NCBI GenBank assembly: GCA_028866575.1
Contig: JAGWHU010000004.1
Coordinates: forward strand, 1 to 64,000
Direction of reading: 5' to 3'
DNA length: 64,000 bases
Origin: Candidatus Micrarchaeota archaeon
GTDB taxonomy: Archaea; Micrarchaeota; Micrarchaeia; Micrarchaeales; Micrarchaeaceae
Positions within the stretch are counted from its first letter, which is position 1, and the number at the start of each line of letters is the position of its first letter. Shown here one piece after another: positions 1 through 64,000 of the stretch. The notes under the pieces are model-generated. The model did no database searches. It was given only the letters and a program-made list of their open reading frames with translations, and was not told the DNA's origin. Position numbers and translations under genes: made by a program.

Positions 1-1
1 T

Positions 2-3000
2 TATCTTTTTGACAACTGGGGCAACTGTGGCCAAAGTGTCTCATACGGCAGCATGGAAGGGCAAACGCAGGCCTGCAATCCAAATGTTGGTGTCAGTATA
101 GGTGTAATGGGCGGCACTTGGAATTCAACAACATCACAGACATGGTACAGCAATTATGTATCATACCGTGGCACACAAACAGTCTATCAGTATCCCGAAT
201 TCCCATCCCTGGAATATGTGTCTCTTGGTGCATTTGGAAATCGCGGCACTATATCAGCGCAATGGCTAAGAATAAGGGCATTCCCTCCCAACGCGATAAT
301 GCCATCTGTCACATTCGGCACAACAAATGCATTTGTAGTAATACCAACAATAACCCCAGCAGGCCATCAGGTAGTATACGGCAACTCAAACACCATACTT
401 TCATTTACATCATCAATGGGGGCATTGTCCCCTCCTTACACCTACAACTGGATCGCGGTTAACACAGTAACAGGGGCAACAATTGCAAACGCACTGTACA
501 CTGGAGTATCTTCAACAGCCAACACGTTCACGTTCAAGACAAACGCCCAGATGGATGGCAACACGATACAAGTTAATGTGATAGTCACAGATAGCAAGTC
601 AACAACATTAAATTCGATAAAAACGGAAACCATAACAATCAGCAACGTGGTTGCCCCATCAGGAATTGTGACGTATTTGCCCATAACAATAAACAATGCA
701 CAAGGGTCCGCAACGCAGTCGCCATTCCAGGAAATGATAACAGTAAACAGCATGAATTATACTTCTATAGAATCAGGAAACTTGGACAACATCGAATTCT
801 TCAACATGACAGGCGCCATAATCCCATCATGGCTCGAAACCAACAACACCAACACATCAACAGGAACAATCTACTGGGTAAAGTTGACAAACTCCATACT
901 TGGGATAGGAAGTGACAAGACAGGAATACAGGCACATACAAACGTAACAATTTTTATGGGTTTCGCGCAGATTGGAACAAACCTCTTCAGCAACACGATG
1001 ACCGGAGAAGCCCCCCAACTCTCATCATCATATGCGCAGTACGATACAGGCGCCAACGTGTTCACGACGTTTTACGACAACTTCGAAGGGACGTCAATCA
1101 GCGCAGCATACAACCAGATAACACCATCAGCACTGTCCCAGAACAACGGCATAACATACTCCTCAGGGGGATATGGCGGTATAATAACCAACAACGGATT
1201 CGCACCACCGTTCATATACGATGTGAAAATTACATCTCTTAATAACGTTTATGTAGGGATGGAAATACAAACGGGAAACACAGCCGCAAGCAGTGGTTAT
1301 CTTTTTGACAATTGGGGCGGATGCGGCCAAAGTGTCTCCTATGGCAGCATGTTGGGACAAACGCAGGCCTGCAACCCAAGTGTTGGTGTCAGTACAGGCA
1401 TAATGGGTGGCACTTGGAATTCAACAACATCGCAGACATGGTACAAAAATTATGTGTCATATCATGGTACACAAACAGTCTACCAGTATCCTGAATTCCC
1501 ATCCCTGGAATACATATCTCTTGGTGCATTCGGGAGTGGCAGCACGATATCAGCGCAGTGGCTCAGGGTCAGGGCATTCCCACCCAACGCGATAATGCCC
1601 TCACAAACCTTCAGCAATACAATCACAGTATATGTACCTCCATCATTATTGTTACCTGTTAGGGAAGTCATAGCAAACACGCAATCTGGAAATGAGATTA
1701 TAACAGCTACATGTCCTACCGGGGATATTTGCCAAATATGGAAAGAAGGTGGAATTTCGTATCTCGCAAGTGGTACAACAACAACTGCTCTTGATGCAAA
1801 CACGCTGCCAATAGGTTATACCTCATTATATGCTAATGACATAACTGCTGGAACTACTACCCCCGTTAAGACATTAAGGATAATAAATGTAGAGCATTCA
1901 ATAGCAATAACGCTCACAAACAACCAGAATACTGCAGTATCTGCAAATACCCAACTCATGTTCACATTTAACGCATCGAATTTCACTTCTTGGGAATCAA
2001 ATTCCCTCAACAACACAGCCCTCTACTTCCAGAACGGGACTGTTGCATATTCCTGGCTAGAGGGCAACCTATCAAACGAGCAATCAGCGGCGAACATCCT
2101 CTATCAAAGTACAAATGTAATATATTGGTTCAAGAGCCCTCCAACCAATACCTTCTTACCGGCAAACACAGGAACAGCAAAAACCAATACAATAATCCTC
2201 GGTTTTGACATACCAGCAAACAACCTCCTTGATGGTAATTTTATAGGAGAAGCGCCCCAACTGTCTCCAACTTATGCACAATACGACAATGGTGGTGCTG
2301 TATTTGATTTCTATGACAATTTCTCATCTACTACTCTATCAAAATGGAACATAGAGGGATATTCACCAACTGTTAGCAATGGAATATCAATAAGCGAATC
2401 CTCATCATCTGCAGGATGCGGCGAAAACGGCGTGAGCTCCATTTCATCATTTTCTAGCCCTGTTATCGCAGAGGCCCTCGGCGAACTAGACAGCCCACAG
2501 AAATCAAGCCAAACGGGTTGCTTTATGGGTGGTGTTGAGTTCTCTACTGGAAACGTTGGTCCAAACCCATCGGTAGCAACTGGTTGGGCACAAAGCTCAA
2601 TAAACAATTTCGGTATGTCTTCATGGGATGGCAGTTCTCACTATGCCAAGGATTTCCCTTCAACTTATCAGGGGACAAACACCGTCTTCGGAGTATCCTA
2701 CTATTCCAGTTCTAATGGAATAAGCTACATCAACTATGTTCAGGCAAATTCGCTTTCCGTAAATCTTGGAACCAGTCCACTAAAAATTGTACTTGGCTTC
2801 CAGAACAACAACTTTATCCACAACCAATATCAATGGGCACGAGTCCGTACATCCACTCCAAATGGCATAATGCCAACCGCAACATTCAACCCTGATTACT
2901 CCATAGCATCATTGACGACCAATACGTTTGGCGTTATATATGGAACCCAATCCGCAAACGAAATCATAACTGCAACTTGCCCGTTCAACGACTCTTGCGC

Positions 3001-6000
3001 TATATGGAAAGTTGGCGGTAATTCGGCACTTGCTTCAGGAACCGGGAATGCAATGCTAAATGCCAATACTTTGCCTTCGGGATCCACTGCATTATATGCA
3101 AACGACATTACAAATGGAATTATATCAGACATCAAGGTATTGCACATGGTAAATGTTGTCCATTCCACAGTTATAACATTGCAGAACAACAAGAACACCG
3201 CAGTGCCCGCAAGCACCCAACTAATGGTTACGTTCAACGCCCTGAACTTCACCTCATGGGAAAGTTACACCCTGAACAACACGGTACTTTACTTCTCTAA
3301 TGGAACTGTGGCATATTCCTGGATCGAGGGCAATCAATTAAATGAACAATCAGCGGCAAACACCCTTTATCAAAGCAACGACGTGGTACTATGGTTCAAA
3401 TCACCTCCAACAAACACATTCCTGCCTGCAAACACCGGAACAGCAAAAACCAATACAATAATCCTGGGCTTCGACATCCCAACGAACAACCTCCTGGATG
3501 GAAATTTCATAGGGGAGGCACCGCAGCTCACTTGTCAAAGCCCATCAAATACTACTACTGGCTGCGGCAGCGGCGTACATAGTTATGGGTATTATGATGA
3601 TGGAACAAAAGTGTTCAACTTTTATGACAACTTCGCAGGAACAACAATTAATTCTACTATATGGTCAGCATCCAGCACTTGTACAAGTAATGAATATACA
3701 CTGAGCAACGGACTGACAATGACTGTAGACAGCAACGGCTGTTCCGGTGTACTTACTTCTAGATATCCTGTAAACGGGAGTGTTTTGGAAGGATACATAT
3801 ATCCAACAACTGCTCCTCAAGGTGCTGCACTTCAGCTATCAACTGTTGGCATCCCATCAATAAGAAACGGTTATTGGGGTGACAACTATAATGGGCAAAG
3901 AATAATCAGGATGCCTGGAAGCTGCGGTTGTACTGTAGTTGCATCCAGCGCACATGCATATACTGTTCCAAGCATACTTGGGCTAGTTTGGCCATCAACA
4001 GGATCAGAATTACTTCAACAAAACTATTCAACTACCTTGTCATCGACTGATTCTGCCATATCCTGGACAAACCCGTTCTACGTAATGCTTTTCAATGCAG
4101 AAGGTAGAAATACCCCATCACATCCATTCTACCAATGGGTAAGGTTGCGTACGTATCCACCTGGCGATACAATGCCTGTAGCAACATTCGGTACAAAGTC
4201 AAGCCCCACCAACCTAAGCATGTCTATTCCAATACCTGAGGTTGTGGCACAAACACCTTCTGCCAACGAGCTAATAACAGCAACATGTCCATTTATCACA
4301 GATACATGCCAAATCTGGAAAGTTGGCTCGAGTTCAGCACTTGCAACCGGAACCGGAAATGTAGTACTTAACGCAAATACACTTACAGTAGGTTACACAT
4401 TATTATATGCAAATGACACAACTGCTGTAATAAGCACTTATTTACAACCACAGACAATACGCATAATAAACGTGCGACATTCCGCAACGATAACATTACA
4501 AAACAACCAGAACACCGCAGTAGCAGCAAACACCCAATTAATGCTCACCTTCAACGCATTAAACTTCACCTCCTGGGAAAGCCACAGCCTCAATAATACT
4601 GTATTGTACTTCCAGAACGGAACAGTTGCATATTCCTGGCTCGAAGGTAATCAGCTAAATGAACAATCGGCTGCAAACACACTCTACCAAAGCTCAAACG
4701 TAATCTATTGGTTCAAGAGCCCTTCAAGCAATACCTTCCTTCCGACAAACACTGGTACCCCAATAGATGGCGTAATGATTCTGGGCTTTGACGTGCCAGC
4801 CAACAACCTGTTAGACGGAAACTTCATAGGAGAGGCACCACAGCTGACATGTCAGAATCCCTCGAACACAATTACTGGCTGCGGGAGTGGAACCCACAGC
4901 TACGGCTACTATGACAATGGCGGAAGCATATTCTCATTCTACGATAACTTCACTGGGAGCTCGTTAAGTGCCAAGTGGTTGTGCTCCTCTTCATGTACGT
5001 CCTCTGTATCAAACGGGATAAGCGTAAGCGGTACTACATCATATACGTCTAAAGTGCAAACAGAAACAGCAAACACCATTGCTGATATATACGGGGATTT
5101 CACATCATTTTCAGGCTCTAACGAGGGTACAATCGGATTCAACTATGGTGGCAAAGGCACTAACTTGGGCTGGTTCTCAAGCAACTGGTGCGGTGCTGGT
5201 AATCCTACAATAAATGGCATCCTAACTAACACGGCGTGCAGCGGCGGCTCGATATCGTACAACTCGTTGAGCTTTTCGCAAAATAATTGGTATCTGTTCT
5301 CGATATCTGGGAATCAGACAGTGGAAGGTACTGTTAATTACGGCACTCCTTCGATACTTCAGAACAGAAATTCTGGAACCGGAAATTACCAAATAGAAGT
5401 AAATGGCGGGGTGAAAATATCCATCGAATACTTCAGATCACGCATATCTCCACCGAACGACATAATGCCGACAGCAACATTCAGCACTGGTGGGGTATAT
5501 ATACCACCATCAAATCCTGCACTTACACTATCAAATACCTTCATCGATCAGGGACAGTCAATACTATTCACCGCATCGGTATCCAACGGTCAGCAACCAT
5601 ACACATTCAACTACGAAATAGTCAACTCGATAACAGACATCCCAATCGCGAACCAGTTATACACAGGAATAACATCAACCTCAAACACATTCCTCTGGAC
5701 ACCACCAAATGCACTTTATACCGGAAACACCTTCAAGGCAAACGTCATAATAACCGACAACCTCGCCAACACTGTCAATACAGTATATACGCCATTCGGC
5801 TACAACGCAGCACTGACAACGCCATCAATGACAACACCAAGTCCGACAACGCAGGCAACGGGCAACACGCTCACATGGACGACATCATTTGCAGGAGGCA
5901 CTTCTCCATACACATACAACTGGAACGTCTACAACACGATAACAGGGACTATACTTGCCAACATGCTTGAAACGAACAGCATAACAGGCAATTCCTTCTC

Positions 6001-9000
6001 ATGGGCCATACCAACTGCAAATGTAGGAAATACCGTAAACGCAAACGTGATAGTCACTGACAGCGCATCAACATCTGTAACCGTCAACTCCGTAAAGTCA
6101 GGGACCATAACCATAGTTGCACCTGTCACGTACATCCCACCAAGTAACCCGGCACTGTCACTCTCAAATGCGCTGATAGACCAGGGCCAGTCGATACTGT
6201 TCACCGCATCGGTCCAGAACGGCCAAAGCCCATACACATTCAACTACCAGATAGTAAACTCGATAACAGGAACAACTATCGCAAACTACCTTGCAGGCAA
6301 CACATACACAGGAAACACCTTCCTCTGGACGCCACCAGCAAACCTGTACACCTCCAATACCTTCAAGGCAAACGTCATTATAACCGACAACCTTGCCAAC
6401 ACTGTCAATACAGTATACACACCGATAGGCTACAACGCTATGCCATCACTTTCAGTATCATCATCAAATATAATATTAGATAGTGGTCAAACTACTATAT
6501 TTACATTATCTGAATCTGGCGGAACAGGGCCATTGTTCAATACACAATTATACAACGTCACAGGATCTTCTGCACAAGGCAGTAATAAATTAATAACAAG
6601 TTTAGGGGGCAGCAATACAATTTCTTTTGTTGTACATTCGCCAACAAGCGCAAACACATTTGTATTCAGTGGAAATTCCTACGATGAAGGGACAACAAGC
6701 CCATTTAAATTTATTTCGTCCCCAATAGTCAATACGATTGCAACAGGCTCATCGGGCCGCGGCGTATCTGCCAATCCTGCCGGAACTCTGACTTATATTG
6801 CGGACTATAGCGGCAACAAGGTGAGTGTAATTGATGTTGCTTCTAATACAATAATAAATTCGATAACGATAGCTAGTGGACCGTTTGGCTTAGCATTCAC
6901 CCCTGATGGCACCCTAGCATATGTAACAGAAGAGCAGACAAACAAGGTAAGCGTAATCAACGTTGCGACAAATACAGTAATAAACACAATTACTGTAGGT
7001 ACGAACCCATACTCAGTCGCATTCACGCCAGATGGAAGAATTGCATATGTAACCAACTACGGAAGCAGCACAGTAAATGTAATCAACGTTGCGACAAATA
7101 CAGTAATAAACACAATTACTGTGGGGGCCAATCCCTCCTCAGTCGCATTCACCCCTGATGGCACCCTAGCATATGTGACCAACTTTGGAGGCACCACAGT
7201 AAATGTAATCAACGTTGCGACAAATACAGTAATAAATGCAATTGCTGGATATGGACCTGACGCAGTCGCATTCACCCCTGATGGGAGCATCGCATACGTG
7301 ACGAATTACCACAGCGCATCTGTAAATGTAATCAACGTTGCGACAAACGTGATAATTAACACAATTGCAGTAGGGGCAACCCCTTATGGTGTGGCAATCA
7401 ATCCTTCTGGTACTCTGGCTTATGTGACCAGTTATTCTGGAAGCTCGATTAGCGTGGTAAATATAGCGACTAATACTGTAGTAAATACAATTGCTTTGAC
7501 ATGGGCGCCATACGGCATCACATTCACCCCTGATGGCACCCTTGCATATGCAACTCCGTATGTAAGCACAGGTGCCGTGAGTGTAATCGGTACCACTTTC
7601 ATAATAGTCGTGAATCCACAACTTACAACACCATCAATCACAACACCATCTCCGTCAACGCAGGCAACAGGCAACACGCTCACGTGGACGACATCGTTTG
7701 CAGGAGGCACTTCTTCATATACATACAACTGGAACGTCTACAACACCATAACGGGTGCTATACTCGCAAACATGTTATCTTCCAACTCATATACAGGAAA
7801 TTCCTTCTCTTGGACGATACCATCGGCATATGCAGGAAACACCGTAAACGCAAATATAATAGTGACGGACAGTGCATCTACACATGTCACTGTAAACAGC
7901 ATATTGTCCGGCACGATAACGATAGTCGCTGCTACCGTATACAACCCGCCATCAAACCCAACACTATCGCTCTCAAACACATTGATAGACCAGGGACAGT
8001 CGATACTGTTCACCGCATCTGTCCAGAACGGCCAAAGCCCATACACATTCAACTACCAGATAGTAAACTCTATAACAGGAACAACGATCGCAAACTACCT
8101 TGCAGGCAACACATACACAGGAAACACCTTCCTATGGACGCCACCCAACGCGCTCTATACATCAAACACCTTCAAGGCAAACGTCATCATAACCGACAAC
8201 CTCGCCAACACCGTCAATACGGTATACACACCAATAGGCTACAACGCCGCGGTTGCCGTATCCATATCTCCTTCAACCACCCAGACGATAAACAGCGGCC
8301 AGAATGTAATATTTACGTCTTCGGTATCTGGAGGCACATTGCCATACGCATACCAGTGGTACAGCGGCACGTCGCCCACATGCACCTCAGATTCCGCAAT
8401 ATCCGGCGCAACATCAAATGCATACACCGCATCGCCGACCTCAACGACCTATTACTGCCTGAAGGTGACGGACAGCGCATCCTCCAACAGCATATCCTAT
8501 TCAACAACTACCGAAGTCATGGTGAACGGGCCGCTCGCCTCAACAGGCTGGACGGCGTCAAACTCCATAATAGATGCGAACCAGTACGAGACTCTTACGG
8601 CGTCCGTGACCGGGGGCACATCCCCGTACACATACAACTTCCTGGTCTATGACCCGACAAACGCGCTTGCATTCAACGCGCTTTACAAAGGCATTTCCCA
8701 GATATCCAATACGTTCACCTCCCAGCAAACGATCCCTGCAGGGGACTGGACTGCTAACATAATAGTAACGGATTCCGCTTCATCCCAGGTAACCAACGCG
8801 CTTTCATATGTATCCTATAATTCGCCGGCCATCTCGATATCGCCAAGCTCGTCGTCCTTGACACAGGGGCAGACTGAAACTTACACCATATCTGAATCTA
8901 ACGGAATAGGCCAGTTCACAATAGAGCTGTTCAATGTCACTTCGGACAACCAGATGGGCGCAAACGTGGTAATAGCATCCCCTGGCGGGACAAACACCAT

Positions 9001-10423
9001 ATCCTTCGTGACCTCCGCAACTGGAACGTTCACGTACAATGCGATAGCTACGGACAAAGGGACAACAACCCCGTTCGTGTTCAACTCCGCACCCAGTACA
9101 ATAACCGTATCGCAGCCATCCGGCGGAGGAGGCGGCGGTGGCGGCGGCACCCCCCAAACAACAACCGTAACTCTGGCTGACAACATATCCAGTGCGTACC
9201 GGTCGAGTGCGCCCATATTCGAAGTATACGTGATAAGTCCAACTGGCAGCATACTGAACACGTATTCGTACAACCAGGACCAGCTGCCCGCGCATGTCAC
9301 GTACCAGAGCACAAACAGGCTGAACTTCACCTTCATATGCACGTTCGCGGCGGGATCCGCAACATACCAGTACGACAACCTGGTCTATGGGCTTGGATTC
9401 AACAAACCCTGCAATGCAAACTATACCGTATATGGAGGGTCGTACGAGGTATTCTACAGCAGGACCTCGCAGGCATCCACGTCCACGACATCCTACACCA
9501 CTACCGGAAGCACAACGACCACGACCGCCCGGTCAACCTCGTCAACTTCATACCAGACAACTACCATCCCGCAGACCTCAATAACGACAACGGCATCAAC
9601 CTCATCGATTTCCTATACAACTACAATACAATCAACGACAACGGGTCCGTCAACCTCGTACTCCACAACCATATCAACGACCACGACAACCACAACCACA
9701 TCTGCATTGTCCACGTCTTCCACGACAATAACGCTCAACACGACAACGCAGCCCACTACTGTAAATACCACGGCATCAACCACCTCCGTAAACACAACTA
9801 TATCATCAACGTCCATCATTCCGGCAAACACCTCGACGACTTCAATCAACACTACCACATCAACAATGAACACCACTTCAACTACTGCAACTACGACAGT
9901 CTTTCCGATATCGGAGAACGTGTCGGTTGTGGTATCGGCCAACAACAGCACTAGCGTTGAAGTGCTGAACGGCGCTCTCTCATTGAACATCAGCGGCAAC
10001 TTCGAGGCTCCAAAGATGATCAACATACTAGTAAAGAACGAGAACAACAGGATACCTCCGCCTGCAAACTACTCGGAGCTATTCGAGTTCTACCTCAGCG
10101 CCTCACCGGGAAACAATGTCACGATAAACGTGACCGAAGGGTACGACTGTGGCATAAGTCCGCAGGTACTGAAGCCATTCTACCTTTCAAACAACACGTG
10201 GGTGCCCATATACAACAGCTTCGCGATTCAGAGCACCTGCACCATAACATTCAGCGCCCCGAACAACCATGTTGTCGGACTGTTCAAGTACTCACCTTCT
10301 GGAACTGGCAGGAAATCGGGATCGTCGCCTACGCCTGCGGAATACATGACCCTTGCGGCGCTGATCGTCGTAATAGTGGGCCTCGCATCCTACATGGCAT
10401 ATCTCCTGGTGTTCAAAAGGTAA
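2..10423 (+). CDS. Giant mosaic cell-surface protein (5' end outside window)
   Basis: The reading frame is open from base 2, upstream of the first ATG at 53, and the residues before that ATG match an internal repeat near base 1300, so the true start lies left of the window. At least 3470 residues are visible. In order: five copies (first partial) of a DUF2341-like plus lectin-like module, each ending in a motif like WLRVRAFPPNAIMP (ends near 310, 1610, 2885, 4190 and 5480); SprB/PKD-like Ig repeats (about 5500-6450 and 7620-9110); a seven-blade YVTN-type beta-propeller (about 6727-7593); a poly-Gly linker (about 9121-9147); a Ser/Thr-rich stretch (about 9470-9900) probably O-glycosylated; and a C-terminal membrane helix followed by KR. 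This is a wall-anchored adhesin or S-layer-associated protein. Many N-x-S/T sequons are present. Function is inferred from architecture only. Confidence 0.9.
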   Translation, partial: YLFDNWGNCGQSVSYGSMEGQTQACNPNVGVSIGVMGGTWNSTTSQTWYSNYVSYRGTQTVYQYPEFPSLEYVSLGAFGNRGTISAQWLRIRAFPPNAIMPSVTFGTTNAFVVIPTITPAGHQVVYGNSNTILSFTSSMGALSPPYTYNWIAVNTVTGATIANALYTGVSSTANTFTFKTNAQMDGNTIQVNVIVTDSKSTTLNSIKTETITISNVVAPSGIVTYLPITINNAQGSATQSPFQEMITVNSMNYTSIESGNLDNIEFFNMTGAIIPSWLETNNTNTSTGTIYWVKLTNSILGIGSDKTGIQAHTNVTIFMGFAQIGTNLFSNTMTGEAPQLSSSYAQYDTGANVFTTFYDNFEGTSISAAYNQITPSALSQNNGITYSSGGYGGIITNNGFAPPFIYDVKITSLNNVYVGMEIQTGNTAASSGYLFDNWGGCGQSVSYGSMLGQTQACNPSVGVSTGIMGGTWNSTTSQTWYKNYVSYHGTQTVYQYPEFPSLEYISLGAFGSGSTISAQWLRVRAFPPNAIMPSQTFSNTITVYVPPSLLLPVREVIANTQSGNEIITATCPTGDICQIWKEGGISYLASGTTTTALDANTLPIGYTSLYANDITAGTTTPVKTLRIINVEHSIAITLTNNQNTAVSANTQLMFTFNASNFTSWESNSLNNTALYFQNGTVAYSWLEGNLSNEQSAANILYQSTNVIYWFKSPPTNTFLPANTGTAKTNTIILGFDIPANNLLDGNFIGEAPQLSPTYAQYDNGGAVFDFYDNFSSTTLSKWNIEGYSPTVSNGISISESSSSAGCGENGVSSISSFSSPVIAEALGELDSPQKSSQTGCFMGGVEFSTGNVGPNPSVATGWAQSSINNFGMSSWDGSSHYAKDFPSTYQGTNTVFGVSYYSSSNGISYINYVQANSLSVNLGTSPLKIVLGFQNNNFIHNQYQWARVRTSTPNGIMPTATFNPDYSIASLTTNTFGVIYGTQSANEIITATCPFNDSCAIWKVGGNSALASGTGNAMLNANTLPSGSTALYANDITNGIISDIKVLHMVNVVHSTVITLQNNKNTAVPASTQLMVTFNALNFTSWESYTLNNTVLYFSNGTVAYSWIEGNQLNEQSAANTLYQSNDVVLWFKSPPTNTFLPANTGTAKTNTIILGFDIPTNNLLDGNFIGEAPQLTCQSPSNTTTGCGSGVHSYGYYDDGTKVFNFYDNFAGTTINSTIWSASSTCTSNEYTLSNGLTMTVDSNGCSGVLTSRYPVNGSVLEGYIYPTTAPQGAALQLSTVGIPSIRNGYWGDNYNGQRIIRMPGSCGCTVVASSAHAYTVPSILGLVWPSTGSELLQQNYSTTLSSTDSAISWTNPFYVMLFNAEGRNTPSHPFYQWVRLRTYPPGDTMPVATFGTKSSPTNLSMSIPIPEVVAQTPSANELITATCPFITDTCQIWKVGSSSALATGTGNVVLNANTLTVGYTLLYANDTTAVISTYLQPQTIRIINVRHSATITLQNNQNTAVAANTQLMLTFNALNFTSWESHSLNNTVLYFQNGTVAYSWLEGNQLNEQSAANTLYQSSNVIYWFKSPSSNTFLPTNTGTPIDGVMILGFDVPANNLLDGNFIGEAPQLTCQNPSNTITGCGSGTHSYGYYDNGGSIFSFYDNFTGSSLSAKWLCSSSCTSSVSNGISVSGTTSYTSKVQTETANTIADIYGDFTSFSGSNEGTIGFNYGGKGTNLGWFSSNWCGAGNPTINGILTNTACSGGSISYNSLSFSQNNWYLFSISGNQTVEGTVNYGTPSILQNRNSGTGNYQIEVNGGVKISIEYFRSRISPPNDIMPTATFSTGGVYIPPSNPALTLSNTFIDQGQSILFTASVSNGQQPYTFNYEIVNSITDIPIANQLYTGITSTSNTFLWTPPNALYTGNTFKANVIITDNLANTVNTVYTPFGYNAALTTPSMTTPSPTTQATGNTLTWTTSFAGGTSPYTYNWNVYNTITGTILANMLETNSITGNSFSWAIPTANVGNTVNANVIVTDSASTSVTVNSVKSGTITIVAPVTYIPPSNPALSLSNALIDQGQSILFTASVQNGQSPYTFNYQIVNSITGTTIANYLAGNTYTGNTFLWTPPANLYTSNTFKANVIITDNLANTVNTVYTPIGYNAMPSLSVSSSNIILDSGQTTIFTLSESGGTGPLFNTQLYNVTGSSAQGSNKLITSLGGSNTISFVVHSPTSANTFVFSGNSYDEGTTSPFKFISSPIVNTIATGSSGRGVSANPAGTLTYIADYSGNKVSVIDVASNTIINSITIASGPFGLAFTPDGTLAYVTEEQTNKVSVINVATNTVINTITVGTNPYSVAFTPDGRIAYVTNYGSSTVNVINVATNTVINTITVGANPSSVAFTPDGTLAYVTNFGGTTVNVINVATNTVINAIAGYGPDAVAFTPDGSIAYVTNYHSASVNVINVATNVIINTIAVGATPYGVAINPSGTLAYVTSYSGSSISVVNIATNTVVNTIALTWAPYGITFTPDGTLAYATPYVSTGAVSVIGTTFIIVVNPQLTTPSITTPSPSTQATGNTLTWTTSFAGGTSSYTYNWNVYNTITGAILANMLSSNSYTGNSFSWTIPSAYAGNTVNANIIVTDSASTHVTVNSILSGTITIVAATVYNPPSNPTLSLSNTLIDQGQSILFTASVQNGQSPYTFNYQIVNSITGTTIANYLAGNTYTGNTFLWTPPNALYTSNTFKANVIITDNLANTVNTVYTPIGYNAAVAVSISPSTTQTINSGQNVIFTSSVSGGTLPYAYQWYSGTSPTCTSDSAISGATSNAYTASPTSTTYYCLKVTDSASSNSISYSTTTEVMVNGPLASTGWTASNSIIDANQYETLTASVTGGTSPYTYNFLVYDPTNALAFNALYKGISQISNTFTSQQTIPAGDWTANIIVTDSASSQVTNALSYVSYNSPAISISPSSSSLTQGQTETYTISESNGIGQFTIELFNVTSDNQMGANVVIASPGGTNTISFVTSATGTFTYNAIATDKGTTTPFVFNSAPSTITVSQPSGGGGGGGGGTPQTTTVTLADNISSAYRSSAPIFEVYVISPTGSILNTYSYNQDQLPAHVTYQSTNRLNFTFICTFAAGSATYQYDNLVYGLGFNKPCNANYTVYGGSYEVFYSRTSQASTSTTSYTTTGSTTTTTARSTSSTSYQTTTIPQTSITTTASTSSISYTTTIQSTTTGPSTSYSTTISTTTTTTTTSALSTSSTTITLNTTTQPTTVNTTASTTSVNTTISSTSIIPANTSTTSINTTTSTMNTTSTTATTTVFPISENVSVVVSANNSTSVEVLNGALSLNISGNFEAPKMINILVKNENNRIPPPANYSELFEFYLSASPGNNVTINVTEGYDCGISPQVLKPFYLSNNTWVPIYNSFAIQSTCTITFSAPNNHVVGLFKYSPSGTGRKSGSSPTPAEYMTLAALIVVIVGLASYMAYLLVFKR
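6187..6432 (+). repeat. Long intragenic DNA repeat, copy 1 (Ig-like module)
   Basis: This stretch of the giant surface gene is nearly identical at DNA level to 7987-8242 and more loosely similar to 5530-5810. It encodes the Ig-like unit containing DQGQSILFTASV and the following YTFNYQIVNSITGTT segment. High nucleotide identity, not just protein similarity, indicates recent duplication or gene conversion. Confidence 0.8.
6727..7593 (+). repeat. Seven YVTN beta-propeller blades inside the surface protein
   Basis: Seven consecutive units of about 42 residues with the pattern VAFTPDGxxAYVTN...VNVINVATNTVINTI. Seven blades make a complete YVTN-family propeller, as known from archaeal surface-layer proteins. 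Several blades are also near-identical at DNA level (for example around 6955-7110 and 7075-7230). Confidence 0.85.
7987..8242 (+). repeat. Long intragenic DNA repeat, copy 2 (Ig-like module)
   Basis: Partner of the repeat at 6187-6432; the two differ by scattered, mostly synonymous changes. Homologous recombination between them would remove or add the beta-propeller block that lies between them. Confidence 0.8.
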
Positions 10424-10495
10424 GTAGCTAACCTTGATGGCATAAGAAACTGGCATTCAAATAAGGTGAATTAATGTTGCATTTGGTGATCTGGG

Positions 10496-11239
10496 ATGGA
10501 CTATGAGAGCGATTTCGAAGACGGCTTCGAAAATACTTCGTTGGGGGCCATGCATTACAGGTACCATCCCGGAACTGCGGAAAAGCTGATATTCCTCCAC
10601 GGGCTGGGCTACAGCGTAAAGACGTGGTCCAGGCTTGTGGAATATCTGCCTGACGACCTTGACGTGTCGCTCGTGGACCTGCTGGGTCATGGCGAATCCG
10701 ATGCGCCTGAAATAGAATATACAATAAGCGCCCAATTCCAGGCCCTGAGGGAATTCATCTCCATGAGGAACAACGGCGACAGCTACATATTCGGGCATTC
10801 GTACGGCGGCTGGGTCGCCGCATATTACGCGTCGCAGCCATACACCTGCAAGGGCATAATACTGGAGGATTCTGCGGGCCTCAAGGAATCTTTTGACCTG
10901 ATAATCAGGAACGGCGGCGCATCGGAATACAAGAAGACAATGCTGCAATCCGCGCTAAAAGTTAACAACAACAAGGATTACGTCTTCAGGAGCATACTTG
11001 ATTCGGATTTTGGCGAGGACCAATTGACCTCGGAAGTGCTCTCGAAGATATCCGCAAGGACGGAGATAATATGGGGAAGGGAAGACGATATGGTGGGCGT
11101 AAGGTTTGCCGAAACCTTCAGGAAAGGCATAAGGAACAGTTCGCTTGACATAATAGACAATGCTGGTCACAGCCCGCATTTCACTCATCCGAAAGAGGTG
11201 TCAGACATACTGCTCAGGTTCATGCGCGTCAAGGAATAG
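10496..11239 (+). CDS. Alpha/beta-hydrolase fold esterase or lipase-like enzyme
   Basis: The 247-residue protein has the alpha/beta-hydrolase layout: oxyanion-hole HG at residues 35-36, nucleophile elbow GHSYGG with Ser102, an acidic residue in WGREDD (Asp197/198) and catalytic His225 in NAGHSPH. The length is typical for a compact carboxylesterase or lactonase-type hydrolase without a large lid. No signal peptide is visible, so it is probably cytosolic. A GGTGATC Shine-Dalgarno site, a full match to the archaeal 16S tail, lies just before the ATG at 10496 and fixes the start. Substrate cannot be told from the sequence. It stands alone between the surface protein and the reductase gene. Confidence 0.88.
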   Translation: MDYESDFEDGFENTSLGAMHYRYHPGTAEKLIFLHGLGYSVKTWSRLVEYLPDDLDVSLVDLLGHGESDAPEIEYTISAQFQALREFISMRNNGDSYIFGHSYGGWVAAYYASQPYTCKGIILEDSAGLKESFDLIIRNGGASEYKKTMLQSALKVNNNKDYVFRSILDSDFGEDQLTSEVLSKISARTEIIWGREDDMVGVRFAETFRKGIRNSSLDIIDNAGHSPHFTHPKEVSDILLRFMRVKE

Positions 11240-11364
11240 CGCGTGCAGCACTACCTATAAATTACTTTCCAGGCAAATACAATTGAAGCGCTACGACTTA
11301 ATGGTGCAAGGAATCGTTGATTTGCAAGTCTGGCTTTTGATGTTCAATCTCTTGCGGTGCTCTA

Positions 11365-12102
11365 ATGGCCGAAATGCCGATAACTGAAAGGAAATACGTA
11401 CTCAGGGAGAAGATAGACGAGACTCCGGAGGTCCTGATGCTCAAGATGGTGTCCGAGGACGGGAAGCCCGTGTACTTCGATCCTGGGATGTTCATGATGA
11501 TAACGGGCATAGACAGCAATGGGAACCGTTACACCGCAAGGGCATTTTCAATAGCCTCTGACCCCTCTACCCCTGAAATAGAGTTCATGATAATAAAGGA
11601 GCCCCGCCACGGGGATCATATAGGAAGATCCCACTTCGTTGATGCGAGGATAGGCGACATATTCATGCTCAAGGGCCCCAACGGCCAGTTCAGGTTCGAT
11701 CCTAGCGTAAACAAGAAAGTGATATTCATAGCCGGGGGAACCGGCCTTGCCCCTTTCATCGCCATGCTCAGGCACATAAAGGTAACTGGCTCAAGGAGCG
11801 ACGTAATACTGCTGTACAGCACGAAATACCCCACCGAGATAATAAGCAAGGACGAGCTTTACGGCTACGTGAAGGACCTTGGCATAAAGCTCGTGGTAAC
11901 CGTCACCAGGCCGCAGGAAGGCGACGGGTGGACCGGGCAAACCGGGCACATAGACAGCAAGCTCATAGAGAAATATTCCCCTGACGTAACTGAAAGGACG
12001 GCCTACATATGCGGCCCTCTTGAATTCGTCAAGGCTGTAAAGGATGCACTGGTATCGCTCAAGGTGCCGCTAAATGACATAAAGGCAGACGTATGGGGAT
12101 AG
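11365..12102 (+). CDS. Ferredoxin/flavodoxin-NADP+ reductase-like FAD oxidoreductase
   Basis: A 245-residue flavoprotein of the FNR superfamily. The N-terminal half is the FAD-binding beta-barrel with RAFSIAS at residues 59-65 (the RxYS-type FAD motif) and GPNGQF at 104-109. The C-terminal half is the NAD(P)-binding domain with AGGTGLAPF at 123-131 and a CGP motif near 216. The chain ends in DVWG, with the aromatic near the C-terminus expected to stack on the flavin. No Fe-S cluster cysteines are appended, so it should pass electrons between NAD(P)H and a separate ferredoxin or flavodoxin. A GGTG site lies 5 nt before the ATG. Confidence 0.87.
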   Translation: MAEMPITERKYVLREKIDETPEVLMLKMVSEDGKPVYFDPGMFMMITGIDSNGNRYTARAFSIASDPSTPEIEFMIIKEPRHGDHIGRSHFVDARIGDIFMLKGPNGQFRFDPSVNKKVIFIAGGTGLAPFIAMLRHIKVTGSRSDVILLYSTKYPTEIISKDELYGYVKDLGIKLVVTVTRPQEGDGWTGQTGHIDSKLIEKYSPDVTERTAYICGPLEFVKAVKDALVSLKVPLNDIKADVWG

Positions 12103-12129
12103 GGATATAACAGCGACAAGCGTTTTTGA

Positions 12130-12663
12130 ATGAACATAAACATAGCTTCAAGGAATCCTGTGAAGGTCAACGCAGTAAAAGAGACAATCAAGGATTACGA
12201 ATTGCTTAGGGGCGCCAGGGTGCGCAGCATGGATGTCGGCTCAGGCGTCTCGGAGCAGCCAAGGTCCATTGAAGACACTGTACAAGGTGCAGTAAACAGG
12301 GCTACGAAATCCTTCAAGGACTGCAAGTACAGCATAGGCATAGAATCGGGGCTCATGAGCGTTCCCCAGACAAAGACCGGCAGCATGGATTTCTGCGCCT
12401 GTGCCATATACGACGGCAGCAGGCATCACATAGGGCTTTCATGCGCATTCGAGCTTCCGACTGCGATTACCAAAATGGTGCACGAGCTGAACATGGACGT
12501 GGGCGAGGCGTCTGTCAGGAGCGGCCTCACCCAAAAGCTCGGGATAGGCTCATCAGAGGGCACTATAGGCATCCTGACAAAGGAGAGGGTCACAAGGAAG
12601 GACCAAACCGTTCAGGCGATACGTATGGCACTGATACACCTGGAAAATCCAGGGCTTTACTGA
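12130..12663 (+). CDS. Inosine/xanthosine triphosphatase (YjjX/DUF84 family)
   Basis: The 177-residue protein begins MNINIASRNPVKVNAV, the signature N-terminus of the DUF84/YjjX non-canonical purine NTP phosphatases. GVSEQP, GIESGL and the late segment ending in ERVTRKDQTVQAI also fit the family. Known members hydrolyse ITP and XTP to the diphosphate, keeping deaminated purines out of RNA and DNA. Full length for the family. It follows the reductase gene by 27 nt on the same strand and ends 1 nt before the convergent regulator gene. Confidence 0.88.
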   Translation: MNINIASRNPVKVNAVKETIKDYELLRGARVRSMDVGSGVSEQPRSIEDTVQGAVNRATKSFKDCKYSIGIESGLMSVPQTKTGSMDFCACAIYDGSRHHIGLSCAFELPTAITKMVHELNMDVGEASVRSGLTQKLGIGSSEGTIGILTKERVTRKDQTVQAIRMALIHLENPGLY

Positions 12664-12664
12664 T

Positions 12665-13357
12665 TCATATCCTGTCGAGCCTTTCGTAAAGCTTGTCTAT
12701 GTCAAGCTTCGTGACGAGCAGCGGTATCTTCTCAACCTGGGCTATCTTAACAGCGAGCTTGTCTATTGTCGTTACCCCGTGTATGACAACAACCCTCGGC
12801 TTTATCGGCGCGACCCTTATCACCACTAGCGGCGACCTTCCCGTGGATACGTGCTCGAACATGAATACCCTTTCAGTAGTGGATCCGAACAGCTTCGGGT
12901 ATTCAGCAGGTGACATCTCCAGTATCACGCGCAGGCTGTCAAGCCTAGTGTATCCGAAGAGGTTTATCGAGTCTATGTATCCCGGGTTCGCGACTATCCT
13001 GCCCTCTATTATCCTGTTGAAATCCGCGGCGTTTACTGGCGAGGCGAAGTCGTGTATCTTGTAGAACTTGTCATCGTCGTCCTTCTTCGTGGAGAACTTG
13101 CTCAGGCTGCTGCTCACGCTGCCTCCCCTTGATTCGTCTATCGTGAAGAGCGCATCAACGAACCTCTTTATGACCCCCACGCCAGGGCTGAGCCTCCTGT
13201 TGCTCTCGTAGTCGCTTATCGTGGACGTGGATACCTTTATGTGCTTGGCGAGGTCTATCTGCGTTATGCCGAAGAACTCGCGCCACTTCTTCATCGCGCT
13301 GCCCGGGCTTTCGGACAGCGTTATCTCGCCGGCAATCTTCTCCCTTGTTTCGTCCAT
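12665..13357 (-). CDS. Archaeal XRE-type transcriptional regulator (COG1709-like)
   Basis: The 230-residue protein has an XRE/Cro helix-turn-helix at about residues 24-62 (WREFFGITQIDLAKHI then STSTISDYES) followed by a C-terminal domain found in conserved euryarchaeal regulators of the COG1709 type. That domain holds a run of hydrophobic strands (LVVIRVAPIKPRVVVIHG) that may bind a ligand or form the dimer interface. It is followed 18 nt downstream by the gene for a membrane protein on the same strand, with which it may be cotranscribed. Target genes cannot be told from the window. Confidence 0.85.
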   Translation of the reverse strand: MDETREKIAGEITLSESPGSAMKKWREFFGITQIDLAKHIKVSTSTISDYESNRRLSPGVGVIKRFVDALFTIDESRGGSVSSSLSKFSTKKDDDDKFYKIHDFASPVNAADFNRIIEGRIVANPGYIDSINLFGYTRLDSLRVILEMSPAEYPKLFGSTTERVFMFEHVSTGRSPLVVIRVAPIKPRVVVIHGVTTIDKLAVKIAQVEKIPLLVTKLDIDKLYERLDRI

Positions 13358-13375
13358 ATCGCATCTTCCGGTTGC

Positions 13376-14068
13376 TCATCCCTTCTTTTTCTTCACTCCC
13401 TTGTACAGCTGCTCGACGTACTCCTTGTCCTTCTGCTCCTTTGACTTGGCCTCGTCTTTCGAGTCCTTGCCGTCTCCCGGCTCGCCCTTCTTCACGAATC
13501 CCCATATGAGTATTATTATTCCGGATATGCCTATTATGAAGACCCCGTACCCAAGCGCCGCGCTGGTGAGCAGGTTGGAAGAGTGCAGCTGTATGTAGGA
13601 TATCGAGGCATTTACCGGAACGTTAGAGGAGCTGCTTCCCGGTGTGTTGTCGACAACTATGTAGAGCTTCCCGGATGCGCTGCTGTATGGTGTGCTGCTG
13701 AGCCTTATCGGTATGACCTCTAGCGTGGTATTCCTGTATATGTAGCTGCTGTTTATCCCGCTTCTGAGCATGTATTTTATCCCACTGGCAGAGGAATTTG
13801 CCACAACATAGGATCTCCACGAATTGAAGGTGCTGTTGTTGAGTATGTAGAGGTTTGCAGGCTTTCCCATTACTGCATATATGGCAAGAGCAGATATGTT
13901 CCTGCCGTAGCTTATGGGAACGTACGAAAACCCGCCGGCATTGATTGTAAGGTTGGTGAGCTGTATGTTGTTGCCGAGCCCGCTGCTGAGAAGGTATCCC
14001 GAAAGCAGAAACATCGCTACGGCAACGGCTATCAGGCCGAGCCCTATGAAAACCAGTTTCTTCTTCAT
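13376..14068 (-). CDS. Bitopic membrane protein with extracytoplasmic domain, unknown function
   Basis: I do not recognise a family. The 230-residue chain has a Lys-flanked N-terminal hydrophobic segment (residues about 5-28, signal anchor), an extracytoplasmic portion of about 140 residues rich in Asn, Ser and Thr with several N-x-S/T sequons, a second membrane helix at about 172-194 (GVFIIGISGIIILIWGF) and a highly charged cytoplasmic tail ending in KKKKG. The layout suggests a small beta-sandwich held outside the membrane between two helices. It lies upstream of the XRE regulator on the same strand. Confidence 0.75.
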   Translation of the reverse strand: MKKKLVFIGLGLIAVAVAMFLLSGYLLSSGLGNNIQLTNLTINAGGFSYVPISYGRNISALAIYAVMGKPANLYILNNSTFNSWRSYVVANSSASGIKYMLRSGINSSYIYRNTTLEVIPIRLSSTPYSSASGKLYIVVDNTPGSSSSNVPVNASISYIQLHSSNLLTSAALGYGVFIIGISGIIILIWGFVKKGEPGDGKDSKDEAKSKEQKDKEYVEQLYKGVKKKKG

Positions 14069-14123
14069 TCAATCATATAATATGCTACATAAAGCTTATT
14101 AACCTGATTCAGGTATTGCCGCA

Positions 14124-14690
14124 TCAGTAATCTGTAACGACAACAGGCGCGCTGTCCGAATACTCCTTTCTCAATATCCCGAACGTGTAATCGTCAAGAA
14201 ACCTGCCAAGGCTCAGCACATCCTCCCTGTTCCTGCCCTCGTTCCTGAACCCTAGCGAATCCAGCAGGCTTGCGGAGCGCAGGTTGTCTGTGAGCACCTT
14301 TGCGTATATGCGGTTCAGCCCGAGGGTACCGAACCCGAACCCGAGCATGAGCCTCAACGCCTCTTTCCCGTAGCCCTTGCCGCGGTGCGCCGTGCCCACG
14401 AAATACCCGAGCTCAGCCCTGAGGTTCTGCCTGTCAATGTTTGCAAGCGCGCAGAGCCCTACTACTCCTCCGTTGCCCATCTGTATGCCCATGTGGAATT
14501 CCTCCCTTGCGATGTACGTCTGCCTTGCGAAGCCTATGAACTGCATTGCCTGCTCCATGCTGTACGGATATGGCATTCCAGGGGTGCTCGCTGCTACTTC
14601 CGCATCGTTCGCGCTCTCCACTATGCCCTTCGCGTCCCCTATGCTTAGCGTTTCAAGATGCACCCTGAAGCCGCTTGCGGATATCCTCAT
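14124..14690 (-). CDS. GNAT N-acetyltransferase, RimJ/RimL type
   Basis: The protein carries the acetyl-CoA binding signature RGKGYGKEALRLML and the preceding AELGYFVG strand, and a late NLRSASLLDSLGFRNEG segment typical of the RimJ/RimL branch that acetylates protein N-termini or small amines. The longest frame begins with GTG at 14723, but a TATA-like box A (14724-14734) sits against that codon. The ATG at 14690 lies about 13 nt past the predicted transcription start and is preceded by GGCGAGGAG, so I chose it (188 residues). Substrate unknown. Confidence 0.85.
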   Translation of the reverse strand: MRISASGFRVHLETLSIGDAKGIVESANDAEVAASTPGMPYPYSMEQAMQFIGFARQTYIAREEFHMGIQMGNGGVVGLCALANIDRQNLRAELGYFVGTAHRGKGYGKEALRLMLGFGFGTLGLNRIYAKVLTDNLRSASLLDSLGFRNEGRNREDVLSLGRFLDDYTFGILRKEYSDSAPVVVTDY

Positions 14691-14723
14691 CTCCTCGCCG
14701 ATGATACATTTACGTGCCTGCAC

Positions 14724-14734
14724 TTATTAATAAA
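14724..14734 (-). promoter_or_regulatory. Box A of the GNAT gene
   Basis: On the minus strand this reads TTTATTAATAA. Its centre is about 26 nt from a predicted start site near 14703, leaving a short leader before the ATG at 14690. With the box A at 14756 it forms a compact divergent promoter. Confidence 0.5.
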
Positions 14735-14755
14735 CTAGCCGTACGATGGAATAAG

Positions 14756-14763
14756 TATATAAA
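14756..14763 (+). promoter_or_regulatory. Box A of the KaiC-like operon
   Basis: TATATAAA, centred about 25 nt upstream of the GTG at 14785. The spacing predicts a leaderless transcript beginning at the GTG, or a 9-nt leader if the ATG at 14794 is used. Confidence 0.6.
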
Positions 14764-14784
14764 CATACGGTAAGAAGAATAAAC

Positions 14785-15543
14785 GTGGGCGGCATGCCCA
14801 GCAAGCTGGCATCGGGTGTCATCGTGGCGAGCAAACCAAAGCCTATGGAAACTGGGATAGACGGCCTTGACAACATACTAGTAGGGGGTATCCCCGAAAA
14901 GAGCCAGATCCTGCTCATGGGCGGGCCCGGCACAGGCAAGACCCTGATGGGGTTCGAGGTGCTGTACAACTGGGCCAGGAAGGGAAGGCCGTGCGCGTTC
15001 ATAGCTCTTGACGAGCGCCCGGACGACATACTCGAGAACGTCAGGAACACCTTTACTGGAATGGATGACATACACGAGCTGATAGAGAAGCGCCTGCTTG
15101 TCATAGGCGGGTACGAATCCGCGCTCAAGATAGCCACGAACGCTGAGGACGAAAGCAGCTACTCCATGGGCAACCTGATGTCCGAGATCGAGGGGATAAT
15201 AAAATCCATAAACGCCGAAATAGTCGTGGTGGATTCGCTCTCCTTCCTGAAGCTCATGCTCGGCAAGTCCCTCCTGTACAACAAGTCCATTTCCTCACTC
15301 GTGTCTAACCTGCGCAGGCTGGAAACCACCTCGATACTTACATTGAGCATACCGTACTACGACAGGAAGAAGCTGAAGTTCGGGCAGGAGCTGGTGCTGT
15401 TTGATGGCGTGATGGTATTGTACAAAGGCACGGGCACGGATGATGGAAAGCTCACGATGGAAATTGTAAAGATGCGCGGCAACAGGAGCGACGCCCTTTT
15501 CTCAGGCTACTCCATAACCAGCTCCGGCATAAAGTTCAAGTGA
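14785..15543 (+). CDS. KaiC-like single-domain RecA-superfamily ATPase
   Basis: A 252-residue protein with one KaiC/RadA-like ATPase domain. It opens with TGIDGLDNILVGGIP, the usual entry to archaeal KaiC-like proteins, then Walker A GGPGTGKT (residues 46-53), an LDERP segment near 77, and a Walker B strand ending in Asp150 (EIVVVDSL). It lacks the second ATPase domain and the phosphorylation loop of cyanobacterial KaiC, so a clock role should not be assumed; archaeal members are thought of as signalling ATPases. The start is GTG 14785 or ATG 14794. The Cys-rich membrane protein begins 24 nt downstream and the DHH phosphoesterase overlaps that gene, suggesting one operon. Confidence 0.88.
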   Translation: MGGMPSKLASGVIVASKPKPMETGIDGLDNILVGGIPEKSQILLMGGPGTGKTLMGFEVLYNWARKGRPCAFIALDERPDDILENVRNTFTGMDDIHELIEKRLLVIGGYESALKIATNAEDESSYSMGNLMSEIEGIIKSINAEIVVVDSLSFLKLMLGKSLLYNKSISSLVSNLRRLETTSILTLSIPYYDRKKLKFGQELVLFDGVMVLYKGTGTDDGKLTMEIVKMRGNRSDALFSGYSITSSGIKFK

Positions 15544-15567
15544 TTATCACAAACGATCTGTGTCTTC

Positions 15568-16662
15568 ATGTCTTTGCTAAAGGGTATAAGGGAGGCGCTC
15601 TCCTTCAGGGGCAAATCCGGAAAAGGGAACGAGCCGCTAGTGAGCGAGAGGGAGAGGAAGCTTCTCGCACTCGGATTCGTTGCGATTCTGGTGATACTTG
15701 CGGTTGCGACTCTGGTCACCGAAAGCGTGGGCTCGTCCGCCCTGCAGGGCTGCAAACGCATAATATTCAGGCAGCAGAGGGACAGCTGCATATACGATCT
15801 TGCAGGTAATACTGGCAACTACTCCATGTGCTCCATTCTTCCGCAAGGAAGCGCCTCATACGGCTGCATAGGCAGCATAGCAAAGAGGGAGCGCAACATA
15901 AGCATATGCGACATGATATCGAACGCCAGCGCCGAGTACTCCGATTGCGTGATGAACATAAGCTATTCCACGGCGAACCCCGGCTACTGCGCGAGGCTTT
16001 CCGGCAAGAACGAGTCGGTATGCGCCTTCAGCATCGCAAGGGAGCACGTCTTCAGCAGCCTGAGCTACTGCGAAGCGATATCCAACGCTAGCCAAAAGGC
16101 ACTCTGCAGCTACATATACTATTATAGCGCAGCAAAGTCCTTCGGCGTGCAGCGCTACTGCTCCATGCTGCCGAACGAGACCAACGGCACCCTGCTTACG
16201 ATACTCGCTTCCAAGGACTACCTGAGCGGCAACTCCTTCTCCTACGATTACGTATCCTTCTCCGAGCTCAACGTAACACTCAGGCAGTACTGCTACTACG
16301 ATGTAGCCACATCAAGCCGCAACAGCACCCTGTGCAGCAGCACAGGGCCTACGCTTTCAGGGCCCTGCCGCAACTACTTCAACAGCTCCAACTCTACCGC
16401 GCAGTTCAACAACGCAAGCGCCATATGCGCATCTGCGCCCTCCTATGCGATGGACCTCTGCACATATACCGTATTCACCGAAAAGGCGCTGGCGCAGCAG
16501 AACGTGTCCTCATGCCTTGCGATAAACAGCACGATATACATGAACACGTGCATAGTGCAGCTCGCATCGGCCTATAACGACAGCTCCTACTGCAGCTACA
16601 TAAGGGGCAACGACACAGCGCAGCAGGCATGCTATTCGTCGGCGTCATACGTAATAAAATGA
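15568..16662 (+). CDS. Cysteine-rich, heavily glycosylatable membrane-anchored surface protein
   Basis: I do not recognise a family. The 364-residue protein has a basic cytoplasmic N-terminus, one membrane helix (about residues 33-52) and an outer domain of about 310 residues containing 20 cysteines, an even number consistent with ten disulphides. The cysteines recur every 15-25 residues in a loose repeat of the form C-x-x-I-SNAS...C, and at least 15 N-x-S/T sequons are present. It sits between a KaiC-like ATPase and a DHH phosphoesterase in an apparent operon. The repeats resemble short helical hairpins stapled by disulphides; this is inference. Confidence 0.8.
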   Translation: MSLLKGIREALSFRGKSGKGNEPLVSERERKLLALGFVAILVILAVATLVTESVGSSALQGCKRIIFRQQRDSCIYDLAGNTGNYSMCSILPQGSASYGCIGSIAKRERNISICDMISNASAEYSDCVMNISYSTANPGYCARLSGKNESVCAFSIAREHVFSSLSYCEAISNASQKALCSYIYYYSAAKSFGVQRYCSMLPNETNGTLLTILASKDYLSGNSFSYDYVSFSELNVTLRQYCYYDVATSSRNSTLCSSTGPTLSGPCRNYFNSSNSTAQFNNASAICASAPSYAMDLCTYTVFTEKALAQQNVSSCLAINSTIYMNTCIVQLASAYNDSSYCSYIRGNDTAQQACYSSASYVIK

Positions 16663-18062
16663 GGGATCCGATGGAAGGCAGCGGGATAGTTACCTCGATA
16701 AGGATATCGCACAATCCGTCCGACAACATATACAACATAATAGGGCAAAAGGCGCTCCAGACGAAAAGCGGCATACAGCTCGGCCTTTACGACAGCGTGG
16801 ATATGAGGGATGGGAAGCCGGCGTCGGTGAGGAAGCTGTCCGACAAGGCAATGTACGGCCAAATGCTTTCCGAGTCCATGCAAGCTGTTGACATAGAGGC
16901 CAATTCCTCAAGGATAATCGCAGGAGGCAAGAAATACTGGAGCGTTTCCGGGACGATAATCGAAAGGCTGAAGGATGCTGCGCATTTGCTTGTCAAGGGA
17001 TTCGTCGCAGGGGCGCCGATAGTTGTGCGATTCCACAACGACGGCGACGGCGCAACGGGCGCAATAGCCCTGCACAGGGCGCTTTCCGAGCTTCAGGAAA
17101 GGCTTTTTGACGGGGAAAGGAGCGTCTCGTGGAGCATGAACAGGAGCATAGCATATACCCTCGAGTCTTTCTATTCCGACAGGATGGTCTTCGAGTCGTA
17201 CGAGAGCGCGGAGCGGCCGATAGTCGTGATAACGGACTTCGGCACGTCCCCGGAAAGCCTTGACGCGATAAGGGCGTCGCAGGGTGTGTGCGACATAATA
17301 TGGCTTGACCACCACATGCCGTATGACGGCTTCCCCAGGGAAATGGTTACGCACTACATAAACTCATGCGATCTGGGAGCCGATTCCAACTTCACAGCCG
17401 GGCTCCTGTCCTGCATTTTCGCGCAGGTACTTGCCGGGGTTGACGTGGAGGACCTGAAGGATGCTGCGCTGGTCAGCGATTACAGCGCCTATGCCGATTT
17501 CGGCAACAAGGACGCGCTGCGGATTTCTATAATACTGGACTACATCACATCGAGGGGCAGCGAGGCAGACAGCAAGCCGAGGCGCATGGACGCCATAATA
17601 AAAGACAGCGGGGAGTCGGAAAGGGTCTTCAGGCATGCGAGCGAGCTCATGGACGAGGCGATAAGCTACGGTATAAAGAACGCAAGCACGTACATAAACT
17701 CTGACGCTGTAAGGATATGCGTCCTGGACTTCACCCCGATAGCTAGGTCACGCGCCGATTACCCGTTACCTGGAAGGTACAGCTCCAAGCTGCAGAGCAG
17801 GCTTGAATCCATCAACAACGGCAGGACCGTTACTATAGTGCATTACGGCAATTACGTATCGATAAGAGTAAGCAGCGACATCGGGGAAAAGGTGGACATA
17901 CTCGGCATTATAGAAAGGCTTAAGGATATGAGCCACGGCCTGGCAACCGGGGGCGGCCACAGGCAGGCTGCAAGCATAAGGACCGACAGGGAGCACATAG
18001 ACGAGACTATAAGGATGCTCCTTGCCGAGCTTGGGATAGGCGCGACAGGCGGCTCAGCTTGA
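16659..18062 (+). CDS. DHH/DHHA1 phosphoesterase (archaeal RecJ-like)
   Basis: The 467-residue protein has RFHNDGDGATGA at about residues 124-135, the first metal-binding motif, WLDHH with DHH at 217-219, and the DHHA1 glycine motif GGGHRQAAS near the C-terminus. Archaeal relatives include RecJ-like nucleases (GAN) that join the GINS/CMG complex, and other DHH nucleotide phosphatases; which one this is cannot be settled here. An N-terminal region of about 100 residues precedes the DHH domain. The frame opens at 16629, but the ATG at 16659 overlaps the upstream stop as ATGA, the usual coupled start. It converges with, and overlaps by 9 nt, the pilin-like gene. Confidence 0.85.
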   Translation: MRDPMEGSGIVTSIRISHNPSDNIYNIIGQKALQTKSGIQLGLYDSVDMRDGKPASVRKLSDKAMYGQMLSESMQAVDIEANSSRIIAGGKKYWSVSGTIIERLKDAAHLLVKGFVAGAPIVVRFHNDGDGATGAIALHRALSELQERLFDGERSVSWSMNRSIAYTLESFYSDRMVFESYESAERPIVVITDFGTSPESLDAIRASQGVCDIIWLDHHMPYDGFPREMVTHYINSCDLGADSNFTAGLLSCIFAQVLAGVDVEDLKDAALVSDYSAYADFGNKDALRISIILDYITSRGSEADSKPRRMDAIIKDSGESERVFRHASELMDEAISYGIKNASTYINSDAVRICVLDFTPIARSRADYPLPGRYSSKLQSRLESINNGRTVTIVHYGNYVSIRVSSDIGEKVDILGIIERLKDMSHGLATGGGHRQAASIRTDREHIDETIRMLLAELGIGATGGSA

Positions 18063-18536
18063 CTTCTCCAGTATCTTGCCTATAAGGACGTGCTGAAACC
18101 CGGTCTGCAGGTTCGTATAGTTGACTATCACGTAGCCCCTGTAGAGAGTTCCCGGCTGCGATGTGAAAACTGTGCCGTTCGCATAGCATTTTGCGGTTAG
18201 CGTTATGTTGCCTCCTACCGGCACGTAATATGCTGGGGAGTACTGGGTTAGGTTTGTGCCGTTGGTTATGTCATCTGAATTGCACCTTACCGCAGTTATG
18301 TTTATAGCTGTTGATGTAGCCTGCACGAAATTTATGCTAAGCGTGCCGTTCGAATAGAAAAACCCGCTTATGCAGCTGAAATCCGCAGGGAATATGCACT
18401 GGTTTGAGACGAAGGAGCTGGGGTTGAACAGGCCCAGGGCGTACAGTGCCGCAAGGGTCACCGCTATTATGATGATCGCCCAGCTGTACGTTATGAGGTA
18501 TTCGGTTGCGCTCTGCGCCCTTGCAGTCCCAGCCAT
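18054..18536 (-). CDS. Archaeal type IV pilin-like protein with class III signal peptide
   Basis: The N-terminus MAGTARAQSATEYLITY followed by a long hydrophobic helix (WAIIIIAVTLAALYALGLF) is a class III signal peptide. Archaeal prepilin peptidase would be expected to cut just before QSATEYL, leaving an N-terminal assembly helix. The 120-residue head is Asn/Thr-rich with four cysteines and N-x-T sequons. The longest frame begins at 18569; the ATG at 18536 puts the cleavage site at the usual distance and lies about 14 nt past the start predicted from a TTTTTAAC box near 18572-18579. No prepilin peptidase or assembly ATPase is adjacent; a degenerate assembly-ATPase relative lies at 59437. Confidence 0.82.
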   Translation of the reverse strand: MAGTARAQSATEYLITYSWAIIIIAVTLAALYALGLFNPSSFVSNQCIFPADFSCISGFFYSNGTLSINFVQATSTAINITAVRCNSDDITNGTNLTQYSPAYYVPVGGNITLTAKCYANGTVFTSQPGTLYRGYVIVNYTNLQTGFQHVLIGKILEKSS

Positions 18537-18600
18537 ACAATCAGTTGAATGCTTAGGATGCTCTGCCAAAAGTTAAAAACCTATGTGCGCAGTTTCCGCG

Positions 18601-19887
18601 TCAGCCGCTTTCGCCCAAAAGGTACCTGGTCTCCTTTTCGTCAAGCAGGTATGCGGACATGAGGTAGTCGGACAGCTCGGATTTCGAGCAGCGGCCCTCC
18701 TTTACCGATGATGCAGCGGAGCGCGAGAGCATGCGCATCTCCTCCCTCACTATCCTCTTTATGCTCGAGTGGAAGACGCGCTGCAGCTTTGCGGCTATCT
18801 CCCTCTCCATGCCCCTGGATGACTTGGATACGCTCATCTCCTTTATCACCTTCGGGAAGGCGTATCCGTACATGCTGCTCGGGTACCTGCCCTTGGAAAG
18901 CGCGACGCCGCTTGACATCAGCACGTTCATGTACCTCCAGTAGGTGTAGTACTGCGCGCGCATGGCCCTCGTGGAAAATACCGTTGCATCGGAGAGCGAT
19001 CCGAAGGCGTCGCGGAGTTCAGCGCTGGTAGTGTACCTCCTTGGTATGTTCTCGTCTATCCACTTTATCATCATGTCGTTTGTGACATCCATGTTGACAA
19101 TCGCCCTCAGTGACGAGGATATCGTGTTCGTCAGGAATATCTTGTCAAGGGCGTTGAAGACGTCCTTCTTCCTGTCCCGCAGGCCTATCGCCTCCGTGAC
19201 GTCCTCGTCCTCGGAGCCCATTATCGCTGACATGTCGTTTATCGCGCTCCTTGCGTCGCCGTTGGCCCTGTTCGATATCATGCTTATCACGGATTTGCTG
19301 GCGCTTATGGAGAAGCGCCTGCACAGGTTCGTTAGTATCCTCTCTATCATCTCCGGGGAAAGGCGCTTGAACTCCACCGCATCGACCCTGTTCCTGAGGA
19401 AGGTTATGCTCTGGTCCCACATGTTGTTGGCTGTGAATATCACCGGGTTCTTCGCCTTGCCTATCAGGCTGACTATCGCCGCGCCAGCGCCCTTGTCGAA
19501 CCCGGACACTATCTCGTCTATCTCGTCAAGCAGTATCAGGTTCCTGCCGCCGAATATCGGCCTTGAAGTAGCTGCAGCTGCGAGCATTCCCTCTATGCTC
19601 TCCCTGTCCCTGTAATCGCTTGCGTTGAGCTCAACCACGTTCCAGTTGCTCTCCCTTGCCAGCAGGCTCACCGCAACGCTTTTCCCTGTTCCTGGGGGGC
19701 CGTAAACCATCAGCGGCTGCCTCCTCACGCCGTTGTTCACGTCCCTTGAGAAATCACGCATCCTCCTCAGCTGGCGCTCGTTGCCTATGATCTCGTCAAG
19801 AGAGCCGACATCGTACAGATCGTATCCGATTCCCAAGCAAGCACCCGTATCATCAGCGCGGCCCGGCACACCTGTCGGCGCATTCAA
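18601..19887 (-). CDS. rfcL: Replication factor C large subunit (clamp loader)
   Basis: The 428-residue AAA+ protein has SLDEIIGNERQ near the start, Walker A GPPGTGKS (residues 63-70), Walker B LILLDEIDE (117-125), a sensor-1-like FTANN and the arginine-containing sensor region. The C-terminal 200 residues match the RFC collar region. It loads the PCNA clamp at primer ends together with a small RFC subunit not present in this window. The N-terminus is slightly unusual: the family's W-x-x-K-Y-R-P segment is replaced by GYDLYDVGS. The divergent promoter region shared with the prenyltransferase gene holds several AT boxes at 19897-19930. Confidence 0.9.
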   Translation of the reverse strand: MNAPTGVPGRADDTGACLGIGYDLYDVGSLDEIIGNERQLRRMRDFSRDVNNGVRRQPLMVYGPPGTGKSVAVSLLARESNWNVVELNASDYRDRESIEGMLAAAATSRPIFGGRNLILLDEIDEIVSGFDKGAGAAIVSLIGKAKNPVIFTANNMWDQSITFLRNRVDAVEFKRLSPEMIERILTNLCRRFSISASKSVISMISNRANGDARSAINDMSAIMGSEDEDVTEAIGLRDRKKDVFNALDKIFLTNTISSSLRAIVNMDVTNDMMIKWIDENIPRRYTTSAELRDAFGSLSDATVFSTRAMRAQYYTYWRYMNVLMSSGVALSKGRYPSSMYGYAFPKVIKEMSVSKSSRGMEREIAAKLQRVFHSSIKRIVREEMRMLSRSAASSVKEGRCSKSELSDYLMSAYLLDEKETRYLLGESG

Positions 19888-19956
19888 ATGACAAAGTTAT
19901 TTAAAGCATTTAGGATAATAATTATTATAATGTTATCGACCTAAAATGTCTATAAA

Positions 19957-20691
19957 GTGGGCATGTTAATGGCAAGAAGAACCAAGCAATTACCCTTTGT
20001 ACCTAAACATCTGGCGCTTATTCCCGATGGAAACAGGAGGTGGTCTAGTTCCCACAGGCTCGAGATATTCAACGGCTACCACAAGGGCGTGAAGAAATTC
20101 ATAGACTTCAGCATATGGGCGAAGGGATTCGGTGTCAAGACGCTCACCGTATGGGCCCTTTCAACGGAGAACATAAAGAACAGGAGCAAGACGGAGATAG
20201 ACATACTATACAAGCTTTACGTGAACGCGGCAAAGGACCCGCACATATTCGAGACGCTGAAAAAGAACGGCGCAAGCATAAAGATAATAGGCAACTCTGA
20301 CCTGCTGCCCAAGAGGGTAAAGGATGCCCTGCTGTCGCTAGAGCGGAGGACCATGATGTACAAGGACTTCACGATAAACCTGCTCATAGGCTACGGCGGC
20401 AGGGACGACCTGCTCTACGCATTCAACAGGGTGGTGGACAGCGCGCATAAGGACGGCATAAGCAACATAACCGAAAGCATGGTGAACGAGAGCATGAGGA
20501 CCTCATCCATACCCGACGTTGATTTCATAATAAGGACATCCGGTGAGATGAGGCTTTCGGGGTTCCTGCCCTGGCAGTCTGATTATTCCGAGCTCTACTT
20601 TGCCAAGAAGTACTGGCCGGACTTCGACAAGAAGGACCTTGAAAAGGCGCTGAAGGTCTTCTCCGAAAGGCATAGGAGATTCGGCAAGTAG
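19957..20691 (+). CDS. uppS: Cis-prenyltransferase (undecaprenyl/polyprenyl diphosphate synthase)
   Basis: The 244-residue enzyme has the signature HLALIPDGNRRW with catalytic Asp24, the TVWALSTENIKNR segment, and the C-terminal IIRTSGEMRLSGFLPWQSDYSELYF motif that binds the IPP diphosphate. It condenses isopentenyl diphosphate in cis to make the long polyprenyl carrier used for surface glycans and N-glycosylation, fitting the very sequon-rich surface proteins in this window. GTG 19957, ATG 19963 and ATG 19969 are all possible starts. It is followed 16 nt later by DUF2070. Confidence 0.92.
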   Translation: MGMLMARRTKQLPFVPKHLALIPDGNRRWSSSHRLEIFNGYHKGVKKFIDFSIWAKGFGVKTLTVWALSTENIKNRSKTEIDILYKLYVNAAKDPHIFETLKKNGASIKIIGNSDLLPKRVKDALLSLERRTMMYKDFTINLLIGYGGRDDLLYAFNRVVDSAHKDGISNITESMVNESMRTSSIPDVDFIIRTSGEMRLSGFLPWQSDYSELYFAKKYWPDFDKKDLEKALKVFSERHRRFGK

Positions 20692-20707
20692 CCGAACAAG
20701 TGTTTTT

Positions 20708-22555
20708 ATGGCTTACAAGGGAAGCTACGATAAATTCCTAAACGACCTAAACCCGTTTTCGGTCGGGATACCAAGGACAACAGTGCTGTTCGTTCTGCTT
20801 TTCGTGATGAGCGTGATAATGGGCATAGCCTCGGTAGCCCTTATCAACTACAACCTGATAAACTCCCACTTCACGTACATAGTGCTGAACGGCGCTGTTA
20901 CCGGCATACTCGCGATAATGCTCCCGACGCTGCTCACGATAATAATAGTGAAGTCCGTCAAGAGGTACATAGACTCGAAGTACATATTCTTCATATCCAT
21001 AATAGGCACCATAGCCTATTCCATATTCATACTTCTTGGCAGCATAGTGTACATACTGACGCACGCATACGCTACATCCACCGCAATAATACTCGTAGGG
21101 GATGCGAGCATATTCGTGTGGTGGTTCTTCGCCGACAAGGTCGTCCTGGGGCAGAAAAAGAGGGCGGAGCTCCTGGCGCTGGTGCAGCCCACGCTGAACG
21201 TGCTGCTGTACCTCCCCGCAAGCGGACTCATACTGACGTTCAAGACCCCTTTCAACATACTGCTTCTGAAGCTCTATGCGGGCATATTCATATTCCTGAT
21301 AGTGAGCTACGCCATAATATACATCATAGACAGGCCCTACAACAAGAACTTCGGATTCCACAGCTTCGATGCGGTTTCCCAGCTGATACAGAACTGGCTG
21401 TTCGACGTGAATACCTCGGTGCCGTTCGGGCGCAACTTCGGCACCCCAACAACGATAAGGACTGACACGCTAGTCTTCAAGCAGCCCGGGGGATCGATAA
21501 AGGCGATATTCTTCGCGCCCAACATACACTACGGGCCATCCGGCACTCTTGCAGGAAGCGACTTTCCGTACATGCTGGAGAGGCACTCCTACGCCAGGCA
21601 CAGCGTGCCCACGTTCGTGATGCACTGCGCCGTTGACATGGACCACAACCCCGTGTCAAGCACGCAGTTCAACAGCATAAGGGACGCTTTCGAAAGCGGC
21701 ATAAGGGAGTGCAGGCAGGTGAAGCCCTCCGGATTTTCATATACAAGGAGCGAGTACGGTGACTCAAAGATAATAAGGCTGGGCTTCGGCAACGTCTCGC
21801 TAGTTACGCTCACAAGGGCGCCCAAGGTCACGGAGGACGTTTCCATGGAATCCGCGATCCTGTTCAGCGAGCTACTGAGCGCAAAGTTCGGCACGTCTGT
21901 TCTGATAGACGCGCACAATTCGAGATACGAGACCGCGCCCAAGGCCGAGCTCGACGGCGTCAAGTTCAACTCCAAGGTATCAAAGGAATACATAAATGCG
22001 ATAAGGGCCATGGACAAGCCGCAGCACAGGAACGGAAAGACGCTCATGGGCGTCGCCAGCATGGAGATACATTCAAGGCTTGGGTTCCCGAAGGACATAG
22101 CCAAGGGCAACATGAACGTTGCGGTATTCAAGTTCAACGGCTTCAAGTACGCGATAATACAGATAAACTCGAACAACGCGCTCCCGCAGTTCAGGAACGC
22201 GATGGTGTCCCATCTCAAGAAGAAGTACGGGATAGACGCGGAATTGTACACAACGGATACGCACGCGGTGAACTCCCTGGAGCTGAACGTCAAGAACGTC
22301 CTAGGCAGGCAGACAAGATACAACGATCTCATCAAGCTCGTGGACAGCACGATGGAGGAGGCGATATCGAACACAGGCCCTGTGACCGTGTACCACAGCA
22401 TGAACGAGATGAAGAGGTTCAAGGTCTGGGGCCCTGACACCATGGAAAACATGATAACGATAGCGAGATCCACATACGGGCTTACCAGGCTGCTTGTCCC
22501 TATAATAGTGGTGCTCGGCTTCATAGTCGCCGCATGGATCATAATCATAATATGA
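20708..22555 (+). CDS. DUF2070 family membrane protein
   Basis: The 615-residue protein has about six N-terminal membrane helices (residues 22-215), a soluble middle domain of about 350 residues and a final helix (about 590-615). The middle domain has FFAPNIHYGPSGTLAGSDFPYMLE and LIDAHNS motifs characteristic of DUF2070, an archaeal family of unknown function; the His and Asp residues suggest a metal-dependent hydrolase facing one side of the membrane. Its placement after the prenyltransferase gene suggests a role in lipid-linked glycan or envelope assembly, which is inference. Confidence 0.85.
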   Translation: MAYKGSYDKFLNDLNPFSVGIPRTTVLFVLLFVMSVIMGIASVALINYNLINSHFTYIVLNGAVTGILAIMLPTLLTIIIVKSVKRYIDSKYIFFISIIGTIAYSIFILLGSIVYILTHAYATSTAIILVGDASIFVWWFFADKVVLGQKKRAELLALVQPTLNVLLYLPASGLILTFKTPFNILLLKLYAGIFIFLIVSYAIIYIIDRPYNKNFGFHSFDAVSQLIQNWLFDVNTSVPFGRNFGTPTTIRTDTLVFKQPGGSIKAIFFAPNIHYGPSGTLAGSDFPYMLERHSYARHSVPTFVMHCAVDMDHNPVSSTQFNSIRDAFESGIRECRQVKPSGFSYTRSEYGDSKIIRLGFGNVSLVTLTRAPKVTEDVSMESAILFSELLSAKFGTSVLIDAHNSRYETAPKAELDGVKFNSKVSKEYINAIRAMDKPQHRNGKTLMGVASMEIHSRLGFPKDIAKGNMNVAVFKFNGFKYAIIQINSNNALPQFRNAMVSHLKKKYGIDAELYTTDTHAVNSLELNVKNVLGRQTRYNDLIKLVDSTMEEAISNTGPVTVYHSMNEMKRFKVWGPDTMENMITIARSTYGLTRLLVPIIVVLGFIVAAWIIIII

Positions 22556-22626
22556 CGCAATGCAACCGGGAACTTCGGACAAAATCTTTATTAAGCTTTC
22601 AGGAAAATCCTTCTTAAGGTTTTGCA

Positions 22627-22971
22627 ATGAGACACAAGAGTCTTGTCAGGAATCTGTCCAACATGGATATGGGGGGAAGCGACCGGATGGTCACGGAAGC
22701 GATGCTGCGCGACATGGAGGAAACCAGGAACGCGATCAAGGGCATACTTTGCGACGTGAAGCAGACCAGCAGTGACATTTCAAAATTGGATGACGTGAAG
22801 GGCATAAGGGCATTGCGGGGCGACATAGCCCAGAGCGTGAGCAGCATCAGGAAGAAGAGGCTGGAGAACAGGCACACCAAGAGGGAGCTGCTCGACTTCC
22901 TGAGGAGCGGCAGCTTCGCCATCGAGAGCAAGGATACCGCAAGCCATCGGAATGCTGCGAGGGCCAGATGA
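22627..22971 (+). CDS. Small helical, coiled-coil-like protein of unknown function
   Basis: I do not recognise a family. The 114 residues are nearly all predicted helical and charged, with heptad-like spacing from residue 25 to 95 (MLRDMEETRNAIKGIL then VSSIRKKRLENRHTKREL) and a single cysteine. A box A-like TTTATTAAG near 22586-22594 lies about 37 nt upstream, supporting transcription on this strand. An antisense frame of similar length exists (22614-22931) but lacks promoter support. It could be a CdvB-like, ESCRT-III-like or other assembly helix; nothing in the sequence is decisive. Confidence 0.6.
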   Translation: MRHKSLVRNLSNMDMGGSDRMVTEAMLRDMEETRNAIKGILCDVKQTSSDISKLDDVKGIRALRGDIAQSVSSIRKKRLENRHTKRELLDFLRSGSFAIESKDTASHRNAARAR

Positions 22972-23031
22972 ATAGGCAGGAAAGGCTAAGCAATGCAAAA
23001 GGTATTAATTCCAGCCATATGAATTATTACC

Positions 23032-24336
23032 ATGCTTAAGATGTACCAGAAGTCGTCCACGATAGGCGATGCGAAGCGCAGCATCGGCAGGCAAATAACC
23101 ATAAAGGGCTGGATATACAGGAAGAGGAGCAGCGGAGGCAAGATATTCGCGGTGATACACGACCATACCGGGACAATGCAGTGCGTGATAGACAGGAAGT
23201 CGCTCAACGAGAAAGATTGGGAATGCATAGACAAGGCGTATCTTGAATCAAGCATAATATTGAGGGGAAAGCTGAAAAAGGACGAGAGGGCGCCCGGAGG
23301 GGTTGAGCTTGAGGCAAGCGAGCTGCACGTGCTTCACAGCGGAGACCAGTTCCCGATAACGGAGTACCAGAGCCCTGAGCTCCTCCTGGATTTCAGGCAC
23401 CTCTGGCTCAGGAGCCAGAGAATGCGCATGATAATGAGGGCGCGCTCCTACGTCTTCAGGTACCTCAGGGAGTTCCTTGACAGGAGGATGTTCTACGAGA
23501 TAAGCCCACCGCTGCTTACCGTAAGCGCCGGCGAGACTGGCTCCAACCTGTTCGAGGTGGAATATTTCGGGAAAAAGGTGTATCTAACGGAATCGTCGCA
23601 GCTCTACTCCGAGGCTATGGTATACTCGCTAGGCAAGGTGTATACGCTGGCGCCATCCTACAGGGCCGAGAGGTCGAGGACCGTCAAGCACCTTGCGGAA
23701 TACTGGCACCTCGAGCCGGAGATGGCATACTACGACAACGCCATGAGCATGCGCCTACAGTCAGAGCTGGTGAGCTATGTGGCTAACAGGCTCGCATCAA
23801 AGAACGCTGACATACTCGAGGCGCTGAACGTAAGCCCAGAAACTCTTTCAAGGATAAGGCCCCCGTTCAGGAAGATGACATACGAGCAGGCGATCGCAAA
23901 GCTTGGCGAAATGGGATCATCGAAGAAGTGGGGCGACGACTTCGGCGTGGAGGAGGAAAGGCTCCTAACGATGGATGAGGAAAAGCCCATATTCGTGTAC
24001 AACTGGCCGAAGGAGATAAAGGCCTTCTACATGCCTGTAAACGACAAGGACCCCAGGACGGTCGCGTGCGCAGACATGCTTGCGCCGAAGGGACACGGAG
24101 AGATAATAGGAGGCAGCGAGAGGATCTGGAAGGAGGATGAGCTGGTCTCAAGGATGAAAGAGTTAAATTTCAATCTTGACAATTATAAATGGTACATAGA
24201 CCTGAGGAAGTACGGGTCCGTGCCGCATTCGGGATTCGGCCTCGGGGCGGAGCGCCTCATAAAGTGGATGCTGAACCTCGAGCACATAAGGGATGCGATA
24301 CCGTTCCCAAGGATGATAAACAGGATGTCCCCATAA
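23032..24336 (+). CDS. asnS: Asparaginyl-tRNA synthetase (archaeal type)
   Basis: A 434-residue class IIb synthetase: OB-fold anticodon-binding domain (about residues 15-110), motif 2 around APSYRAERSRTVKHLAEYWH, then GGSERIW and motif 3 GFGLGAERLIKW. The AEYWHLEPEMA stretch and overall length match AsnRS rather than AspRS, which fits direct charging of tRNA-Asn. A second possible start is the ATG at 23041. It sits in a same-strand run with the dolichol-kinase-like gene, which begins 9 nt after its stop with a GGTG ribosome site. Confidence 0.9.
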   Translation: MLKMYQKSSTIGDAKRSIGRQITIKGWIYRKRSSGGKIFAVIHDHTGTMQCVIDRKSLNEKDWECIDKAYLESSIILRGKLKKDERAPGGVELEASELHVLHSGDQFPITEYQSPELLLDFRHLWLRSQRMRMIMRARSYVFRYLREFLDRRMFYEISPPLLTVSAGETGSNLFEVEYFGKKVYLTESSQLYSEAMVYSLGKVYTLAPSYRAERSRTVKHLAEYWHLEPEMAYYDNAMSMRLQSELVSYVANRLASKNADILEALNVSPETLSRIRPPFRKMTYEQAIAKLGEMGSSKKWGDDFGVEEERLLTMDEEKPIFVYNWPKEIKAFYMPVNDKDPRTVACADMLAPKGHGEIIGGSERIWKEDELVSRMKELNFNLDNYKWYIDLRKYGSVPHSGFGLGAERLIKWMLNLEHIRDAIPFPRMINRMSP

Positions 24337-24345
24337 GGTGTTTTT

Positions 24346-25338
24346 ATGCAGAACGTAATAAATGCGTATACATTGTCTTTCGTGATACTGTCAGTGTTCG
24401 CGCTAGCTGCCTACCTTGCGCACATGCTGAGGAGGAAGCAGATGCTGAATGTAATACCCCTGTTCGCCAGCATAGTGACTGCATATCTTGTATACGGGCT
24501 GATAGGCGCCCACGGATCAGCAGGGTACTACAACCTGCTGGCCCTTGACATATGCATAGCCCTCGTATCTACTATACTGGCGATACTCTACATCACCAAG
24601 CCCTACATATTCATAGGCCTCATGCTGCTACTCATTGCAGGATTCATCATATACGCTAGCGGCTATCCCTCCAATACCGGGTTCGCAGGCATGTTCGCCA
24701 TAGGCACCATATACGGCCTGCTGTACAGGGAATTCGTGCTAGGCCCGAAAAGGTCCGACAAGGCTAAGAAGCAGAAGAAAAAGGAGATAAACAGGGACAT
24801 GGTGCAGATACTGCTTGGAATAGTGCTTGTGGGTGTCATGCTGGTATTCCATTATTCCTCATCCGTAAGCATAATATTCGGGCTTATGCTTCTAGGATAC
24901 GCATTCAACAACCTTCTTGCGAACATAAGGATAGGGTCTTTTTACAGGCGGGCGATGGACCTTGAGAGGAAAGACTCAACCTACGGGCAGGGCGCCACGT
25001 ACCTTGCTGCGAGCACGGCACTCGTGATAGGGTTCACCAGCGGCGCCAACATGCTGCTTTTCGGGATAATAGTACTGTTCTTCGCGGATTCGATAGCCAC
25101 TATCGTCGGGATAAGCGCAAGGGGCGCGTCGTCATTGCCGTACAACAGGTACAAGACGATAGTTGGGACGCTTGCGTTCTTCGCCGTTGCGGCCGTGGGC
25201 GGCTACCTGATACTCGGCCTGTACGGGCTCCTGTTCGCCGCGATACTTGCGTTCGTGGAGAGCATAGACCTGTCTATAGACGACAACATAAGGAGCGGCA
25301 TAGTAATAGCGCTGCTCAAGGCGCTTACCGGCATATGA
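24346..25338 (+). CDS. Polytopic membrane protein related to dolichol kinase/CDP-diglyceride synthase family
   Basis: The 330-residue protein has about nine membrane helices. The C-terminal part has GATYLAASTALVIGF, then FADSIATIVGISARG, then YKTIVGTLAFF, resembling the motif series of CTP-dependent polyprenol kinases (Sec59/DolK) and phosphatidate cytidylyltransferases. A Lys-rich cytoplasmic loop (about 135-148) separates the two halves. The cis-prenyltransferase lies 4 kb upstream, so a role in making polyprenyl phosphate is plausible. A GGTG site precedes the ATG. Assignment to the superfamily is moderate; the exact reaction is unknown. Confidence 0.7.
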   Translation: MQNVINAYTLSFVILSVFALAAYLAHMLRRKQMLNVIPLFASIVTAYLVYGLIGAHGSAGYYNLLALDICIALVSTILAILYITKPYIFIGLMLLLIAGFIIYASGYPSNTGFAGMFAIGTIYGLLYREFVLGPKRSDKAKKQKKKEINRDMVQILLGIVLVGVMLVFHYSSSVSIIFGLMLLGYAFNNLLANIRIGSFYRRAMDLERKDSTYGQGATYLAASTALVIGFTSGANMLLFGIIVLFFADSIATIVGISARGASSLPYNRYKTIVGTLAFFAVAAVGGYLILGLYGLLFAAILAFVESIDLSIDDNIRSGIVIALLKALTGI

Positions 25339-25341
25339 ATC

Positions 25342-26187
25342 TCATATGCCCGCATCGGCCATTATGGACCCGACAGCATGCATGTCGTCCGCATGGCCTC
25401 CATTGCTGTCCGCAGGCAGCTCCATTACGAAAGAGCCGTTCCTGAATGCGCCGTTGCAAAAAAGGGCAACGAATCCCTCCCTTCCTATGTTGCCCCTGCC
25501 TATGTGCTCGTGCCTGTCCAGGCCGCTGCCAATGGGGTATTTGGCGTCATTGAGGTGGACCAGCTTCAGCCTCGAAAGCCCGATGCACCTTTCGAGCTCT
25601 TCCACTGTTTTATCCACTCCGTCGGAATCGCTTATGTCATACCCAGCCGCAAACGCATGGCAGGTGTCAAAGCACAGGCCGATCCTATCCGAATCCAGAA
25701 CGTCCATTATCTTCCCTATGTCCTCGAACCTAGAGCCGACGCAGTTGGTGTAGCCAGAGCCGTTCTCAAGGAGTATATCGACGTTGCCTGCTGAATCAAT
25801 TGCATTGGAAACAGCGCCGCATATGTTCTCCATCCCGATCCCGATGCCCTTGCCGAGGTGCGATCCAAGGTGTATGACAAGGTACTTTATGCCAAGCGCG
25901 TCGCAGTTGCCCATGTTGCTTACCAGCATCTCCTTGCTTTTCCTATAAACTTCCGCGTTCGGAGACGCGGGGTTGCAAAGATAGGGTATGTGCGCGAACG
26001 CCTCAAGGCCGTTGGACCTAGTCAGCTCCTTGAATTCGGAGCAGCCATCCGCATCCATCGCGGAATTCTTCCAGGACCTGGAGCTTGTCGTAAATACCTG
26101 AAATGCGCCATATCCCTCCAGGGCAGCCTCCCTCGGCGCGTTCGCAACTGACCCTGCAATGGAAAGGTGAAATCCAAGTCTTATCAT
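25342..26187 (-). CDS. nfo: Endonuclease IV (AP endonuclease, TIM-barrel)
   Basis: The protein carries the metal ligands of the endonuclease IV family: HLGSHLGKG, LLENGSG (Glu), FDTCHAFAAGYD (Asp, His), LVHLNDAKYPIGSGLDRHEHIGRGNIG and a final MELP Glu. It cleaves DNA 5' to abasic sites in base excision repair. The frame extends to 26250, but that adds a hydrophobic 21-residue stretch foreign to the family. The ATG at 26187 begins MIRLGFHLS as in homologues and lies about 13 nt past the start predicted from the TTTTTATTAC box (26221-26230). It is 281 residues, normal length. Confidence 0.92.
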   Translation of the reverse strand: MIRLGFHLSIAGSVANAPREAALEGYGAFQVFTTSSRSWKNSAMDADGCSEFKELTRSNGLEAFAHIPYLCNPASPNAEVYRKSKEMLVSNMGNCDALGIKYLVIHLGSHLGKGIGIGMENICGAVSNAIDSAGNVDILLENGSGYTNCVGSRFEDIGKIMDVLDSDRIGLCFDTCHAFAAGYDISDSDGVDKTVEELERCIGLSRLKLVHLNDAKYPIGSGLDRHEHIGRGNIGREGFVALFCNGAFRNGSFVMELPADSNGGHADDMHAVGSIMADAGI

Positions 26188-26220
26188 AGTCGCACCGCAA
26201 AGGCATACAATTAGAATGGT

Positions 26221-26230
26221 GTAATAAAAA
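26221..26230 (-). promoter_or_regulatory. Box A of the endonuclease IV gene
   Basis: Reads TTTTTATTAC on the minus strand, about 39 nt before the ATG at 26187. It lies inside the over-extended frame, which is further evidence for the shorter protein. Confidence 0.45.
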
Positions 26231-26270
26231 GGCAGCTGCAAGAATGCCACTAATCAGTACGAAACGAATC

Positions 26271-26280
26271 TATTTAAAAG
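26271..26280 (+). promoter_or_regulatory. Box A of the histone gene
   Basis: TATTTAAAAG, giving a predicted start near 26301 and a leader of about 15 nt that contains the GGGGTG ribosome site at 26305-26310. Confidence 0.5.
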
Positions 26281-26315
26281 GATTGCCGTTTCAATAGTCT
26301 CCGCGGGGTGTTAGT

Positions 26316-26678
26316 TTGGGAAATAAAAGACGAGTGTTTAGCATGTATGATATAGAGCAGTTTTTGAAAGATGCGGGCGCGGAGAGGATAAACGAAAGGG
26401 CGCTCATAAGCCTGGAGAGGGAATTGCAAAACACCGTCAAGGAGCTGATAGACGAGGCATCGCTTTATGCCAATTATGCAGGAAGGAGGAAGATGATAAA
26501 CATATCTGATGTGGAGCTCGCGGGAAAGGGCAAGATAAAGGGAAACAGAATAAGGTACATGAAGAAAGGCAGGAAAATGCGCGCAAGGCAGGCAAGGCCG
26601 AGGATAAGCGTCCCAAGGATAGCGATTGTGAACAGCATGCCTGTAATAGAGCCTGTGCCCCAGATAATGCCTCAGTAG
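26316..26678 (+). CDS. Archaeal histone with basic C-terminal tail
   Basis: Residues 10-69 are a histone fold: YDIEQFLKDAGAERINERAL, a long central helix, then the AGRRKMINISDVELA strand-loop-helix that matches the HAGRKTIKAEDIELA end of archaeal histones. A 50-residue tail follows: a Lys/Arg-rich part (KGKIKGNRIRYMKKGRKMRARQARPR) and a Pro/Val/Met-rich end. Most archaeal histones stop at about 68 residues, so the tail is an addition. A GGGGTG ribosome site 5 nt upstream supports the TTG at 26316; GTG 26334 or ATG 26343 would trim the N-terminus. It should wrap or bridge DNA, with the tail adding DNA contacts. Confidence 0.8.
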   Translation: MGNKRRVFSMYDIEQFLKDAGAERINERALISLERELQNTVKELIDEASLYANYAGRRKMINISDVELAGKGKIKGNRIRYMKKGRKMRARQARPRISVPRIAIVNSMPVIEPVPQIMPQ

Positions 26679-26792
26679 GCGCTCTGTTGGCCTACATCCA
26701 GAAACTGTTCCTAGCAAATGCATGCGGCCGCAAAACTGCAGGTATTTTTAACTATTCTTGCAGATTTATAATGGATTGAGACTAGGCATTAT

Positions 26793-26866
26793 GCCCTTGT
26801 AGTATAACTTGGATAGAACGCGGGCTTGCGGAGCCTGTGATCCGGGTTCAAATCCCGGCGAGGGCG
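26793..26866 (+). tRNA. tRNA-Arg (anticodon GCG)
   Basis: A complete cloverleaf: acceptor GCCCTTG pairing with CGAGGGC, anticodon stem CGGGC/GCCTG with loop TTGCGGA (anticodon GCG), and T-stem CCGGG/CCCGG with loop TTCAAAT; discriminator G at 26866. The D-stem is weak. No intron, no encoded CCA. Its last 11 bases (26856-26866) recur at 33061 and 33952, making it the attachment site of the neighbouring element, whose integrase begins 65 nt downstream. Confidence 0.93.
26856..26866 (+). repeat. Attachment site, tRNA-side copy (element A)
   Basis: CGGCGAGGGCG, the 3' end of tRNA-Arg. Exact copies are at 33061-33071 and 33952-33962. Integration at the tRNA 3' end, leaving the tRNA intact, is the classic behaviour of archaeal tyrosine recombinases. 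Confidence 0.65.
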
Positions 26867-26930
26867 TGATAATCAAAGGTTCAACGCCACTACCCAACCA
26901 GCCTTAAAAGCCGTAGATTTGATTAAATCT

Positions 26931-28112
26931 ATGCCAAAAGACTACCTTCACAACGGAGCCTATAGGTTAGCATTAGAGCTACGAAAACTGGAAGAGGAGG
27001 CTACAGAGCCTAACAGGTCGTATGCCCTGAAATATGCGAAATACCTGGAAATAAACAACAGGAAGGAAAGGACTGTTGAAAGAAGGATCCACGAACTAAG
27101 GTATTTCCTAAGGCTTATAGGGAAGGACGCAAAGAAGGCCACAAAGAGCGATATAGAGAACTTGGTAGTCTACATAGGTAAGAGCAGTCTAGCTGAAATA
27201 AGTAAAAACAGGACAAAACTGACCATAAAGAGCTTCTATAGGTGGCTCTACGAATCAGAGGTATTCCCTGATCTTGTAAAGTGGATAAAGATAGAGCGAT
27301 CCAACACCACCAAGCTACCAGAGGAACTTCTAACAGAGGACGACATAGTAAAGCTCCTGGAAGGTTGTAAGAACCAAAGGGATAGGGCAATAATAGCCCT
27401 ATTGTGGGATACTGGCATTAGGGTAGGAGAGCTGTTAAATCTTAAGCACAGGGATATTGTTCTGAACAAAGATACTGCAAGCTACATCAAGGTAGACGGG
27501 AAAACAGGCATGAGAAGAGTGCCGATAGTCTTTGCTGTGCCATATCTGGTAAATTATCTTAATGTAACCATTAGCAAAGGACCTAATGAAGCCCTATTCC
27601 TTACAAAAGTATGTCTACCATATGATTACAAAAACATAAGGAAGCTACTTTCTCAACTGAAAGGACGTACAAACATCAATAAACGGCTCTATCCGCACCT
27701 ATTCAGGCATAGCAGAGCCTCTTACTATGCAAACAGCCTAACAGAACAGCAGTTAAAGTTCTTCTTTGGCTGGGTAGGAGACAGCAAAATGGCCTCTACA
27801 TATGTGCATTTATCGGGCAGGGACATAGACAATGCGGTTCTAAAAGCAAACGGGATTTTAGACAACAAAGGAGAGCCAATAAAACCTAAATTGGCTATAA
27901 AATCATGCCTAAAATGCAACCATTCAAACGAAGCAACTGCTAAACATTGTGTAAATTGCGGCAGTCCTTTAGATATAAGTCCAATTCAACAAATAGATAG
28001 GGCAGAAAAACTAGAGAGTAGAGTAGAAATGTTAACACAAGCAATCCAAATGTTAATGGAAAAATTGGATCCACAAACTAAAAATAAAATTTTAGAATTT
28101 ATGGAAAAATAA
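26931..28112 (+). CDS. Tyrosine recombinase/integrase with C-terminal zinc ribbon (element A)
   Basis: From the ATG at 26931 the protein is 393 residues. It has an N-terminal SAM-like core-binding domain (about 15-110), then a catalytic domain with Arg164 in TGIRVGELL, Lys191, HLFRHS with His256 and Arg259, Trp281 in place of the second His, and nucleophile Tyr291 in STYVHL. A zinc ribbon (Cys326, 329, 340, 343) and a coiled-coil tail follow. The frame could begin at a TTG at 26919, but a TTAAAAG box predicts a leaderless start at the ATG. It lies directly after tRNA-Arg, its likely target. It has the same architecture as the integrase at 52529 but is much more AT-rich. Confidence 0.93.
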   Translation: MPKDYLHNGAYRLALELRKLEEEATEPNRSYALKYAKYLEINNRKERTVERRIHELRYFLRLIGKDAKKATKSDIENLVVYIGKSSLAEISKNRTKLTIKSFYRWLYESEVFPDLVKWIKIERSNTTKLPEELLTEDDIVKLLEGCKNQRDRAIIALLWDTGIRVGELLNLKHRDIVLNKDTASYIKVDGKTGMRRVPIVFAVPYLVNYLNVTISKGPNEALFLTKVCLPYDYKNIRKLLSQLKGRTNINKRLYPHLFRHSRASYYANSLTEQQLKFFFGWVGDSKMASTYVHLSGRDIDNAVLKANGILDNKGEPIKPKLAIKSCLKCNHSNEATAKHCVNCGSPLDISPIQQIDRAEKLESRVEMLTQAIQMLMEKLDPQTKNKILEFMEK

Positions 28113-28113
28113 A

Positions 28114-28761
28114 TTAAAGATCCTCAGGTACCTTAGCCCTTTTCTTATTATTACACTTCTCACATGTTAATCTGATATTGCTTTCCTCTGTAGGGCCACC
28201 TCTGGACCAAGGAATCTTATGATCAAATTCAATTTCTTTATCTAATACCGGTTTCCCACAAATTTGACATAAATAATTATCCCTTCTTGCAACTCTCAAT
28301 ATCATTTGTCTAGGCGGGTTTCTAGAAATATTTCGCATATCTTTTGTCTCAGTAAATGGTTCATTAGTAATAAATACTGGGCAAATATGACCAAATATTT
28401 TACAAGTTTTTTCTAAGATCTCTTTAGAATGTTTAATGGGATAATCTTTGGGATTAAATTCCTTTACTTCTTTTTCAAAAAGAGGTTTTCTCCAACCCGT
28501 ATACGCTCCCTTCTCTAATTGACTCTTTAAAAATTCATTATGCTCTATTGCCTGTTCTCTTGTAGGTGGTAAAGCTGGAAATTGTTCAACAAGAGGCCCA
28601 TAAGGGCAGTACTTCAGTTCCCAACATGGTTTGCAAACATGTTTTGTTCTTTTACTCCAAACCTTTCCAAATTCAATTTCCTCTTTAGATGGTTTGTGGC
28701 CTTTATTATATTCTATTCTTTCTTTCATTAATTCTTCATCAACATCAATTCCGTATGACAT
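28114..28761 (-). CDS. HNH endonuclease (element A)
   Basis: The 215-residue protein ends with an HNH nuclease: RRDNYLCQICGKPV, IEFDHKIPWSRGG and NIRLTCEKCNNKK, providing both zinc CxxC pairs and the catalytic His. The N-terminal part holds CKPCWELKYCPYGPLVEQFP, another cysteine cluster that recurs in a group of bacterial and archaeal HNH proteins of unknown target. It faces the integrase gene convergently with no gap, and the winged-helix gene lies 9 nt upstream on the same strand. Likely defence or element-encoded nuclease; specificity unknown. Confidence 0.85.
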   Translation of the reverse strand: MSYGIDVDEELMKERIEYNKGHKPSKEEIEFGKVWSKRTKHVCKPCWELKYCPYGPLVEQFPALPPTREQAIEHNEFLKSQLEKGAYTGWRKPLFEKEVKEFNPKDYPIKHSKEILEKTCKIFGHICPVFITNEPFTETKDMRNISRNPPRQMILRVARRDNYLCQICGKPVLDKEIEFDHKIPWSRGGPTEESNIRLTCEKCNNKKRAKVPEDL

Positions 28762-28770
28762 ACTCTCACA

Positions 28771-29499
28771 TTATTTATTGTTTTTAATGTATTCTTTAAA
28801 CTCTTTGGCCTTATCAAATCTTTCTTGGCGGGTTAATGCTCTCAAAACCCATAACTCTTTAGTTATTACTTCTGCTAATAAAAGTTCATAAAGGTCAAAA
28901 GGGAATATTATAATAGGAAATTTAGAATTTTGTACTTTAGATAAAAGAGAATCCAATACCAAACTTTTTACATCCTTATATGCAATACAATATTTTCCAA
29001 TTACAGCTATTATATTATTGTTTCTTTCCTTTTCTATCTTTAACTTCTGATTGGTGCTTAGTTTATCCATATTAGTAATTAGATCTTTAGTTTCTCTAGT
29101 AGCCTTTATACCGAGAAGTATCATTATAATCTTCATAACAACCATTCCTAAATTTACGTTGTTATATGTAATATAAGAGCTAATGGGCTGATTTATTATA
29201 ATATCATTTAATAGCTCTGCCTCCCTTTGGGTTAAATCAAATTGTATAGTAAAATAATCTGTTAGAATACGCCCATCTAATTGTAAAGGTCTGCCTTTTA
29301 CTCTTAAACTTGATCTACTTATTACGTAAGGCTCTATCTCGCGTAATTGATACATAATTGTTTGTCTAGATACACCTGTAGTTTTAGCCATTTCTAAAGC
29401 TGTAATTGGTTTTTCTAAAAGAAGATACGCATAACTTTGAAAAGATTCGCTCTGGAATAATTTCTGTATTGTGTTAAATTTTTCATTCATTTTATACAC
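28771..29499 (-). CDS. Winged-helix DNA-binding protein (element A)
   Basis: The 242 residues start with a helix-turn-helix (ITALEMAKTTGVSRQTIMYQLREIEPYV) and a wing (SRSSLRVKGRPLQLDGRIL), the pattern of ArsR/MarR-like archaeal regulators. The remaining 160 residues are helical with no catalytic motif that I recognise. The adjacent HNH gene suggests it regulates that nuclease or partners with it. Starts at 29499 or 29490. AT-rich codon use. Confidence 0.7.
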   Translation of the reverse strand: MYKMNEKFNTIQKLFQSESFQSYAYLLLEKPITALEMAKTTGVSRQTIMYQLREIEPYVISRSSLRVKGRPLQLDGRILTDYFTIQFDLTQREAELLNDIIINQPISSYITYNNVNLGMVVMKIIMILLGIKATRETKDLITNMDKLSTNQKLKIEKERNNNIIAVIGKYCIAYKDVKSLVLDSLLSKVQNSKFPIIIFPFDLYELLLAEVITKELWVLRALTRQERFDKAKEFKEYIKNNK

Positions 29500-29605
29500 C
29501 CGTAAATATTATTCTCTAGTTTTCACATATGTGTAAAGCTACTTAACTTATGTTAAGTAATGATACATATAAATCTTTAAATGTTGTTAAATATTTGGTG
29601 TTTGT

Positions 29606-29743
29606 ATGAAAAAGGAGCAAGTTGTAATAAACGATAAAATTGCGGAATTTCTAGAAGGAAAGGTTAAGCAGGGGTTCAAAAAATCAAGCTACATAAGGAG
29701 TTTGATAGAAGAGGCTATGAAGAGAGATGTAGGCGGTGCCTAA
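29606..29743 (+). CDS. Ribbon-helix-helix protein, 45 residues
   Basis: A short gene: MKKEQVVINDKIAEFLEG at the start, then FKKSSYIRSLIEEAMKRD. The pattern of a beta strand, a helix, a Ser/Tyr turn and a second helix is that of CopG/Arc-type ribbon-helix-helix dimers. GGTG lies 7 nt before the ATG. Its stop is followed at once by the next ATG at 29744, so the genes are coupled. First gene of a run of small DNA-binding proteins, typical of archaeal plasmid and virus regulation modules. Confidence 0.7.
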   Translation: MKKEQVVINDKIAEFLEGKVKQGFKKSSYIRSLIEEAMKRDVGGA

Positions 29744-29881
29744 ATGATAGAGAAAACCGATTTTATAGAATTATTACTCTCGTGGTATGAAAGACAAATT
29801 AAAAAAGGAAAAGAAAAGGGTGCTACTAACACCCTAGTTGATAATGATGTTAAGAGATCAGAGAGGACTAGCACTATTTAA
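29744..29881 (+). CDS. Small protein of unknown function, 45 residues
   Basis: Begins directly after the preceding stop (TAAATG) and runs MIEKTDFIELLLSWYE with a Lys-rich middle. I recognise no family. It overlaps the start of the AbrB-like gene in another frame, so it may serve mainly for translational coupling. Confidence 0.4.
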   Translation: MIEKTDFIELLLSWYERQIKKGKEKGATNTLVDNDVKRSERTSTI

Positions 29882-30143
29882 GGAGATTGGTCTAACTGTA
29901 GAGCTGCTAAGAATTGAGTATAGGGGCAATATTGCTAAACTATACATACCGCAGATAGTTAGAGAGGCACTTAAACTAGATCCAAGTAAAGACATTTCAC
30001 TAATTTTATTCCATGATAATGAAAGTGGCCTGAATTTGTTAGTAAAGGATACTGATCTGTCAAAATTGATTAAACCACTAATCTTAGATGCCAGGCAAAT
30101 TAAACAAAAAGTAAATGATAAAATGCATTGTATTGGTGATTAG
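29838..30143 (+). CDS. AbrB/SpoVT-like swapped-hairpin DNA-binding protein
   Basis: The middle of this about 100-residue protein (RIEYRGNIAKLYIPQIVREAL then DISLILFHDNESGLNLLV) matches the AbrB/MazE swapped-hairpin fold: a strand, a PxxxxxxL helix, then two strands. The frame opens with TTG 29838; ATG 29844 or 29847 are likelier starts. The next gene begins at the base after its stop. Role: transcription regulator or antitoxin of element A. Confidence 0.65.
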   Translation: MIMMLRDQRGLALFKEIGLTVELLRIEYRGNIAKLYIPQIVREALKLDPSKDISLILFHDNESGLNLLVKDTDLSKLIKPLILDARQIKQKVNDKMHCIGD

Positions 30144-30347
30144 ATGAAGAGGCAAGCATTGCCACTTGAAGAAAGAACAATACCTGTACCCATCAAGATA
30201 AAATATGTTAAGATGGCCGAAGAACGTAAGATAAAAATGAGTGAATTTATAAGGCAGTTGATAGAAAAAATTATTGAATTGGATAAATTAAATCAAAAAC
30301 TCAAAAGTGATAGTAATATTATTACAAATAAGGAAGGTAAGTATTGA
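30144..30347 (+). CDS. Small ribbon-helix-helix-like protein
   Basis: The 67 residues include RTIPVPIKIKYVKMAEERK then MSEFIRQLIEKIIEL, the strand-helix-helix order of ribbon-helix-helix proteins, with a Lys-rich C-terminus. It begins immediately after the stop of the AbrB-like gene. Probable DNA-binding partner in the same operon. Confidence 0.6.
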   Translation: MKRQALPLEERTIPVPIKIKYVKMAEERKIKMSEFIRQLIEKIIELDKLNQKLKSDSNIITNKEGKY

Positions 30348-30385
30348 TTCAGTTAGACTTATGCATATAAGTTATGTTTTAATAC

Positions 30386-30396
30386 TTTATAATATA
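30386..30396 (+). promoter_or_regulatory. Box A of the CopG-like gene at 30423
   Basis: TTTATAATATA, centred 32 nt upstream of the ATG at 30423, giving a short leader. It indicates that 30423 has its own promoter instead of belonging to the preceding operon. Confidence 0.55.
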
Positions 30397-30422
30397 CACG
30401 ATAATATTACTACTTTTATACT

Positions 30423-30629
30423 ATGCGAAAATCTGTATCAATTTCCTTAGAAATAGATAAGGCAATAAAAGAAGTAAAAGAAAAAGAGGGTGGAAGATCA
30501 ATAAGTTACTCCAAGGCTCTCAATTATCTGGTGGCTTTAGGTATTGATAGGTATAATGATATATTTAAAAATGCCAAAATTCAAAAACCGAAATATGATC
30601 ATGATAAATATAAAAGAGGAAATTACTGA
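30423..30629 (+). CDS. CopG-like ribbon-helix-helix protein
   Basis: The 68-residue protein starts MRKSVSISLEIDKAIKEVKE followed by ISYSKALNYLVALGIDRY, a clean ribbon-helix-helix with the first strand at residues 3-9. The basic tail (KPKYDHDKYKRG) may add DNA contact. It has its own box A. It converges with the nuclease operon that ends at 30734. Confidence 0.75.
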   Translation: MRKSVSISLEIDKAIKEVKEKEGGRSISYSKALNYLVALGIDRYNDIFKNAKIQKPKYDHDKYKRGNY

Positions 30630-30733
30630 CCTTTTAGTGTACTTTTGTGTGTGCAATATGTGTACAATAAGCGCCCAATATATGTGCTTTTAATGTGCTT
30701 TAATTTTATTTTCTAATAATAATCAAAAGTATG

Positions 30734-31672
30734 TCATTTTAAACCTTTAAACTCTCTTAGCTTGAAATCTACTTCATACAAGAAAACCTCAACATTAGAC
30801 ATCATCTTTAAAGCATAATCAAGTTTTTTATCGTATGCTCCAGCTATTATTATACCCCTTACATTATTGTCCCCCATTTTATCTCTTATCCAACCCATAT
30901 ATCTTGCTATCTGGCCTATTGTATCATCACTTGTTTGATTCTTTTTAAGCTCTATTACGACAAAATTATTGTTTTTCTTATCCTTTGCTAGAATATCAAT
31001 AGGTCCAATATCTGTTTTATATTGCTGGCTAACAAGTTCACCATCTTCAATAATTAAATCATATTTTTTGCCAAAATCAGTTCTTTCCCAGTTTTCAATT
31101 ATAAAATCTTCAAGTTGCTTTTCCATATAGAAGATTCCTTGGCTATACTCTGGTTGGCTAGAAATTTGAGGTATTGATACTGTTTTGGCATAATATTCAA
31201 GTAGCGTATTTAAATCGGATTCTAGGCCTTTTTCCGAAACTACTTGGTCATTCTCAGAATATAGATAGTTTATTTTTTCCTTGTCTGATTTTATTTTATA
31301 CGCTTTAAAAACGAAAGAGTCGCCGTACCTTGCAACTTCTCTGTTGAAATGAGTTGCTATAGTTTGTGTTGAAGTTGTTATCTCTGTGGGCCACGATTTT
31401 CCAAATTCTTCAGTCTCACTCACGCCATATGCTAGAATTAGTGTATCAAATTCCTTATAATAGAGATAGCATGGGTAGAAACCTTTACTTACTTGCATAT
31501 CAGGAGCTGTAAATGCAATCCATGGTATCCTTGCTGGGGCGCCCATTCCAAAAGAGACCCTCATTTTCAACCCATTCCACTCTTTTGGATACATAGAAGT
31601 TTTAAGATCGCTAGTTGTAGCTTGTAAAACGAATTTGTTTAATATTGAAGTCCAATTATTTTGATTTTCCAT
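30734..31672 (-). CDS. DUF3578 (McrB N-terminal-like) plus NucS/DUF91-type nuclease
   Basis: A 312-residue two-domain protein. Residues about 6-135 match the MrcB_N/DUF3578 fold, including MRVSFGMGAPARIPWIAF and YPCYLYY; in McrB-type proteins this region reads modified DNA. Residues about 180-305 are a PD-(D/E)XK nuclease of the NucS/DUF91 kind: Glu184, GPIDILA with Asp226, VVIELKK with Glu241 and Lys243, and Gln254 in QIARYMGW. Together this suggests a modification-dependent nuclease without a motor. The frame extends to GTG 31681, but GGTGGAG sits just before the ATG at 31672. It overlaps the end of the Shedu-like gene, so the two are coupled. Confidence 0.8.
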   Translation of the reverse strand: MENQNNWTSILNKFVLQATTSDLKTSMYPKEWNGLKMRVSFGMGAPARIPWIAFTAPDMQVSKGFYPCYLYYKEFDTLILAYGVSETEEFGKSWPTEITTSTQTIATHFNREVARYGDSFVFKAYKIKSDKEKINYLYSENDQVVSEKGLESDLNTLLEYYAKTVSIPQISSQPEYSQGIFYMEKQLEDFIIENWERTDFGKKYDLIIEDGELVSQQYKTDIGPIDILAKDKKNNNFVVIELKKNQTSDDTIGQIARYMGWIRDKMGDNNVRGIIIAGAYDKKLDYALKMMSNVEVFLYEVDFKLREFKGLK

Positions 31673-32759
31673 TCTCTCCACCCACAGGTTTAGGAGCAGC
31701 CCTTTTTTCTACAGCCTTTGATTTAGGCTCTTCTACCTTTGTTTCCTTTTCTACCGCGCCTTTTACTTGTTCTACTGCTGTTTCAGCATCTCTTATGAAT
31801 TGTCCGTAAGTTTTTATTTCTACTAAATGTAGAGCATAATTCCATGATTTTAACTTGTTTGTTATGGCTTCGTCTGTACTATCTCCTATTAGAAGCAAAC
31901 CTTTAGGCTTCTTTTCCTTTATAACCTCTGATTCTGGTAATCTAGAGTGTGCTATTGCAACTGTCTGATCTAAATAGTCAATTAATTGATCAAGACTTTT
32001 TGTAACTACAGCGGTAATTTGACCGCCGCCGTCTACTAGAACTTCACTAGGCCTTTTTAACTCAACTATCCTTTGTGAACCGTCTGTAAGAGTAATCGTA
32101 AAATCAAAAATATCTGTTGATCCTGCTCTTAGTTTAGATATCGCAGAAATAACATTCGCACCAAAAAGCCACCTTTTACCATTTAAAAAACTTTGAATAT
32201 CTTCTTCACGTTTGTTATCTCTTGTAAAATTAACTATTAAATTTTTTAACTCACTCAATTCACTATCTAGTATTTTTATACTATTTGAATCTCTTTTGAA
32301 TTCTTCAATCTCTTTCTTATGTTTCTCCTCTAGATCCTTAATTAGTCCTTCTCTTAATTTTTCTTGATCAGTCAATTGCTGCTTTAGTGCCTCTATTATA
32401 CTATCTCTTTTTCCCACTTCTTTAGATATTTTATCTGACTGGCTAGCTAAATCTCCACTAGATAGAATTGTTTTATCCCAACCTAAAAATCCGTAATTCT
32501 TTCTAGCAAAATTCAATACCTTGGCTAGCGTTTCATCTGAATATATATTGAAATTAGTCTGAAATGGTGTTTCACCAGTTCTAGAATTTTTAACCCTATT
32601 AGCTAAACGTATAAGTTTTTCTCCAGTTTCTTCATTTTCAACCAGATATACTTCACTAATACTTCTTTTATCTTTGCGCTCTTCTAGATGTTCCCATTTT
32701 ATTTGTTTATATGGCCACTTTAGCTCTTTAGGCACATATAAAGGATCTTCTTCTGCCAA
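31656..32759 (-). CDS. Shedu-like (SduA, DUF4263) defence nuclease
   Basis: The 367-residue protein has an N-terminal domain (about 1-100), a coiled coil (about 105-185) and a C-terminal PD-(D/E)XK domain of Shedu/DUF4263 type: REEDIQSFLN with Glu186, WLFG, IFDFTITLTDG with Asp219, IVELKRP with Glu233 and Lys235, and SLDQLIDYL with Gln258. A Lys/Glu-rich tail ends the chain. Shedu proteins are single-gene anti-phage systems whose nuclease is gated by variable N-terminal domains. Here it is sandwiched between an AbrB-like regulator and a second nuclease. The N-terminal domain is not one I recognise. Confidence 0.82.
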   Translation of the reverse strand: MAEEDPLYVPKELKWPYKQIKWEHLEERKDKRSISEVYLVENEETGEKLIRLANRVKNSRTGETPFQTNFNIYSDETLAKVLNFARKNYGFLGWDKTILSSGDLASQSDKISKEVGKRDSIIEALKQQLTDQEKLREGLIKDLEEKHKKEIEEFKRDSNSIKILDSELSELKNLIVNFTRDNKREEDIQSFLNGKRWLFGANVISAISKLRAGSTDIFDFTITLTDGSQRIVELKRPSEVLVDGGGQITAVVTKSLDQLIDYLDQTVAIAHSRLPESEVIKEKKPKGLLLIGDSTDEAITNKLKSWNYALHLVEIKTYGQFIRDAETAVEQVKGAVEKETKVEEPKSKAVEKRAAPKPVGGENGKSK

Positions 32760-32763
32760 TCTA

Positions 32764-32970
32764 TCACTTAATTATTTCTACTATCAACCTATTTTCTCCA
32801 CCATTAGACCATTTTAAAAGAGTACCTTTCCCTATATTTTTCCATCTTGTTAATTCTCTTGGTATGGTAACTATAAATTGGCCATTTGATAATCTCATAA
32901 CTCTAGTGTAATGCTTTGCGATAACATTATAAGTACGTCTTTTTCTATACTCCCCCATATTATTAGCCAT
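32764..32970 (-). CDS. AbrB-like small regulator upstream of the nuclease pair
   Basis: The 68-residue protein has YTRVMRLSNGQFIVTIPRELTRW then GTLLKWSNGGENRLIVEI, the swapped-hairpin AbrB/MazE pattern. The ATG at 32958 (MGEYRKRR) is an alternative start. It lies 4 nt upstream of the Shedu-like gene on the same strand, so it probably autoregulates the operon. Confidence 0.7.
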   Translation of the reverse strand: MANNMGEYRKRRTYNVIAKHYTRVMRLSNGQFIVTIPRELTRWKNIGKGTLLKWSNGGENRLIVEIIK

Positions 32971-33051
32971 AGATAAATTTATATAAATAGACTGTATTTA
33001 TTAAGAATGGTGAAAACTATGCCCAAACAAGAAGGGCGTAGAACCTCTGAT

Positions 33052-33152
33052 TATAACGCTCGGCGAGGGCGATGAACCCCAAATTTCCGACCGTCTTCCA
33101 GAGAAAAATGTCGGAAATATGGTCGGGGTTCGAAACCCCAAGTGGGCGTTAT
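33052..33152 (+). other. Structured, tRNA-like element at element A boundary
   Basis: A 9-bp closing stem (ATAACGCTC with GGGCGTTAT) encloses a 9-bp hairpin (ATTTCCGAC with GTCGGAAAT) and a T-arm-like hairpin GGGGTTCGAAACCCC whose loop matches the canonical tRNA T-loop. It does not fold into a normal tRNA. It contains the second copy of the attachment repeat. It could be a tRNA remnant, a small RNA or a recombination site. Confidence 0.4.
33061..33071 (+). repeat. Attachment-site copy 2 (element A)
   Basis: CGGCGAGGGCG, identical to the last 11 bases of tRNA-Arg at 26856-26866. With copy 3 it shares two further bases (CGGCGAGGGCGAT). Likely right end of the 6.2-kb element that begins at tRNA-Arg. 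Confidence 0.6.
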
Positions 33153-33198
33153 TCTTAAATTTAAAACCCACGCTTTGTCTTGAGGTAAGGAAAAGAGC

Positions 33199-33213
33199 TT
33201 AAATATATAAAAG
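33199..33213 (+). promoter_or_regulatory. Box A of the ART-like gene
   Basis: TTAAATATATAAAAG, centred 23 nt before the GTG at 33229, predicting a leaderless transcript. Confidence 0.5.
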
Positions 33214-33228
33214 CACTTAATAGAAACG

Positions 33229-33888
33229 GTGAGAAGTTTGTCAAGCATATCAAAACCTAAACCCGCATCAGAAATCAGTAGGTTATCGGAGGATACAATA
33301 AAAGGATTTGATATTAATTCTTCAACAATTGAAATATCTGAAATGACACTTTATAGAGGTTCAAGAAATTCGGGGCAAAAAACTTTAGAACATTCAGAAA
33401 TGACAAATATGGCTGGAGTATACCTGACAGATGATAGACTAAGTGCAGTAAAGTATGCAGTAAAAGGTACAGGTTTAAAAATGAGTGATGAATGGCATTC
33501 AAAGAAACCAATATTATATACATGTTCAATAAAAGACATGAAAATTTTAGATTTGAGTAAAGATAAAACAGAGACGGCAGTATTAGAAGGGTTTTCAGAG
33601 TTTCTGCATAAAATAGACGACTCTGGAAGATTAGATGCACTTTTGTTTCCGGATCATAAATGGTCAGATGATGAAAGACAACTTTTATCTGATGACTCAA
33701 AATTCAAAGAATTTGTTAGCAAAATAAATGGTAAAAATGTAGCAAGTAAGATATATAAGAAATTAAATGGAACTTTTACTGAATATATAAGAAGTTTTGG
33801 CTATGATGGAATTATGGATTTTGATAAAAATATTCTCATATTTGACCCACACAAGGTAAAAATCATTGAAGAAAAAGAATTGTCTTAA
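33229..33888 (+). CDS. ADP-ribosyltransferase-like protein
   Basis: The 219-residue protein has LYRGSRNSG near residue 42, GVYLTDDRLSAVKYAV near 64, and near the C-terminus FGYDGIMDFDKNILIFDPHKVKII. This set (a leading R, a substrate-loop YLTD with alanine-tyrosine helix, and the GYDGI...FDP strand) is the pattern of ADP-ribosyltransferase-like domains found in phage polyvalent proteins and toxins. The catalytic Glu is not obvious, so activity is uncertain. It is the only gene between attachment copies 2 and 3, with its own box A. No antitoxin partner is visible beside it. Confidence 0.55.
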   Translation: MRSLSSISKPKPASEISRLSEDTIKGFDINSSTIEISEMTLYRGSRNSGQKTLEHSEMTNMAGVYLTDDRLSAVKYAVKGTGLKMSDEWHSKKPILYTCSIKDMKILDLSKDKTETAVLEGFSEFLHKIDDSGRLDALLFPDHKWSDDERQLLSDDSKFKEFVSKINGKNVASKIYKKLNGTFTEYIRSFGYDGIMDFDKNILIFDPHKVKIIEEKELS

Positions 33889-33951
33889 TGAATTATTTCC
33901 TTACTCCTTTGCAAAGAAGCAAGGGAGGGCGTTAAACATACTTTTAAAGAA

Positions 33952-33962
33952 CGGCGAGGGCG
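33952..33962 (+). repeat. Attachment-site copy 3 (element A)
   Basis: CGGCGAGGGCG again, after the ART-like gene. Copies 2 and 3 bracket an 890-bp cassette, as expected if two elements integrated in tandem at the same tRNA. Confidence 0.6.
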
Positions 33963-33989
33963 ATTCAATTTCGGGGTTATATAGGAACG

Positions 33990-34065
33990 TCGATTTCCAA
34001 CAAAAAGTACTGATCGACAGCTCGATTTCCAACAAAAAAGACTGATCGTCGCCTCGATTTCCAAC
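33990..34065 (+). repeat. 32-bp-period tandem repeat, about 2.4 copies
   Basis: TCGATTTCCAAC begins at 33990, 34022 and 34054. Units 1 and 2 share TCGATTTCCAACAAAAA plus a CTGATCG core; unit 3 is truncated after 12 bases. The array is in a 270-bp gene-free stretch just beyond attachment copy 3. The period is about three helical turns, suitable for iterons or recombinase arm sites. Confidence 0.7.
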
Positions 34066-34159
34066 ACCTGTAAAAGTTACTTTACATGTGCGGGTGGTCG
34101 ATGGTAGAGGGGGATTTTTGGGTGTGATTGGAGGATATATGGAATCGAGAAAGAAGTGA

Positions 34160-34528
34160 CTATTTATTCTTCTGTGAAGCATGCCACGCTACGTGGTCTT
34201 CAAATTCATTAGAAGGAATATCAGACCCACAAATCGCACAGTGCATTAAACCTTGCTGTGGTCTAGGAGAAGTTTGTGCCTGTTGCCTACCTTTCTCTTT
34301 GTAATATTCTTCCTTCTGGATCGCCCTGGTCCTAGCCTTTTCCTTGCCTCGATTCCAGCTATAGAAAGCATAAACCATAATTCCAATAGCAATTATTACA
34401 AGAATGATTGAGCCTGTGGGATTATGAATAAGAACAGCGGCTATAACAAAAACAAGAGCTAGAAAGGTCAGTCCTCCATAAAACAACAGTCCTTTCACGC
34501 CACCTATAATGAAATCTATGAAACTCAT
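34160..34528 (-). CDS. Small membrane protein with C-terminal C2H2 zinc finger
   Basis: The 122 residues have two membrane helices (about 8-34 and 38-57), a charged linker and a terminal zinc finger CAICGSDIPSNEFEDHVAWH. The finger would face the cytoplasm. I recognise no named family. Combination of two helices and a nucleic-acid-type finger occurs in DPANN genomes as hypothetical proteins. Confidence 0.7.
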   Translation of the reverse strand: MSFIDFIIGGVKGLLFYGGLTFLALVFVIAAVLIHNPTGSIILVIIAIGIMVYAFYSWNRGKEKARTRAIQKEEYYKEKGRQQAQTSPRPQQGLMHCAICGSDIPSNEFEDHVAWHASQKNK

Positions 34529-34640
34529 ATCATCTTCAATTAAACTACGATAGAAAGTTCTTTAAATACAACTCAATTTGTTTTAAGATGTTAAGATTTA
34601 GCTTACATACCCTCAACCACCAAAAGGTATATATATCTTA

Positions 34641-34670
34641 ATGTTATACTATGTTATATGATGTTATATG
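34641..34670 (+). repeat. Three tandem 10-bp repeats (ATGTTATAYK) before a small gene
   Basis: ATGTTATACT, ATGTTATATG, ATGTTATATG run directly into the ATG of the gene at 34668. A 10-bp period places identical faces on one side of the helix, suitable for cooperative operator binding by the encoded protein. Confidence 0.5.
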
Positions 34671-34838
34671 GTGAAACTACAATTAGAGTTGTCTGAAAAG
34701 GAGAATGGCATAGTAGAAGTGTACAAGTCAGTCAACAAGCTCAAGACAAAACAGGAAGCAATAAAAGCGATGATTAACCATTTTGAAGTGTCGATAAAGC
34801 CAAAGAAAATTGACACAAAGGATTACTTTTCCACTTAA
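34668..34838 (+). CDS. DUF2683-like small DNA-binding protein
   Basis: A 56-residue protein, MVKLQLELSEKENGIVEVYK then NKLKTKQEAIKAMINHFE, matching the DUF2683 pattern of DPANN and euryarchaeal ribbon-helix-helix-like proteins (strand, helix, LKTKxEAI, helix). It lies 9 nt before LemA and right after the 10-bp repeats. Probably the regulator of the following operon. Confidence 0.65.
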   Translation: MVKLQLELSEKENGIVEVYKSVNKLKTKQEAIKAMINHFEVSIKPKKIDTKDYFST

Positions 34839-34847
34839 GGTGCGATT

Positions 34848-35447
34848 ATGATACCAATAATCTTGTATACGGTTATAGCAATAGTAGCCCTAGCAGTCAT
34901 CCTAATAGCTAGGGGCTGGATAAGGATATACAACAAGTTCCAGTACTGGTATAACAAAGCAGAGGAGAGGTTTGCCAATATAGACGTGATAATGCAGCAA
35001 AGAATAGACATGCTGCCTGCTTTGGCTCAGGCCATAAAGAAATATGATATACACGAATACAAAGCCATAAAGGATACCATAGAGGCCAGAAGCAGATGGA
35101 CTAAAGATGCACCACTGAGTGAGAAAGTCGCCTCTGCCCAGGATATCGAGAACAATTTCTTAAAGATACAGGCTGTTTTTGAAAGATATCCTCAATTAAA
35201 GTCATCTAAACTGCATGCAAAGATAATGGGTCACGGAAACATATCAAGTATGGAAAGAAGGCTTTCTAAATACAGATTGGGCTACAACAAAGTAGTTGAA
35301 GAATACAATAGAAGAGTTGCAATATTTCCTAGGAATGTTGTTGCAAAGGTACACGGATTTAAGAGATTAGAATACCTTACATTAGGAAACAAAATAAACC
35401 AAGGAGAGCAAGAGACATACAAACCAAGGGAATTGTTTAGTGGCTAA
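34848..35447 (+). CDS. LemA family protein
   Basis: The 199-residue protein has an N-terminal membrane helix (about 2-21), then the helical LemA bundle: YNKFQYWYNKAEERFANIDVIMQQR and DMLPALAQAIKKY, ending in RLSKYRLGYNKVVEEYNRRV. LemA proteins are membrane-anchored helical bundles of uncertain role, in some species tied to envelope stress with metallopeptidases. GGTG precedes the ATG. Followed with no gap by the 2H phosphoesterase. Confidence 0.88.
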   Translation: MIPIILYTVIAIVALAVILIARGWIRIYNKFQYWYNKAEERFANIDVIMQQRIDMLPALAQAIKKYDIHEYKAIKDTIEARSRWTKDAPLSEKVASAQDIENNFLKIQAVFERYPQLKSSKLHAKIMGHGNISSMERRLSKYRLGYNKVVEEYNRRVAIFPRNVVAKVHGFKRLEYLTLGNKINQGEQETYKPRELFSG

Positions 35448-36164
35448 ATGGCTGGCTATCTAATAGAGTTTAGGATTAGAGGGTACGCTAAAAGATATGC
35501 CAGAAGCTTGATATATGACGTTGCCAAGAAATTCCACGTAAGAGGCGTGACACATAAAAGTAAAGTTGTACCCCACATAACAATGTATGGACCATTTAGA
35601 ACGTATAAGCAGAAAGATGTGGTTAATGCACTGCAAAATGTGTGTTCCAAATACAATTCAGTCCCATTCACATTTAAGGGATTCAACTACTTTGATAATG
35701 CAAAAAATAAAGTAGTGTACTTGGACATAGAGCCTTCCGAAAAACTGGTAAATCTAAGGTATGAGTTGTCAAAAGCTTTACTACCAATAACTTCAACCAT
35801 ATCAAAAGAGGATAAAAGAGGCAGGGATGATTTTAAATTTCATTCTACAATAGCGTTCAAAGATATCGACTACAAATTTAGGAACATTTGGAATTATATA
35901 AAAGAAAAAGAAAGGCCAAATATCAAACAGCGTTTACTTAGGGTTACCTTGTTAAGAAATGGCAAAATACTTTACGAATACGATCTGCTACAGCAGAGGC
36001 TACTAAACAGGAAAGAAGCTTTAAGCAGACTTATCTTTATGAAAACAATCAAAATGATGAAAGATAACTATGAAGAAGCTGAAGATTATCAAATTTATAA
36101 GAAACAAGAGGCAAAAGCCAAGGAATCCATATTAATCAGAATCAAAAATCTGTTTAAGGTATAA
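35448..36164 (+). CDS. 2H phosphoesterase (LigT/2'-5' RNA ligase-like)
   Basis: Two HxT motifs mark the 2H superfamily: PHITMYGPF (His43, Thr45) and FHSTIAF (His132, Thr134). Known members hydrolyse 2',3'-cyclic phosphates on RNA or ADP-ribose 1'',2''-cyclic phosphate. The 238-residue protein has a basic, helical C-terminal extension (about 175-238) that may bind RNA. Starts at the base after LemA's stop; the Nudix gene starts 2 nt after its own stop. Confidence 0.85.
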   Translation: MAGYLIEFRIRGYAKRYARSLIYDVAKKFHVRGVTHKSKVVPHITMYGPFRTYKQKDVVNALQNVCSKYNSVPFTFKGFNYFDNAKNKVVYLDIEPSEKLVNLRYELSKALLPITSTISKEDKRGRDDFKFHSTIAFKDIDYKFRNIWNYIKEKERPNIKQRLLRVTLLRNGKILYEYDLLQQRLLNRKEALSRLIFMKTIKMMKDNYEEAEDYQIYKKQEAKAKESILIRIKNLFKV

Positions 36165-36166
36165 AA

Positions 36167-36577
36167 ATGGTCCGTAAAAGAAGACGTGGTGCAGCAATCG
36201 TTGATACATCTAAAGGTATTCTGGTAGTCAGTGGCAGAAAAAGGCTTTTTATTCTTCCAGGCGGCGGCGCAAGAAAGGGTGAAAGTAGAAGGAAAGCTGC
36301 TATGAGAGAGCTGCGTGAGGAGACTGGTCTTAAACCAATAAGTTCGCACTATTTGTTTAGGTATGTCGGATATGTACACAAGGCACATGGGGGTGGGTAT
36401 TTTCAAGACCATAACAAAGTATTCTTGGTAAAAGTTGTTGGAAAAGCCCGACCACGACATGAAGTTAGACATATCGAATATTATAGAGAAGGTTCTGAGA
36501 TAAGAATATCTCGCGTTACGGAGAAGATAATAAATAGATATTACCAGATAAAGTTTGGAAATAATGAGATGAAATGA
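36167..36577 (+). CDS. Nudix hydrolase
   Basis: A complete Nudix box spans residues 33-55: GGARKGE, then Arg47 and ELREETGL. Length 136 residues, the size of a minimal Nudix domain. It cleaves a nucleoside diphosphate linked to another group; substrate unknown. Being between a 2H phosphoesterase and a zinc-ribbon protein, an RNA-end or ADP-ribose derivative is a reasonable guess. Confidence 0.88.
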   Translation: MVRKRRRGAAIVDTSKGILVVSGRKRLFILPGGGARKGESRRKAAMRELREETGLKPISSHYLFRYVGYVHKAHGGGYFQDHNKVFLVKVVGKARPRHEVRHIEYYREGSEIRISRVTEKIINRYYQIKFGNNEMK

Positions 36578-37369
36578 ATGGGTTGGCATTGCCATAATTG
36601 TAATTACTGGAATGTTGACTCTAGAGGTAAATGTGCTAATTGTGGAGCGCCGCAATATACTTATGCTGCTCCTACGAGGGGAACTTACAAACATAGAAGT
36701 TCGTCTGCTGGTAAAATAGCTCTTGTAGTTGTTGCAATTATTATTCTTGCAGTTATTGTTGTTATTGCATATACAAACAACCATAATAATTTTTCAGGCC
36801 TATTTGGTAACTCTACGATTAATCAATTGAATAATGGTCCATCTGCATCAAGCCCAGAATACGTGTCAATACAAAGATTGATTGAAAATTCTTCCTCGTA
36901 TCTAAACAAATTGATAACGACTAATGGACTCTTAGTTCAAATGAACTTGGGTGATCAGGTTCCGGGTTCATATTCCCTCTTTGATTCACAGAGCCAAGCA
37001 ATACGGGTAATTCTTCCACAAGGTGTAGTATTTCAAAATAGAACTAATTACACAATAACTGGAGTTGTTTCGATATATCATTTTCCGCCTGCGCAATGGA
37101 ATGGCTATACTAATAATCAGTATACTTATTACATAAATGGATCTGCTAATGTAAATTCGTCGCAGTCGACAATATCAGGATCGGCCTCAGGGGACCTGGT
37201 TTTTTGCATAAATAGGCTCGTATTTAGAACTAGCAATTCTAGAGGATTAAATGAAAGCCAGATTCAAGAACTGGTAAATTACTGTGAGTACTATGGGTAT
37301 GCACCAGGAGTTGTCAATGGAACAAACTATACATACATATGCCAAGGAGTAAAAGCATGCCAACAATGA
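36578..37369 (+). CDS. Zinc-ribbon membrane protein with extracytoplasmic domain
   Basis: The 263-residue protein begins with a RanBP2-like zinc ribbon (WHCHNCNYWNVDSRGKCANC, residues 3-22), then a membrane helix (about 45-65) and an outer domain of about 190 residues with N-x-S/T sequons and four C-terminal cysteines. The outer part has a LITTNGLLVQMN...TNYTITGVVSIYHF arrangement that may be an OB-like fold. Family not recognised. Follows the Nudix gene with no gap. Confidence 0.72.
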   Translation: MGWHCHNCNYWNVDSRGKCANCGAPQYTYAAPTRGTYKHRSSSAGKIALVVVAIIILAVIVVIAYTNNHNNFSGLFGNSTINQLNNGPSASSPEYVSIQRLIENSSSYLNKLITTNGLLVQMNLGDQVPGSYSLFDSQSQAIRVILPQGVVFQNRTNYTITGVVSIYHFPPAQWNGYTNNQYTYYINGSANVNSSQSTISGSASGDLVFCINRLVFRTSNSRGLNESQIQELVNYCEYYGYAPGVVNGTNYTYICQGVKACQQ

Positions 37370-37373
37370 TAAA

Positions 37374-38267
37374 ATGGATAGCTCAGGGTTCAAGAAAAAA
37401 TTGTTGGAAACTAAAAAAGACAAAGCAATTGAGATTGCTCTTTTAGTCTGCGAAAGAGAGCATTTACCTATCCCAAAAATCAATTTTAAAGGATGCCAAC
37501 AAGAAACACAAGATCACCTAGCACATTATCACCCCGACTTGCATAAAATTTGTATCTCAGAGATACAGCTGTATAAATTGAAAACTTTAAGGGATGTTGA
37601 AAACACAATGTATCATGAACTTGCACACATAGTAGAACAAAACCATGGACCTGGATTTGTAAGAGCTAAAAATAAATTCAGCTTAGATACTTGGAGACCA
37701 CCACAAGGCGTTATGTATGTCAAAGGTGGTCAGAAAATAGAGATTCCGAAACAAGAAAAAGAGAAAATAGACAAGATTAGATGCAACTATCACCTTTGTA
37801 GAAAGAAAAGAAAGCTCTCTAAATGTCCTTACTGTAAGAGATATTTTTGCAAGGAACATATCAAACCTATTGTTCCTGGTAAATCAAACACTGATGCTGA
37901 CCACGAAATGGATTACCATCCTTGCTCCCCCTACTATAATTATGACAAAAAGCAGAAGGAAATTGAGCACGAGAAGTACCGTGAAGCTTTGGACGCATTG
38001 AAGTATAGGGATTACAATTTTAGATTCGAAGATAAACAGGATGTTGTTAAACCTAAAAACGAAAAGTTTGAGAGAGACTACCAGAACTTTAAAAAACAAA
38101 TTATAGAAAAACAAAGGAATAATACTGCAAAGAAAATGTCTAAAGAAGAGATTGAAGAATCTAGGAAAAAGCTTGGGATAAACATCACGCACGTTTCTAG
38201 GTCGAAGCCTAAAAAGAAAAGTTTGTTTGATAAATTAAAGGGATTTTTTAGCCATGAAAATTCCTGA
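37374..38267 (+). CDS. SprT-like zinc metallopeptidase with AN1-type zinc finger
   Basis: The 297-residue protein has MYHELAHIVEQNHGPGF with HELAH at 81-85 and His91, the SprT/M48-like active site. An AN1-type zinc finger follows (about 137-184: CNYHLCRKKRKLSKCPYCKRYFCKEH then HPC), and a Lys/Glu-rich coiled tail. AN1 fingers accompany ubiquitin-like or DNA-protein repair systems in eukaryotes; the SprT fold occurs in Spartan, which degrades DNA-protein crosslinks. Combination in one archaeal protein is notable. Last gene of the LemA operon, 4 nt after the previous stop. Confidence 0.75.
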   Translation: MDSSGFKKKLLETKKDKAIEIALLVCEREHLPIPKINFKGCQQETQDHLAHYHPDLHKICISEIQLYKLKTLRDVENTMYHELAHIVEQNHGPGFVRAKNKFSLDTWRPPQGVMYVKGGQKIEIPKQEKEKIDKIRCNYHLCRKKRKLSKCPYCKRYFCKEHIKPIVPGKSNTDADHEMDYHPCSPYYNYDKKQKEIEHEKYREALDALKYRDYNFRFEDKQDVVKPKNEKFERDYQNFKKQIIEKQRNNTAKKMSKEEIEESRKKLGINITHVSRSKPKKKSLFDKLKGFFSHENS

Positions 38268-38342
38268 TGCAAAATACCAATAACGCAGATAGGGATAAAT
38301 AGAAGAATGTACATATACTATTTCAAAGATTTACACGATCTT

Positions 38343-38590
38343 CTGTGGGATAGAAACGGATATAGGCGAGATTGGTATAAAAGGATTCATGATGCCTGTA
38401 TTCGGTGTAATCGACGGTGCACTTACCTATGTAATTATACAATTCATAACGTTGATGATGGCACATAAGCAATAACCGCGCAATCCTTGGGAAATACGTC
38501 AACAACATGCCGTCAAACATCCTGGGCATAATGACATTCGTGATAATGGCAATTTCAGCTATTTTATTTGTGTATCTTCAGCTGATCTAG
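38343..38590 (+). pseudogene. Broken Nramp-like metal transporter fragment
   Basis: One frame reads IGIKGFMMPVFGVIDGALTY with following hydrophobic residues and stops at 38473. A second frame continues from about 38468 as SNNRAILGKYVNNMPSNILG and a final helix, stopping at 38590. NN-x-x-IMGKYVN followed by a Gly-containing helix is the C-terminal signature of Nramp Mn/Fe transporters. A single frameshift splits the two halves and the N-terminal 300 or more residues are missing, so this is a relic next to the accessory operon. Confidence 0.55.
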
Positions 38591-38720
38591 TTAAAGTCCA
38601 TACCAAACTCTGTCATGTCGTATCAATTCAGTAGTACCATCGGTACTGCGAGAATTCGAAAACGAAATATCACCCCGAGTTATTTATGTTTTTCCACTCC
38701 GAATAATTTACCGTGAGATT

Positions 38721-39110
38721 ATGAACAGCGATATAGTGCACTATGAGATACCTGCAAAGAACGCAGAGAAATTGAGCAAGTTCTATGCAAATGTTTTCGG
38801 ATGGAAGTTCAAGGATTCGGGAATGAAGGGCATGAAGTACTGGCTCATAAGAATGAGCTCTTCTAGGCCAAAAGGCTTCCTTTCTTCCGGGGGAATGTAC
38901 AAAAAGTCGAAAAGCGAGCGACCTGTAAATTATATCGGAACGCCCAACATAGACAGCACAATAAAGAAGTTCGTTAAGGCTGGCGGGAAGATAACCCAGA
39001 AGAAGGTTGAAATAATAGGAATGGGCTGGTCGGCAAAGGGAATTGATCCCGAAGGCAACATAGTGGGAATCTTCCAGGCAACGATGCAGCCATCAAGAAG
39101 ACGCAATTGA
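38721..39110 (+). CDS. VOC/glyoxalase superfamily protein
   Basis: The 129-residue protein shows the paired beta-alpha-beta-beta-beta modules of the vicinal-oxygen-chelate fold: IVHYEIPAKNAEKLSKFYANVFGWKF in the first, VNYIGTPNIDSTIKKFVKAGGKI and DPEGNIVGIF in the second. A metal site is likely (His and the final Glu). Members include glyoxalase-like and antibiotic-resistance proteins; substrate unknown. Codon use is backbone-like, marking return from the accessory block. Confidence 0.88.
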   Translation: MNSDIVHYEIPAKNAEKLSKFYANVFGWKFKDSGMKGMKYWLIRMSSSRPKGFLSSGGMYKKSKSERPVNYIGTPNIDSTIKKFVKAGGKITQKKVEIIGMGWSAKGIDPEGNIVGIFQATMQPSRRRN

Positions 39111-39165
39111 ATGGTTGTGCCAATCCGGCCAATCTTGGTTGTAGGTTATCCTTTTGCGGTCTTAT

Positions 39166-39714
39166 CTACAACTTAGATTTCAGAAATGATAATCTTTTTT
39201 CGTCAGTTAGCAACTTGCCTACGCTCGGGCCGAATATTCTTTTATTTTTCCTAAGTAGCTTTATAAACTGGCTGAATTTAACTTCAAGCACATTGATTTT
39301 TTCACCGTTTTCTAAATTTTGTTTTCCAACCCTGAAGCAATCACGCGCTATGAAAAGATGCACGTAATAATCTACGCGCGGATAGTCCAATACGTCTACT
39401 GTGTCAAGCAATTTCCACTTATTGGAAGCCAGGCCGGTCTCTTCCAGCAATTCCCTTTTTGCAGCGGCAAGAGGGGTCTCATTTTTTTCTATGCCCCCTC
39501 CGAATAACGTATAATATCTGCCCCTTCCTGGCTGTCTTTCTTCCGCTATGAGTATTTTACCATTCATTGTCGCGAAAATCTTTACACCGCTTTTTTTCCT
39601 CAAGCCCTCAAAAGTCCCATAAGTTCCGTCAAACATCTTTTCTTTCCATTGGTAGACATCCCACAACTTACCCTTAAAAACCAATTTGGCGCGTTTGGGC
39701 AGCTTTGACTTCAT
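39166..39714 (-). CDS. Nudix hydrolase, ADP-ribose pyrophosphatase-like
   Basis: The Nudix box GGGIEKNETPLAAAKRELLEETGL is complete, and GKLWDVYQWKEKMFDGTYGTFEGL at the start is the N-terminal beta-strand region of ADP-ribose or sugar-nucleotide pyrophosphatases. The frame extends to 39735, but GAGGGGGTT sits 6 nt before the ATG at 39714, which I use (182 residues). Convergent with the VOC gene. Confidence 0.87.
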   Translation of the reverse strand: MKSKLPKRAKLVFKGKLWDVYQWKEKMFDGTYGTFEGLRKKSGVKIFATMNGKILIAEERQPGRGRYYTLFGGGIEKNETPLAAAKRELLEETGLASNKWKLLDTVDVLDYPRVDYYVHLFIARDCFRVGKQNLENGEKINVLEVKFSQFIKLLRKNKRIFGPSVGKLLTDEKRLSFLKSKL

Positions 39715-39834
39715 ATTAACCCCCTCTAGGTGCACATTGACAATATGTAAATAAGATGCGCAACATATAAAATTCCTAATAACTAAACTGATTCATGTCA
39801 TTACGATGAAAATTCATGAATCAAAGATGGTTAA

Positions 39835-40236
39835 ATGTCATTTTTCAGGAGAAAATCCTCTATTAAAGGCGAGGGGAAGGAAGGGGTAGAAGAGCAGTAT
39901 GCCAAATTGATAGAAACTGGCTCTATATTTTCTGGCAAGGTCCATAAATCCGTAGAAATCCAGTCCAATTACATCGCTTTTAAGCATTTCATTGACGCGG
40001 CTGCTCTCGCGGCTTCGCATCCCTCTGAATTGGGAGCAGACAAGTCCAAAGGCGCCGCAATGAAGGCATACGGTGCTGCTTATAAGGCCGGAGAATTGGC
40101 TTATGACAGGGGCTATTCTGAACTTGCCTTAATCTCCTTTAAGGACGCGTTAAATGCGTCGAAAGAATTCGATCTGGATAAAGAACTGACGGATAAGGCA
40201 GTTTCTGCCATCTCAAAAATCCAATTAAGGAAATAA
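39835..40236 (+). CDS. Helical protein of unknown function, TPR-like
   Basis: The 133-residue protein is Ala/Lys-rich and helical, with FKHFIDAAALAASH and AYGAAYKAGELAYDRGYSELALISFKDALNASKEF resembling tetratricopeptide helices. No catalytic motif. It is the last backbone gene before the left attachment site of element B. Confidence 0.6.
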   Translation: MSFFRRKSSIKGEGKEGVEEQYAKLIETGSIFSGKVHKSVEIQSNYIAFKHFIDAAALAASHPSELGADKSKGAAMKAYGAAYKAGELAYDRGYSELALISFKDALNASKEFDLDKELTDKAVSAISKIQLRK

Positions 40237-40275
40237 CGCTGCAGCATCCATTTTTGCCTGATTAAACCCAAGATA

Positions 40276-40291
40276 ACCGAGCCCCGGGAGG
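40276..40291 (+). repeat. Left attachment site of element B (16-bp direct repeat)
   Basis: ACCGAGCCCCGGGAGG, identical to 53882-53897, which is the 3' end of tRNA-Thr (minus strand). The two copies bound a 13.6-kb element. Confidence 0.85.
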
Positions 40292-40330
40292 TCTCATTGA
40301 TTGAAGCGCTGTTTAGACGGATGTTTTTTA

Positions 40331-40349
40331 ACCGTCGATGTACGACGGT
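40331..40349 (+). promoter_or_regulatory. Perfect 7-bp inverted repeat near left end of element B
   Basis: ACCGTCG, five-base spacer, CGACGGT. It lies 40 nt inside the attachment site and may be a recombinase or regulator site. Confidence 0.4.
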
Positions 40350-40385
40350 AAGGTACTTTTTGGATTTTAAAGGTTTCTGATATGG

Positions 40386-40409
40386 TTTATATATTATGAA
40401 TTTCATAAT
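40386..40409 (+). promoter_or_regulatory. Box A and overlapping palindromic operator for the gene at 40425
   Basis: Box A TTTATATATT (40386-40395) is followed by the near-perfect palindrome ATTATGAA-T-TTCATAAT (40393-40409). The palindrome covers the region between box A and the start codon, where a repressor would block initiation. Confidence 0.55.
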
Positions 40410-40424
40410 TTTTAGTGTGGTAAG

Positions 40425-40916
40425 ATGGTGACAAAGAAGAGTAGCAGCAGGCCATTTGGACAAGGAGATTATGATAAGAACTTATTGCAGCCAACGTTCA
40501 AAGATTTTCAATACAAGTTTGTAGCTTTTCTACCTATGAGTGAATCTACTTTGGGATCTAATAAGAAAAAACAAGTTTTCTCTAAAGAAGATTTAGGAGA
40601 ACTTGGAAGATTGTTTAATGATGATTTTGGTGGCTTCACCTTAGGAAGAGAATCTCCTTCATCATTAGGACAATGGATAGATATTTCAAAGAATGTTATA
40701 GTTAATGAACATGCACGTTTTGAAGTTTTTAGCCAGAGGACTAGAGAAGCATTAAATTATTTTGACGAACTTAAAGAAAGATTGCATATTCGTGCTGAAA
40801 AGTTAGGCGCAATACAAGATATAATATTGATAGAGCAAAGTGAGGTTACTTTTGCCATAAAACCGACTTTCAATAAAAAGTTTTTGGAACTTCTTTTGCG
40901 TAGAACCAATAAATAA
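40425..40916 (+). CDS. Unknown protein, first gene of element B
   Basis: I do not recognise a family. The 163-residue protein is soluble, with an N-terminal basic segment, a mixed alpha-beta middle (FKDFQYKFVAFLPMSESTLG) and a helical end. A Ser/Gly stretch GGFTLGRESPSSLGQW is near the middle. No signal or membrane segment. It is preceded by a box A with a palindromic operator, and by position it is a candidate defence or regulatory gene. Confidence 0.6.
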   Translation: MVTKKSSSRPFGQGDYDKNLLQPTFKDFQYKFVAFLPMSESTLGSNKKKQVFSKEDLGELGRLFNDDFGGFTLGRESPSSLGQWIDISKNVIVNEHARFEVFSQRTREALNYFDELKERLHIRAEKLGAIQDIILIEQSEVTFAIKPTFNKKFLELLLRRTNK

Positions 40917-40955
40917 GCTTTAAGTATTTCAGTTATAATAATATTAAGTGATTAA

Positions 40956-41219
40956 ATGGCAACAAAAGAAAAGAAGAATGGAAAAACATTAGAAGAGTTA
41001 AGATTAAACGATCAGACCAATAAAACATTTGCTATAAGAACAAATGATCAGACTAACACCGAAAAGGTATTAGGCATAGTTATAGCTGCCAGTAGTAAAA
41101 CGGGCGGACGATCATTAGGTAATGGTAGTGCCTTGACACTTGCTAGCAGAGATGCAGTTTTGGCATTAAGACGGCATAATAAAACACACAAGGATAAAGT
41201 GCATTATGAAGTTTTATAA
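40956..41219 (+). CDS. Small unknown protein in element B
   Basis: The 87-residue protein is basic, with LRLNDQTNKTFAIRTNDQTN containing an internal direct repeat (NDQTN twice) and a Ser/Gly-rich centre. A CTTTAAGTATTTC box lies about 33 nt upstream, suggesting its own promoter. Family not recognised. Confidence 0.5.
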   Translation: MATKEKKNGKTLEELRLNDQTNKTFAIRTNDQTNTEKVLGIVIAASSKTGGRSLGNGSALTLASRDAVLALRRHNKTHKDKVHYEVL

Positions 41220-41520
41220 TAACGACCTCGAGAGGATTAGGGTTACATCCCCCAAGGAAGCAACAGAAGTTAACTAATTCTTCGACTGTAAAGTTAGGGT
41301 GCATAGCCCCGGGAGAGCTCTAGTCGTCGGAGTACCACGCATACGAATTTTGGTCATTGTTACACCAATTTGATTGGTCTGACAAGGTATATATGGGTTG
41401 TGATAAGAACAAAACACTGAAGACTAATTCAAATTTGAGCAGTCCAGTCTTTTGCGAAGAAAAATCACCGCTGGGCGACCTTATAGGAGAAGTTAAATTA
41501 ATTGCTAACCTATTCAATAT
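41220..41520 (+). other. 301-bp gene-free stretch with inverted repeats
   Basis: No convincing gene. It holds two related motifs of the form TTAGGGT-x-CAT-x-CCCC at about 41236 and 41294, an 11-bp piece of the attachment core (AGCCCCGGGAG) at 41305-41315, and a perfect 6-bp inverted repeat with 3-nt spacer at 41364-41378 (ACCAAT/ATTGGT). Could hold a structured RNA or operator for the 41521 operon. Confidence 0.4.
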
Positions 41521-42021
41521 ATGAAATTGGGAAATTTGGTCAAGTTCGAGAAGAAGACCAAAGACTGGTGGTTCTTAACCTTACTACCAGTGTTCCTAAT
41601 AATACTCTTATTTGCAGTTAATTATCTAATTAAGGGATGGGAAAGTTCTCTTTCTAGTTTTATAGAAGAAACTCTAATATTCAGTATTGTCTTGAGTAGC
41701 ACAGATCTTGCTTTACGAAAAGTAGGTCAGGTCAATGGCAGATCGAAGTTAGCACCAATGTATCCTTTATTCTTAGGTATTATCGTGCTTTCAGTTTATG
41801 AGGCTGCAATTAACATAATTGTAGTTAAATATTCAAACATAGTTTATATACCTGTTGCGCTGTTGGCTGCTCTTCTTGCGTATGTATCATTTAAACTCTA
41901 TAATGACAATCCGAGCAGTGGATTTGATGAACCAAATCCTGTTAAAACAAGGGCAACTCAAGAGAAGAAGGATTTGCAGGAATTTGAACCAGGAAAGAAG
42001 GCAAAAGGTGTGAGGAGATAA
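41521..42021 (+). CDS. Four-helix membrane protein, element B
   Basis: The 166-residue protein has about four membrane helices (residues 16-36, 45-62, 80-101, 107-127) and a charged cytoplasmic tail ending in KKAKGVRR. No known motif. It is followed after 1 nt by the DGQHR gene, so it is likely cotranscribed with the DGQHR and Dam genes. It may anchor or sense for the system. Confidence 0.6.
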   Translation: MKLGNLVKFEKKTKDWWFLTLLPVFLIILLFAVNYLIKGWESSLSSFIEETLIFSIVLSSTDLALRKVGQVNGRSKLAPMYPLFLGIIVLSVYEAAINIIVVKYSNIVYIPVALLAALLAYVSFKLYNDNPSSGFDEPNPVKTRATQEKKDLQEFEPGKKAKGVRR

Positions 42022-42022
42022 T

Positions 42023-43120
42023 ATGGTAGAAAAATGGTTGGTAATACCAGTTATGGAAATAGTTCAGCCTCTTGGCACATTTTACATAGGTAAGGCTTTC
42101 GCTAATGATGTTACTAAAATATGCTCGGTAAACAAAAGAAGAAAAGAAGTGGGAGATGAGCTTGACAAATACATAGGTATGCAAAGAGAGCTTAACCAAT
42201 CTAGGAAAAAACAGATACAAGATTTCGTTTTGACAAAGGATGCTAGTTTCCCTAGTTCTATAATCCTTGCAGTAAAAGAAGGTGCATACAAATACGATGC
42301 AGATAAAAAAATACTTAAAATAAAAGAAGACAGAAGTTCTTGCAACGTGATTGATGGACAACATAGGCTCTCAGGATTCCCTATAGAAGATGGAAAGAAG
42401 TTTGAGTTAATTCTGACCATATTTCTAGATTTAGATATGGAATATCAAAGCTATCTGTTCTCTGTGATTAATACTACGAGTAGCAGAATTAACCCTTCAC
42501 TCTCTAAGGATCTTTATGAATTTTCGAATATTGAAACCCCAGAAAAACTAGCCCACAGAATTGCCAGAGTCTTTAATATAACTAAGGGAAACCCATGGTT
42601 TAGGAGATTGAAGTTACTTGGAAAAGCTGAAACAGAAGAAGCCATTCTATCACAGGCTACATTTACTGTACATATTGTAAATTTGATATCTAACCAAAGA
42701 GATGCGTATAAAATAAGAGACATACTAATGAGAAATAACAACAATAGGAAGGCACTGCTAAGTAATAATATTTCCTATAACAAACCACTTTGGGATAAAT
42801 ATGTCAATGGTGATGACAAATATATCTACGATGTCCTGAAATCTTATTTTATGGCAGCAGAAAACAAATTCAAGGGAGATTGGGGCAATGATAATAGTAT
42901 CATAACAAAAACTGCTGGCTATACTGCACTAATGAACGTACTTTATAAGCTGTTAAAGAAGGAATTACCTAAAGAACCTACTGTTGAATACTTTAGTAAC
43001 TATTTCAAGAAAATTCCAAAGGATGGGCTAGAAAAATTAGATAGTGATCATTACGAACCTGGTCAAAAAGGAGAAAGTAAGCTTAAGAAAGATATTTTGA
43101 AAGGGATGGGGATGGAATGA
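42023..43120 (+). CDS. DGQHR-domain protein (DndB-like)
   Basis: The 365-residue protein carries CNVIDGQHRLSGF at residues 107-119, the DGQHR motif of the DndB/ParB-like family. DndB regulates DNA phosphorothioation in Dnd systems; related DGQHR proteins occur elsewhere without Dnd enzymes. No dndACDE genes are present here, so phosphorothioation is not supported. The ATG of the Dam gene overlaps its stop (ATGA), which ties the two together. Confidence 0.8.
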   Translation: MVEKWLVIPVMEIVQPLGTFYIGKAFANDVTKICSVNKRRKEVGDELDKYIGMQRELNQSRKKQIQDFVLTKDASFPSSIILAVKEGAYKYDADKKILKIKEDRSSCNVIDGQHRLSGFPIEDGKKFELILTIFLDLDMEYQSYLFSVINTTSSRINPSLSKDLYEFSNIETPEKLAHRIARVFNITKGNPWFRRLKLLGKAETEEAILSQATFTVHIVNLISNQRDAYKIRDILMRNNNNRKALLSNNISYNKPLWDKYVNGDDKYIYDVLKSYFMAAENKFKGDWGNDNSIITKTAGYTALMNVLYKLLKKELPKEPTVEYFSNYFKKIPKDGLEKLDSDHYEPGQKGESKLKKDILKGMGME

Positions 43121-43959
43121 CTGATGTGCAAATTCCTGCATTTATCAAGTGGTTGGGGGGCAAAAGACGCCTGCTCGCCCAGATAGGTCCGTATCTACCC
43201 TATAACGTAGACAGATATTTTGAGCCATTCCTCGGCGGAGGAGCAATGTTTTTCTATATAAAGCAAAAATATGATCCTAAATTCTCGATGATTTCTGACA
43301 TAAACAAAGATCTTATCAGTACCTTCGTGACAGTTAGAGATAAACCAAAAGAGCTTGTTGAAAAGCTAAAATACTTCGACAATAATAACTCAGAAGAATT
43401 CTACTATAAAACGAGAGAACGATTTAATCAAAATGAGATAACAGGAGTAAGGAGAGCGGCAGCCTTTATCTATTTTACAAAAGCCTGCTTTAATGGTGTG
43501 TATAGAATAAATAAAGAAGGCAAATTTAATGTGCCTTATGGGTACTACAAAGATCGAGAAATTTATAATAAAGAAGAGATTATTTTTGCTAGTCAACTTT
43601 TGCAGGGGACTGATATAAGGGTGCAGGATTATAATAAAATATTAACACATATAGAGAGAAACGATCTTATCTATCTAGATCCGTGCTATGATCCACTTAA
43701 AAGGACAAGTTTTATGCATTATACGAAAGATAGATTTTCAATGCAAGATAGAGCAAAACTTTATGATTTCATGCTGAAAGTTAGAGCTAAAAGAGCTAAC
43801 GTCGTTCTAAGTAATAATAACATAGAAGACGTTGAGAACCTATATTCTTCTAATGGATTTACTATAAATCATGTGGAAGCGGCAAGGTGTGTTAATGTTA
43901 ACCCTAGAGGTAGAGGTAGAATACCCGAATTATTAATAACCAATTTTAAAACTATTTAA
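43117..43959 (+). CDS. Dam-type DNA adenine methyltransferase with DPCY motif
   Basis: The 280-residue protein has FIKWLGGKRRLL (SAM-entry), FEPFLGGGAMFF (motif I, residues 35-46) and LIYLDPCYDPL (motif IV, Asp188). The family normally has DPPY at motif IV; here the second Pro is Cys190. The flanking residues are normal, so activity may be retained, but the change sits in the catalytic loop that holds the flipped adenine. Solitary methylase coupled to the DGQHR gene. Confidence 0.88.
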   Translation: MTDVQIPAFIKWLGGKRRLLAQIGPYLPYNVDRYFEPFLGGGAMFFYIKQKYDPKFSMISDINKDLISTFVTVRDKPKELVEKLKYFDNNNSEEFYYKTRERFNQNEITGVRRAAAFIYFTKACFNGVYRINKEGKFNVPYGYYKDREIYNKEEIIFASQLLQGTDIRVQDYNKILTHIERNDLIYLDPCYDPLKRTSFMHYTKDRFSMQDRAKLYDFMLKVRAKRANVVLSNNNIEDVENLYSSNGFTINHVEAARCVNVNPRGRGRIPELLITNFKTI

Positions 43960-44009
43960 GATACGTATAGTTGATTTTATCATATCGAAAATCCTAGCTA
44001 CTCCTAAAG

Positions 44010-44017
44010 CTTAAAAG
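44010..44017 (+). promoter_or_regulatory. Box A of the type I restriction operon
   Basis: CTTAAAAG, centred about 34 nt before the GTG of hsdM at 44048. Confidence 0.45.
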
Positions 44018-44047
44018 TCTATAATAGCTATGTTATATGGGGTTTAA

Positions 44048-45565
44048 GTGCTAGATATAAAAACTCTTGAAAATTGGCTTTGGGATGCCGCTTGTAAGAT
44101 AAGGGGAGAAATAGATGCACCCAAATATAAGGATTATATTCTACCATTGATTTTTCTTAAAAGATTGTCCGATGTATACGAAGATGACGTTGCTAAATTA
44201 ACCAAGGAGTATGGAGATATAAAAACCTCAGAGGAACTAATAGAGGAAGATCATAGTTTAGTTTGGTTCTATTTGCCAAAAAAGACAAGATGGTCATTTA
44301 TCATAAAACAGACAACAAAATTAGGTGAAACTCTTACTGATGCTGTCCGATCCATAACGAAAGAAAATCCAAAATTACAAGGTGTTATAGACATCGTAGA
44401 TTTCAATGCAACTACTGCTGGGCAGAGAATAATCAGTGATGAAAAGTTAAGATTATTGATAGACACATTGGATAAACATAGACTTGGTCTAAATGATGTT
44501 GAACCAGACATTCTTGGAAGAGCATATGAATATCTATTAAGAAAATTTGCAGAAGGCTCTGGTCAAAGTGCGGGAGAGTTTTATACACCAGGAGAAGTTG
44601 CAATTTTGATGGCCAATATTGTTGATCCAGAACAAGGAAATGAAGTGTATGATCCTTGTCTAGGTTCTGCTGGACTTCTCATAAAATGTCATCTAAGGTT
44701 TGTTGAAAAATATGGTGATAATACTAAGATAAAACCATTAAGGTTCTATGGTCAAGAAGTATTACCTCCAACCTACGCTATGGCTAAGATGAATACGTTT
44801 ATTCATCAGATGAGCGCAGATATAGCATTAGGAGACACTATGAATAGACCTGCTTTTCTAAGTCAATCTGGTGCTTTAAAGAAATTTGATATTGTTCTTG
44901 CAAATCCGATGTGGAATCAAGATTTTTCTCAGAATACTTACGAAAACGATACATATAATCGCTTTGTATTTGGATATCCACAATCAAGCAGTGCTGATTG
45001 GGGCTGGGTTCAACACATGTTTGCTTCTCTAAATAATAAAGGCAGAATGGCAGTTGTCCTTGATACCGGTGCAGTTTCAAGAGGTTCTGGGAACGAAGGT
45101 TCAAGTCGAGAAAGAGATATAAGAAAGGGATTTGTTGAGAGAGATCTGATAGAGGCAGTCATCTTGATGCCAGAAAACTTATTCTATAATACGCCTTCGG
45201 CAGGAATAATCCTTATTATAAATAAAGACAAAAAGTTTAAAAATAAAATTTTACTAATAAACGCTTCAAAACTTCTGGAAAAAAGGAGACCCAAAAACTT
45301 TATCCCTGAAAATGAGATTTTACACATTTCTAATATTTATAAAAAATTCAAAGTTGAAGATAGCATAAGTAAAATAGTTTCAAATGGAGATTTGGCAAAG
45401 AATGATTACAATATAAGCCCTTCCAGATATATTTCACAAAATGGTAATGACAAAGTTCTACCTTTGGATGAAGCAGTTACATTATTGAAAGCCGCAGAAG
45501 AAGAAAGGAAACATGCCGATAAGAATTTGAACAACGTGTTTGAACAAATGGGATTTGAGGTATAG
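44048..45565 (+). CDS. hsdM: Type I restriction-modification methyltransferase subunit HsdM
   Basis: The 505-residue protein has the helical N-terminal HsdM domain, motif I YDPCLGSAGLLI (201-212), GEFYTPGEV upstream of it and catalytic motif IV NPMWNQ (286-291), a variant of NPPF that also occurs in HsdM proteins. It methylates adenine in a bipartite target defined by HsdS and is part of the M2S1 core. GTG start. Separated by 3 nt from hsdS. Confidence 0.93.
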   Translation: MLDIKTLENWLWDAACKIRGEIDAPKYKDYILPLIFLKRLSDVYEDDVAKLTKEYGDIKTSEELIEEDHSLVWFYLPKKTRWSFIIKQTTKLGETLTDAVRSITKENPKLQGVIDIVDFNATTAGQRIISDEKLRLLIDTLDKHRLGLNDVEPDILGRAYEYLLRKFAEGSGQSAGEFYTPGEVAILMANIVDPEQGNEVYDPCLGSAGLLIKCHLRFVEKYGDNTKIKPLRFYGQEVLPPTYAMAKMNTFIHQMSADIALGDTMNRPAFLSQSGALKKFDIVLANPMWNQDFSQNTYENDTYNRFVFGYPQSSSADWGWVQHMFASLNNKGRMAVVLDTGAVSRGSGNEGSSRERDIRKGFVERDLIEAVILMPENLFYNTPSAGIILIINKDKKFKNKILLINASKLLEKRRPKNFIPENEILHISNIYKKFKVEDSISKIVSNGDLAKNDYNISPSRYISQNGNDKVLPLDEAVTLLKAAEEERKHADKNLNNVFEQMGFEV

Positions 45566-45568
45566 CAT

Positions 45569-46762
45569 ATGGATACTAAATATAAAGAAACTGAAATTGG
45601 ACTTGTACCAAAAGAATGGAATATTGTTAGATTAGGTGATATAGTTCATATTTTGGATAAGAAAAGAGTTCCTTTAAGTGAAGATATAAGAGAAAAGAGG
45701 AGGGGAATATATCCTTATTGTGGTGCAAATGGTATAATAGACAACATAAATGAGTATATCTTCGATGGAGAATTTGTTCTCCTTGCAGAAGATGGTGGTT
45801 ACTGGGGTAAATACCAAAATTCTGCATATATTATGAATGGTAAATTCTGGGTAAATAATCATGCACATATCTTAGATGCAATAAAAGAAAAAACATCAAA
45901 TCATTTCTTGGTAAACTATCTAATATACACTGATATGTCTAATTTGATAGGTGGAGATGCACGAGGAAAACTTACACAGCAAATAATGAAATCGATTCCC
46001 ATAGCATTACCGCCTCTTGATGAACAGAAAAATATAATAAATATTATTTCAGCAGTTCAGCAGACAAGAGAAAAAACAGAGCGTGTTATTAATTCCCTTA
46101 ATGAGCTTAAGAAATCTGCAATTAAGCACTTCTTTACTTATGGTGTAGTCAAGTTTGAAAGTATTGATAAAGTAAAACTAAGGAATACCGAATTCGGAAA
46201 GATTCCAGAAAATTGGCTGATTATAAAACTAAATGATATATTTACCATAACAAGTGGTAAAGCACGCCCAAACGATTTAAAAACTGCGCAAGTGGCACAG
46301 CACATTTATCCAGTTTATGGTGGAAATGGTATTATGGGTTATTCAGACAAATATTTATTAGAATCAGATAGTATTGTGATCGGAAGAGTTGGCGAATATT
46401 GTGGTGCAACATATCTTACAAAAGGAAAATGTTGGATTTCAGATAATGCACTATATATTAAAGAACTTAAAAAAGAAACTGATCTACATTATCTTAAATT
46501 AGCTCTCGAATATTTGGATTTGAACAGATTCAAAAATACAGGTGGACAACCTTTGATTTCTCAATCAATTATTTATTCAAAATATATCCCATTCCCAACG
46601 CTTATAGAGCAGGAAAAAATATCTTCAATAATATTAAAAATTAATGAAAAAATTGAATCAGAGGAGAAAAAAAGGGTAGCGCTAGAAGAGACATTTAAAT
46701 CATTATTGAGCAACCTTATGACTGGAAAGATACGAGTAAATGATATAAAATTTGGTAGTTAG
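45569..46762 (+). CDS. hsdS: Type I restriction-modification specificity subunit HsdS
   Basis: The 397 residues form two target-recognition domains with matching starts (KETEIGLVPKEWNIVRLGDI and RNTEFGKIPENWLIIKLNDI), each followed by a conserved helix (PLDEQKNIINIISAVQQTREK and LIEQEKISSIILKINEKIESE) that spaces the two half-sites. The GxxP-EW pattern is typical. The hsdR start codon follows immediately after its stop. Confidence 0.92.
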   Translation: MDTKYKETEIGLVPKEWNIVRLGDIVHILDKKRVPLSEDIREKRRGIYPYCGANGIIDNINEYIFDGEFVLLAEDGGYWGKYQNSAYIMNGKFWVNNHAHILDAIKEKTSNHFLVNYLIYTDMSNLIGGDARGKLTQQIMKSIPIALPPLDEQKNIINIISAVQQTREKTERVINSLNELKKSAIKHFFTYGVVKFESIDKVKLRNTEFGKIPENWLIIKLNDIFTITSGKARPNDLKTAQVAQHIYPVYGGNGIMGYSDKYLLESDSIVIGRVGEYCGATYLTKGKCWISDNALYIKELKKETDLHYLKLALEYLDLNRFKNTGGQPLISQSIIYSKYIPFPTLIEQEKISSIILKINEKIESEEKKRVALEETFKSLLSNLMTGKIRVNDIKFGS

Positions 46763-49651
46763 ATGAGTAAACTTGGTGTAGAAAGAGGTGCCGTTCAGAA
46801 TCCATTGATAAAATATGTTGAAGAAATTGGATGGGAATATATTAATCCTGATGAAGCTCTAAGATTAAGGGGAGGTGAGTCTGGACTTATTTTAAGATCT
46901 ATTTTTGCTGAACAACTGTCTAAATTAAATTCGTTCATGAATAAATCTATGGTGGAAGAACTAATTAAAAAGATAGAAAAGTTACCTCCCAACATTGAGG
47001 GAAATCTACAAGCCTGGGAATATCTTAAAGGTGTAAAGAATGTTTATGTCCCAAAAGAAAAAAGAGAACGTAATGTTGAAATAATTAGTAATGATCTAAA
47101 AAAGAATGTATTTCAAGTAACTGACGAATTCGCTTATACAAACGGAACTAAAACTAATAGATTTGATGTAGTTTTCTTTATCAACGGTTTTCCTATATTT
47201 TTTGTTGAAACCAAAGCATCACACAAAGTAGGTGGAATGGCAGATGCATTAGATCAGGTTAGACGATATCACAAAGAAACGCCAGAGCCACTAACATTAC
47301 TTCAGGTATATACACTAACTCATCTGATCCAATTCTTCTATTCTTCTACTTGGGGATATTCAATGAAATCGCTCTTTAACTGGAAAGTAGAAAGTAAATC
47401 AAAAGATTTTGAAGGATTGGTCAAGGACTTCTTTAACAAAGAAAAATCAATGAAGACAATTTTCGATTATGTTCTATTCACAAGAAAGGACGATGTACTA
47501 CAAAAGGTCGTTCTAAGACCTCACCAGATGAGGGCTATAGACAAAATAATCGAGAGAGTTGCAAGTAAGACAAAAAATAGAGGCTTGGTATGGCATACTC
47601 AAGGTTCTGGAAAGACATATACTATGATTGTTGTTGCTCAGAAAATAATAGAGAATCCCTTATTTGAGAATCCAACTGTTATCATGCTCGTTGACAGGAA
47701 CGAATTGGAAACTCAATTATTCGGAAATCTAGAATCTGTAGGTTTCAAAGACGTACATGTAGTTGATTCAAAGAGGACCTTGCTTGAACTATTGCAGACA
47801 GACACTAAAGGACTGATTGTAACAATGATACATAAGTTTGAAGGTATGCCAAAGGACGTCAATACAAAAAAGAACCTTTTCGTGCTTGTTGATGAAGCTC
47901 ATAGAACTACTGGAGGGGACCTTGGCAACTACCTCATGGGTGCTTTACCAAATGCGACATACATTGGGTTTACAGGGACACCGATAGATAAGACCTCGCA
48001 TGGCAAGGGAACGTTTGTTACCTTTGGCAAGGATGACACTACTGGCTACCTTGATAAATATGGGATAGCTGAATCTATAGAAGATGGGACTACAGTTAAG
48101 CTCCATTACTCTCTTGCCTCTAATGAGCTATTGCCAGACAAGGAGACATTGAACAAAGAGTTCCTGGACCTGAAAGCGGCAGAAGGAGTAAGTGACATAG
48201 AATACCTTAACAAGATCTTGGATAAGGCAGTCAACCTAAAGAACATGCTTAAGAACAAAACAAGAGTAAAAAAGGTGGCCAAGTACATAGCCGAGCATTA
48301 CAAAAGCTACGTTGAGCCTATGGGTTACAAGGCATTCCTGGTGGCAGTTGACAGAGATGCGTGTGCCATGTATAAACAGGAGCTTGACAAGCTACTACCA
48401 AAGGAATACTCGGAAGTTGTCTATAGTCCGGCCCAGAACGACCCTCCAGAATTACAAAAATACTACCTTTTGGATGAGAAGGAGAAGCAAATAAGAAAGG
48501 ACTTCACAAAACAGGACAAAATGCCAAAAATACTCATAGTTACTGAAAAGCTCCTCACTGGGTTTGATGCACCAATACTTTATTGCATGTATCTTGACAA
48601 GCCGATGAGAGACCATGTGCTTCTTCAGGCAATAGCCAGGGTCAACAGGCCATATGAAGATGAGCAAGGTAGGAAGAAGCCATGCGGCTTCGTGCTTGAT
48701 TTCATAGGTATATTCGATAAACTCGAGAAGGCGTTATCTTTTGACTCTCACGATATAGCAGGCATAATAAAGGATATCGAAGTTCTAAAGGACAAATTCA
48801 AGAGTTTAATGGAACACGATGCGAAGACCTACCTATCCATAATCAAAGGTAAAACGCAAGATAAAGCAGTTGAAGCTATACTTAACCACTTCAAGAATGA
48901 GGTCAGGCGGAAGGACTTCTATGAATTCTACAACGAGCTTTCGAATATTTATGAGATTGTGTCTCCCGATTCCTTTCTGAGGGACTACATAGAGGACTAT
49001 GACACCCTATCGAGGATGGTCAAGATCCTGAAGGAGGCATATGAACCAGGAATAGTTATTGACAGGGAATTCTCAAGGAAGACAGCAAAATTGGTTCAAG
49101 AACATACGAAAGTCGGTCAGATAAAGTCAAGTTTGGACGTATATGAGATCAATCAGGATACTATAAAGAAACTCGAGAAGAATCAAGCTTCTGATACTGA
49201 GAAGGTATTCAACCTTTTGAAGAGCATAGAAAAGGTCGTAACTGAACAGTTCAACAAGAATCCATATCTTATACCAATAGGGGAAAGGGCTGAGACTATC
49301 TCTGCAATGTTCATACAGCGGCAACATGATACCAAAGAGACCCTTGAGGATCTGAAAGAGCTTATAAATGATATAAACAACGCAAAGAAGGAGCAGAGTG
49401 AGAAAAGGATGCCATCCGATGTCTTTGCAGTCTATTGGGTATTGAGGAACGAAGGCTTAACCCAAGCTGATGACATAGCAAGGCACAGTGGAGAATTGTT
49501 TAACAAATATCCCTATTGGAGAACAAGTGAGGAGCAAGAAAGGAAAGTCAAACAGGAACTTTATAAGATTTTGATTACAAATAGTATAAGCAATAAGAAA
49601 GCTGTCCAGATAGGGACGAAACTGGTCAACATTCTAAAGAAGGGGGAATGA
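46763..49651 (+). CDS. hsdR: Type I restriction endonuclease subunit HsdR
   Basis: The 962-residue motor-nuclease has an N-terminal PD-(D/E)XK domain (RFDVVFFI with Asp135, FFVETKA with Glu149 and Lys151), then an SF2 translocase with Walker A GSGKT (281-285), DEAH (377-380), the GFTGTP and LLTGFDAP motifs, and QAIARVNRP. It translocates DNA and cuts when motors stall. By eye the 5' part is more AT-rich than the region from about 47.9 kb on, suggesting mosaic origin. Confidence 0.94.
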   Translation: MSKLGVERGAVQNPLIKYVEEIGWEYINPDEALRLRGGESGLILRSIFAEQLSKLNSFMNKSMVEELIKKIEKLPPNIEGNLQAWEYLKGVKNVYVPKEKRERNVEIISNDLKKNVFQVTDEFAYTNGTKTNRFDVVFFINGFPIFFVETKASHKVGGMADALDQVRRYHKETPEPLTLLQVYTLTHLIQFFYSSTWGYSMKSLFNWKVESKSKDFEGLVKDFFNKEKSMKTIFDYVLFTRKDDVLQKVVLRPHQMRAIDKIIERVASKTKNRGLVWHTQGSGKTYTMIVVAQKIIENPLFENPTVIMLVDRNELETQLFGNLESVGFKDVHVVDSKRTLLELLQTDTKGLIVTMIHKFEGMPKDVNTKKNLFVLVDEAHRTTGGDLGNYLMGALPNATYIGFTGTPIDKTSHGKGTFVTFGKDDTTGYLDKYGIAESIEDGTTVKLHYSLASNELLPDKETLNKEFLDLKAAEGVSDIEYLNKILDKAVNLKNMLKNKTRVKKVAKYIAEHYKSYVEPMGYKAFLVAVDRDACAMYKQELDKLLPKEYSEVVYSPAQNDPPELQKYYLLDEKEKQIRKDFTKQDKMPKILIVTEKLLTGFDAPILYCMYLDKPMRDHVLLQAIARVNRPYEDEQGRKKPCGFVLDFIGIFDKLEKALSFDSHDIAGIIKDIEVLKDKFKSLMEHDAKTYLSIIKGKTQDKAVEAILNHFKNEVRRKDFYEFYNELSNIYEIVSPDSFLRDYIEDYDTLSRMVKILKEAYEPGIVIDREFSRKTAKLVQEHTKVGQIKSSLDVYEINQDTIKKLEKNQASDTEKVFNLLKSIEKVVTEQFNKNPYLIPIGERAETISAMFIQRQHDTKETLEDLKELINDINNAKKEQSEKRMPSDVFAVYWVLRNEGLTQADDIARHSGELFNKYPYWRTSEEQERKVKQELYKILITNSISNKKAVQIGTKLVNILKKGE

Positions 49652-49652
49652 T

Positions 49653-49934
49653 ATGCTTGAAGACGACTTTAAAAAGGAGGTATTCGATTGGGCTAGTGAA
49701 GTAGGTGTCAAACCAAAAGAAGTCCATATAAGGAAAATGAGTAAAAAATGGGCAAGTTGCTCAACTAAAGGGCGAGTAACATTCTCATCAGAACTTCTTG
49801 AAAAACCTATAGACTTCAGAAATGAAGTAATAGCCCATGAATTATTACATATGAGATACAAAAATCATGATAAAATGTTTAAAGCAGTTTTGAATGCACA
49901 TCTAGATAAGAAGAATAATGTTAAGATAAAATGA
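49653..49934 (+). CDS. YgjP-like (DUF45) metallopeptidase domain protein
   Basis: The short 93-residue protein has KKWASCSTKGRVTFSSELL, then VIAHELLHMRYKNHDKMF with HELLH at 62-66 and His72, the YgjP/DUF45 zinc peptidase signature. Only the catalytic core is present; typical YgjP proteins are over 200 residues. Such genes often accompany type I hsdR. It begins 1 nt after the hsdR stop, in the same operon. Function in restriction is not known. Confidence 0.8.
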   Translation: MLEDDFKKEVFDWASEVGVKPKEVHIRKMSKKWASCSTKGRVTFSSELLEKPIDFRNEVIAHELLHMRYKNHDKMFKAVLNAHLDKKNNVKIK

Positions 49935-49986
49935 TTGGTAAGCAAATATGAACAAGGTGTTAAAATGACTTTTATTTGGTGATAAT

Positions 49987-51771
49987 ATGAGAAGGGAAAG
50001 AAAAATTAATGCCAGGAATTATCGTTTAGATTCATTTAATATCAAAAACTTTAGATCTATAAACAATTTATCAATGAATTTTCCTGTAAACGATCTAATG
50101 ATAATCTGTGGTGCAAATAACGTTGGCAAGACAAACTTTCTTAGAGCATTAGACCTATTTTTCTCATTGGATTCTGACAAATTCAATGAAATAGACGATA
50201 TACCTTATTTTATTTCTGAGGGTTCTAGAGGTGGCGGATATAAGACTACATTTAATGCAATTTTTATTTCAGATTCATTTAGAAAAGTAAAGATTAAAGC
50301 AATATTTGAAAAAATAGAAGGTGAAAAACGAGTTACAGTAACTGGCAAGTTAGGCAGACAGAATATAAGAGAGGATAGAATAAGAGATTTCATATCAGGA
50401 TTTAGATTTATCTTTATAGAATCTAGTAACATTGATATAACAAATACAATTGCACAGATTCTAAATAGTGACGTTCTTTTAACCCTGGCCAATAATAAAA
50501 AGAACAAAATTGTCTTAGACGATCTAAACAAATTTATTGAAGAATCAAAAAATTCAGTCAAAAGAATCCAGGATGAAATTACCACAATTATAAAAGAAAC
50601 TGTTGAAGGGATAGAGGGGATAGATCCAACCAAATGGAAAGCAGAAATATTGTTTCCAGAGTTTAAAAGTCTAAGGGACGCAATTTCTAACTTAGTTGTT
50701 TTTACATTGAATGATTCAAATAATAGGGTAATTAAAACCAAGGGAAGTGGTATACAAAGGGTCGTGCTTTTCTCATTGATACAATATATATCTGATAGTT
50801 CTGGTAAGAATATCATATGGGGTATAGATGAGCCAGAAGTGTTTTTGCAGCCAGCGTTACAAAAGAAGATGCAGGGCAGAATTGCCGGTCTTGCAAAATC
50901 TATACCTATAATAATAACAACACATTCTCATAATTTTATAGACCTAAAGAGTATGGACCATACATACTTATTCGAAGCATCAAAGGTAGAGGCTAAACAA
51001 TACAAAAGGAAACCAAATCAGACATTCTATGAGTCAAAAACTTTGATTAACTCAAGTTCTGGAATTGAGAAAATAAATCTGATAAAGAGACATTTAGGCA
51101 TAACAAGAGGAGACACTTGGGAATTGCTGCCTTATAACCTATTAGTTGAAGGAGAAGATGATAAGATGTATATTAATAGTCTTATGGAATTTTATGGAAT
51201 AGAAAAACCAAACATATTTGTTGCAGAAGGTGCAGACAAAGCAAAAAACTATCTAAATTTTCTTAATGACTATGCAAAAGAGATAAAATATAGGCCAAAA
51301 GTTCTATGCATATTAGACCATGATAATAAAGGTATAGAAGTTTACAAATATTTACAGAGTAATTCAAATAAATACGGAAATTTAGAAGTTACGGCAACAC
51401 ATATGCCTAGATTTGATGGGCGAGTATCTGAAGAACACAGATATGAAATTGAGGATTTTCTACCCAAGGAAATGGTTTTAGATGCAGTAAATTATTTCTT
51501 ATACAAAAAGGGGTATCAAAAACTCGGAGTAGATTCGTTATCAAACAGAACTAATACCGCATATGACAAGAAAGAAATCTTAAATTTACTAAGTCTATTG
51601 GCGGTAGTAAAAAACCCTGATCTCAAAGATTTAGACTTATCCAGTCCAGAGATTAAAAAATATCTATGTAAAATTATATGTGATTCATTAAAGATTAATC
51701 AAAATAACTATGGGGAGCTGTTAAAACAAAATCAGATAATTAAAAATTTTATTTCATCTATAGCAACTTAA
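49987..51771 (+). CDS. OLD family ATPase/TOPRIM nuclease
   Basis: The 594-residue protein joins an ABC/SMC-like ATPase (Walker A GANNVGKT at 42-49; WGIDEPEVFLQP as signature/Walker B; TTHSHNF) to a C-terminal TOPRIM nuclease (LLVEGEDDK Glu; ILDHDNKG). OLD nucleases of class 1 stand alone and act against phages. No UvrD-like GajB is adjacent, so it is not a Gabija pair. GGTGATA precedes the ATG. Confidence 0.88.
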   Translation: MRRERKINARNYRLDSFNIKNFRSINNLSMNFPVNDLMIICGANNVGKTNFLRALDLFFSLDSDKFNEIDDIPYFISEGSRGGGYKTTFNAIFISDSFRKVKIKAIFEKIEGEKRVTVTGKLGRQNIREDRIRDFISGFRFIFIESSNIDITNTIAQILNSDVLLTLANNKKNKIVLDDLNKFIEESKNSVKRIQDEITTIIKETVEGIEGIDPTKWKAEILFPEFKSLRDAISNLVVFTLNDSNNRVIKTKGSGIQRVVLFSLIQYISDSSGKNIIWGIDEPEVFLQPALQKKMQGRIAGLAKSIPIIITTHSHNFIDLKSMDHTYLFEASKVEAKQYKRKPNQTFYESKTLINSSSGIEKINLIKRHLGITRGDTWELLPYNLLVEGEDDKMYINSLMEFYGIEKPNIFVAEGADKAKNYLNFLNDYAKEIKYRPKVLCILDHDNKGIEVYKYLQSNSNKYGNLEVTATHMPRFDGRVSEEHRYEIEDFLPKEMVLDAVNYFLYKKGYQKLGVDSLSNRTNTAYDKKEILNLLSLLAVVKNPDLKDLDLSSPEIKKYLCKIICDSLKINQNNYGELLKQNQIIKNFISSIAT

Positions 51772-51849
51772 TTAATCTAAGTAAGACGAGTAGCCACGCT
51801 TTCTAAATACAAGTAGTATCCTAACCGTTATCATACAAATCAAGATAAT

Positions 51850-51942
51850 GGTGTTATAAATGATCAATGCCCATACTGCCCTAGCATGCTTAGTACAAAT
51901 GGCTCATACAGGGTGCATAAGCATCGTTATTGCAAGTAAACT
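51850..51942 (+). pseudogene. Possible transposase zinc-finger remnant
   Basis: A frame encodes CPYCPSMLSTNGSYRVHKHRYC, resembling the N-terminal zinc finger of IS1/ISNCY-type transposases (CPxC...G...HRY.C). It ends at a stop after 30 codons and lacks a downstream catalytic domain. Its small size leaves it tentative. Confidence 0.25.
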
Positions 51943-51960
51943 TTCTGGAACACAAGATTT

Positions 51961-52224
51961 TCACATTTGATTACTCATTAGATTCTTTGCAGATTCAAGT
52001 TCTTTTCTTATCTTGGGGTCCCTAAGAGGTACGATTAACATACTACCTCCATTTCTATTTGCAATAAGCTTGAATCTCCTTATATTGTTTTCCAGCCCCC
52101 ATCTGCTTGCTTCAGCACCAAGGTAAAGCTTGTATGAATGCCCTTTTTGGTGAGCAGGTATTATTGAGACTATCAGATCATCTTCAGTAGTGCGCTCCCG
52201 TGCTATTGTTGTACTTTTTTTCAT
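51961..52224 (-). CDS. Small AbrB-like regulator next to integrase
   Basis: The 87 residues (ATG 52224) include LIVSIIPAHQKGHSYKLYLGAEASRW and RFKLIANRNGGSMLIVPL, consistent with a swapped-hairpin or other beta-rich DNA-binding fold. The upstream frame ends at 52230 with an alternative ATG. It lies near the integrase on the same strand. A box A-like AT stretch is not obvious. Function unknown. Confidence 0.45.
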   Translation of the reverse strand: MKKSTTIARERTTEDDLIVSIIPAHQKGHSYKLYLGAEASRWGLENNIRRFKLIANRNGGSMLIVPLRDPKIRKELESAKNLMSNQM

Positions 52225-52230
52225 CGGCAT

Positions 52231-52528
52231 GTTGTAGACCTGTTTTGAGGGGTGGTAAACCAGACATTCACGCCCCTTACTTATTCCAATTTTATGGAAC
52301 TTATTTAAGGAATTTATGTGCTGAATGGTATAAATTCCTTTACATTTTTGTAGTCATATACTGCCAGTATATTACTATAATTTGTCGTCGTAAAAATATG
52401 ATGTGTAAAAAATTCAAAAAAACGCAACATGCCGCGCAAAGGGATCTCAATAACAGTTCAAGGTGAACTGTGAACAAGGTCTAAAAAAACGTGCATTTTT
52501 CTCTTATATTAGTACTTTGCAGGTCATT
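52231..52528 (+). other. 298-bp gene-free stretch before the integrase
   Basis: No gene visible. It contains a short perfect inverted repeat GTTCA-AGG-TGAAC at 52456-52468 followed by GTGAAC, and AT-rich segments; may hold recombinase arm sites. Nothing else recognised. Confidence 0.35.
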
Positions 52529-53836
52529 TCAAACCGGTGTGGATGCATCCGGCTTGCTTTTATGATCATATCGCCTTGCTTTCTGCAGTGTCTGTCCTAG
52601 TGGTTGATTATCCACCTGCAGGCCCTTATCGATAAGCTTTGGATAGTATATGCTCCCTTTTGTCAGCATGCTCTTTATCTCTGCCAGCTCATCTCTTAGT
52701 GCCTGCATCTCAGCATTCCTATCTATCTGGCCCCTACGGATTTTCTCCTGATCCAGGTATGCTGAGCACCTGGCACATACCTCTGCATCCGGCTCATTCT
52801 TCAGATGGCACCTCCAACACTCTTTTGGTATCAGTTTCGGTTCAGGTATCTTCATCTCCCTGTTTCCCAGCGCCCTTATCGCGCTCTTCACCGTCTGGTC
52901 GTTGAGATGGACGTATACATTTGCCATCTCATTGCTAGCCCATCCGAAATACCGGCGCATCACCTCTGGATTGAAATTCTGTCCTGCGAGGAAAGATGCA
53001 AAGCTGTGCCTGAATAGGTGCGCATATATACGCCTCCCCTTCAGCTCTGGAATCCTGCATTTGAGGTCGTGCAGCATCTTCTTCAGGCTCATGTAACTCA
53101 GCCAGTCCTCTGTTGGTATTCCGTTCTGCAGCTTGACAAATAGAGGTGCCATTGGCTCTGCGTTGCTGCGCATCTGATGGATGTAACTGATGAGATATGT
53201 CGGATTCAGCAGTGCTATTGTCCTCTGGCCCGATTTTCCTGTGACTGTTATGTCTACCTCATCATTCTCTATCCTTATGCTATTCATCCTGATCGTCAGT
53301 AATTCACCTACACGCAAACCGCTCCATAGCAAACTCAGCAGCGCCTTGTCACGCGGATTCCTGCACTGCCTTATAAGGCTCTCGACATCTGCCTCTGACA
53401 GCATGTCAGTGGGCAGCAACGCGTTTTTCACCCTGTCGGGCCTTATGTCCTCGACTATCTTCGGATATGTGCTGCTCTTGAGCAGGAATTTGTAGAATTT
53501 GCGCAGTGTCATCTTTATCTTGCCCCTCGAGATGGTCGCTATCGGCTTTCCATCCTTCCGCCTGGCATTGTTTATGGCTATCACTATACGCTCAATATCT
53601 GCCTTTGTGGCCCTCTTCGCGTCCTTGTCGCCCAATTCCTTCAGTACAAAAATCAGCTCGTCCAGACGCTTGGCGATGGTCCTCTTTGCCCTGTTCTGCA
53701 GCTCCATCCACACCTTGAACTGCAATGCATAGGATTTGTTCGGCTCCTCAAGCTTGTTTATCCGTCTCAGCTGCGTCCTTATCTGTACTTCGCCGTTGTC
53801 GATGTATGGATTCTCCATACTGATATTCTGTGCCAT
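52529..53836 (-). CDS. Tyrosine recombinase/integrase with zinc ribbon (element B)
   Basis: The 435-residue protein has a SAM-like N-terminal domain and a catalytic domain with Arg175 (SGLRVGELL), Lys201, HLFRHS (His273, Arg276), Trp299 and nucleophile Tyr308 in ANVYVHL. A zinc ribbon (Cys340, 343, 354, 357) and a linker tail follow. Same architecture as the integrase of element A, with host-like codon use. It is 50 nt from tRNA-Thr, its target. Confidence 0.93.
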   Translation of the reverse strand: MAQNISMENPYIDNGEVQIRTQLRRINKLEEPNKSYALQFKVWMELQNRAKRTIAKRLDELIFVLKELGDKDAKRATKADIERIVIAINNARRKDGKPIATISRGKIKMTLRKFYKFLLKSSTYPKIVEDIRPDRVKNALLPTDMLSEADVESLIRQCRNPRDKALLSLLWSGLRVGELLTIRMNSIRIENDEVDITVTGKSGQRTIALLNPTYLISYIHQMRSNAEPMAPLFVKLQNGIPTEDWLSYMSLKKMLHDLKCRIPELKGRRIYAHLFRHSFASFLAGQNFNPEVMRRYFGWASNEMANVYVHLNDQTVKSAIRALGNREMKIPEPKLIPKECWRCHLKNEPDAEVCARCSAYLDQEKIRRGQIDRNAEMQALRDELAEIKSMLTKGSIYYPKLIDKGLQVDNQPLGQTLQKARRYDHKSKPDASTPV

Positions 53837-53881
53837 TGCCCCTTTATAATAAGGGTGGCCACGGGAGTGATACTCCGACTT

Positions 53882-53897
53882 ACCGAGCCCCGGGAGG
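53882..53897 (-). repeat. Right attachment site of element B (within tRNA-Thr)
   Basis: Identical to 40276-40291. It covers the acceptor and T-stem 3' strand of tRNA-Thr on the minus strand; the tRNA remains intact. Confidence 0.85.
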
Positions 53898-53957
53898 GAT
53901 TTGAACCCCCGACTTACTGCTTACGAAGCAGTCACTCTACCCCTGAGTTACCGAGGC
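53886..53957 (-). tRNA. tRNA-Thr (anticodon CGT)
   Basis: Minus-strand cloverleaf: acceptor GCCTCGG/CCGGGGC, D-stem ACTC/GAGT, anticodon stem ACTGC/GCAGT with loop TTCGTAA (anticodon CGT), T-stem GGGGG/CCCTC with loop TTCAAAT; discriminator T. No intron. It is the docking site of element B. Confidence 0.93.
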
Positions 53958-54104
53958 CTATATCATTGCGATATCATTTCCGACTGAGGCTCATGCAAAC
54001 CATTTATCGTGCTTCAGTGATAAGATTATACCTCTAATAATAAAAAAACTACCTTTCAGGTCAGACTGTGGGAAAATCCCTTTGCCTCAGTTCCAAGCAT
54101 AATA

Positions 54105-54112
54105 TTTATAAA
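54105..54112 (+). promoter_or_regulatory. Box A of the beta-helix surface gene
   Basis: TTTATAAA, centred 24.5 nt before the ATG at 54133, predicting a leaderless transcript. Confidence 0.6.
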
Positions 54113-54132
54113 TTGTATTCACATATAAAAGG

Positions 54133-57087
54133 ATGAATCCTATGGATGATCAGGAGCCAGCGGACGATTTGGTTATAGGCTCCGGAGGCAATGGCAAATC
54201 CGGCAATGACTCCTATTCCGGTAACCCCAAGCAGCAGGGCCAGCCCACGCCGCACCAGATAATCGACGAAGGGAAGCCGCTTCCTGTAATACCCATAATA
54301 GCAATTGCCGTCATACTAGTGATAGGCGGCGCCGCATTCCTTTTCCTGAAGGGCTACATACTTGCGGCCCCGACAACCACTTCAACCTCGACGATATTGT
54401 CCAGCGTGAGCCCGATAAGCGGGTGCCAGATAATAGCAAGGTCAGGCAAGTACTTCGTCCCGTCGGACATAAAGACCGCGATACAGGGCGGCGCATGCAT
54501 AAACGTCTCAGCAAGCAACGTCAACATAGCCTGCGACAACAGCAGGATAGTTGGTTCAGGGCCGTTTCTGATAGTGCCCCCGTTCACCTACGGCATACAG
54601 ATAATGAACGACAGCAATGTCACCGTGACCGGGTGCAAGATACTCAATTTCTCCTATGGGATATACTCCGTATCTTCCAACGGCGTCGGGCTTTCCAACA
54701 ACAACGTCTCTCTGAACTTCGTTTCCAACATATACCTGAACAATACCCACAACAGCACAGTGCGCAACAACTACATGTCCAAGGCCTCCAGCACGCAGGG
54801 TTCGATGTTCCTCACAAACGGCACCAGCGGCATAACGGTACTGAACAACACGATACAGTACAACAACTATTACGGCATAAACATCAACGCCTCTAACAAC
54901 ACGTTCATAGACAACTTCCTGAACGGGACCCAGTACTCGTTCAGGTGCAGCGTGCCAAACAGCTTCCCGATAAGCAGCAGGGCATCCGGAAACGTATGCG
55001 CAAACAGCACCGGCTGCGGCTTCCTGGAGTGCAGGAGCGTCAACATACCTGCGAACATATCCAAGCTGGTGCTATCCAGCAGGATAAGCAGCTGCGGCTC
55101 GGTAGTAAACCCCGGCACGTACGAACTTGCATCGGACATAGACATGAGGAACTTCATCAACATATCCAACATACTGTCGGTGCTAACCCCTTGCATAAGG
55201 GTTGCATCCAAAAACGTGGTGATAAACTGCAACGGCTTCGGAATATACAACTCCACGGTTGCGGTTAGCTCATCAGGCATCCAGAACGTGACAATCAAGA
55301 ACTGCAAGATCAACAATGCAGATGTGGGCATTCTGCTGAACGGGGCGACCTCCTTCAGCATACTCAACACCTCGTTCAAGAATGAGGGATACGGGATAGA
55401 GATGTACAACTCCAGCCTTAACGACCTGCTCAACGTTACCGTAACATCCGATACGAATGCCGTGCTACTGTCCTCCTCGTTCTCCAACCTTCTGCAGGAC
55501 GTCAGGATACTGAACAACACATACGGGGTTTACCTCCAGAACAATTCCTACTCCAACACCTTCAACAAGGCGACGATACTGAACAACTCAAAGATGGACG
55601 TCTTCGCGACCCAGGACTCCGCAAACATCTCCTACAACCTTATGAGCTCAACCACATGCGGCTACACCACCGCGCAATGGGCCACGTGCAAGCACTTCAT
55701 AGGGCCTGCAATGGCATATGTGCCGTTCTCCGAGTGCGGGACCATAAGCCAGCCGGGGAACTACATACTGCAGTCAAGCATAGCAAACGGGTACGGGCAG
55801 TGCATTCACATCACGGCAAGCAACGTAACCCTCTCCTGCGCTGGCCATGTAGTATCTGCAGGGCCAACAATTCAGGGCCCGGGTATGATGGTGTCGGATG
55901 CGCACAACGTAACAATAAACAACTGCGATTTCCTCGCATTCCCGACATCTGTCAATGTAACGCATTCTTCGCTCGTCACCCTTGAGGGGATAGGCTCCCA
56001 CAATTCGAACTACGGCATCGTGCTCGACAACGTGGAAAACGGCGGCATATACAACAGCAGCGTAAACGCAACTAACAACGCGAGCATAATGCTCTACAAC
56101 ACAAGCAACGTCAGGATAACTAACGCCATAGTCTCCTATGGGCAGAAGCGCAACATAGCGCTGCTGGTCAACAATTCGCAGAACAACACGATAGACAACT
56201 CGATAGCGTCGCACAACTACATAGGCATGGAATTGTCGGGCAAATCCTCAAACAACACCATAATGAACAACACGATGCAGTCTGACACAAAGCTCGATTA
56301 CATGTGCATAGGCAACGGCGGGATAGATTCGGAGAAAGGCGGGATAAACTACGGCACCACCAAGTCTGGCTGCCACTGGCTTGCTGCGATAACCCCGATA
56401 CATCCGAAGCCGGAGTGCATTGCTGCTTCAGAGCCCAGCCTCCTATACCTGACGCAGGACTACGAGTATACGACAGGCTCGACATGCTTCACCCTGTTCG
56501 CAAACACGTCAACGATAAACTGCAACGGCCACACGATAATAGCAACGAGCGGGGGCACGTTTGCCGAATTCAAGAACTCGCAGGATTCCAGGATCGAAAA
56601 CTGCTACCTCAAGGACTTCGCCGATACAATAACCGCTACGAACTCCACGGTTACCGTATTCAACAACACCGTATACGAAAGCGCCCCCGGAAGCATAGCG
56701 ATCCACCTCAACGACTCAAGGCTCGGCGTAACCGTGCAGAGCAACAACGTGTCAACCTCGGGCACCGGCATATACCTGTCAAACATAGGCTCGGGATCGC
56801 TCGAGGACAATCTGGTAAGCAGGGCGAACACCGCATATTACCTGCATAACGTCACCGCGATGACCATAAAGGGCGACACCGCATATCCTGGCGCCTACTT
56901 CGGGCTCATACTGAACGATTCCCTGACCAACATACTGCAGAACAACAACATGTTCTCTTCAGGCACGGGCATCTCCTGCCTGCTCAGGTCGCAGGGCCGC
57001 TCCAACAACACCGACCTAGGCAACAACGCATGCAATAGCCAGTCCAACTGCCTTTGGCTGCAAAGCTCATCGCAGCAGTGCCCGTAA
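54133..57087 (+). CDS. Membrane-anchored surface protein with four right-handed beta-helix modules
   Basis: The 984 residues have a short cytoplasmic N-terminus, a membrane helix (about 52-73), a Thr/Ser-rich spacer and an outer region with NosD/PbH1-like repeats. Four modules start with a pattern like C-x-x-I-SxPGxYxL...CI.ITASNVTLSC.GH and then run of short turns of N-N-T-I and N-x-x-G. Many N-x-S/T sequons and paired cysteines occur. Similar domains in carbohydrate-active or adhesin proteins bind sugars. No catalytic residues stand out. Confidence 0.82.
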   Translation: MNPMDDQEPADDLVIGSGGNGKSGNDSYSGNPKQQGQPTPHQIIDEGKPLPVIPIIAIAVILVIGGAAFLFLKGYILAAPTTTSTSTILSSVSPISGCQIIARSGKYFVPSDIKTAIQGGACINVSASNVNIACDNSRIVGSGPFLIVPPFTYGIQIMNDSNVTVTGCKILNFSYGIYSVSSNGVGLSNNNVSLNFVSNIYLNNTHNSTVRNNYMSKASSTQGSMFLTNGTSGITVLNNTIQYNNYYGININASNNTFIDNFLNGTQYSFRCSVPNSFPISSRASGNVCANSTGCGFLECRSVNIPANISKLVLSSRISSCGSVVNPGTYELASDIDMRNFINISNILSVLTPCIRVASKNVVINCNGFGIYNSTVAVSSSGIQNVTIKNCKINNADVGILLNGATSFSILNTSFKNEGYGIEMYNSSLNDLLNVTVTSDTNAVLLSSSFSNLLQDVRILNNTYGVYLQNNSYSNTFNKATILNNSKMDVFATQDSANISYNLMSSTTCGYTTAQWATCKHFIGPAMAYVPFSECGTISQPGNYILQSSIANGYGQCIHITASNVTLSCAGHVVSAGPTIQGPGMMVSDAHNVTINNCDFLAFPTSVNVTHSSLVTLEGIGSHNSNYGIVLDNVENGGIYNSSVNATNNASIMLYNTSNVRITNAIVSYGQKRNIALLVNNSQNNTIDNSIASHNYIGMELSGKSSNNTIMNNTMQSDTKLDYMCIGNGGIDSEKGGINYGTTKSGCHWLAAITPIHPKPECIAASEPSLLYLTQDYEYTTGSTCFTLFANTSTINCNGHTIIATSGGTFAEFKNSQDSRIENCYLKDFADTITATNSTVTVFNNTVYESAPGSIAIHLNDSRLGVTVQSNNVSTSGTGIYLSNIGSGSLEDNLVSRANTAYYLHNVTAMTIKGDTAYPGAYFGLILNDSLTNILQNNNMFSSGTGISCLLRSQGRSNNTDLGNNACNSQSNCLWLQSSSQQCP

Positions 57088-57133
57088 TCCCTATTTAATA
57101 CTTTTTTACGTATTGGTATAGGGTGCTTGGATA

Positions 57134-58909
57134 ATGCTATTCAAGGAGCTTGCGGAATACTACGACAGGCTTGAGTCCGTATCCTCGAGGCTGAAGATGA
57201 TAGAGATACTCAGCGAGCTCATGGGCAAGCTCGACGCCGACGAGGCATCCGCGGCTGTTTACATAACGCAGGGCATACTCCTACCAGCATTCGAGGGCGC
57301 GGAGATGGGGGTGGCGGACAGGCTGGTTGAGGAGGCTGCAGCTATAGCTACAGGCTACAGGAAGGAGCAGATAGAAAGCGAGTACAGGAAAACTGGCGAC
57401 ATGGGCCTAGCAGTGCAGAACATAAAGGAAAAAACGAAGCTGAAGGGCATCAGGAGCAGGCAGTACCGCATAAAGGAGATATACGAGGGCATGATGAGGA
57501 TAGCGGATACCTCCGGGGCAGGCAGCAAGGAGAAGAAGGTGAACATGCTTGCCGACATGATCGGCGCCGGAACCCCTGCAGAGGCCAAATACATCGCTAG
57601 GTTCCCCCTGGGCCAGTTGAGGCTAGGCGTAGGGGACTCCACGATAATGGAGGCGCTCTCTGTTGCCAATACTGGGGACAGGAAGTTCAAGGCGGAAGTA
57701 GAAAGGGCATACAACATATGCAGCGACCTGGGCCTCGTAGCAAGGGAGCTCAAGGCGAAGGGAAAGCGCGCGATAGAGGACTTCAGGGTTTCGCTCTTCA
57801 AGCCGGTGAGGCCAGCGCTTGCCGAAAGGCTGGCCACGGCAGAGGACATACTGGAGCGCATGCACGGCATAGCCGCTGTGGAGCAGAAATACGACGGCTT
57901 CAGGGTGCAGGTGCACAAGGACGGCAGGAAGATAAGGCTGTTTTCCAGGAGGCTGGAGAACACCACCGAGATGTTCCCTGATATTGTAAAGGCGGTCGAG
58001 AAGGAGGTTGGTGCAGGCAGGATAATATTCGAGGGGGAGGCGCTTGCCTTCAACGAGGCTACATCCGAATACCTCCCGTTCCAGGAGACGATACAGAGGA
58101 AAAGGAAGCACGACATAGCGAAGAAGGCCGAGGAGCTTCCGCTTCACCTCTTCGCCTTCGACCTGCTTTACCTGGACGAGAAGGACTGGCTCTCCGAGCC
58201 CTACGAGAAAAGGAGGTCGAAGATAGAGGAGATACTGAAGAACGGGAAGCTGATAACCCCTACCACAAGGATAGTAACGAAATCCCCGAAGGAGCTCGAC
58301 GAGTTCTTCGCCAAGTCGATAGAGAACGGCCTGGAGGGCGTTATAGCAAAGGACCTTGACGCGCCCTACATAGCCGGGGCAAGGAAGTTCTCCTGGATAA
58401 AGCTCAAGAGGAGCTACAGGGCAAAGCTCGCGGACAGCATGGACCTTGTCATACTGGGGTATTACCTCGGCCACGGGAGCAGGGCTGAATTCAAGTTCGG
58501 CGGGCTCCTGTGCGGCGTGTACAACGAGAAAAGGGACATGTTCGAGACGATATCAAGGATAGGGACCGGGTTCACCGAGGTGCAGATGGAGGAATTGAGG
58601 GACAAGCTGAACAGGATAAAGACCAAAGGCAAGCCGGCAAGGGTAGACTCCGTGATAGCCCCAGATTTCTGGGTGGACCCGAGGTACGTAGTGACGGTGA
58701 ATGCAGACGAGATAACGAAGTCGCCGATGCATACGTGCGGCAGGTCAAAGAACGGGGAAGGAATAGAGATAGGATATGCCCTGAGGTTCCCCAGGCTGGT
58801 CGGAGGCGAGCATCCGATAAGGTCTGACAAGGGTCCCGAGGAAACAACCACTACTGGCGAGATAATAGAGATGTTCAAGCTCCAGAAGAAGGTGGGGCTT
58901 AAGGAATAG
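57134..58909 (+). CDS. lig: ATP-dependent DNA ligase
   Basis: The 591-residue ligase has an N-terminal DNA-binding domain (about 1-230), the adenylation motif EQKYDGFR with Lys252, downstream motifs (FEGEALAF, GLEGVIAK, WIKLKRSY) and a C-terminal OB fold. The length and layout match archaeal replicative ligase I, which joins Okazaki fragments. Convergent with the winged-helix gene; the spacer has a poly-T stem-loop. Confidence 0.93.
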   Translation: MLFKELAEYYDRLESVSSRLKMIEILSELMGKLDADEASAAVYITQGILLPAFEGAEMGVADRLVEEAAAIATGYRKEQIESEYRKTGDMGLAVQNIKEKTKLKGIRSRQYRIKEIYEGMMRIADTSGAGSKEKKVNMLADMIGAGTPAEAKYIARFPLGQLRLGVGDSTIMEALSVANTGDRKFKAEVERAYNICSDLGLVARELKAKGKRAIEDFRVSLFKPVRPALAERLATAEDILERMHGIAAVEQKYDGFRVQVHKDGRKIRLFSRRLENTTEMFPDIVKAVEKEVGAGRIIFEGEALAFNEATSEYLPFQETIQRKRKHDIAKKAEELPLHLFAFDLLYLDEKDWLSEPYEKRRSKIEEILKNGKLITPTTRIVTKSPKELDEFFAKSIENGLEGVIAKDLDAPYIAGARKFSWIKLKRSYRAKLADSMDLVILGYYLGHGSRAEFKFGGLLCGVYNEKRDMFETISRIGTGFTEVQMEELRDKLNRIKTKGKPARVDSVIAPDFWVDPRYVVTVNADEITKSPMHTCGRSKNGEGIEIGYALRFPRLVGGEHPIRSDKGPEETTTTGEIIEMFKLQKKVGLKE

Positions 58910-58950
58910 GAGGCATGCACGTTGCACGCAAATAAAAAATATTGGGATCC

Positions 58951-58967
58951 GGTAAATTTTTTTTACC
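58951..58967. terminator. Bidirectional T-rich stem-loop between ligase and regulator
   Basis: GGTAAA, T-rich loop, TTTACC: a 6-bp inverted repeat with a T-run in the middle. GGATCCGG occurs on both sides (58946 and 58979). Position between convergent genes fits a terminator. Confidence 0.4.
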
Positions 58968-58990
58968 CAAAGCCAAAAGGATCCGGCAAG

Positions 58991-59317
58991 TTATATCTGC
59001 CTGATGTTTTCTATGGTCTTGGAAAACTTCTGGACGCTTTTTGCTATGTCCTTAAGCCTGGGGTTCAGCCTGTAGCCCAGCCCGTAGCCCTTCTCGGTGC
59101 GTATGTGCGTGGGCTGTATCACGTTCAAGTCAAGCGAAAGCTCCCTCAGCGTGATTATGAGCGTCTTCCTGGTGAATTTCTTCTCCAGTACCGCGTACAG
59201 CTCCCTTGTCGTCCTGGGGGACTTCTGAAGCAGCAGGGCTATGACTGCGTAGTTCGGCCTGCTGAGCACCTTCCTTATAGCCCATACCTCATCCTTGTCT
59301 CTCTCTTTTTTCACCAT
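58991..59317 (-). CDS. Winged-helix transcriptional regulator
   Basis: The 108-residue protein has LSRPNYAVIALLLQKSPRTTRELYAVLEKKFTRKTLIITLREL, a winged helix-turn-helix like HxlR or DUF24-type archaeal regulators, followed by a wing (IRTEKGYGLGYRL) and a C-terminal dimer helix. Divergent from the secretion-ATPase-like gene, so it may control it. Confidence 0.78.
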   Translation of the reverse strand: MVKKERDKDEVWAIRKVLSRPNYAVIALLLQKSPRTTRELYAVLEKKFTRKTLIITLRELSLDLNVIQPTHIRTEKGYGLGYRLNPRLKDIAKSVQKFSKTIENIRQI

Positions 59318-59401
59318 GGTTACTTATCTCAAATAAAGCTTTAAAAACTTTCGCAGAAACCGAAATTCAACACCGAAACACCAAAACAACATTTATTATA
59401 A

Positions 59402-59412
59402 AAATATATATA
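59402..59412 (+). promoter_or_regulatory. Box A of the secretion-ATPase-like gene
   Basis: AAATATATATA, centred about 30 nt before the ATG at 59437. Confidence 0.5.
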
Positions 59413-59436
59413 CTTTTACCTGACTAAACAATAATA

Positions 59437-60333
59437 ATGCGGTATAAACACATAATAATGCAGCTCCCGAACGTTTTATTAAAGGGAATGGCCGAAAGGC
59501 GCCAGGGAATCCCTAAAGCGCTGGCAACCGCAGTGCCCTCAAGGCAGGACTACGTCCTTGCCGCAAACAGCTTGCTGGAAAGCGCTGACAGCACTGTACT
59601 CGCCTACCTCTGGCTTGCAATGGAGTCCAACCATAACATCATCGTGATAGCGGACAGCTGCGACGCTGAAGGATTCGTCGATTCGCTGTGCACGTTGGTA
59701 CCGCGGTTCATGACGATGATAGACACGCGCGGAAGGATTGCGGACAGGGGCACCAACTTCACCGATGCCGTTGCCATGAAGCGGATAGGCGATGCGGGCG
59801 TCGCGAGGATTATGCAGGAATGCATTCCGGACAGGATCATAGCAGCTCTAGGAAAAGGGGGCATGGACAAAATGTTCAGCTCCTCGAAACTTGGCGTGTC
59901 TTTCATAGCATCGGTCCCTAGAGGCGCAATAGGGTACCATGTGGTAAGGGGCCTGTGCAGGCGGCTAAGGGTAAGGCCTGAAAACGCAAACATGCTCGAC
60001 ATATCAATAAGCCTGTCCAGAAACGGGGATAAATACGGCATAACCGCAGTCACGGAATACAGATGGCTTGACAGGGCGGAATTCGGCCTGAAGGGAAACG
60101 ACTTCATATCCAAGAGGTACAGCAACATCAGGATAATAAAGGACGGCACGCTAGATGCGGTCAACGCAGCGCGCTCAAAAGTGGTTGGGGGCATGTCAAG
60201 GTCGCACCTTGCCAGCAATAGCGAGGCTCTTGGGGAATTGGGGAGGAGGGCGAGGTTCCTTGACTCGCTGCGCACCGGCAACAGCATGGGGAAAGAGACA
60301 AACCCGATCGGGCTTTATTACGAGATAAAATAG
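59437..60333 (+). CDS. Degenerate FlaI/GspE/VirB11-like ATPase without P-loop
   Basis: The 298-residue protein follows the motor domain of secretion and archaellum ATPases: SADSTVLAYLWLAMESNHNIIVIA aligns with the segment before Walker A, FMTMIDTRGRI with the Asp box, MQECIPDRIIAAL with the Walker B region, and ISLSRNGDKYGITAVTEYRW with the final strands. At the P-loop position the sequence is IADSCDAEG (about 71-79), lacking the GxxxxGKT Lys. The N-terminal domain is also missing. It is probably a pseudoenzyme or regulator of pilus assembly. Confidence 0.6.
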   Translation: MRYKHIIMQLPNVLLKGMAERRQGIPKALATAVPSRQDYVLAANSLLESADSTVLAYLWLAMESNHNIIVIADSCDAEGFVDSLCTLVPRFMTMIDTRGRIADRGTNFTDAVAMKRIGDAGVARIMQECIPDRIIAALGKGGMDKMFSSSKLGVSFIASVPRGAIGYHVVRGLCRRLRVRPENANMLDISISLSRNGDKYGITAVTEYRWLDRAEFGLKGNDFISKRYSNIRIIKDGTLDAVNAARSKVVGGMSRSHLASNSEALGELGRRARFLDSLRTGNSMGKETNPIGLYYEIK

Positions 60334-60381
60334 CCATTGCAAAGTGATTAAAAAGGCTAGCAATATAATATTACTGCATAT

Positions 60382-60492
60382 GGCCTTAGTGGTGTAACGG
60401 CTGCACGGAGGACTGTGGATCCTCTAGACCGGGTCCGACATGGGCATCTTGGAACAAAAATCAAAAAGCCCAGGGAAATCCCGGCTAAGGCC
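60382..60492 (+). tRNA. tRNA-His (anticodon GTG), with intron in the T-loop
   Basis: Acceptor GCCTTAG/CTAAGGC with extra G-1 (60382) pairing with C73 (60492), unique to tRNA-His; D-stem GTGT/GCAC; anticodon stem GAGGA/TCCTC with loop CTGTGGA (anticodon GTG). T-stem CCGGG (60429-60433) and CCCGG (60480-60484) are separated by 46 nt instead of 7, so about 39 nt is an intron in the T-loop. The internal hairpin TGGGC/GCCCA belongs to the intron. The exact junctions are not clear: a mature loop like TCCAAAT would lack the usual T55. Confidence 0.8.
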
Positions 60493-60540
60493 CATGAAGG
60501 CCATTAACAGAATGTTCATGGCCCTAGCAGAATAGCTAAA

Positions 60541-61530
60541 GTGAGCTATATGGAATTAAGAGATCCTATTTATGGTAGGTTCAAGATCACAGAACCTGTT
60601 ATAAAAGAGTTACTTAGATGCAAGGACCTTAATAGACTGAAATATGTATCACAGAGCGGTTTAAAGAGCTTCGACATTTCACGTGGAACAAGTTATTCTA
60701 GATGGGAACATAGCGTAGGAGTTATGCTACTATTAAGAAAGCTCAATGCCGGTTTAAATGAGCAAGTTGCAGGCTTATTGCACGACTCCTCGCATACGGC
60801 ATTCTCTCATGTGATAGATTTTGTATTCCAGACCCAGAAAAATGAAAACTATGCCGGAGATAAATTAAAAGAGTTTATAGAAAATTCTGCAATAAGCATG
60901 ATATTGGGTAGACATGGAATTAGTACAACTTTGATGGGTGATTACGAAGTTCATAATCGCTTCCAATTGCTAGAAAGACCGATACCTGAATTGTGCGCTG
61001 ACAGGATAGACAATGGATTAAGGTACATGCTATACAGCAAAATCGACATTGATGGTTGCACGGATGATTTGATTGTTAAAAACAATCGTATCGTCTTCAA
61101 ATCCAGGTTATCAGCAAAAAGGTTTGCAAAGGGATATTTAGACGGGACAAAAAAAGATTGGGGCAATGCAGAAACTGGTTTAAGGGCACATTTTCTTTCA
61201 GAGGCAATAAAACGCGGTCTGGAAAAAGACATTATCAACATTTCACAATTTCATACTGATACGGAAAGATCCATAATAAATAGCTTAAAGGCTTCAAAGG
61301 ATGAAAAAATAAAGCAAGATCTAAGAAGAGTTAATGGTAAACTAAAATTTATTTTTGACAGGGATGGGGATATATATGTAAAGGAAAAAGTACGATATGT
61401 AGACCCTATGATTATAGAAAAAGGTAAAACGTTTAGGCTTACTGAAGTAGATATAAAATATAAAAAGGCAATTTATGATATGAAGGAAATGCTAAGAAAA
61501 GGATACAAAATCAGGTTAATCAACGTATGA
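60541..61530 (+). CDS. HD-domain phosphohydrolase
   Basis: The 329-residue protein has RWEHSVGVMLL (His57), GLLHDSSHTAFSH (His81, Asp82) and ELCADRIDNGLRY (Asp154), a complete HD metal site as in dGTPase and YfbR-like nucleotidases. GTG 60541 or ATG 60550 starts it. The gene is more AT-rich than its neighbours and lies right after tRNA-His; a GGCCAAGGCCC at 61565 resembles the tRNA 3' end, so it may have arrived by integration. Confidence 0.82.
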   Translation: MSYMELRDPIYGRFKITEPVIKELLRCKDLNRLKYVSQSGLKSFDISRGTSYSRWEHSVGVMLLLRKLNAGLNEQVAGLLHDSSHTAFSHVIDFVFQTQKNENYAGDKLKEFIENSAISMILGRHGISTTLMGDYEVHNRFQLLERPIPELCADRIDNGLRYMLYSKIDIDGCTDDLIVKNNRIVFKSRLSAKRFAKGYLDGTKKDWGNAETGLRAHFLSEAIKRGLEKDIINISQFHTDTERSIINSLKASKDEKIKQDLRRVNGKLKFIFDRDGDIYVKEKVRYVDPMIIEKGKTFRLTEVDIKYKKAIYDMKEMLRKGYKIRLINV

Positions 61531-61664
61531 TCGGTGCATGACATGAACAAAACACGCAAGGCATGGCCAAGGCCCGTATTTCACAAAAAGCAAAAAATAT
61601 TTAAACCAACTTTTTTATACTTAAATATGTCTTCTACTGAATCTGGAATTATGGATGGATCATC

Positions 61665-62939
61665 ATGGAAAGCGGAATAAAGCAGAGGGAGAATACTGGA
61701 ATAGCGGGATTAGACGAAATCCTCGGCGGCGGCCTTGAGAAAAACAAGGTCTTTCTTGTGGCCGGGGAGGTCGGGACTGGCAAGACAATCACGTGCCTGC
61801 AATTCATATATGCTGGCTTGAAGAACGGGGAAAATGCGATTTACATGACTGCAGGGGACAAGCCGGAGGACATCCTTGGCAGCGCAAGGGCCATGGGCTG
61901 GGACCTGGAAGGGTACATCAGGGACAGAAGGCTTTTCATAATAGACATGTCCCCGTATAGCTTCAAGGTCGAAGTCGGCGGAATGCTCAGCGCAAGGGAA
62001 ACAATGGAGTACCTCTACAAGCACGTGACCGGCAACAACGTCGAAAGGCTGGTAATGGACTCGCTGGAGCTTATTCCCGCTTCGATAAGCGGAAACGACG
62101 TGGAGGAATTGAACTACCTGAGGGATTTGGTAAACCAGATAGAAAACAACCTGAACTGCACCACGCTAATAACCTCCATAATACCGTCAGGGACGAAAAA
62201 GCTGAGCATGTTCGGCATACTGGAGCACACGGTAAGCGGGATAATAATGCTGACAATAGACGATGAGAAGTCCCAGAGGCTAATATCCGTCAGGAAAATG
62301 AGGGCCGACGGGATAAGCCTGACAAGGCACGCATATGCAATAGAGAAAAACAAAGGGATAGTCCTTGAAGACCTCAAGATGGTGGACACCGGCCCGATGG
62401 AAATAGGCAAGAAAATACCTGATTTTTCCTTGGAGGCGCTGCATCATGCAAAGGAGGTACCAATAAACTCCTCATCATACCATGGGAAATGGCTTGTTGT
62501 CGTATTCTACCCGGGGGACTTCACGTTCATATGCCCTACGGAGCTGGAGGAGCTTGCGGACAACTACGACAAGTTCGTGTCGCTGGGCGCGGAAATAATA
62601 AGCATAAGCATGGATACCGTGTCATCGCACAAGGCGTGGTATGACGCCTCGCCAGCAATCAAGAAGATAAACTATCCCATGGGATCCGACCCAAACGGTG
62701 AGGTATCCGGATTATTCGGCATATACAAGCAGGGCAAGCCCGTGGCAAGGGCCACATTCGTCTTCGATCCAGAGGGCCTTCTGGCAATGATGGAGATAAA
62801 CGAGGACAGCGTCGGCAGGAGCACGGGCGAGCTACTGAGAAAATTGACTGCGGCCAAATACGTTATGGAGCATCCCGGGGAGCTATGCCCTGCCAGCTGG
62901 CAGCCCGGAAAACAGACACTGAAGCCAAAGCCTAATTAA
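61665..62939 (+). CDS. KaiC-like ATPase fused to 2-Cys peroxiredoxin
   Basis: A single 424-residue frame. Residues 1-235: TGIAGLDEILGGGL, Walker A GEVGTGKT (34-41), Walker B around LVMDS (Asp132), a KaiC-like RecA domain. Residues about 246-424: an AhpC/Prx1 peroxiredoxin with peroxidatic Cys290 in FTFICPTEL, catalytic Arg362 and resolving Cys408 in GELCPASW. Peroxiredoxins reduce H2O2 and organic peroxides. A GGTGG sits about 11 nt before Met245, so a free peroxiredoxin could also be made. pyrE follows by 28 nt. Confidence 0.88.
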   Translation: MESGIKQRENTGIAGLDEILGGGLEKNKVFLVAGEVGTGKTITCLQFIYAGLKNGENAIYMTAGDKPEDILGSARAMGWDLEGYIRDRRLFIIDMSPYSFKVEVGGMLSARETMEYLYKHVTGNNVERLVMDSLELIPASISGNDVEELNYLRDLVNQIENNLNCTTLITSIIPSGTKKLSMFGILEHTVSGIIMLTIDDEKSQRLISVRKMRADGISLTRHAYAIEKNKGIVLEDLKMVDTGPMEIGKKIPDFSLEALHHAKEVPINSSSYHGKWLVVVFYPGDFTFICPTELEELADNYDKFVSLGAEIISISMDTVSSHKAWYDASPAIKKINYPMGSDPNGEVSGLFGIYKQGKPVARATFVFDPEGLLAMMEINEDSVGRSTGELLRKLTAAKYVMEHPGELCPASWQPGKQTLKPKPN

Positions 62940-62967
62940 TGGATGCCTCAAAGTATATTGCAGCATC

Positions 62968-63504
62968 ATGCAGCAATCTGGTGTTTGTTTGATAAAAGAT
63001 AGGCTTATCGAAGCGAAGGCGGTGAAATACGGGTCATTCAGCCTCGCGTCTGGGAAAAAATCAAGTTACTACGTGGACGTCAAATCTGCGCTGACCGATC
63101 CCGTGCTTCTGGATGAGGCAGCATCTGAAATATCGAAAAGGGTTTTGTCCAGGAAGATTGCAGGGGTGGAAACCGGGGCTACACCCATCCTGGTCGCGAC
63201 ATCGCTAAAATTGGGAATACCATTTGTCATCATAAGGAAGGAGGGGCAGGCGCACGGCATGGAAAGGCAGTTCATAGGAGAGGTATCACAAGGCGAGGAG
63301 ATAGACATGATAGAGGACGTTGTGACAACCGCCAGGAGCGTTTCCAGGGGCGTGGACATACTCAGGAAGAGCGGGGCCAGGGTCACCAGGGCAATATGCA
63401 TCGTCGACAGGGAGGACTCAGGCAGGGATCAGCTGCGCAGGAAGGGCGTTGAACTGCTGGAGCTGGTCAGGATATCTGATTTGGTAAGCAACCAGAAGGG
63501 ATAA
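62968..63504 (+). CDS. pyrE: Orotate phosphoribosyltransferase
   Basis: The 178-residue enzyme has FSLASGKKSSYYVDVK at the start, ETGATPILVA, RKEGQAHGMERQFIGE and the PRPP-binding motif IDMIEDVVTTARS, all OPRTase features. It makes OMP from orotate and PRPP in pyrimidine synthesis. Length is full for a monofunctional archaeal PyrE. Start at ATG 62968; Met-less alternatives are less likely. Its nearness to the KaiC-Prx gene suggests cotranscription only if no terminator lies in the 28-nt gap. Confidence 0.9.
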   Translation: MQQSGVCLIKDRLIEAKAVKYGSFSLASGKKSSYYVDVKSALTDPVLLDEAASEISKRVLSRKIAGVETGATPILVATSLKLGIPFVIIRKEGQAHGMERQFIGEVSQGEEIDMIEDVVTTARSVSRGVDILRKSGARVTRAICIVDREDSGRDQLRRKGVELLELVRISDLVSNQKG

Positions 63505-63567
63505 TCTACCTCTTAGGCCTGGAAAGGGGAACGCCAACTTCCCTATTTCTGCTTCCCATGCCCGAAA

Positions 63568-63708
63568 CTACATGTCTTCCTTTGTGGCTTTCCTTATGGA
63601 TACGCTCAACGTGACAGAATTCGGGTTATACAGCTTCATCTTGAACTTGCCATACCTTATCTCCACGACATGCTTTGCCGGAAGGACTGTGCTTTTATTC
63701 TCATCCAT
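63568..63708 (-). CDS. Small hypothetical protein, 46 residues
   Basis: On the minus strand the frame from ATG 63708 reads MDENKSTVLPAKHVVEIRYG and continues with KFKMKLYNPNSVTLSV to a TAG at 63568. Codon use looks backbone-like, and ATTAATAAG about 40 nt upstream could be a box A. The overlapping plus-strand frame (63572-63757) has poor codon choice. No family recognised. Confidence 0.4.
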   Translation of the reverse strand: MDENKSTVLPAKHVVEIRYGKFKMKLYNPNSVTLSVSIRKATKEDM

Positions 63709-63853
63709 AACATATCACCAAATACCTGATTTACTTCTCTGTAAACATTCTTATTAATTTTGCAGTGCGGCACGTTAACCTTAGCCACGTATTGCAACCA
63801 AATGAATTGTTATAAGTATTTAAATGTTGATTATTTATAGTAAATTGGTCTTG

Positions 63854-64000
63854 ATGATGGTAAGTTTCGGCTATGAATGCGGAGTATGCGGCGCAGAATT
63901 CGATGACCAGATATCCCTGGCGGAGCACATAAGCGAAAATCACCCAAATGTGGATGTGGGCGACTTCGAGTGCTCGGTATGCGGTGCGAGATTCGAGACA
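63854..64000 (+). CDS. C2H2 zinc-finger protein (partial, runs off right edge)
   Basis: The visible 49 residues hold one complete finger (YECGVCGAEFDDQISLAEHI then ENH) and the start of a second (FECSVCGARFET). Tandem C2H2 fingers occur in DPANN genomes. A TAAGTATTTAAATG stretch at about 63814-63827 may be box A. The ATG at 63857 is an alternative start. The gene continues past the window. Confidence 0.75.
   Translation, partial: MMVSFGYECGVCGAEFDDQISLAEHISENHPNVDVGDFECSVCGARFET

Follow-up and report, generated by a model that had tools for sequence, protein, structure and literature searches.

A KaiC-like domain fused to a tail-less 2-Cys peroxiredoxin in Micrarchaeota, encoded in both domain orders

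Introduction

KaiC-like ATPases occur widely among archaea, and to our knowledge most of them have no known function. KaiC and peroxiredoxin are the two families of proteins most familiar from daily rhythms; AhpC is usually five-fold in symmetry and KaiC six-fold. In the KaiC of S. elongatus, E77 activates the attacking water, E78 is a Mg ligand and E183 is a third glutamate near the gamma-phosphate (PMC2777353), and the E77Q/E78Q variant is left with 22% of the total ATPase (PMC5007536). Hexamerisation of KaiC is driven by Mg-ATP, unhydrolysable analogues being sufficient (PMC3823767). As for the peroxiredoxins, E. coli AhpC requires its C-terminal tail (residues 172-187) both to form a stable reduced decamer and to be regenerated by AhpF, and the truncated AhpC1-172 keeps its kcat with a Km that rises from 1.44 to 9.45 uM (PMC5124861).

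The window analysed here is the whole stretch of 64,000 nucleotides from a Candidatus Micrarchaeota archaeon (contig JAGWHU010000004.1), in which a first-pass annotation had noticed a KaiC-like domain joined in one frame to a 2-Cys peroxiredoxin. A literature search by title and abstract returned no description of a KaiC-peroxiredoxin fusion, which does not prove its absence from the literature. What is new is the architecture, its two domain orders and the paired losses within it, both domains belonging to known families.

Results

The fusion of a KaiC-like domain to a full typical 2-Cys peroxiredoxin was confirmed as genuine by its open frame, which runs for 424 aa without a stop, and by its Pfam matches; the positions first assigned to Walker A, Cys290, Arg362 and Cys408 agree with those found here (Table 1). 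The KaiC model PF06745 matched residues 10-234 (E = 4.5e-49, 167.3 bits against a curated cut-off of 26.6), followed by AhpC-TSA PF00578 at residues 247-374 (E = 1.6e-33, 115.8 bits against 26) and 1-cysPrx_C PF10417 at residues 397-421 (E = 2.2e-05, 24.8 bits against 21.1). Foldseek matched the KaiC half to the KaiC-like PH0186 and to KaiC CI, and the peroxiredoxin half to Salmonella AhpC. Furthermore, AlphaFold gave two well-folded domains for the whole protein (mean pLDDT of 85.7), the placement of one relative to the other being uncertain (pTM of 0.61). The product is predicted to be a two-domain enzyme, in which a thioredoxin-fold 2-Cys peroxidase, probably active, is carried on a KaiC-type nucleotide-binding domain.

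Table 1. Coordinates of the fused gene and of its domains and key residues in the window
Feature	Coordinates	Strand	Evidence
Fused gene, KaiC-like domain and AhpC/Prx1-type 2-Cys peroxiredoxin	61665..62939	+	translation, Pfam, G001 orthologue, order-swapped G188 relative
KaiC-like domain, residues 10-234	61692..62366	+	Pfam PF06745, PDB KaiC CI match, fold match to PH0186/KaiC CI
Walker A GEVGTGKT, residues 34-41, intact in 3/3 fusions	61764..61787	+	alignment
Residues 64-65 (G-D), aligned with KaiC CI E77/E78	61854..61859	+	alignment; roles from PMC2777353
Residue 172 (Ile), aligned with KaiC CI E183	62178..62180	+	alignment; PMC2777353
K211-M-R213, aligned with trans-acting K224/R226 of KaiC CI	62295..62303	+	alignment; PMC2777353
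Short interdomain linker, residues 235-246, containing GGTGG and Met245	62367..62402	+	
AhpC-type peroxiredoxin domain, residues 247-421	62403..62927	+	Pfam, fold match
Peroxidatic Cys290 in P283-xxx-T287-xx-C290 (PGDFTFIC)	62532..62534	+	alignment
Catalytic Arg362, invariant in 43/43 unfused relatives	62748..62750	+	alignment
Resolving Cys408, Cys in 41/43 unfused relatives	62886..62888	+	alignment
C-terminus KPN-stop, at the site of the LVGKI tail in unfused relatives	62928..62939	+	

An internal start in the linker had also been suggested, from which a free peroxiredoxin could be made. Both of its elements are present (GGTGG at 62381-62385 and the ATG of Met245 at 62397-62399), but the junction of the fusion in a congeneric genome (G001, see below) reads ACG GTA AGG GTC and has no start codon. 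Conservation of the internal start is thus unsupported, and this source of a free peroxiredoxin was rejected. The suggestion is further weakened by a standalone AhpC-type peroxiredoxin elsewhere in the genome of the window (L002:1606-2169, G000:C2), which has an intact LVGKI tail and adjoins a tetratricopeptide-like repeat gene. A standalone KaiC is likewise encoded in this genome, within the window at 14848-15516.

The source genome of the window is a draft of 1.13 Mb in 53 contigs (97.5% complete), and the gene might on that account be taken for an assembly chimera or a frameshift artefact. The probability of such an origin is practically negligible, because an independent congeneric genome (Ca. 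Micrarchaeota UBA8261, DUIS01000048.1, loci L005/L092; G001) encodes the same KaiC-peroxiredoxin order at 47% identity, its copy being truncated at Walker A by the contig end only, and we consider an artefact ruled out by this orthologue. Moreover, the clade-specific KaiC type of the same-order fusions was found elsewhere only in a fusion of swapped order. The latter (Ca. Micrarchaeota NC_groundwater_1742, JACRGD010000007.1, loci L053/L088; G188) comes from the same class as the genome of the window and a different family, and its frame of ~420 aa runs from peroxiredoxin to KaiC, with identities to the window fusion of 58% for the peroxiredoxin and 42% for the KaiC domain. An absence of the fusion from all close relatives, which the first-pass annotation would, together with assembly evidence of a join, have held against the gene, is not what was found: the search with the fused sequence recovered the same order in the congener G001 and the reversed order in the distant G188. 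The fused set thus comprises three sequences, all of them from draft genomes.

Within an order-level set of 164 genomes, the fusion was confined to the genus of the window, and G188 was the sole addition in a Micrarchaeota set of 301 genomes. When the KaiC part was used as the query in Micrarchaeota, the three fusions were recovered with E-values of 2e-51 or better, compared with 1e-28 for the other KaiCs. A scan for this KaiC type in one genome per species yielded 80 loci, with a peroxiredoxin within the locus only in the fusions of the two relatives; the loci of the 78 unfused KaiC relatives, which extend up to 5 kb to each side, contained none. No match across both domains was detected in samples of the genomes around MAGs labelled as Nitrososphaerota (G305, 349 genomes), Woesearchaeota (G312, 327 genomes) or Aenigmatarchaeota (G310, 156 genomes). 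Likewise, none of 72,556 plasmid records covered 80% of the fusion query, and viral contigs queried with the fusion and with the KaiC part gave no relative. Given the thresholds and the sampling of these genome searches, a fusion involving another type of KaiC could have escaped detection. Candidates with long KaiC frames (G198, G207, G278, G199, G264, G295, G044 and G1114) were discarded for having no peroxiredoxin in frame, as was a long-frame peroxiredoxin of 352 aa in G211, which showed no recognisable second domain, just an upstream open frame. In another genome of the same family as that of the window (L254, G014:C29:11800-14800), unfused KaiC-like and peroxiredoxin-like genes adjoin in divergent orientation, ~700 bases apart, their proteins each being just 28% identical to the domains of the fusion. 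The unfused KaiC type that comes closest (41% identity) was located on bacteria-labelled marine MAG contigs (L089-L091), where a second KaiC-like stretch lies ~450 bases downstream of the KaiC.

The residues of the KaiC domain were mapped by alignment to S. elongatus KaiC CI. K40 and T41 of Walker A and K211 and R213 of the trans finger are retained in 3/3 fusions. As for the catalytic acidic pair (E77/E78 of KaiC CI), its first acid is gone from all three. Position 64, equivalent to E77, is E or D in 112 of 115 unfused relatives and G/S/H in the fusions, and position 172, equivalent to E183, is E or D in 98 of 115 and I/V/H in the fusions, although the 115 relatives are not independent and three fusions from one clade represent few events. 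Position 65, equivalent to E78, is acidic in all the fusions (D/E/E). Moreover, since the window fusion has D in place of E at this Mg ligand and the Walker B Asp is replaced by Glu in G001, nucleotide binding itself may be weakening. From these residues, the KaiC domain is predicted to bind ATP and to assemble, with poor hydrolysis. A cysteine at position 165, found in 3/3 fusions, is not specific to them, as it also appears in 39/115 unfused relatives.

The peroxiredoxin domain retains the PxxxTxxC motif, the peroxidatic Cys, the catalytic Arg and the resolving Cys in 3/3 fusions. An LVGKI-like C-terminal tail was present in 47/48 unfused cellular relatives and 20/20 relatives from viral contigs, and in 0/3 fusions; in the reversed fusion of G188, the KaiC domain begins at the site where this tail would be expected. 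The fusion also scored below the cut-off of the NCBIfam AhpC equivalog TIGR03137 (206.9 vs. 272 bits). With regard to possible reductants, one thioredoxin gene (G000 C8:18557-18862) and two Pyr_redox_2 (pyridine-nucleotide oxidoreductase) genes were found over the cut-off in the genome of the window. On the viral side, 28 IMG/VR contigs (L198-L225) encode AhpC-type peroxiredoxins, and the LVGKI tail is found in each of the 20 with scores of 170 bits or more.

The KaiC domains of the three fusions formed one clade with a support of 100/99 (99 in a larger quick tree), and their closest kin were marine, Bathyarchaeota and myxococcal-labelled sequences, not the other Micrarchaeota KaiCs. The fused peroxiredoxin domains also clustered, with a support of 92/87 (47 rows) and 88/95 (58 rows). 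When each fused row was left out in turn, the support of the remaining pair was 67, 96 and 99, and the grouping is therefore likely yet unproven; it is not decisively supported, and the fused rows have longer branches that may contribute to it. The KaiC branches of the fusions are long as well. Because the KaiC clade is firm and the peroxiredoxin clade moderately supported, a single KaiC/peroxiredoxin association is probably present in both orders, and the pairing would have persisted when the domains changed places. Most simply, one association was formed and its order changed later, or genes that were already partners were fused twice; under either origin the pairing is independent of domain order.

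The fusion contains a single KaiC domain (10-234), with no tandem second domain or CII phosphorylation sites, and it scored far below the level of the clock KaiC model (81 vs. 546 bits). Furthermore, no match to KaiB (PF07689) was found in the 97.5% complete genome of the window. A clock role is thus unsupported, since KaiB was not found, the KaiC domain is single and the hydrolytic glutamate is lost, and this reading was rejected.

The genes next to the fusion encode an HD protein and PyrE in the window, and cation transporter-like and glycosyltransferase-like proteins in G188. The HD-domain gene (PF01966; 60541-61530, + strand), directly upstream of the fusion, has a GC content of 33-38% compared with 50-55% in its surroundings and is possibly a recent acquisition. 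The pyrE gene (orotate phosphoribosyltransferase, TIGR00336; 62968-63504, + strand) starts 28 bases past the stop of the fusion; co-transcription of the two is possible, and pyrE is not beside the other two fusions. A scan for sigma-70 promoters and terminators gave results near chance level, the sigma-70 model being unsuited to archaea. Elsewhere in the window, a protein of 984 aa (54133-57087, + strand), encoded upstream of an ATP-dependent DNA ligase, carries a segment like a membrane anchor at its N-terminus, together with recurrent N-rich stretches that recall a parallel beta-helix.

Discussion

An oligomer scaffold was among the roles first proposed for the ATPase, and it is the one favoured here: a KaiC ring that binds ATP and hydrolyses it poorly would replace the tail as the scaffold of a working peroxidase. 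We hold this reading tentatively, at slightly less than an even chance. It is argued for by the pairing in three genomes, one of them reversed, with clades that outlast the order change; by the replacement of the residues equivalent to E77 and E183 while those for ATP binding are retained; by the absence from 3/3 fusions of the tail that stabilises the decamer in E. coli AhpC; by the thioredoxin and the two pyridine-nucleotide oxidoreductase genes; and by the two well-folded domains of the AlphaFold model. Against it stand the small number of fusions, three from draft genomes with the G001 copy truncated, the possible weakening of nucleotide binding (D in the window, E in G001), the indecisive peroxiredoxin clade with its longer-branched rows, the uncertain interdomain placement, and the different symmetries of five-fold AhpC and six-fold KaiC. 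A way round the last of these may be that loss of the tail leaves the peroxiredoxin less bound to five-fold symmetry and thus easier to reconcile with a six-fold KaiC ring.

According to the scaffold reading, ATP binding would assemble the KaiC domains into a ring, and this ring would substitute for the missing tail in holding the peroxiredoxin dimers in an active oligomer, making the peroxidase activity, or a peroxide-sensing output, dependent on ATP. From family knowledge and the conserved residues, peroxide would oxidise Cys290, which would then be linked by a disulfide to the partner's Cys408, and the oxidised enzyme may be recycled by thioredoxin, on the assumption that this reduction proceeds without the tail. 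Its physiological role would be peroxide handling coupled to ATP status, alongside the standalone peroxiredoxin. That Micrarchaeota have a new class of antioxidant enzyme, an ATP-gated peroxiredoxin of this kind in which a hydrolysis-dead KaiC ring stands in for the AhpC tail and makes assembly ATP-dependent, seems rather unlikely; if true, peroxide handling would be linked to energy charge, and the pairing would have survived the exchange of the two domains' positions.

Other roles of the KaiC domain were also considered. The ATP-binding domain might be the output of a redox-sensing signal protein and not a scaffold, with the peroxiredoxin sensing peroxide and the KaiC domain altering its nucleotide state or its partners in response to the oxidation state relayed to it. 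A peroxidatic site that is fully conserved beside a separate peroxiredoxin for bulk detoxification would suit a sensor, as would the shared C165, and archaeal KaiC-like ATPases are proposed as signal hubs in a title cited in PMC6393860. However, the presence of C165 in unfused relatives, the lack of a conserved neighbour or partner gene between the window and G188 loci and the lost hydrolysis residues make this an unlikely account. A still less probable one is that the KaiC domain is a decaying, functionless passenger on a peroxiredoxin that works as usual. The equivalents of E77 and E183 were replaced differently in each lineage, which resembles relaxed constraint, and the long KaiC branches and the Walker B change in G001 point the same way; yet all three fusions, at ~40% identity, preserve Walker A, K211 and R213, the entire KaiC domain is open-framed in three lineages and the pairing persists in both orders.

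The first-pass annotation had further supposed that ATPase signalling may be coupled directly to peroxide sensing or detoxification; this would mean a KaiC-like ATPase coupled to the peroxidase through active hydrolysis, perhaps in timekeeping. Membership of the KaiC family and the acidic residue kept at the E78 position (D/E/E) favour hydrolysis, but with the E77 and E183 equivalents absent from all the fusions, one KaiC domain devoid of CII phosphorylation sites and KaiB not found in the genome, neither ATPase coupling nor clock signalling is borne out, and we judge this version very unlikely. A fusion of KaiC with peroxiredoxin would naturally unite two families of daily rhythms, and there is no sign of a rhythm here. 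The covalent partner offers a direct clue to the function of one archaeal KaiC-like ATPase; since the pairing occurs in both domain orders, the two domains can be argued to work together, and the joint loss of the hydrolytic glutamates of KaiC and of the ring-locking tail of AhpC provides a testable idea of how they may cooperate.

With respect to known systems, the cyanobacterial KaiC CI is homologous over residues 10-234, with the equivalents of K52, K224 and R226 retained, whereas the fusion has one KaiC domain, no CII phosphorylation sites or catalytic glutamate, and a genome in which KaiB was not found. The single-domain archaeal KaiC-like ATPases (such as PH0186, PH0284 and SSO2452) share with it the fold, Walker A and the K-M-R finger; unlike them, the fusion carries a peroxiredoxin and has no acidic residues equivalent to E77 and E183. 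Finally, compared with AhpC, the fusion has an added KaiC domain, no LVGKI tail and a score under the TIGR03137 cut-off, whereas its peroxiredoxin is 41-42% identical to Salmonella AhpC in the fold comparison, with both cysteines, the PxxxTxxC motif and the arginine all present.
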